Made by a program: the position numbers and the translations under genes. From Planctomycetota bacterium (lineage in GTDB: Bacteria; Planctomycetota; Phycisphaerae; WQYP01), in the NCBI GenBank assembly GCA_021852275.1, contig JAJZNX010000172.1, forward strand, positions 1 through 32,285: 32,285 nucleotides of DNA, in the 5' to 3' direction. The notes below the pieces were generated by a model that worked only from the letters and a program-made list of their open reading frames with translations, had not been told where the DNA came from and ran no database searches. Within the stretch, counting starts at the first letter, position 1; each line of letters opens with the position of its first letter. Of this stretch, positions 1 to 32,285 are shown in pieces.

Positions 1-47
1 GAAATCAGGCTTTTCGGCTTCATCAAAAATGGCAAAAGTCGAGCTAA

Positions 48-212
48 GGGGCCGCGCACAAATAACTTCACACTTTCCGACTGGTTCTTTTGGCCGCGGG
101 CGTCGTTGTTCGCTCCTTACAGACCCATTGGTAGGGTATGCGCGTCGCTTGAGCCTTGCCGGCGGCCAAAACTCCTGCGCCGTAAAATATGAATTTATTT
201 TTGTGCGGCCCC
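48..212. repeat. Nested inverted repeat / candidate structured RNA (about 165 nt imperfect hairpin)
   Basis: Outer arms 48-65 (ggggccgcgcacaaataa) and 195-212 (ttatttttgtgcggcccc) pair over 18 positions with one G-U and one C-U mismatch. Positions 67-70 also pair with 190-193. Inner arms 88-97 (ttttggccgc) and 162-171 (gcggccaaaa) are perfect complements. A small apical accc/gggt stem lies at 123-126/134-137. Confidence 0.6.
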
Positions 213-337
213 AAATGGGCGAGTTCAAGGGTTGGCCATGGGGGTTCTTTCGCTAACGGCCAGCGCAGTGTAGAATGGCTACAGGTATTGGTTTCTCCCG
301 AAATGGGAATAGAGGTTACCACAAGGAAATGAGTTTG

Positions 338-1726
338 ATGGCGTTTAGCTCACAATTCAATGAAAATCGTAATCCTCCACCGGAAGTAAAGCCGGCCTTG
401 GAAGAGTTAGACCAAGCCGTGATTGAAGCGATGCAGGGCTTGACAATTGAAGATCTTATGGCCGAGGCGCTGTCGCGTCCGGAGGGTGTCAGCGCAACGG
501 GTTTGGATACCAGCCGACCGCTGCGTGGGGGCCGTCCGACCACGGTACAAGCGATAGAGGCGGCACCAACCGGTACGGCCCGGAGTCGCAAAGGACGTGT
601 GGTGAGCATTCGCGATCGGAGTGTGTTTGTGGACCTGGGGGGCAAGTCGCAGGGTATTGCGGGGCTGGATCAATTTGAATCTCAGCCTGGTGAGCCGGCG
701 GTGGAACCGGTGGAAGTGGGGCGGGAGTATGAATTTATTTATACCGGCTATGATGCCCGCGAAGGGCTGATTCTTCTGGCCCGCAAGGGGGCGATCAACC
801 ATGGAGGGTTGGAGCAACTGCGCGCAGGCGACACGGTAGAAGCGATGGTGGAGGCCGCCAACAAAGGCGGCCTGGAAATGCGTCTGAAAAATTCGCGGGC
901 TTTTATGCCCGCAGGCCAGGTTGACATCCGGTTCTGCCCGGACCTGTCGGTTTTTGTCGGTGAGAAAATGCGTTGCCGGGTCATCGAAATTGATCTAAGC
1001 TCCAACAAGCTGGTGGTGAGCCGCCGGGAATTGCTGGAAGAAGAGCAGGCCAAGCTGCGGGAAAAAACCTGGGGCGAACTGGCTACGGGGCAAATTCGGG
1101 AAGGGCGGGTACTAAGCGTGCAGCCATACGGGGCGTTTGTGGATTTGGGCGGAGTGGACGGGTTATTACACGTATCGGCGATGAGCCATAGTCGCGTTTC
1201 GGATCCCAACAAGGTGGTGAAGGTGGGCGATGTGGTACAAGTGATGGTGTTGGGAATTGATACAGAAAAGCAGCGAGTGTCGCTGGGACTTAAGCAGTTG
1301 ATGAAGGATCCCTGGTCAACTGTGGCCGCAGATTTTCCCGTAGGAACAAAGGTATCGGGTGTGGTCAACCGGATTTTGGATTTTGGCGCGTTTGTGGAAT
1401 TGGCCACGGGTGTAGATGGGCTGGTACATATTTCAGAAATTTCCCAGCGGCACATTACACGAGTGAGTGAAGAAATCCAGGTGGGGCAGAAGATCGAGGC
1501 CAAGGTACTCGCGATCGACCTGGAAAAAAAGCGGATCAGTTTATCCATAGCCCAGGTGCAGCGCGACAAGAGTTCGGCAGAATCGGTGGCAGAGGGAGAC
1601 CGGCAAGCTGCAACAACACCATCAGGATCACCGGATACGCCGGCGGCGGAGGGTGCTAAGACTGGAGCGGCGGGCAAAATGCCCGCCAAGATGGTACGGA
1701 AAGCACCGTTGAAAGGCGGCCTGTAG
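338..1726 (+). CDS. S1 RNA-binding domain protein (four S1-like repeats; ribosomal protein S1-like)
   Basis: Repeats such as GRVLSVQPYGAFVDLGGVDGLLHVSAMS and GVVNRILDFGAFVELATGVDGLVHISEIS. The ATG at 338 is preceded by AAGGA with good spacing; the ORF is open from 275. Confidence 0.9.
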   Translation: MAFSSQFNENRNPPPEVKPALEELDQAVIEAMQGLTIEDLMAEALSRPEGVSATGLDTSRPLRGGRPTTVQAIEAAPTGTARSRKGRVVSIRDRSVFVDLGGKSQGIAGLDQFESQPGEPAVEPVEVGREYEFIYTGYDAREGLILLARKGAINHGGLEQLRAGDTVEAMVEAANKGGLEMRLKNSRAFMPAGQVDIRFCPDLSVFVGEKMRCRVIEIDLSSNKLVVSRRELLEEEQAKLREKTWGELATGQIREGRVLSVQPYGAFVDLGGVDGLLHVSAMSHSRVSDPNKVVKVGDVVQVMVLGIDTEKQRVSLGLKQLMKDPWSTVAADFPVGTKVSGVVNRILDFGAFVELATGVDGLVHISEISQRHITRVSEEIQVGQKIEAKVLAIDLEKKRISLSIAQVQRDKSSAESVAEGDRQAATTPSGSPDTPAAEGAKTGAAGKMPAKMVRKAPLKGGL

Positions 1727-1789
1727 AACGTTGGGTTGCGGACTTGGAATGCCGCGGCGCAGGAATCAAGTAATTTAGTAAGAAATCTG

Positions 1790-1818
1790 TTGACAAACAT
1801 TGTGAAAAATATTACAAT
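1790..1818 (+). promoter_or_regulatory. Predicted sigma70-type promoter of the ATP synthase operon
   Basis: TTGACA (1790-1795), 17-nt spacer, TACAAT (1813-1818), about 28 nt upstream of the first operon ATG (1846). Confidence 0.75.
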
Positions 1819-1845
1819 GTTAGTCCGCGGTCGAAGGTGACGGCC

Positions 1846-2202
1846 ATGGAAGAAGATGGGCCTAAGAAGGAAATACCCTCCGGCGGCGCGCAATCCGCGA
1901 TGAATCGGCTGGAAAAACATGCCGAAGATCGCATGCATTCAGGCTCATCTAACCGCAGTGGAGCCGGCAGAGGCGGTTTGCAGCGTTTTGCGGGGATGGG
2001 GTTTGAGTTTCTCGCCGTTATTTTAGTATTCGGATTGATTGGCCAGTGGCTGGATAAAAAATTTCAATGGCACGGAGTGGCCACCGTAATAGCCGTAAGT
2101 GTCGCGGCGATTGGTGACCTGTACTTGCAGATAAAAATACTCTTGAAGACGGATCACAAGGAAACAAAAATTTCAAGACCCGATCAGGATGGTGATGAAT
2201 AA
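1846..2202 (+). CDS. AtpZ/AtpI-like F0F1 ATPase-associated membrane protein
   Basis: Small two-TM protein (GMGFEFLAVILVFGLIGQWLDKKF...) at the head of the atp operon. ATG 1846 has GAAGG upstream; an alternative GTG lies at 1837. Confidence 0.7.
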   Translation: MEEDGPKKEIPSGGAQSAMNRLEKHAEDRMHSGSSNRSGAGRGGLQRFAGMGFEFLAVILVFGLIGQWLDKKFQWHGVATVIAVSVAAIGDLYLQIKILLKTDHKETKISRPDQDGDE

Positions 2203-2623
2203 TCCACAAAAAGCAGAGGCGATCAGTTCAATGTGGCTGCGGCTTGGTTTGGCGGCTACGCCGGTGGCGGCCGTTGGAACTGTGATGCTGTTGGCGTCAT
2301 GTGCATTATTGCTGTTGCATCGGCCGCTGCATCTACAAGAGATGCTGGATGCCGCGGTGGTGAGCGTGGTGGTGGGTTTGCTGGCCGTTGCACCGATGGT
2401 GATATTGATCGGGCGCAGCGCCATATTACTGTTGCGTTGTGCGGTGCTGGCGAACATGACGCGGTTGGTGGGTGTAGCCGTTGGGGCGGTGGTGATCATT
2501 GCTTTTTCGCCGGTGCATTTGCAGAAAACAGTGGTGTTGCTGTGGCTTGTGGCTTTTTATTTTGTGTTGCTCATTGCCGAATCGGTGGTGTCCTCGTGGG
2601 TCATCAAACATTCCAAGGTGTAG
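2189..2623 (+). CDS. AtpI-like membrane protein (ATP synthase subunit I family-like)
   Basis: 144 aa with four predicted hydrophobic segments, between the AtpZ-like gene and atpB, overlapping the previous gene. Confidence 0.6.
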   Translation: MVMNNPQKAEAISSMWLRLGLAATPVAAVGTVMLLASCALLLLHRPLHLQEMLDAAVVSVVVGLLAVAPMVILIGRSAILLLRCAVLANMTRLVGVAVGAVVIIAFSPVHLQKTVVLLWLVAFYFVLLIAESVVSSWVIKHSKV

Positions 2624-2773
2624 ATTGTGATGCGGCCGGGAAGGCCGTCGATAACAGGTTCATTTGACGAGCTGCGGCACATCAGGTAAAAGAATCGCCC
2701 CGGCGCTGCTCTGGCGGGTGGCAACGGGATTGATGAATGGGCGGCAGGTTGGAACCGGATTTTAGAAGTGCTT

Positions 2774-3757
2774 ATGAATGTTGTTGTGCCAGTGACTGCC
2801 AGTAGTTTACCGCTGGCCGGCGTGAACGTACTTAGCGGAACTGTTGCGCACCGTTTGTGGTCCCATCCGATGTTTTCCATCCTGGGAAAACCAGTCTATT
2901 TCAGCAGCGATATTTTGATGTTGTTGTTGTCGGCCGGTCTGATGCTGGTCATTTTCCCGACTATGGCGCATCGCCTGAAAAAGCACCCGGTGCCGACCGG
3001 ATTTCGTAACTTTTTTGAGGCCGTTCTGGTATTTCTGCAGCGTGATACTTTTGAGCCGATGCTGGGGAAATGGGCTTCTGTATTTACACCTTACCTATGG
3101 ACGGCTTTTTTCTTTATCTTGTTTGCCGATCTCTTCGGCATGTTGCCGGTGGATGAACTGGTAACCCTGTTCAACGCGGCTTTTGGTACGCACATTCCGG
3201 CATTCTGGGGCGATGCAACGGGCAATTTGACGGTTACGGCTACCTTGGCAGTATGCACGTTTGTAACGGTGCATGTGTCGGGGTTGTCCGCTTTTATCCG
3301 TCACGCCCGCAACCGACATCAACCTCATGCTCAGGAACACAGCCATGGACATCATGTTCATGCTGCAGCCATGGCGGAAGGCCCCCGTCGCATGTGGCCG
3401 GTAGCGGCAGTGGTGGGAGTTAGCAACTACTTTAAACACCTGGTTCCCCCCGGCGTGCCATGGGTGATTTGGCCGCTGATTTTTGTGCTGGAATTATTGG
3501 GTATGTTCGTAAAGCCGCTGGCCTTGTGCATGCGTCTTTTTGCAGTGATGATGTCCGGGCCGCTGGTGGTGGCGGTGCTGGTAAGCATCACATTTGCGCT
3601 GGGCGGCGCTCTGGCCCGGACAACGGCGGCTATTCCGGTGATTTTTTCAGGGACAGCGTTTGAGGCGCTGCATCTGCTGGAAGCCTTTCTACAGGCCTAT
3701 ATCTTTACACTGCTGAGTGCGGCTTACATCGCGGAAGCGGTTTCCCTGGAACATTAA
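2774..3757 (+). CDS. atpB: ATP synthase F0 subunit a
   Basis: Polytopic protein with the conserved Arg helix (LALCMRLFAVMMSG) and the C-terminal LEAFLQAYIFTLLSAAYIAEA. In-frame GTG at 2768 is an alternative start. Confidence 0.93.
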   Translation: MNVVVPVTASSLPLAGVNVLSGTVAHRLWSHPMFSILGKPVYFSSDILMLLLSAGLMLVIFPTMAHRLKKHPVPTGFRNFFEAVLVFLQRDTFEPMLGKWASVFTPYLWTAFFFILFADLFGMLPVDELVTLFNAAFGTHIPAFWGDATGNLTVTATLAVCTFVTVHVSGLSAFIRHARNRHQPHAQEHSHGHHVHAAAMAEGPRRMWPVAAVVGVSNYFKHLVPPGVPWVIWPLIFVLELLGMFVKPLALCMRLFAVMMSGPLVVAVLVSITFALGGALARTTAAIPVIFSGTAFEALHLLEAFLQAYIFTLLSAAYIAEAVSLEH

Positions 3758-3835
3758 ACATCCAACTATCGTCGGCCACGGTGTTGTGGCGGCGGGTGAA
3801 TTCAGGAAGGTCTTCAATAATCAGGAGTAAATACG

Positions 3836-4171
3836 ATGGATCCAACAACAACGATGCAGGCAACCCAGGCGGCGGCGGCCACCGGCCACGCGGTGGCTCA
3901 TGGCCTGGCTCAGGGAGCCAATTCCATGCATGAGCTGACCGAAGCCATTCAGGTGGCGGGAGCCTTAATTGGCGGTGGAGCTGGTGTAGGTGGCGCGGGT
4001 GCCGGCGTGGGTGCCATCGGCGGCAGCATGTGCGAAGCGACGGCTCGTCAGCCGGAACTGATTAACGTCATCCGCACCCAATTCTTTCTGGCGGCAGCTA
4101 TTATTGAAGGTTTTACCTTTTTGCTGCTGGTGCTGGTGATGATCGTGCTGATCCGCAATGGCGGGCTGTAA
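3836..4171 (+). CDS. atpE: ATP synthase F0 subunit c
   Basis: Glycine-rich TM1, ARQPE loop and a TM2 carboxylate (FFLAAAIIEGFTFLLLVLVM). AGGAG precedes the ATG. Confidence 0.93.
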   Translation: MDPTTTMQATQAAAATGHAVAHGLAQGANSMHELTEAIQVAGALIGGGAGVGGAGAGVGAIGGSMCEATARQPELINVIRTQFFLAAAIIEGFTFLLLVLVMIVLIRNGGL

Positions 4172-4261
4172 GCTACCAGGGATCAAGCTCGCGGATCGAG
4201 GCGATTGACACCGATCCCACAGTGAACTGCAGTGTAAAGCCATCAAATAAGGACTTTGGCT

Positions 4262-4912
4262 ATGAATATGATATTCAGGCAGATAATATCCATGCCGCTA
4301 TTAAGCCGATTGCTCACCGGCGCGGGGGCGACGGCTATGTTGGCGCTGGTGGCAATGGTAAACCCGGTGCAGGCAGCCGTGGCTCATTCCGGCGGTGGGG
4401 CGGCCAATGCCGGTGCCAGACTGATGTCGATCAATGCGGGTATGGCATTGATTACCCTGGTTATATTTGTGGTTTTATTGGTGGTGTTGAGCCGATTTGC
4501 CTGGCGGCCCCTCATTGCAGGCCTGAACCGTCGGGAAAATGCCATTCGCGAAAGCGTGCAGGCCGCCGCCGCCGCCCAGGCCCAGGTGGAACAAACGCGC
4601 AAACAACTGGAAGAAAAAATTGCCGAGGTACAGCGGCAAGCGTCCCAGCAGCTTCAACAGGCAAAAGTGGATGCATCCAAGGCGGCGGATGCCATTCACC
4701 AGCGGGCAGAGGCGGACGCTCGGGCCTTGAAGGAGCAAGCCTTACGTGATATTGAATCGGCCAAGCAGCAAGCCTTGGGTGAAATAGCCCGTCAAGCAGC
4801 CGATTTAAGTGTCCAGATCGCGTCACGCATCATAGAGCGGGAAATTAATGCCGCAGATCAGCGGAAGTTTCTGGACGAATCTTTGGCGCAGTTAACGGTC
4901 AGTGTGAATTAA
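4262..4912 (+). CDS. atpF: ATP synthase F0 subunit b
   Basis: N-terminal TM followed by a long charged coiled coil (RRENAIRESVQAAAAAQAQVEQTRKQLEEKIAEVQ); operon position. Confidence 0.9.
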   Translation: MNMIFRQIISMPLLSRLLTGAGATAMLALVAMVNPVQAAVAHSGGGAANAGARLMSINAGMALITLVIFVVLLVVLSRFAWRPLIAGLNRRENAIRESVQAAAAAQAQVEQTRKQLEEKIAEVQRQASQQLQQAKVDASKAADAIHQRAEADARALKEQALRDIESAKQQALGEIARQAADLSVQIASRIIEREINAADQRKFLDESLAQLTVSVN

Positions 4913-4943
4913 ACGGCGGCCACGCGGCTGTTGGTGGAGTTTT

Positions 4944-5537
4944 ATGGAACCCAGAGAATCCGAACTGTTGATGGTGGGGCGCGTCTATGCCACTGCACTT
5001 TACGATGCGGCACTGGCTGCGGGAAAACTTGCCGACATTGTCGCGGATATGACCGCTCTGGGCCAACTGTTGGCGGCTACGCCACGGTTGAAGGCTTTTC
5101 TCAAGGTGGCAACCATTGGATCCCGGGAAAAGCGCAAGCTCCTCGACGATGCATTAGCCGGCAAGTTGGAGGGGATGACGCTGGCGGTGTTTCACGCCAT
5201 GGCCCGGCGCGACCGGTTGGATCTGCTGCCGGAGTTTATTGCAGCGTTTGCAGCGATTCACGATGAAAGGTCGAATCGCGTCGTACTGGAGGTTGTTTCG
5301 GCTGTTCCGATTGACTCAACCCGACAGGAACAGATTCGAACGGCCGTGGCCAAAGCGGTGGGACGTGAAGTAATACTGAAAGTATCGGTGAATCCGAAAT
5401 TGCTGAGCGGAGCTCAATTTCGTCTGGGGGACTTGTTTGTAGACAATAGTATCAACTACAGACTTGCGGCCATGAAATCATGGCTGCACGCTCAGTTGTT
5501 CTCCCAATTGCGTCCGCAGAAAGCCATTGAAACCTGA
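4944..5537 (+). CDS. atpH: ATP synthase F1 subunit delta
   Basis: OSCP-type delta family features (VGRVYATALYDAALAAGKL...; C-terminal LLSGAQFRLGDLFVDNSI); operon position. Confidence 0.9.
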   Translation: MEPRESELLMVGRVYATALYDAALAAGKLADIVADMTALGQLLAATPRLKAFLKVATIGSREKRKLLDDALAGKLEGMTLAVFHAMARRDRLDLLPEFIAAFAAIHDERSNRVVLEVVSAVPIDSTRQEQIRTAVAKAVGREVILKVSVNPKLLSGAQFRLGDLFVDNSINYRLAAMKSWLHAQLFSQLRPQKAIET

Positions 5538-5625
5538 TACCGCCGGATGAAGCAGCAGCGGGATGGTTTGATTGAGTGAAACGATAAAAAAGCCAACATG
5601 AAGGTTACTAAGTTCAAGGTGAAAA

Positions 5626-7233
5626 ATGAAATTCAGAGTTGATGAAATTTCGTCTGTCCTGCAAAAAGAAATCGCCACGTTTGAGGACCGGCTCGATGTC
5701 AGTCAGGTCGGCAAGGTGATTGAAGTTGGCGACGGTATAGCGCGTATTTACGGTCTGTCCAACGTGATGGCCGGTGAGATGTTGCAGTTTCGCAACAACC
5801 TGTATGGCCAGGTATTTAACCTGGAAGAAGAGACCGTGGGAGCGGTTATCTTCGGCGATTCCTCGGATATCAAGGAAGGAGATGTGGTCCGCTCTACCGG
5901 TGAACTGCTGTCCGTTCCCGTAGGCCCTGAATTGCTGGGACGTGTAGTCAATTCCATCGGCCAGCCCATGGACGGGGGCAGCCCCATTGTAACTGCTCAG
6001 CGCCGTAAGGTGGACATCATCGCTCCTGGTATCGCCGATCGGCAGCCGGTGAAAGAACCGCTGCAAACCGGGGTCAAGGCCATAGACTCAATGATTCCGA
6101 TCGGGCGTGGCCAGCGCGAGCTTATCATCGGAGACCGCAAAACCGGAAAGACGGCGGTGGCGATTGACACCATTATCAATCAGAAAAAGTTTTTTGGCAC
6201 CCCGGACGAAGTGATATGCGTTTATGTGGCCATCGGACAGAAAGAATCCACCGTTGCGGGAGTCGTAGACGTATTACGACGGGTCGGTGCGATGGCCTAC
6301 ACGATTGTAGTGATTGCCGGAGCTTCCGATGCGGCTCCGCTGCAATACATCGCTCCGTATGCTGGCTGCGCTATGGCGGAACATTTCATGTGGCAGGGCA
6401 AAGCCACGCTTTGCGTTTACGATGATCTTTCCAAACAGGCCCAGGCATATCGGCAGTTGTCACTGTTGCTGCGCCGGCCGCCGGGTCGCGAGGCTTATCC
6501 TGGTGACGTATTTTATCTCCACAGCCGCCTGTTGGAGCGTGCCTGTAAACTCTCCAAACAGAATGGCGGAGGCTCGCTGACCGCTTTACCGGTGATTGAA
6601 ACGCAGGAAGGCGAAGTATCCGCCTATATTCCAACCAACGTAATCAGTATTACCGACGGACAGATATATCTGGAACCGGATCTTTTCTACGCGGGTGTAC
6701 GGCCGGCCGTCAATGTGGGTATTTCCGTAAGCCGCGTTGGCGGAGCGGCTCAGATCAAGGCGATGAAACATAAGAAGGTGGCGGCTTCGTTGCGGCTGGA
6801 TTTGGCGGCGTACCGGGCACTGGAGGCGTTCACCCAGATCGGCACGGATTTGGATCAGGCCACACAGAAACAGTTGGATCGCGGTATGCGCATGGTGGAA
6901 ATTCTCAAACAACCGCAGTATCAACCGATGGATGTAGTCGATCAAATTGCCGTGATTTACGCTGCGACCCAGGGATATCTGGATGCCGTTGCGGTGCGTG
7001 AGGTAGGCCGCTGGGAACATGATTTTCTTGAGTATTGGACATCTTCGGGGGCGGATGTTCGCAAGGAACTGATGCAGACGCGAGAATTGACGCCGGCCAT
7101 TGAAGGCAAACTCGTGGAACTGATTAAAAGCTTTTCCAATATCACACCGCTGGTCAAAAAGAAGGTCGAAGGCCTGGATACCAAGCCTGTGGACCAGATG
7201 GTAAAAGAGCAGGTACGAGCGGTGCGGGAGTAA
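5626..7233 (+). CDS. atpA: ATP synthase F1 subunit alpha
   Basis: Walker [26 protein letters not shown], and [27 protein letters not shown]. Confidence 0.98.
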
Positions 7234-7292
7234 GGTGATTTCGTGCTGTGCCTGGATCAATAAGCCGGTAACCGGAATAAAGCAGGTAATTC

Positions 7293-8201
7293 ATGTCCAA
7301 TGCCAGAGAAATTGTTAAACGCCGAAAAGCGGTGCGCAACATCCATAAAATCACCAAGGTGATGCAGATGGTGGCTACCGCCCGGTTTCAACGGGCACTC
7401 AAACGCGCCAAGGGTACCCGCCCGTATCTGGAAAAACTCAACGATCTGGTGCAGAACACATTTTTAGGTGCCCATGGTTCGGTGGAAATTTCCCGCCATC
7501 CATTGCTGGTCAGCCGCATGCCTTGCAGTCGCGTGGGTATATTGGTGGTCACCAGCAATCGGGGACTGGCAGGCGGCTATAACAGCCAAATTTTGCGGTT
7601 GGCGATGCAGACGGTTAGGCAGGTGGAACAGGCTGGCGGAGCCGTGGATATTCATGTGGCAGGGCGTAAGGGTGCGGCTTATTTTCGATTCGCGCGGCGC
7701 GAAGCCCAGGCTGCCTATACCAACATCAGCGATAATGCCCGTTTCGAGGAAATTATTCCAGTTGCCCAGCGACTGATGGACGATTACGCGACTCAAAAAA
7801 TTGACGCGGTCAAAATTATTTATATGCGTTTTTTAAGTCTAGGTCAGCAGCGGCCGGTTTGCGTTGATGTGCTGCCGCTGACTGGCGTGGATAATGTGAC
7901 CAATCCGGATTCGTCGGCTGCGCCTTCAGCTTCCCGGATGCGTGCCTGCAGCGAGTATTTTCCGGAGGCGGGCGAGCTGCTGGTGGAGTTGGTGCCCACC
8001 ATGGTTCGCGCCGCAGTTTTTCAAGCCTTTGTGGACGCCTCCGTTTCGGAGCAGATCTCACGCATGATGGCGATGTCCGCGGCAACCGAAAATGCGGAAT
8101 CCATGAACAGACAGTTGACCAGCGAATATAACCGTGCCCGGCAATCGCAGATTACCAGCGAGCTATCGGAACTTATGGGCGGTGTGGAGGCGCTCAAATA
8201 A
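7293..8201 (+). CDS. atpG: ATP synthase F1 subunit gamma
   Basis: N-term REIVKRRKAVRNIHKITKVMQMVATARFQRA; C-term SEYNRARQSQITSELSELMGGVEAL. Confidence 0.96.
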   Translation: MSNAREIVKRRKAVRNIHKITKVMQMVATARFQRALKRAKGTRPYLEKLNDLVQNTFLGAHGSVEISRHPLLVSRMPCSRVGILVVTSNRGLAGGYNSQILRLAMQTVRQVEQAGGAVDIHVAGRKGAAYFRFARREAQAAYTNISDNARFEEIIPVAQRLMDDYATQKIDAVKIIYMRFLSLGQQRPVCVDVLPLTGVDNVTNPDSSAAPSASRMRACSEYFPEAGELLVELVPTMVRAAVFQAFVDASVSEQISRMMAMSAATENAESMNRQLTSEYNRARQSQITSELSELMGGVEALK

Positions 8202-8315
8202 ATTCTGCGCTCAATGATGCGGGGCAAAAGCCGGATATGGGCGTCCTGGTAACTGAAAATGCGGTTTCGGAACGAAGGTTTCTCCGGGTATGGCAAAATA
8301 GGAAATTGGATTTAA

Positions 8316-9767
<1,452 letters not shown>

Positions 9768-9772
9768 CAGTC

Positions 9773-10573
9773 CTAAGCCACCCGATCTGCACTTGGTGTA
9801 AATGGAAAATCCAGGCCATGCGGAAACACGTCCGTGCCCCGGTACCCAAGCAGCGCCTGGGCGGGACGTGGGTCATAAAGACATTCGGAATCGCTGGAAA
9901 AAACGTACACAATTGCAAAGGCTTCGGAGATTTGAACCGGCCAAGCCTCTTCCACGACACGGATAAAAAAGTCTCGGCAGTCGTGATGACTCAGGTACAA
10001 GGCCCGGTGAGAGCGTGTCTGGGCTATTTTCTGGGCCTCGCGGGCGGTACGCGGCAGCCAGCCCAGCCGTGCGGCAATCACTTGTAAGCCACGGACTGCC
10101 GCCATCTTGCCCATCTGTTCGACACATACCTTGCTCAAAGCGTAATAATCCCGCGGTGCTGTTGGTGTGGCGGCCGTGGCTACAACACCCTCCTGCATAC
10201 CGCCGGCAACCACCCGGAACGTGCTGGCCAGCAACACCCGCTTCACTCCGGCGGCCAGGCATTGTTCCAGCAGGTAATACGTACCGATGATATTGTTGGG
10301 CACCAGATGTGTTACAAAATCATGCACATCAGGTGTGGCTGCCAGGTGTATGACGGTATCCACATCGGCGACGCACCGGGCTACTGCCGCCACATCCACC
10401 AGATTGCCAATCATGGATTCACTTAAATCGGCACTGTTCTGGAAATCAAAACCACGGACGAAGTGTCCGCGTTTGCGCAGGGTTGCTCCCACTGTTCGTC
10501 CTATGGCACCTGCACTGCCGGTAAGCGCGATGCGATGCGGTTGGCTGGCTGAAGTCAAGGCAGTCTCCATCAT
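9773..10573 (-). CDS. NAD-dependent epimerase/dehydratase family protein (extended SDR)
   Basis: N-terminal IALTGSAGAIGRTVG Rossmann motif and YALSK (YxxxK). GGAGG lies upstream of the ATG at 10573. Confidence 0.85.
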   Translation of the reverse strand: MMETALTSASQPHRIALTGSAGAIGRTVGATLRKRGHFVRGFDFQNSADLSESMIGNLVDVAAVARCVADVDTVIHLAATPDVHDFVTHLVPNNIIGTYYLLEQCLAAGVKRVLLASTFRVVAGGMQEGVVATAATPTAPRDYYALSKVCVEQMGKMAAVRGLQVIAARLGWLPRTAREAQKIAQTRSHRALYLSHHDCRDFFIRVVEEAWPVQISEAFAIVYVFSSDSECLYDPRPAQALLGYRGTDVFPHGLDFPFTPSADRVA

Positions 10574-10731
10574 TGTCACTGTGCCTCCATAGCCGTGCAT
10601 GCGTTCAGGTTGGCTTGATCATGGAGTGATCACACCCGCCGTCGAACACAGCGGCGATTATCATAAGAGTGCGATAAGGGCTGTTCAACTGGCGGATGCT
10701 CTCCCCTGTTATTTATGGTAAAATAAATCTC

Positions 10732-10932
10732 ATGGAAGTCGTGGTAAATGGCCAAATCAAACAGGTTGTCGAAGGTATATCGGTGCAGGAGCTATTGGAT
10801 CAATTCCAGATCAAGCCGATACGCGTAGCGGTAGAACGCAACCGTGAAATTGTGACCCGGAAGCAATTTTCCGCCACACGGCTGACTGCCGGCGACCAGA
10901 TTGAAATTGTTACATTTGTGGGTGGTGGATAA
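10732..10932 (+). CDS. thiS: Sulfur carrier protein ThiS
   Basis: Small ubiquitin-like protein ending in GG ([10 protein letters not shown]), immediately upstream of thiG. Confidence 0.9.
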
Positions 10933-10977
10933 GAGCTGGTGCCACGCAGGCTAATGACGGCAACTTGGTGGAAGGTA

Positions 10978-11796
10978 ATGATGGATAATAATGGATTAAA
11001 AATTGGATCTTACGCCTTAACCTCCCGGCTTATTGTGGGTACGGGTAAATATTCCTCGCTGGAATTGATGCGCGATTGTCATGCTGCCAGCGGATCCAAC
11101 TGTGTAACGGTGGCGGTGCGACGGGAACGACTGGTGGATAAAACCTCGGGCCGGAATATTCTGGATTTTATTGATCCTGAAAAGTACATCCTGTTGCCCA
11201 ACACGGCAGGCTGCTTTACCGCCGAGGAAGTGGTGCGCGTAGCCCGGCTGGGGCGGGAAATGCTCACTGATTCGGGTTTTCGCGGGGCCGACTGGGTGAA
11301 GCTGGAATGTCTCGGTGATACCACAACCTTGTTGCCTGAACCGGTGGGTACGCTACAAGCACTGAAAACTTTGGTAGCAGATGGGTTTCAGGTGTTGGTT
11401 TATTGTTCCGATGACGTCATGCTCTGTAAGCGCCTGCAAGATGAAGGGGCCGCGGCGATTATGCCTGCCGGTTCGCCCATTGGCTCAGGGCAGGGGGTCC
11501 TGAATCCAAATGCCATTCGCATCATTCTAGAGCAACTCAAGGAGAAAAATCCAGATTATCCGGTGATTGTCGATGCCGGGGTGGGAACCGCCAGTGATGT
11601 GAGTCTGGCCATGGAACTCGGTGTTGATGGCGTGCTGCTCAACACGGCTATTGCTGGGGCTAAAGTCCCGTTGCAGATGGCCAAAGCCATGGGGCTGGCA
11701 ACGCTGTCTGGGCGACTGGCGTTTGAGGCGGGTAGAATTCCCCGCAAACTCTATGCTACCGCGAGTAGTCCATGGGAAGGGCGAATCAATGCGTAA
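10978..11796 (+). CDS. thiG: Thiazole synthase ThiG
   Basis: [82 protein letters not shown]. Confidence 0.96.
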
Positions 11797-11853
11797 ATCA
11801 GAGGACTGTTTCCATCGAATATGCGGGACCCGCGTTCTGTGGGATCCGGCACA

Positions 11854-13830
11854 TTATCCAGTGTTGCCCGAGAAACTCAACGATTCTTCCAGCCAGTGAT
11901 CTGTAAGGGCTACCGTTTGGCGCTGCCGATGAGAACTTCGGCTGGCCCGGTGCTGCGCAACCGACACCAACCAGGCGGCCAGCCATCGCGGCTGAACGTG
12001 GCCGTTTCGAAAAACTTTTGCCAGCATTTTCGCGATGCGTGGCGTGTGTGTTTGCAGCAGGATGTCATCCAAGGCACAAAAATGAATGGACTCGCCAGGG
12101 TCGCCCTGCCGCCCCGCTCGTCCGGCCAATTGCCGGTCAATCCGTGCAGCATCATTGATATCCGCTGCTATTACGTACAATCCGCCCGCATTGCGTGCAG
12201 CGGCATCAAGGCGGATATCGGTACCGCGTCCGGCCATGTTGGTAGCCACAGTAATTTGACCGCTGCGTCCGGCTGCGGCGACAATATGGGCTTCCCGGGC
12301 ATGTTGAACGGCATTTAACACATGATGTGGCAGCCCCAGCTTGGTCAGTTGGGCTGACAATGTCTCGCTGGCCGCAACACTGCGGGTGCCTACCAGAATG
12401 GGCCGTTTCTGCTGATGCAGTTGTGCAATGATCGCAATCACCGCTTCGTATTTATTCTTCTCCGTGGCAAACACCCGCAGACCCTGGTGGCCGCGAATGC
12501 AGGGGCGGTGCGTAGGCAACACCACCAGCGGCCTTTGGTAAATATGCCACAGTTCGCCCTGTACTTCGGCCAAAGTTCCGGACATGCCGCTTAAATGCAT
12601 ATACAGACGGAAGAATCGCTGGTAGCTGATGCGTGCCAATGTTTCGCGCATAGCCTGAATTTCAACATTTTCCCGGGCCTGAATCACCTGGTGCAGGCCA
12701 TCATGCCACATACGGTCCGGCATAAGCCGCCCGGTAAATTCATCTACAATTACAACCCTGGAATTCTGGATGACATATTGTTTGCCCGGATGGTAAAAAT
12801 GGCGGGCCACCAGTACCTGCGTAAGAAGTTCCTCGCTACGATGTTGTGAATGCCATAAGCCATGAAGCCCTTGACGCTGGTTCGCCAACCGGGTGTGGCC
12901 GCTCCGGGTCAATTCTACTTGCTTGCGAGTGGCATGAGGGGTGTAGTCCAACCCCGGCTGAAAGTCTTCGGCCATGGCAATCGCCTGGCGAAAGCAATCC
13001 ATCTCATCACGATTGACTTGTCCGCCAGAAATGAGCAATGGAGTGATGGCTTCATCAATCAAAATAGAATCGGCCTCATCCACGATGGCAAAATAAAGGC
13101 CGCGCTGAACCAGTCGTCCGGCCAGGGTAAAGTCGATATCATGCAGCATAGCACCGGATCCACGGCCCGCCGGCCCCAACACCAGTTTGTCCCGCAGGAA
13201 ATCGAAGCAAACCTCCTTGTTGGTACAATACGTAACATCGGCGGCATAGGCCTGTCGTCGGCGCGGTCCATCCATGCCTTCGCCGATATAATCCGCGGTC
13301 AGACCGCAAAAGTGATATAGTTTGGCAAACTGCTCTGCATCCCGCTGTGCCAGGTAGTCGTTGACCGTAATGATATGGCAGCCGCGCCGCCGCCAGCCCG
13401 CCATAATCGCCGGTAGTGTGGCGGTGAGTGATTTTCCTTCACCGGTGGCCATTTCCACCAGCGATCCGTCAAAAAGAGCCAGCGCACCGGCCACTTGCAC
13501 CTCGTAGGGTTCTTCACCGGTGAGGCGCAATGCCGCTTCCCGAATCAAGGCTGCCGCATGGATGCGGTCTGCAGGCGTATCCCGATTGCGGCCGAATACT
13601 TCCGCCGTTTCCGTCAAACGTTGTTGCAGTTGTGATTCGGTAAGAACCTGCACAGCGGCTCGTAATTGATGGACCGCTGTAGCTTTCCGCATATAAATAT
13701 GCCGTCGCGGCACCATGCGCCGAACCATGCCGGCACCCTTATGCCAAAAAGCATCTAGGCCACGCGGAATTGGAGGAGGAGCCTCCAACCGCCCGAGCAT
13801 GCGCCAAAGATCACTGGGTATTGTTGTCAT
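11854..13830 (-). CDS. SecA-like preprotein translocase ATPase, C-terminally truncated paralogue
   Basis: EMATGEGKSLTATLPA, HIITVNDYLAQRDAE, IVDEADSILIDEAITPLLISGG, VIVDEFTGRLMPDRMWHDGLHQ, ATNMAGRGTDIRL, QLAGRAGRQGDPGES. The protein ends soon after the start of the two-helix-finger-like region. ATG 13830 has AGGA upstream. Confidence 0.92.
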   Translation of the reverse strand: MTTIPSDLWRMLGRLEAPPPIPRGLDAFWHKGAGMVRRMVPRRHIYMRKATAVHQLRAAVQVLTESQLQQRLTETAEVFGRNRDTPADRIHAAALIREAALRLTGEEPYEVQVAGALALFDGSLVEMATGEGKSLTATLPAIMAGWRRRGCHIITVNDYLAQRDAEQFAKLYHFCGLTADYIGEGMDGPRRRQAYAADVTYCTNKEVCFDFLRDKLVLGPAGRGSGAMLHDIDFTLAGRLVQRGLYFAIVDEADSILIDEAITPLLISGGQVNRDEMDCFRQAIAMAEDFQPGLDYTPHATRKQVELTRSGHTRLANQRQGLHGLWHSQHRSEELLTQVLVARHFYHPGKQYVIQNSRVVIVDEFTGRLMPDRMWHDGLHQVIQARENVEIQAMRETLARISYQRFFRLYMHLSGMSGTLAEVQGELWHIYQRPLVVLPTHRPCIRGHQGLRVFATEKNKYEAVIAIIAQLHQQKRPILVGTRSVAASETLSAQLTKLGLPHHVLNAVQHAREAHIVAAAGRSGQITVATNMAGRGTDIRLDAAARNAGGLYVIAADINDAARIDRQLAGRAGRQGDPGESIHFCALDDILLQTHTPRIAKMLAKVFRNGHVQPRWLAAWLVSVAQHRASRSSHRQRQTVALTDHWLEESLSFSGNTG

Positions 13831-13890
13831 TCTCACCATCCTGGGTGCAAATGTCCGGCTGGGGCACACTTTGGTCGCCCTGACATCATC

Positions 13891-16095
13891 CTATGCTCCG
13901 CCGTGAGATTCCAGGGCTCGCCGCAACATGTCCACTAATTGCATCGCCAGAGATTCATCGGGCAAAGCCAGGCGCATCTGCACACGTTGTCCCGGTAACC
14001 ACGCCACCGGTTCGCGGGGCTGTACTTCCAGCAGAAAAACCGGAGTGCCGGTTGCCAGCGGCTCATTCCGTTGCGGATTGGGAGCGAATGGTCCGCCACC
14101 AAGGTAACTTAAGGCGGCGGAAGGAAGAGTATTGCCACCGGCCGGAAATTCGCGGTGGATGACGGCGGGCACTACCGGACCTGGCCGCCCATAAACCCGT
14201 ATCTCGGTGTTGTGCGATCCGGCGCGAATGATGCGTCCTGCCCTGTTTTGGTCTGCCGCGCCGAAAACCAGCATGGTTTGCCAATTGGCAACGGTGCCCA
14301 CTTGCTGTCCTCTGTGCAAGTATGCTCCAATATGCAGGTGCAGGCTGGGGGCAATCCAAGTGCCGGATACGGGCGCCGAGATCGTCAATTCCGAGACTTT
14401 ATGGCGCAGCCGCACCAGCCTCTCGGCGATAGCTTGAATTTCATGGTGATAAATCTGGGCTTTGGCCGGACTGTGGTCCAGAGCCTTGCGCCAGCGAACT
14501 TTGGCCGCATCCCAGCGGCCGACCAATGCGGCCAGTTTGCTCTGCAGTGAAGGGTTTACCAGCCGGAGTAACACCGTGCCGTTTTTTCCGGCATGTACCA
14601 GCCGACTACTGGGAAGAAAGCTTTCCAGAAATCCGCTGGTCTGTACGTAAATGCGCCGTTGGATTTTGGCTCTGGTCACCCCTTCCACTCGGCAATGATT
14701 CGGCAGTGGAATCAACCCCACCGTTCCCGCCAGCAGCAGCACTGCGGCCAGACTTATCAGCACGGCCCGGGTCCGGTGCTGCAGCAGTTCCGGACTATCC
14801 AGCAGATACCATACCCCGCGCCCCAGCGGCACCAGCAACCACACTGCAATCCCCGCAGCGGCCATTACCGCCAGCAGCAGCATAATTTCCGGATGGTTGT
14901 GCAATTCACGCACCAGAAACAGCACGATCAGGCTGGAAACCAGTACGCGCACAATACCCGCCAGCAGCAGATAAACCACCAACCATACCTTCTGCCCAGG
15001 TGTATCCGCAGGATTCACCATGTGTTCCAGACGAAAAGCATATCGCTTGATCAGATATGTCGCATATTGAATGGACCTGCCGAACAGATTGGGTATTTCC
15101 AGCAGGTCCGACAAAATATAGTATCCATCGTAACGAAGAAACGGATTGGCATTAAAAATCACCGTGGTAACGCTGGCGATGAACATGAGATTGTATGCAA
15201 AATCATGCAGCGTGGATGCCGGGCTGCTTAAAGCCCAGACCATGGCGGCTGAGGCGGCCAGCGCAAATTCCACCCACATGCCGGCCGCACCTACGATGGC
15301 CCGCTGCCAGCGGTTTTTCAGCAACCACGCGCTGGAGGCATCCACGTAAGGAACCGGGGTAAAAACCAGCAGCATCAACCCTATTACATGCACCTCTCCC
15401 GAGGTGCCGTTTTGATGGCCGAATTTTTTACAGGCAATGGCGTGGCCCGATTCATGCACCAGTTTATCCAGCACAAAGGCTCCGTAGAGCAGTAGCCAAT
15501 TGTCCGGCCTTAAAATATGTGATGCGCTGGCCAACGCTGCCCCCAATCCAGGGCCGCGGTTTAAAAGGGTGTAAATCCCCGCAAGTATCACCGCCAGCCA
15601 CACCACCAAGCCGGGCCACGAAAATATCCAGCCGACTAAAAAGATACCTTTTTCTAAAATTGCGTCTGGGTCAAAAATTGGAATCCGCGGAAACAGCACG
15701 TTCATCAGTGCGTTCTGGAGTTCGCGCTTTTTACGCTTCTTGTAGCGTTCAAACATGCCGGCAGCATCCGGCGGCAACTCCGATTCCAGAAGGTTGTTGG
15801 AAGCTAGCTGTCCCAGTAAATCCAAGGCTTCGCCTTGCGTAGGGGCCTCATCTCCCAGCACCTTGCAGCAACTTTCCCATGCTTCCCGCAGCGTGCGCGT
15901 GCCATCCAGCAGACCCAGCAACTGGTAGCCCGGCTGGGGCAGACTAAACGCAGCATTATTGGCTTGATCCAGCACCACATAACGCCTTTGTCCGCGGTAC
16001 CTTTGCCGCACAATATGTACACTGCTGCGGATGCGCAGTTTTAAGTCGGCCACGCGATACCAGGATTCATGGAATGTCGGCAACACAGGTGACAT
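13891..16095 (-). CDS. PqqD-like / M50 (site-2-type) metallopeptidase / HlyD-like barrel-sandwich fusion membrane protein
   Basis: N-terminal PqqD-like segment (RRYVVLDQANNAAFSLPQPGYQLLGLLDGTRTLREAW); HESGH zinc motif at 15439-15456; NPFLRYDGYYILSD second motif; C-terminal adaptor-like segment (ISAPVSGTWIAPSLHLHIGAYLHRGQQVGTV). Confidence 0.85.
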   Translation of the reverse strand: MSPVLPTFHESWYRVADLKLRIRSSVHIVRQRYRGQRRYVVLDQANNAAFSLPQPGYQLLGLLDGTRTLREAWESCCKVLGDEAPTQGEALDLLGQLASNNLLESELPPDAAGMFERYKKRKKRELQNALMNVLFPRIPIFDPDAILEKGIFLVGWIFSWPGLVVWLAVILAGIYTLLNRGPGLGAALASASHILRPDNWLLLYGAFVLDKLVHESGHAIACKKFGHQNGTSGEVHVIGLMLLVFTPVPYVDASSAWLLKNRWQRAIVGAAGMWVEFALAASAAMVWALSSPASTLHDFAYNLMFIASVTTVIFNANPFLRYDGYYILSDLLEIPNLFGRSIQYATYLIKRYAFRLEHMVNPADTPGQKVWLVVYLLLAGIVRVLVSSLIVLFLVRELHNHPEIMLLLAVMAAAGIAVWLLVPLGRGVWYLLDSPELLQHRTRAVLISLAAVLLLAGTVGLIPLPNHCRVEGVTRAKIQRRIYVQTSGFLESFLPSSRLVHAGKNGTVLLRLVNPSLQSKLAALVGRWDAAKVRWRKALDHSPAKAQIYHHEIQAIAERLVRLRHKVSELTISAPVSGTWIAPSLHLHIGAYLHRGQQVGTVANWQTMLVFGAADQNRAGRIIRAGSHNTEIRVYGRPGPVVPAVIHREFPAGGNTLPSAALSYLGGGPFAPNPQRNEPLATGTPVFLLEVQPREPVAWLPGQRVQMRLALPDESLAMQLVDMLRRALESHGGA

Positions 16096-16286
16096 TAAAA
16101 GAGTTGACTCCTAAACAGGATATTACCAGTCTTGTACCAGAAACCAGCGGTTTTTGGCAACTGCCCGCACCGGCAAGCGGATGAACTGGGGTTTGCGACG
16201 AATGGCCTGATCGAGTCTGGTCAGGTACCCTTGCTACATTTTGGGAACACGGCATAATGCCCGCGGAGGGATGAAGGACAGGGTAG

Positions 16287-16325
16287 TGGCGTACTTGGAC
16301 GGCCGGGCAACGGTCCAAGTCGCCA
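16287..16325. repeat. Intergenic inverted repeat / stable hairpin
   Basis: tggcg-t-acttggac / 12-nt loop / gtccaagt-cgcca: 13 bp with one bulged T, within the 354-bp gap between divergent genes. Confidence 0.6.
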
Positions 16326-16373
16326 ACACGATCGCTTGTGCCTCTGCCGCAGATTAACCCCGGTGTTGCGTCG

Positions 16374-16401
16374 TTGACAACCCATGTCTTCCCGCTACGT
16401 A
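16374..16401 (+). promoter_or_regulatory. Possible sigma70-type promoter for nfo-aroDE
   Basis: TTGACA (16374-16379), 16-nt spacer, TACGTA (16396-16401). The -10 match is weak. Confidence 0.35.
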
Positions 16402-16449
16402 TGAATAACATCATCGTCCGGGAAGAAATGGTACTGTGGAGTATTTCTG

Positions 16450-17403
16450 GTGTTTGGTTCGCATTTATCAATTGCTGGAGGCCTGTATCGTGCCCTTGAG
16501 GCAGCGCAAAAATTAAATCTGCAAACCGTACAGATATTCACTCGCAATCAGCAGCAATGGAAAAGCCCGGACCTTCTGCCGCAAACCATTGCGGATTTCC
16601 GACACGCGGCAGACGCCGCCGGTTTTTCCCAGATCGTCGCTCACGATTCTTACCTGGTTAATTTAGCTGCCCCTGACCCGCAACTAAGAAAAAAAAGCCT
16701 GGAGGCTTTTACGAATGAAATTCAACGCTGCGACACCCTGGGAATTCGCTATCTGGTAACCCATGGTGGATCGCATGGCGGATCTGGCGAGAATGAGGGT
16801 TTATGGCAATTGACTGAATCGCTCCGGGCGGCTTTTGCCGCCACGCCCGGTTCCACAGTCATCGTATGTCTGGAAACCACTGCGGGCCAGGGCAATGCAC
16901 TATGCTGGCGGTTTGAACATCTCTCACGGATACTTCAGAACCTCGGCAAGCCCGCGCGAATCGGCGTTTGCATGGATACCTGTCATGTTCTTGCCGCCGG
17001 TTATGATATTACCAGTGAGGCGGGCATGGCCAATGTGTGGCAAGAATTTAATCGCGTGGTTGGACTGGAATGGCTGAAAGTCATGCATCTCAACGATAGC
17101 CTCAAACCTTTGGGCAGTCGGGTGGATCGCCATGCGCATATTGGCCGCGGATACGTAGGACTTGGTGCATTTCGATTTATCTGTCGGTATCCGCAATTGC
17201 ACCACATCCCAAAAATTCTGGAAACCGCCAAAGAAGATGCCCCCGATGGACGGCCATGGGATGTGATCAATATAGAGGTACTGCAGGCATTGGCGACGGA
17301 CCAGCCGGTAACACTCCAGAAGTTTTCTCAGCCTGAAAAAAATACCATCCTGATGTCTGCGGCGCAAAAACGTCCCTCGTTCCAGAGGGGAACGCAAAAA
17401 TGA
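16450..17403 (+). CDS. nfo: Deoxyribonuclease IV (endonuclease IV, AP endonuclease)
   Basis: FGSHLSIAGGL, CLETTAGQGNALCW, IGVCMDTCHVLAAGYDI, VMHLNDSLKPLGSRVDRHAHIGRGYVG. GTG start with GGAG upstream. Confidence 0.95.
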   Translation: MFGSHLSIAGGLYRALEAAQKLNLQTVQIFTRNQQQWKSPDLLPQTIADFRHAADAAGFSQIVAHDSYLVNLAAPDPQLRKKSLEAFTNEIQRCDTLGIRYLVTHGGSHGGSGENEGLWQLTESLRAAFAATPGSTVIVCLETTAGQGNALCWRFEHLSRILQNLGKPARIGVCMDTCHVLAAGYDITSEAGMANVWQEFNRVVGLEWLKVMHLNDSLKPLGSRVDRHAHIGRGYVGLGAFRFICRYPQLHHIPKILETAKEDAPDGRPWDVINIEVLQALATDQPVTLQKFSQPEKNTILMSAAQKRPSFQRGTQK

Positions 17404-19007
17404 CTAAACTGGTTGTACCAATATTTGTTACCACTGCAGCGCCGGCCATCACAGCGATGTCCTTGGCTGTTGCCGCCGGCGCAGATATGGTGGAACTGCG
17501 CTGCGATCTGGCCGAAGCGTCAGTAATTCGCCAGGTACTGGCCGCTCGACGGAAAATTAAGATCGGTCATGGGCATCTGAGCGTCATTCTGACCATCCGT
17601 TCTGCTATGGAGGGCGGCGGCTTTGTCGGCAGTGATGACATGCTGGCCGGTTTATACCAGCAGGCCATGCTGGGACCGGATGCGCCCGAATTAGTGGATG
17701 TCGAATTGCAGGTCTGGCGGCGATCGCCGGCTATTCGCAACGTTTTGACGAATGCGACCGGCCCGCAAGGCAGTTCGGGTTCACAATTAATTGTTTCCAG
17801 CCATGATTGGACGGAGTGCCCCATGGATCTGGACGCAGTCCTGACGACGATGCATGAAGTGCACGCGGCTGCGATATTCAAGCTGGTGTGGAAGGCTCAC
17901 AGCATCCTCGACGGGGTGCGGGCATTGGCGCTTTATGCGCGCCACGCCGCTGGCGATGCACGACAATTTTTATGCCTGGCCATGGGGGAGCCGGGAGTGA
18001 TATCCCGTTTGCTGGCCGCCAAATTCGCGGCTCCTTTTAACTTTGCCACCGCCGAATTCCAGGGTGGCAGCGCTCCGGGCCAGCCATCACTGGCACAACT
18101 TAAAAACTTGTACCGCTGGACCAGTCAGCGCAAGAGCACCCGGGTGTTTGGTGTTGTCGGCTGGCCGGTAGGGCATTCCATCAGCCCTGCCATTCATAAC
18201 GCCGGCTTTGCGGCCATTGATTATGACGGTGTTTACGTGCCGCTGGCCGTCGAACCTGAGTACGATAAATTCTGTGCCGCTCTCGATGCAATCCGGCAAT
18301 GTCCGGGCCTGAATCCGGGGGGAGTCAGCGTAACTATTCCGCATAAACATCATGCCCAGCGTTATGTATTAGAGCGCGGCGGTACGATGGACGATATGGC
18401 CCGGCATATAGGAGCGATCAATACCATTTTATTCGCCCTGGATGGAACAATGACTGGCCTGAACACTGATTATACTGGTGCTCTCAACGCACTGACCTGC
18501 GCCATGGGAGTGGATCAGTCTGGGTTAAGGGGAAAACGAGTGGCGGTTCTCGGTGCGGGAGGTGCGGCAAGGGCCATAGTGGCAGGGCTGGCAGCATGGG
18601 AGGCGGAGGTAACTATTTTCAACCGCAGAATTGATAAAGCGACCGCACTGGCAGGTGAATTTAACGGCCGCACCGGTATAGTTTGCGCTATGCCGATAGA
18701 ACGGCTTCGCGAGCACGTATATGACATCTATATTAATTGCACGCCAGTGGGAATGAGTCCGAATACGGCTGCATTGCCGGTGCCGGAAGATATTCCCTGG
18801 AACAGGCAAACCGTTGTGTTTGACACAGTTTACAATCCCCATGAAACCCAAATGCTGCAATTAGCCAGATCCAGAGGGTCCGTGGTGGTACATGGCGTCG
18901 AGATGCTGATACAGCAGGCGCTGCTGCAATTTACAGGTTTTACCGGCCAGACCGCCCCGGAGTCGGCGATGAGGCAAGCTGCGATGGCGGCGTTGAAAAT
19001 GGGATAA
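17400..19007 (+). CDS. aroDE: Bifunctional type I 3-dehydroquinate dehydratase / shikimate dehydrogenase
   Basis: N-terminal type I DHQase (DMVELRCDLAEA, SSHDW, FKLVWKA). C-terminal AroE (GVVGWPVGHSISPAIHNAGF, VTIPHK, INTILF, GLNTDYTGAL, VLGAGGAARAI). Confidence 0.95.
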   Translation: MTKLVVPIFVTTAAPAITAMSLAVAAGADMVELRCDLAEASVIRQVLAARRKIKIGHGHLSVILTIRSAMEGGGFVGSDDMLAGLYQQAMLGPDAPELVDVELQVWRRSPAIRNVLTNATGPQGSSGSQLIVSSHDWTECPMDLDAVLTTMHEVHAAAIFKLVWKAHSILDGVRALALYARHAAGDARQFLCLAMGEPGVISRLLAAKFAAPFNFATAEFQGGSAPGQPSLAQLKNLYRWTSQRKSTRVFGVVGWPVGHSISPAIHNAGFAAIDYDGVYVPLAVEPEYDKFCAALDAIRQCPGLNPGGVSVTIPHKHHAQRYVLERGGTMDDMARHIGAINTILFALDGTMTGLNTDYTGALNALTCAMGVDQSGLRGKRVAVLGAGGAARAIVAGLAAWEAEVTIFNRRIDKATALAGEFNGRTGIVCAMPIERLREHVYDIYINCTPVGMSPNTAALPVPEDIPWNRQTVVFDTVYNPHETQMLQLARSRGSVVVHGVEMLIQQALLQFTGFTGQTAPESAMRQAAMAALKMG

Positions 19008-19108
19008 CGCTATCGCCATAGGCCGGAATGCCAGTCGTACCGTCGAGCGATTTTGCCCCGTAGTTTCAGAAAACGGGTGTGGCAATAACGAAGACAACAG
19101 CATCAACA

Positions 19109-19137
19109 TTGACGAAGATTCTTTTCACCAGTAACGT
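19109..19137 (+). promoter_or_regulatory. Possible sigma70-type promoter of the MDR-GH172-GH116 cassette
   Basis: TTGACG (19109-19114), 17-nt spacer, TAACGT (19132-19137), about 38 nt upstream of the ATG at 19175. Confidence 0.35.
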
Positions 19138-19174
19138 AGAGTTTGGAAAAACGGTTCATTGATCGGAAACTCCA

Positions 19175-20236
19175 GTGCAAAATTTGTGCGAAGCAATTAT
19201 TTTTCAGGCGAAAGACTCGATAGCCCACGGACAATTTGCCCTTGAAACCTGTGGTGCGGATGAAGTTGTTGTTAAAACTGCATACACCATGGTGTCGCCG
19301 GGAACGGAACTGCGCGTTTTGAATGGTCACTATGGTGCGGAAGGTCATTACCCCCTGATTCCGGGATATTGCGTGGTAGGACAGGTGGTGGAAGTGGGTG
19401 TAGAGGTTAAGGGATGGCGAGTGGGAGATTGGATTACAGGACGCAATCCGAAAGCTATTGCCGGCATTAAATCGCAGTGGGGCGGGCAGGCGTCCATGCA
19501 CCTGTATCGCACGAGCGGAGAAGATCGCCCGGTACTGCTGCCAAAAGGTGCCGAGCCAATGGATTATGCCATCGCAGAAGTTGCGGCGATCAGCCTGCGC
19601 GGCGTCGAGGCGGCGCGCCCGGTAGTGGGTGAAACGGCGGTGGTCATTGGACAGGGGATGATCGGAGCGTTTTCGGCGGCGTGGCTGGTCAGCCGCGGTT
19701 GCCGCGTTTGTGTGGTTGACTTAGAAGAAGCTCGTCTGGAGCGGGCCTTAGGTTTTGGAGTTGCAGCCGCGTTTTCAGCCCGCGACGCGCATGTCGCCGA
19801 ACGTGTGGGCGTATTTTGCAACAATGGTGCGGATATTGTCGTGGAAGCAACCGGAGTTATCTCCGGCGTGGAGCTAGCCTATAAACTTGCACGGCGAAAA
19901 CCTCAAGCGTACGGCACCCAATATGTAAAGGAACCGATCCGCTTCTACCATGGCGACTGGCCACGAATTGTCATGCAGGCCAATTACATTGATAAAATTA
20001 CGATGAATCCGTTTGGTTTCATACCAGGCGAGGCCGCCATTATTATCAGCCCTTTCGACCGTGGTGTGGAAGACAGGCAGGCGACCGTAGAGGCTATTCG
20101 GACGAAGCAGATCAATCCGGAGCACTTCATTGATCTGATTGTGCCCTACACGCAGGCACCCCAGGCGTATGATAGCTTGCGTCAACGAAGGCGGTTTTCA
20201 GCAATTTTCGATTGGAGCGGAGCACCGCATGCTTAA
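19175..20236 (+). CDS. Zinc-binding-type MDR alcohol dehydrogenase family protein
   Basis: YTMVSPGTELRVL, PGYCVVGQVVEVG, and Rossmann-like VVIGQGMIGAFSAAWLVSRGCRVCVVD. Confidence 0.85.
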   Translation: MQNLCEAIIFQAKDSIAHGQFALETCGADEVVVKTAYTMVSPGTELRVLNGHYGAEGHYPLIPGYCVVGQVVEVGVEVKGWRVGDWITGRNPKAIAGIKSQWGGQASMHLYRTSGEDRPVLLPKGAEPMDYAIAEVAAISLRGVEAARPVVGETAVVIGQGMIGAFSAAWLVSRGCRVCVVDLEEARLERALGFGVAAAFSARDAHVAERVGVFCNNGADIVVEATGVISGVELAYKLARRKPQAYGTQYVKEPIRFYHGDWPRIVMQANYIDKITMNPFGFIPGEAAIIISPFDRGVEDRQATVEAIRTKQINPEHFIDLIVPYTQAPQAYDSLRQRRRFSAIFDWSGAPHA

Positions 20237-20338
20237 CAAAAGCCTTCGTGGAGGCGTGCAGGATAAAAAATAGAGATTTGCGAATTGTTTGCATCTTTAT
20301 TAAATGTTGCAGGTTTGTTATTTACAGAGCATAATATG

Positions 20339-21421
20339 ACACAATCATTCAATGGATTGGGTATGAACTTGGGCAATCTTTCGCGTTTGTCGAGAGCCAA
20401 AACCCGCTCGATTAGTCCGGAAAATTTTACCGGAGAAAAAGGTCAAGCGGGCATGTCCACGGATGGTCCAGCGGCTGGGGCAGCTCGCGACCTTGGCCAA
20501 GGCTGGAAGGTTTCACCGTATATCAAAATTGCCGCCGGTCAGACCTTCACGCTGGCGGAAATAAATGGTTCCGGCGCTATCCAGCAGATATGGATGACGC
20601 CGGGAGGTCACTGGCGATTTGCCATTTTGCGCATTTATTGGGATGACCAGACCGTGCCATCGGTGGAATGCCCGGTGGGCGACTTTTTTGCCTGCGGTTG
20701 GAATCGTTTTGCACCGCTAACTTCGTTGCCTATCTGTGTCAACCCCGGCAGCGCGCTGAATTGTTACTGGGAAATGCCTTTTCGTCGCAAGTGCCGTATG
20801 ACTATGACCAATATCGCTGACACGGAAATGGTCTTGTATTATCAGATCAACTATACGCTTACGGATGTTCCGGAGGACGCGGCCTATTTTCATGCGCAGT
20901 TCCGACGGGTCAATCCGCTTCCTTACAAGCAGGTGTACACCATTTTGGATGGTGTGATGGGGCGAGGGCAATACGTAGGTACCTATATGGCCTGGGGTGT
21001 CAACAACAATGGCTGGTGGGGTGAAGGCGAAATCAAATTTTACATGGATGGCGATAGGGAGTTTCCCACCATTTGTGGCACTGGAACGGAGGATTATTTC
21101 TGCGGCAGTTACAATTTTGAAAATCAGGTGACGCATCAATATCAGGAATTCAGCACGCCTTATGCGGGACTATCGCAAGTGTTAAGGCCCAACGGTCTGT
21201 ATGAATCGCAGCAGCGATTTGGTCTTTATCGGTGGCACATTATGGATCCGGTGCGTTTTGAACAAAATCTGCGCATAACCATTCAGGCTTTGGGGTGGCG
21301 ATCTGGCGGTCGCTATTTACCGTTGAAGGATGATATTGCATCTGTGGCATACTGGTATCAGACTTTGCCGACGGCACCTTTTCCATTGTTGCCGGACCGT
21401 GATGGCCTGGAAATAAATTAA
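20339..21421 (+). CDS. DUF2961 / GH172-family protein
   Basis: ARTRSISPENFTGEKG-like N-terminus (AKTRSISPENFTGEKGQAGM), WWGEGEIKFYMDGDREFPTICGTGTEDYFCGSYNF. The ORF may start upstream at 20285. Confidence 0.88.
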   Translation, partial: TQSFNGLGMNLGNLSRLSRAKTRSISPENFTGEKGQAGMSTDGPAAGAARDLGQGWKVSPYIKIAAGQTFTLAEINGSGAIQQIWMTPGGHWRFAILRIYWDDQTVPSVECPVGDFFACGWNRFAPLTSLPICVNPGSALNCYWEMPFRRKCRMTMTNIADTEMVLYYQINYTLTDVPEDAAYFHAQFRRVNPLPYKQVYTILDGVMGRGQYVGTYMAWGVNNNGWWGEGEIKFYMDGDREFPTICGTGTEDYFCGSYNFENQVTHQYQEFSTPYAGLSQVLRPNGLYESQQRFGLYRWHIMDPVRFEQNLRITIQALGWRSGGRYLPLKDDIASVAYWYQTLPTAPFPLLPDRDGLEIN

Positions 21422-21450
21422 TTTTGACAACGCAAAATCTGGAGTTAGAA

Positions 21451-24066
21451 ATGACGGTTAAATCAACCGTGTGGCCCATACTCAAATCGTACCCACAAAG
21501 CCACTTGTCACATGTTGCCATGCCCGTCGGGGGCATTGGAACAGGAACCATTTCCATCGGTGGACGAGGCAACCTGCGCGATTGGGAAATATGCAATCGT
21601 TCGGCCAAAGGTTTTGATCTTGTGCAGGGCAGACAGGCCGGCTGTTTTTTTGCTCTGTGGACAAAGGATTCGTCCGGGAAAACCGTGACGCGTGCGCTGG
21701 AAGGCATCATAGGGTCGGATCAATATGATGGAAAAGGGCACGGAGCCTGGGCGGTCAATGCTTCGCTGCCGCGATTCCGTAAATGTGAGTTTCATGCGGC
21801 GTACCCGCTGGCGCAGGTGGTTATGTCCGATCCGGACGTTCCATTGCATGTGCGGCTGGAAACGTTCAATCCCCTGATTCCGGCAGATGTTGACTCCAGT
21901 GGCATTCCGGTAATGGTGTTGCGTTACGTGCTGACAAATCCATCTTCAAAGCCGGTGGCGGCATCTGTATGCGGTTCGCTGCCTAATTTTATTGGAGCCG
22001 ATGGCCGAGCGACATCGAACAAACAATTCGAAGGTTTTGACAGTTACGATTCTCAAGCCCGCGAAAACCGGAACGTCTTTAGAAAAGACTCGAAGCTGCA
22101 GGGGCTTTACATGTATTCCGACGGCCTGGAAAAAACCGCGTCGCAATGGGGCAGTCTGGCTTTGGCCACAACAGCCAGGGGCCAGGTCACCTGGCGGGAG
22201 GCATGGGGTAAGCTGGATTGGGGTAACAGCCTGCTTGATTTCTGGGATGATTTTTCCAGTGATGGAAAGCTGGATGCCCGGCCAGCCGATGGGCAGCAGG
22301 ATCCGCGAGCGTCGCTGGCGGTGTCGGTGCAGGTTCCTCCGAAAGCAAGTAAAAGTGTAACCTTTATCATCGCCTGGCATTTTCCAAATCGCAACGGCTG
22401 GGCCAAGCTGCCGGATGCCGGGACTGCGGCAACAGATTCTGCTGCTCCACAAAATCCGATAGCGGAAGAAGTTGGTAATTACTATTGCACCCAGTATGCG
22501 GATGCCTGGGATGTGGCTGTACGCACAGCCGGAGATTTGCCGAGATTAGAATCTAAAACAGTTGAGTTTGTGCAGGCTTTTTGTCGCAGCGACCTGCCGG
22601 ATGTGGTGAAGGAAGCGGCTCTATTTAATTTAAGTACGCTGCGCACGGAAACCTGCTTTCGCACCGCGGACGGACGGTTTTTTGGCTGGGAAGGGTGCCA
22701 TGATCTGGGCGGATGTTGTCATGGATCGTGCACGCATGTATGGAATTATGAGCATACCACAGCCTTTGTTTTTGGCCAGTTGGCCAAGTCGATGCGAGAT
22801 ACAGACTTTAATTGTGCCACCAGTGATACAGGAATGATGAGTTTTCGAGTGGGATTGCCCGTACTTAGCCAGGGGCGCGAGTGGAAGGGTGCTGCCGCAG
22901 ACGGCCAAATGGGCACTTTGATGCGGCTGTACCGGGAATGGCAGCTTTCTGGAGATGATGAGTTCCTGAAAAAATGCTGGCCCAGCGCCCGTAAATCGAT
23001 GGAGTTCTGCTGGTTGGAACATGGATGGGATGGTGATTGCGACGGTGTAATGGAGGGATCGCAACACAATACCATGGATGTGGAATATTTTGGTCCGAAT
23101 CCGGAAGTGGGTTTCTGGTATCTGGGCGCATTGCGGGCTGTGGAGGAGATGGCCCGGCATGTTGGCGAAGAGTCCTTTGCGAAAAAATGCCAAGCTCTTA
23201 TTGTTCGCGGATCCCAATGGATGGATTCCAACCTTTTCAATGGGGAATATTATGAACAACGTATTGTGCCGCCGGGAGATGAGTCGGCGATAAATCCAGC
23301 ATTAAGATGGAATTTGGGGCCAAGAGATCTGCGGAATCCTACACTTCAGATTGGTGCGGGTTGTCTGGCGGATCAATTGGTGGGGCAGACAATGGCCCAT
23401 GTTTTGGGGCTGGGCGATCTTGCTGATCGCCAGCATCTTAAAAAGACGCTCCAGTCCCTGATGAAATATAACTTCAGGTCCTCCATGTTTGGTCATTTCA
23501 ATCATATGCGAACCTACACTCTGAATGAAGAAGGGGGAATGCTGGTATGCACGTATCCACGGGGGCAGAGACCTCAATTTCCTTTTCCCTATGCCAATGA
23601 GGTATGGAGCGGCTTTGAATATGCCGTTGCAACGGAACTCATCTATGCCGGTCGCCTCGCCGATGCATTGAAAATTGTGAAAACCGTCCGCGCCCGGCAC
23701 GATGGCCGAAAACGTTCTCCCTTTGACGAACCGGAATGCGGACATCATTACGTGCGGCCGATGGCGGCATGGGGAACGCTGTTGGCCATTACTGGCTTTC
23801 GTTATTCTGCCGTAACCGGGCACATCGTTTTTAATCTGCCGGTGAAAAATTCAACGACCTGGTTCTGGTCCACCGGATATGCCTGGGGTACCGTCGTGAT
23901 CAGGAAAAAGACGGGTGGCTTAGCCGAGGTCACCTTGTCCGTTTTGGGAGGCACGGTGAAGCTAAAAACGGTGGAACTGGCCACCTTTGGGAAAGTCGAC
24001 CTGGGGTCGGAGCGGATCATCGGTTCGCACAACCCGTTGCGGCTGAAGATACTTCGGCAGATTTAA
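21451..24066 (+). CDS. GH116-family glycoside hydrolase (non-lysosomal glucosylceramidase/beta-glucosidase-like)
   Basis: MPVGGIGTGTISIGGRGNLRDWEI, CCHGSCTHVWNYEHTTAFVF, EGSQHNTMDVEYFGPNPEVGFWYLGALRA, YANEVWSGFEYAVA. GGAG precedes the ATG at 21451. Confidence 0.9.
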   Translation: MTVKSTVWPILKSYPQSHLSHVAMPVGGIGTGTISIGGRGNLRDWEICNRSAKGFDLVQGRQAGCFFALWTKDSSGKTVTRALEGIIGSDQYDGKGHGAWAVNASLPRFRKCEFHAAYPLAQVVMSDPDVPLHVRLETFNPLIPADVDSSGIPVMVLRYVLTNPSSKPVAASVCGSLPNFIGADGRATSNKQFEGFDSYDSQARENRNVFRKDSKLQGLYMYSDGLEKTASQWGSLALATTARGQVTWREAWGKLDWGNSLLDFWDDFSSDGKLDARPADGQQDPRASLAVSVQVPPKASKSVTFIIAWHFPNRNGWAKLPDAGTAATDSAAPQNPIAEEVGNYYCTQYADAWDVAVRTAGDLPRLESKTVEFVQAFCRSDLPDVVKEAALFNLSTLRTETCFRTADGRFFGWEGCHDLGGCCHGSCTHVWNYEHTTAFVFGQLAKSMRDTDFNCATSDTGMMSFRVGLPVLSQGREWKGAAADGQMGTLMRLYREWQLSGDDEFLKKCWPSARKSMEFCWLEHGWDGDCDGVMEGSQHNTMDVEYFGPNPEVGFWYLGALRAVEEMARHVGEESFAKKCQALIVRGSQWMDSNLFNGEYYEQRIVPPGDESAINPALRWNLGPRDLRNPTLQIGAGCLADQLVGQTMAHVLGLGDLADRQHLKKTLQSLMKYNFRSSMFGHFNHMRTYTLNEEGGMLVCTYPRGQRPQFPFPYANEVWSGFEYAVATELIYAGRLADALKIVKTVRARHDGRKRSPFDEPECGHHYVRPMAAWGTLLAITGFRYSAVTGHIVFNLPVKNSTTWFWSTGYAWGTVVIRKKTGGLAEVTLSVLGGTVKLKTVELATFGKVDLGSERIIGSHNPLRLKILRQI

Positions 24067-24071
24067 GGTGT

Positions 24072-24797
24072 TCACCGGGGGGGGCGGGTATAAAAGGCGA
24101 GTTCATGGTCAAAATGGGGGAGTGGGCCGATCTGGGCGTGAAAGCCACCGCGGGCTAAACGAGCCTCCAGTTCGGCTTTTCGATGATCAATCGGGCCGTG
24201 AATTTCCAGTACCAAAGCGTTGATGCGTTCAAACAGGCCTTCCAAATCCGCCAACAATTGGAATTCCGCACCCTCAATATCCAACTTGAGCAGATCGGCG
24301 GGGCGAGTGCGGAGTTCCGCGGCAAGATCAAATTGTTGAACTGGAAATGGCCGGGCGTCGCGAAACGGCTCGAGGCTGGCGGTCATGTAAGTGCGGGGGT
24401 GAATCCAAAGTGTCTGCTGGCCTGGTTTAGCACCCACGACCGCCGGAACCACCCGGGCGTTGAGGTGGGCCTGGCGCAGGGTTCGGCGAAGTACGGGTGC
24501 AAGCCGAGGATTGGGTTCAATGAGCAGGAATTCACAGGTGGAATCGGGAAAGCGTCGGCGCAGCGTCTGATCGGCTAGAACGGCAAAGTGACCGCAATTG
24601 GCACCGCAATCCACAATATAGCGCGGAGCAGACTTCAGGGTGCCGAAGACCTGCCAATAGAAGAAATGGCAGAACACATCCTTAAAGCTTTCAACTTCAT
24701 AGCGATTGCGTAAACCGAGCCGGGCGTCGCGGCTGAATTCAAATTCGCAGGTGATCCAGCGGCCCAGACGTCGGTAGAGGCTTTGTCGCAGGTGCAT
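24072..24797 (-). CDS. FkbM-family methyltransferase
   Basis: YIVDCGANCGHFAVLAD, LIEPNP, and LLKLDIEGAEFQLLADLEGLF. GGAGA lies upstream of the ATG at 24797; 24812 is an alternative start. Confidence 0.85.
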   Translation of the reverse strand: MHLRQSLYRRLGRWITCEFEFSRDARLGLRNRYEVESFKDVFCHFFYWQVFGTLKSAPRYIVDCGANCGHFAVLADQTLRRRFPDSTCEFLLIEPNPRLAPVLRRTLRQAHLNARVVPAVVGAKPGQQTLWIHPRTYMTASLEPFRDARPFPVQQFDLAAELRTRPADLLKLDIEGAEFQLLADLEGLFERINALVLEIHGPIDHRKAELEARLARGGFHAQIGPLPHFDHELAFYTRPPR

Positions 24798-24946
24798 GAA
24801 TAATTTCTCCATGAAAGAGTTGGAACTTCGGGCGGTCGAGGCGGTCCTGGTCCGGGAAGACATTATGCTTACCGGCCGGTTTTTTGGACGATGAGCCTTC
24901 CTTATCGCCCGGATGCCCGTGGGGGAACGGGAAGAGACCTCCTGAC

Positions 24947-26736
24947 TTATTCGCCGGGTTCGAGTACGGCCATAAATGCTTCTTGGGGGATCTCTACCCG
25001 GCCAACCTGCTTCATGCGCTTCTTGCCTTCTTTCTGTTTTTCCAGCAACTTGCGTTTTCGGCTCACATCGCCGCCGTAGCATTTAGCCGTAACGTTTTTG
25101 CGCATGGCACTGATAGTTTCACGGGCAATCACCCGCGAGCCGATGGCTGCCTGCAGGGGAACCTCAAACAGGTGCCGGCCGATTTCAGCCTTGAGCTTTC
25201 GGATGATAGCCCGGCCGCGGCTTTCAGCTTTGGATTTGTGAACAATCAAACTCAGCGCTCCGATGGCCTGGCCGTTGACGAGAATATCCATACGTACTAG
25301 ATCATCAGCTTTGAATCCCAGAAAATTGTAATCCAGAGTGCCGTAGCCGCGGGTAGCAGTTTTCAACCGGTCGAAAAAATCAAAAATAACTTCTGCCAGC
25401 GGCAGGTCATATTCGAGAATCACACGTTGCGGTCCAATATATTCCGTCTTGCGGTAAATGCCCCGACGGTCCTGGCAGAGCTTGGAAATATCCCCGATAT
25501 TTTCTCCGGGAATAATGATATTGGCACGAATCATCGGCTCGCGAATTTCCTTGAGATTGCTCGGATCAGGCAGTTCGGAGGCGCTGTCAATGGTTTTAAC
25601 CGTATCGTCGTTGAGCACCACTTCATACGGCACCGTGGGGGCGGTTTGCACCACCTGTACTTTTTGTTCGCGTTCCAGCCGTTCCTGCACAATTTCCATG
25701 TGCAGCAATCCCAGAAAACCACAACGGAAACCAAAGCCCAAAGCATCTGAATTTTCAGGCTCAAATGTGAACGAGGAATCATTTAGCCGCAGTCGTTCCA
25801 GGGCTTCCCGCAGTTGAGTGTATTGTGTATCAGGGCCTGGATAAAAATCACAGTAAACCATTTGTTTTGGGGGGGGCGGTATCCGGCGAGCGGTTCTACC
25901 GCCGGGTTGTTGACATCCGTAACCGTATCGCCAATGGTAACATCGCCGAGCGCTTTGATGTTGGCGACGAAAAAACCGACTTCGCCGGCGGCCAGGGCAG
26001 GCACCGCTGTGGTCTTGGGCGCAAACTTTCCCATGGCGGTTATCTGGTAAACACGTTGCTGACCCATCATGCGAATTTTCTGACCCATGCTGATGCGGCC
26101 ATTCATAACGCGGACGTAAACAATGACTCCACGGTACTCATCATATTTGCTGTCAAAAATCAGGGCTTGCAGCGGCAGGCTGGCATCGCCCTTGGGGCCT
26201 GGCAACTTAAGACAGATGGCTCGAAAAAGATCGTCGATACCCAGGCCGCTTTTGGCGGAAATACGCACGCAGGCAAGAGCATCTATCCCCAGTACCTGCT
26301 CCATTTCTTCCGCTACTTCATCGGGTCGGGCACTGGGCAGATCAATTTTGTTGATCACGGGAATGATTTCCAGGCCAGCTTCAATAGCTGCGTAGGCATT
26401 GGCTACTGTTTGGGCCTGTACGCCCTGCGTGGCATCTACCACCAGCAAAGCCCCTTCGCAAGCCTGCAAGGCTTTGGCCACTTCATAATGGAAATCGACG
26501 TGACCAGGGGTATCAATCAGATTGAGCATGTAATCTTCACCATCAAGTTGATACCGCACTGAGACTGCACTGGCTTTGATGGTGATGCCTCGTTCGCGTT
26601 CCAGGTCCATATCATCAAGGAATTGTGCCTGCATTTCGCGTTCGGTGATGGCTCCGGATCGTTCCAGAATCCGGTCCGCCAAGGTGGATTTACCATGGTC
26701 GATGTGAGCAATGATGCAAAAGTTACGTATTTTCAT
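24947..26736 (-). pseudogene. lepA: Elongation factor 4 (LepA), reading frame interrupted by an apparent 1-nt deletion at 25869-25876
   Basis: N-terminal part [24 protein letters not shown] to PLAGYRPP is in one frame; C-terminal part [15 protein letters not shown] to MKQVGRVEIPQEAFMAVL is in another. The total length of 1790 nt is one nt short of 597 codons. May be a sequencing error rather than a true pseudogene. Confidence 0.93.
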
Positions 26737-26863
26737 TGAAGATTCAACAGCCTTGCTTCGGGAATAACCAAAAGAATGATAACCGATTTTACCCAATAGC
26801 GCAAGCGAAAGAGCGGCCGGGCTTACAGGCTTACAGGTGGGGCCAAGCCTGCCATCTCGTGGC

Positions 26864-27997
26864 TCATGTTTTGATGCCTTCGAGCATGACCACGGCCAGA
26901 GGAGTAAAAAGCAGCACCGGCAGCCAGGCTCCTACGATTGGCGAAACCGCCGTGCCAGCCAGTTGGAACAGTACAAATGTAGTGATAAAGCATATGCCGG
27001 TAACCATCGTGCATGCCAGCATGTTTTTGATCAGTGCTGTGGGTTCACGGGTCAGCAGAAAAGGTATGCCGATCATCAACATGAGCAAGTTGACAATCAA
27101 CTGCGTGAATCGAGTGTACATGATCTTTTCCAGGGCATCGCGGGTGGAAGGGGGGCTGTCCATCATCAGCCGGTCGATTTGAGCGGTGGAAAGATAATCG
27201 ACAGTTTTCTTGGCGAAAATCAGTTTGAGTTGATGAGGATTCAGAGGGGTATAGTAGATCATCTGGTGTTCTGGTTGGGGGGTTTCATGAGGATCCAGAC
27301 TTTTCAGATCATTGATTTGCGTCACATGCGTCATAAGCCAGCCTCCGGGATGCGGCCCTTCACCAATATTGTTTTTCCATACCGCGCGGCGGGCGATAAT
27401 TCTTGAAATGGGAAGTCCGGCCTTGTTGCGTTGGATAATTCGCACGTGTGTCAAAGTTTTGGTCGCGGGATTGTAACGCGAGGCGAGGACCAGAGAATTG
27501 TCGCTTTCCGGTATGAAGTAAATTGGCTGCGGATGCAGTGTGGCGGCATCCACTTCGCTGTGGGTGCGTAACAGCTTATTTATATTATCCGGCATTAGCA
27601 CTTCCTGGTCCAGAACTACCAGCATATTAAAGCCGATAGCACAGATGATGATGGGCACGGCCACACGATAAAGCGAAATACCGCTGGCGAGCAAGGCGGT
27701 AAGCTCCCGGTTGCGCGTCATGCGGAACATGGTAAAACCCGCTGCCAGCAGGGGAATGATGCCACACACCTGTTGAAAAATCAGCAGCGTGCGATACATG
27801 TAAAAGCTGGATATTGCCCCCACCAAATCCGTAAAAGACGACCAATTACCGGCATGGGTCGCAGCCTGTGCGTGCGTAAACTGATCAAAATTGACGATCA
27901 AATCCAGGAGAATATAAAGTCCCACCACCACCGTAAAAGCCAGCAGGTAGTTAAACAGAAAATTGCGGACAATATAACGATCAATCAAACGCATCAT
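26864..27997 (-). CDS. LptF/LptG-family (YjgP/YjgQ) permease
   Basis: N-terminal [57 protein letters not shown], and a C-terminal TM cluster. Confidence 0.88.
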
Positions 27998-28030
27998 ACA
28001 TCCAGTAACGGCAACGCAGCGGCACCAAGG

Positions 28031-29701
28031 CTATTTTCGCAGGAGCTTGCTGTAAACGATCAGGTTCAAAAGTAAAATAATGCCATTGCCCATCCAGATC
28101 ACCCATAATCCGGGCATGGCGGATCCCGTGGTTCGCACCACCATGGTGCGACCGGTGGTAATCAGCAGAATAAGAATCATCGCCGGGAAAAAACCGACAA
28201 CAAATACCGCCAGCGGATTATGTCCCTCCAGCAAAATACCCAGCGCCGCTCCGAGCATGACCAACACCAGGCACGAAAATGCAAAGGATCGCCGGCTTTG
28301 CACCTCAGATTCGATAACATGGTCGAGTTTGCTGATGTGTCGGGCGATCTGGGCTTTTAAGTTGGTTACTGCCGGAGACTCGGCCATCCGCACCGGTGCC
28401 AGCCCGATGCGGGGTGTCGCTGAAACGGTGGCAAACTGCCGCGGAATGGCCAGTTCATTGAGTGCAATAGTGGCTGGTCCGGCATGGAACCCTTTGCCAA
28501 TGGATGGGTTATTCATGCGCACGTTTCCCGATAGGGTGAGGGAACCGCTGATGGGATCTGTAGCGTTCCTGCCGCCATGGAGTGTAAGCGCGGCAAAATC
28601 CGCCGTGTAAATCACGGAAACCTGTTGATGCCTGTAGACCCACACACGGATTGCTTTGTTGCCGCTGGCGGCCAGACAAAAAATATCAGATGGGTTCACA
28701 AATGCTCTCGGGGCATAAATCACAATATAATCGGCACGGGAATCTACGCGATTAAAGCGAAGAGCTTTTTCAGGAGAGTATTGCAGCAAATAGTTATTGC
28801 ACACGGCAGCAAATCGCTGCAGCCGGTCGAGATTACTTTTGAGTGCGGCAATGGGCCTGAATTGGTAAGGATCCCTGTGGAGCCGTTCTAACTTGGTGAT
28901 GCTGAAAAACTTGGGGACATTTTGCAGCAACGATCCGATGACATAGGGTTGGCCATCAGCCGGCAGGTAACGCACCGTTCCTCGGAGTTGCCGGACACTA
29001 TTGGGATCAAATGCGGTTCCATCATCTAATTGCACGGCAACATCCACCTGGTTGCTGGCCGGCACTTTATCAATGAGTACATTGGCGGCCTTGGCCAGCA
29101 CTACCGCGGTCGGCTTGCCATTGGTCAATGTGGTGGCGGCCAGGCCGCGCAGTTGCAGAATGGTACGCCGCACACCTTGAGGTGGGCGAAGCGCCTTAGG
29201 GACTGGAATACGATAAGCCTGATTGGCATATACAACCATATCGCCCACCTGAAATGGTTCATGTTTGTCCAGATGATCCAGGAGAACAGAGGCTACATCG
29301 CTTTGAATGGCATGGGACGACTTTTGTAGAAAAATAGGTACCACAAAGTCAACAAAGGCCAGGTCAATCGCCGCTACCACCAGCCCCAGCACCAGCGCCG
29401 GCACCAGTAAAAATTGAAAGCTGATTCCACTGGCTCTAGCCCCGGTGATTTCATTGTCTGTACTTAATCTCCAATAGACCATGACTGCCGCAAAAAGGGC
29501 CGCCAGTGGGATGGAATAGGCCAGCATCGCTGGCATCAGGTCCATGAGTACGCGCATGAGCTGAATCAATGTCAGCCCCTGTTTGGTCAAAGGTTTAAAG
29601 GTGCCGCCAAACGCCAGTATGGTGGTAAGAACGCCAGTGGTCAGCACAAAAATGCGTCCCAGTTCGCGCAGAAAGTACCAATGCAGTGTTTTGATGATCA
29701 T
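28031..29701 (-). CDS. LptF/LptG-family (YjgP/YjgQ) permease, larger paralogue
   Basis: TLHWYFLRELGRIFVLTTGVLT, LSTDNEITGARASGISFQFLLVPALVLG, and a C-terminal TM bundle. 556 aa. Confidence 0.85.
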   Translation of the reverse strand: MIIKTLHWYFLRELGRIFVLTTGVLTTILAFGGTFKPLTKQGLTLIQLMRVLMDLMPAMLAYSIPLAALFAAVMVYWRLSTDNEITGARASGISFQFLLVPALVLGLVVAAIDLAFVDFVVPIFLQKSSHAIQSDVASVLLDHLDKHEPFQVGDMVVYANQAYRIPVPKALRPPQGVRRTILQLRGLAATTLTNGKPTAVVLAKAANVLIDKVPASNQVDVAVQLDDGTAFDPNSVRQLRGTVRYLPADGQPYVIGSLLQNVPKFFSITKLERLHRDPYQFRPIAALKSNLDRLQRFAAVCNNYLLQYSPEKALRFNRVDSRADYIVIYAPRAFVNPSDIFCLAASGNKAIRVWVYRHQQVSVIYTADFAALTLHGGRNATDPISGSLTLSGNVRMNNPSIGKGFHAGPATIALNELAIPRQFATVSATPRIGLAPVRMAESPAVTNLKAQIARHISKLDHVIESEVQSRRSFAFSCLVLVMLGAALGILLEGHNPLAVFVVGFFPAMILILLITTGRTMVVRTTGSAMPGLWVIWMGNGIILLLNLIVYSKLLRK

Positions 29702-29706
29702 GATTA

Positions 29707-31074
29707 TTAACCGAATGCCCTGGTTTCGAGAGACGCAACCATTTTGACCAGACCGCCCAAAGCTTCATGTTTCAGCGGTTGAAACTTCCAGTCCCCGGGC
29801 CAATAACGTTGCATAATTGCCGCCAGTTCCGTCTGGCCGCCCATGGTATAAATTGGATTACAAATAGAATGGATCTTCGCCAGTCGTTCAAAACGATCCT
29901 GGCTGGTTTGCGCCAGCGCTGCGATTGCCGCTTGCAGCATGGCGCAACGATCTGTGGCCAAAGTCAGATTTTCAAATGCTGCTGCGCGGTTCTCCATGCT
30001 TGTGCGATCACCCGCCAGATATGGCTGAAATCTTACCGGAGCCATTGGCGTTGCGTCTGCCATGGGGTGGGAGGCAGGCACTGTCGGCACCAGTTGACGG
30101 CCGATCCGCATGGTGAGTTTGGAAAACGCTTTAGCCGAAAGATCCCGGAACATATTTTCGTGCAGCCATTTCATGGTGGATCCGCCGGCGGCAATGGTGC
30201 TTACCGCCAGCCAGCGCCGCGGCAGGTACTTACCAGGTCCCAGCGGTCTGGTAAGAATGTCGTATGCGGGTTGGGGCGTTTTGAGGCACAGGGCCAACAC
30301 ATCGCTGGAACCGGCGCTGTGCACCAGAGTACCAGGCTGGGCGGATGTGGCCGCCATGGCGGCACTGGTATCCACCAACGAAGCAAAGACCGGCGTATCG
30401 GCAGGAATCCCCAGCCGCTCTGAAATCGGTGCCTGCGTCCGGCCCACAACTTCATCAGAAAACAATATCTCGGGCAGTTGCGCCATTTTAATGCCCACCG
30501 CCTGGCATAACTCAGCGGACCATCCAGCCAGGCTTATGGCGTCGTACAATCCTAAAAAAGCCGCCTGGGAAGGGTCAATCGTCCACTTCCCCGTCAGGTG
30601 ATGCACCAGCAGTGTGGTGGGTTGTCCGATTCTGGCGATCTGTTTAAATAGTCCCGGTTCATGCTGTTTAATCCATAACAGCGATGTGGAGGCCATACCG
30701 CCGGGAAACGGCCGATTCCCCGTAATATTTAAGTGCTTCTCCGCCCCAATTCGTGCTTCCAGCTCGCAGGCTTGTTGCAGGCTGCGCCGATCTTGGTGGG
30801 TAATGCAGCCGACGATCGGTTGACCTTGCTTATCCAGTGCCACCAATCCAGGGGAAAAAGTATCCAATGCAATGGCGTCAATCTTTTTATGGGAGGCCAT
30901 GGCTTTGCAGATGGCTTTTTCAAATGCTTTCAGCAATCCGGTGGCGGGCACTTCCACTTTGCTGGACTGTAAAACACTCATCACCGGAATATGGGCGAAA
31001 TCTTTAAGGTGGCCATTTTTGAAATAGCCCGCCTTGATCGAGGAAGAACCCACATCTATTGCCAGAATTCGCAC
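29707..31074 (-). CDS. FGGY-family carbohydrate kinase
   Basis: N-terminal ILAIDVGSSSIKAGYF phosphate-binding motif, THQDRRS, PADTPVFASLVDTSAA, HSAGSSDVLAL. Substrate not determinable. Confidence 0.85.
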   Translation of the reverse strand: MRILAIDVGSSSIKAGYFKNGHLKDFAHIPVMSVLQSSKVEVPATGLLKAFEKAICKAMASHKKIDAIALDTFSPGLVALDKQGQPIVGCITHQDRRSLQQACELEARIGAEKHLNITGNRPFPGGMASTSLLWIKQHEPGLFKQIARIGQPTTLLVHHLTGKWTIDPSQAAFLGLYDAISLAGWSAELCQAVGIKMAQLPEILFSDEVVGRTQAPISERLGIPADTPVFASLVDTSAAMAATSAQPGTLVHSAGSSDVLALCLKTPQPAYDILTRPLGPGKYLPRRWLAVSTIAAGGSTMKWLHENMFRDLSAKAFSKLTMRIGRQLVPTVPASHPMADATPMAPVRFQPYLAGDRTSMENRAAAFENLTLATDRCAMLQAAIAALAQTSQDRFERLAKIHSICNPIYTMGGQTELAAIMQRYWPGDWKFQPLKHEALGGLVKMVASLETRAFG

Positions 31075-31126
31075 GATAATTCCTTTTTAGCCGATGGTAC
31101 CGTCTTATTTCGCGATACATGGTCGG

Positions 31127-32071
31127 TCAGGACTTCAGCCATTGCAGTACTGCGGGTAGCATATCCGCACCCGATTGATGCGGTCCCGGCTCCAACCAGT
31201 GTATGCTGGAAAAGCGCTTCAGCCAGGTTCGCTGCAGCTTGGCCAAATGCCGCGTCTTTATTTTAATCGCTTCAGTGGCATCTTCCAGCGTACAGTTGCC
31301 CGAGAGATAATCGAGTATCTGCCGGTAGCCCACGGCGCTGGCCGCTTCGACCGAAAGAGTTTTTTCGCTGGCCACCAGGGCCTGTACTTCCGCCACCAGT
31401 CCGGCCGTGATCATAGCCTTGACGCGCCGATTGATCCGGCTATTTAAATCTTCCCGAGAACGCCGAATACCTATCCATAATGTGGAATCATCTCCTGGCC
31501 GGGCGGACCATTGCGTCTGCAATTCACTGATGGGGCGGCCCGTGGCATGAAAAACTTCCAGGGCACGAATGATGCGGCGCAGATCGTTGGGGTGTATTTT
31601 CTCCGCGGCAGCGGCATCTACCTCCTGCAATTCCCTATGTAGACTCACGGTGCCATTCTGCTCGGCCCGCATCTGCAACGCCGTGCGAAAGGCTGCATTC
31701 GACGCCGGTCCGGCAAACAATCCCTCCAACAAAGCTCGCAAATAAAGTATCGTTCCGGTGGACAGAATCAGCGGCTGGCGGCCACGGCGGTGCTCCTCCA
31801 GTATCGGCCCGGCGAGTTGCACAAATCGGGCGGCGGAAAATGTTTCCCAGGGGTCAGCCACATCAATCATCAGGTGCTTGATTCGCTGCCGCACCACCCG
31901 ATCCGGCTTGGCCGTGCCGATATCCATACCCCGGTACACCTGCATGGAATCCACCGCCATAATCGTGGTGGGCTGGCCCCGGTCTAACGGCCAGGATTCC
32001 GCCAGCACTTCGGCCAATTCCGATTTCCCCGAGGCAGTGCAGCCGACGATAACAATGATGGGCATTTTCAT
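31127..32071 (-). CDS. miaA: tRNA dimethylallyltransferase
   Basis: VIVGCTASGKSELAEVLAE, VDSMQVYRGMDIGTAKP, HLMIDV, HPNDLRRIIRALEVFHATGRPIS, YRQILDYL, IKIKTRHLAKLQRTWLKR. Confidence 0.95.
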   Translation of the reverse strand: MKMPIIVIVGCTASGKSELAEVLAESWPLDRGQPTTIMAVDSMQVYRGMDIGTAKPDRVVRQRIKHLMIDVADPWETFSAARFVQLAGPILEEHRRGRQPLILSTGTILYLRALLEGLFAGPASNAAFRTALQMRAEQNGTVSLHRELQEVDAAAAEKIHPNDLRRIIRALEVFHATGRPISELQTQWSARPGDDSTLWIGIRRSREDLNSRINRRVKAMITAGLVAEVQALVASEKTLSVEAASAVGYRQILDYLSGNCTLEDATEAIKIKTRHLAKLQRTWLKRFSSIHWLEPGPHQSGADMLPAVLQWLKS

Positions 32072-32285
32072 AATCGATTGCATGATAACGGCTAGGCGGT
32101 CAATATGCAGCCTGTCCAAGGTTGGTGCCGGCAGTGATCGGCCATCGCTGTATTATTGCTGCTATACTTAACGGAAAATGTTGAGTATGATCCTGAAGCC
32201 CGAATGGTCGGCCCGAACAGGACTAATTTCAGGAGTTGTTTTGCATGCCGGATCCAGTCATTACCTCTTCAAATTGTTGCCTGCG

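Follow-up and report, generated by a model that had tools for sequence, protein, structure and literature searches.

The gene pair and its domains

The window analysed here is a 32,285-nucleotide stretch of DNA from a Planctomycetota bacterium, in which two genes, A and B, lie close together on the minus strand (Table 1). Both frames are open, and two starts are available for gene B: a GTG that leaves a gap of 21 nt to gene A, and an ATG that leaves 60 nt and is preceded by an AGGA/GGTGAG-like stretch. The pair is flanked by a divergent nfo upstream and by thiG downstream. Among the window genes scanned, neither a second transport gene adjoining the pair nor an HlyB-type ABC transporter was found, and there is no LEPR-XLL gene (see below) beside it.

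Table 1. Positions of genes A and B and of their domains and motifs in the window
Feature	Position	Strand	Basis
Gene A, PqqD-like + M50 + HlyD fusion, 734 aa	13891..16095	minus	open frame, profiles, model
A, PqqD-like winged-helix domain, residues about 16-105	15781..16050	minus	Pfam, profile, model
A, HExxH zinc site (H214, E215, H218)	15442..15456	minus	invariant in 50/50 homologues
A, NxNPxxRYDGYY motif, third zinc ligand region, D323	15118..15153	minus	
A, M50 membrane core (site-2 protease type), residues about 140-435	14791..15678	minus	Pfam; helices in model
A, HlyD/MexA-type adaptor with alpha hairpin, residues about 463-715	13951..14709	minus	Foldseek, HlyD_3
Gene B, secondary SecA_DEAD protein, 671 aa from GTG 13869 (658 aa from ATG 13830)	11854..13869	minus	
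B, Walker A GEGKS, residues 143-147	13429..13443	minus	alignment
B, Walker B DEAD, residues 264-267	13069..13080	minus	alignment
B, preprotein cross-linking domain, residues 290-396	12682..13002	minus	SecA_PP_bind, E 1.8e-23
B, second nucleotide-binding domain, TNMAGRGTD + GRAGRQGD, residues 456-617	12019..12504	minus	profile, alignment
B, scaffold-helix remnant (AQ...R...)	11875..11973	minus	alignment

The three-part architecture of A is evident from several lines of comparison. An AlphaFold model (mean pLDDT 90) contains all three expected parts, with the N-terminal, PqqD-like part folded as beta-beta-beta-alpha-alpha-alpha and the adaptor part matching MexA/AcrA in Foldseek (E about 1e-11). 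In the single window protein, the Pfam match to PqqD (residues 39-103, E = 0.0037) is weak and that to Peptidase_M50 (E = 4.3e-6) falls slightly under the family cut-off; amongst 50 homologues of A, Pfam detected PqqD in 37 (best E = 1.3e-7), M50 in 47, and HlyD_3 in 31. A profile of A compared with solved structures matched PqqD 3g2b (E = 8e-4) as well as HlyD/MexA-type adaptors and the M50 protease MJ0392. In the motif of the third zinc ligand region, the N, NP, D, G, Y, and Y positions are invariant in 50/50 homologues. A role in leader or tag recognition is possible for the PqqD-like domain.

Gene B retains a complete ATPase core, with SecA_DEAD, the preprotein cross-linking domain, and NBD2 all found by profile search; SecA_SW was looked for in the same way and not found. 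Aligned with the canonical SecA of the same genome, B covers roughly the first 35 residues of the scaffold helix and then ends, so that the wing, two-helix finger, and C-terminal linker are missing. As that full-length secA is encoded elsewhere (contig C116), B is not the housekeeping motor. In a SecA tree, B of the window falls in a set of 23 short SecA rows, with the seven valid canonical rows forming a separate group (support 100/100; three further canonical rows, L056, L061, and L062, were wrong open reading frames and were left out of the reading). The ATPase motifs are retained in nearly all short copies. These results agree with the preliminary description, which had proposed a PqqD-M50-HlyD fusion and a truncated SecA in a same-direction, two-gene unit lacking an adjoining transport gene, and which had suggested looking for a canonical secA elsewhere in the genome.

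Conservation of the module

The arrangement of A and B is far beyond chance: of 80 loci spread over many phyla, 69 have B next to A, and amongst 199 Planctomycetota genomes the short SecA is tied to A (28/29, p = 7e-21). Further members of the module are a GAF-HlyD gene (70/80 loci), a separate HlyD adaptor (52/80), an outer-membrane channel (OEP; 18/80), and DUF3467 (18/80). An earlier impression that similar pairs occur in other planctomycetes was thus borne out and extends to many other phyla; neither loss of the neighbourhood in related genomes nor the lack of any other secA, the two results named beforehand as counting against a functional pair, was observed. Regular ABC transporters are nearly missing from the surroundings (one ABC_tran among 98 neighbours in relatives), and SecY is not among the neighbour families listed.

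The locus was described in 2015 by Kamneva, Poudel & Ward (PMC4452313) as a 'secondary SecA_DEAD' together with type-I-secretion-like genes in Planctomycetes, Verrucomicrobia, Proteobacteria, and Nitrospirae, and its role was called 'completely unknown' in the accessible text of that paper. As seen in that text, the 2015 locus agrees with the module in having a SecA_DEAD protein without SecA_SW that adjoins an M50/HlyD protein, together with GAF-HlyD and HlyD/biotin-lipoyl partners and sometimes an OEP; the window itself holds only the first two genes together. An operon of this kind in Methylorubrum/Methylobacterium extorquens, META1p2402-2399, is included in the 2015 paper. In this same text no mention was found of the PqqD domain, DUF3467, or LEPR-XLL proteins.

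The nearest curated protease models for A are those of RiPP pathways, namely daptide (NF041824; E = 1e-40, 139.7 bits compared to a cut-off of 300) and the epipeptide M50 protease YydH/LiaK (28.3 bits compared to a cut-off of 225). They share the M50 core, and the daptide model also spans most of the N-terminal region of A, with the match beginning at residue 34. PqqD-like domains bind RiPP leaders, and in a RiPP-like route a small modified peptide would be bound at its leader by this domain of A, then cleaved and exported by A with the help of B. Such a route is improbable: unlike the daptide and YydH/LiaK proteases, A carries an HlyD adaptor and has no peptide pathway genes nearby, clustering of open reading frames over the neighbourhoods yielded no conserved small precursor, and no modifying enzyme recurs beside the module in relatives. 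The sole recurring small gene is DUF3467, predicted to be a folded domain (beta-beta-beta-alpha, pLDDT 84). The idea of a peptide-processing system, put forward initially with a search for small leader-peptide frames near homologous loci, was therefore not supported. DUF3467 was also considered as a SecB-like chaperone and set aside, as a Foldseek search of the PDB returned nothing significant and the best 50 did not include SecB.

Association with LEPR-XLL proteins

Proteins with the LEPR-XLL domain (defined by NCBIfam NF012209 and known as a domain name only) co-occur with A in two separate groups. Amongst LEPR-positive Planctomycetota, 15 of 16 are A-positive compared to 46/199 overall (p = 5e-10; p = 4e-6 when tested by family), and amongst LEPR-positive Gammaproteobacteria, 19 of 23 have A compared to 36/274 overall (p = 6.5e-16). 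LEPR-XLL proteins, many of them 8,000–14,000 aa, are present in 37/44 module genomes of other phyla and in 0/14 control genomes. This co-occurrence can partly reflect shared ancestry. The genes are also physically close, with A and the LEPR gene 1–4 kb apart in six genomes (G323, G448, G231, G432, G173, and G160), and a search that began instead from LEPR genes in Verrucomicrobiota found the complete module immediately upstream of them in G559, G580, and G605. RTX giants occur directly upstream in 9/80 loci. Neighbourhood and co-occurrence together suggest large to giant LEPR-XLL/RTX/Ig-repeat surface proteins as the substrates. The planctomycete motif Planc_extracel (PF07595) was also tried and rejected, its weak matches in 16 genomes having no clear tie to A.

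In 31 of the 46 A-positive planctomycete genomes, mainly those with more distant A proteins, there was no LEPR-XLL match. Together with the GAF domains of the partner gene, this would suit a general envelope or stress-related complex with GAF as its sensor, LEPR proteins simply being common in those lineages, which are rich in surface proteins; that explanation has a low probability, as LEPR or RTX giants adjoin the module in several phyla, also when starting from the LEPR gene, and the co-occurrence is strong in two separate groups.

LEPR-XLL proteins without A were seen in a small number of genomes, such as G165, G318, and G455. B is missing from some genomes that have both A and LEPR-XLL (G231, G448, G432, and G155) and has lost Walker A and Walker B in G030. 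The candidacy of B as the only engine is weakened by these absent or degenerate copies, and B is therefore not the sole engine everywhere. RTX repeat proteins are the usual substrates of ABC type I exporters, and RTX repeats are present in many of the giants. These observations, with B dispensable in some module genomes that hold a canonical SecA, favour a view in which ordinary SecYEG/SecA, or an ordinary ABC type I exporter, takes LEPR-XLL proteins across the inner membrane, and A/B acts after or beside this step (e.g., in quality control, tag cleavage, or passage of the periplasm and outer membrane). This is unlikely, albeit the strongest of the alternatives, as ABC exporters are not a recurring neighbour of the module and the short SecA is tied to A with its ATPase motifs kept in nearly all copies. 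The LEPR N-termini also lack an extended hydrophobic core (highest mean hydropathy over 15 residues 0.7–1.6), a weak test that was discarded as proof against Sec signals given that this range is too close to the 1.73 of a control adaptor.

A candidate export route

The association of the module with LEPR-XLL giants suggests that it exports them. A and B belong to the known secondary-SecA_DEAD/type-I-like module, the most likely substrates of which are surface repeat proteins, typically large to giant, with an N-terminal LEPR-XLL tag. More tentatively, the pathway may be distinct from type I secretion and accessory Sec, with A recognising and cleaving the tag and, together with the finger-less SecA (or the cell's own SecA where this is missing), driving giants that can reach roughly 20,000 residues along a path of HlyD adaptors and a TolC-like channel in which no ABC transporter takes part. 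The PqqD-like domain of A would bind the LEPR-XLL tag, and the M50 site, the catalytic residues of which are invariant, would cleave at or near it within the membrane. The truncated SecA, in which the ATPase motifs are present, could push or unfold the chain instead of an ABC ATPase and would do so without the wing and finger that engage SecYEG, and the GAF-HlyD protein and the separate HlyD adaptor may, with the HlyD region of A, form a periplasmic conduit to the TolC-like channel.

The module shares with type I secretion (HlyB-HlyD-TolC) the HlyD adaptors, a TolC-like OEP in some loci, and RTX or other repeat giants nearby, but the ABC transporter is replaced in it by a membrane protease together with an ATPase of the SecA kind, and its suspected signal is N-terminal. 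With the accessory Sec systems (SecA2-only and SecA2-SecY2) it would share a second SecA homologue serving a subset of substrates; however, B has no wing, finger, or C-terminal linker, its partners are HlyD proteins, and an additional SecY was not found next to it. The association suggests that SecA is re-usable as an export motor without its SecYEG-engaging parts.

LEPR-XLL proteins, the proposed substrates, are among the longest bacterial proteins, and no account of their export was found in the accessible portions of the literature searched; export by the module would explain their exit from the cell. The locus itself has been known since 2015, and the link to LEPR-XLL proteins is new. It joins a locus of unexplained function with the question of LEPR-XLL export and supplies a candidate substrate.

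In the genome studied here, the parts of the module are divided among contigs. No OEP was found in the window or on contig C137, which carries a second A with an HlyD adaptor beside it (292 bits), so that the HlyD/biotin-lipoyl partner of the 2015 locus is found outside the window. The same contig also holds the beginning of a GAF-HlyD gene (93 bits), which runs off its end. LEPR-XLL matches number five, with the proteins on contigs C96 and C74.

The gene pair and its short SecA

Gene A, encoding a PqqD-like, M50 and HlyD fusion, and gene B, encoding a secondary SecA_DEAD protein, are isolated as two genes because the flanking thiG (left) and nfo-type gene (right) both point the opposite way. 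This layout agrees with the preliminary description, which placed both on the same minus strand about 60 nt apart with no further transport gene adjoining; the spacing is 60 nt from the ATG start of gene B and 21 nt from its GTG start. Elsewhere in the window, the two overlapping lepA ORFs lie in different frames, a frameshift that is either genuine or from assembly, and the DUF2961 and GH116-type genes, preceded by a Zn-dependent dehydrogenase, form a small sugar-use operon.

Coordinates of features in the window and in extracted loci (L; G000, source genome; C, contig)
Feature	Location	Strand	Length
Gene A	window 13891-16095	minus	734 aa
Gene B	window 11854-13869 (GTG) or from ATG 13830	minus	
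lepA	window 24947-26796	minus	
lepA, GTPase part	window 25783-26796	minus	
lepA, LepA C-terminus	window 24947-25861	minus	
DUF2961, then GH116-type glycosidase (DUF608)	window 20285-24066	plus	
Split A and B, ZJ4.bin39	L103:1671-5853		
DUF3467	L098:6271-7004		
DUF3467	L094:7122-7511		
DUF3467	L109:7574-7927		
Short SecA, G030	L098:11157-13109		
LEPR-XLL cluster	L213, G000:C96:1-12000	minus	391, 1378, 778, 388 aa

The A/B pair is sound as an observation and, as a kind of system, belongs to a published locus family. Kamneva, Poudel and Ward 2015 (PMC4452313) report secondary SecA_DEAD proteins without SecA_SW, partnered by M50/HlyD, GAF/HlyD and HlyD/biotin-lipoyl proteins and, in some, an OEP; they propose that the SecA part acts in place of an ABC ATPase, with a pore possibly formed by the M50 protein, and call the role of the locus completely unknown. 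Among the open-licence papers searched, none treats PqqD, HlyD and M50 jointly, and the two that use the term LEPR-XLL do not deal with export. Relative to that literature, the PqqD domain is new and so, more importantly, is the link to LEPR-XLL proteins, though both may be known elsewhere already because the search was confined to such papers.

The gene B protein contains the SecA DEAD motor (Walker A GEGKS, Walker B DEAD), the preprotein cross-linking domain and NBD2 (TNMAGRGTD, GRAGRQGD). A separate canonical secA, which the preliminary description proposed looking for, was found on contig C116 of the same genome (locus L002); its product is unusually long (>1215 aa) with inserted segments, in agreement with the planctomycete SecA_SW rearrangements described in PMC4452313. 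Because gene B ends early in the scaffold helix (~35 residues in) compared with this protein, it is not a broken copy; it is the short SecA form present in relatives, among which the tree places it.

The fusion protein and conservation of the module

In the gene A protein alone, PqqD was weak (E = 0.0037) and M50 scored slightly below the cut-off. Across 50 homologues, PqqD was matched in 37 (best 1.3e-7), M50 in 47 and HlyD_3 in 31, and the family profile matched the M50 protease MJ0392 as well as the PqqD structure 3g2b (E = 8e-4) and HlyD/MexA-type adaptors. In the AlphaFold model (mean pLDDT 90), a small beta-beta-beta-alpha-alpha-alpha domain is joined to a helical membrane part and to an adaptor, which has an alpha hairpin and matches MexA/AcrA. 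HExxH is kept by all 50 homologues, as are the N, NP, D, G, Y, Y residues within NxNPxxRxDGYY, so the protease is probably active.

The closest named relatives of gene A come from Phycisphaerae and other Planctomycetota, and gene A occurs in 46 of 199 Planctomycetota genomes. The short SecA, as read from search results, occurs in 29, 28 of which also carry gene A (p = 7e-21). A collection-wide scan yielded 80 gene A loci (L103-L182) from Planctomycetota, Verrucomicrobiota, Nitrospirota, Proteobacteria, Fibrobacterota and others, with neighbours including gene B (at least 69), GAF-HlyD (at least 70), an HlyD adaptor (at least 52), DUF3467 (at least 18) and OEP (at least 18), lower bounds because many contigs end within the locus. 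The earlier impression that similar pairs occur in other planctomycetes was thus borne out. Among 98 other neighbours, only one had an ABC transporter domain and no family was frequent.

DUF3467 (~110 aa), present at the tabulated and other loci, has a predicted beta-beta-beta-alpha fold with no significant match in PDB comparison. SapC (PF07277) was seen in two neighbours and GGDEF/EAL domains in three, perhaps connected with surface layers or with the control of adhesins. Planctomycetota isolate ZJ4.bin39, the nearest relative, has A and B each split into two frames, by decay or sequencing errors.

Association with LEPR-XLL proteins

Large genes adjoining the module carry RTX repeats in 9 of 80 loci, others Ig, cadherin or lectin-like repeats, and several of their products start with the short LEPR-XLL domain (NF012209). 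Gene A was present in 15 of 16 LEPR-XLL genomes of Planctomycetota (p = 5e-10; p = 4e-6 with one row per family) and in 19 of 23 of Gammaproteobacteria, compared with 36 of 274 overall (p = 6.5e-16; 2.6e-14 after dropping two genomes known beforehand). LEPR-XLL was matched in 37 of 44 module genomes of other phyla and in 0 of 14 control genomes. Genomes with distant A proteins (e.g., family f30) often had no match, perhaps owing to variation in their tags (e.g., LESRAMM, LEPRVVL).

A check not starting from gene A used LEPR genes of Verrucomicrobiota and covered eleven genomes in which A had not been recognised beforehand. The whole module lay directly upstream of the LEPR gene in three, in the order OEP, HlyD adaptor, GAF-HlyD, A and B, so that B is the closest to it; in other genomes the distance between A and LEPR genes is 1-4 kb.

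Proposed mechanism and the source genome

The analysis shows which genes are present and which adjoin one another, which motifs are conserved, what folds are predicted and what co-occurs. In the proposed mechanism, the PqqD-like domain of A would bind the LEPR-XLL tag, its M50 part would cut it and its membrane part would form the channel, with transport driven by B. Some module genomes with LEPR-XLL lack gene B (G231, G448, G432, G155), and in genome G030 the short SecA beside A, with its frame intact, has no Walker A or B and is likely an ATPase-dead relative; the G030 module is otherwise complete and has a 2045-aa RTX neighbour as well as two DUF3467 genes. Either the cell's SecA can substitute, or B assists rather than drives.

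The source genome, a draft (82% complete, 214 contigs), has five LEPR-XLL matches. One is on contig C74; the other four, with tags such as FEALEPRILLSS and FEVLEPRLLLSG, fall within 10 kb on C96. Contig C137 carries a second A, which is 62-63% identical, together with an HlyD adaptor and the beginning of a GAF-HlyD gene. The four C96 proteins stand in a row as a surface-protein cluster, two with Kelch or propeller-like repeats.
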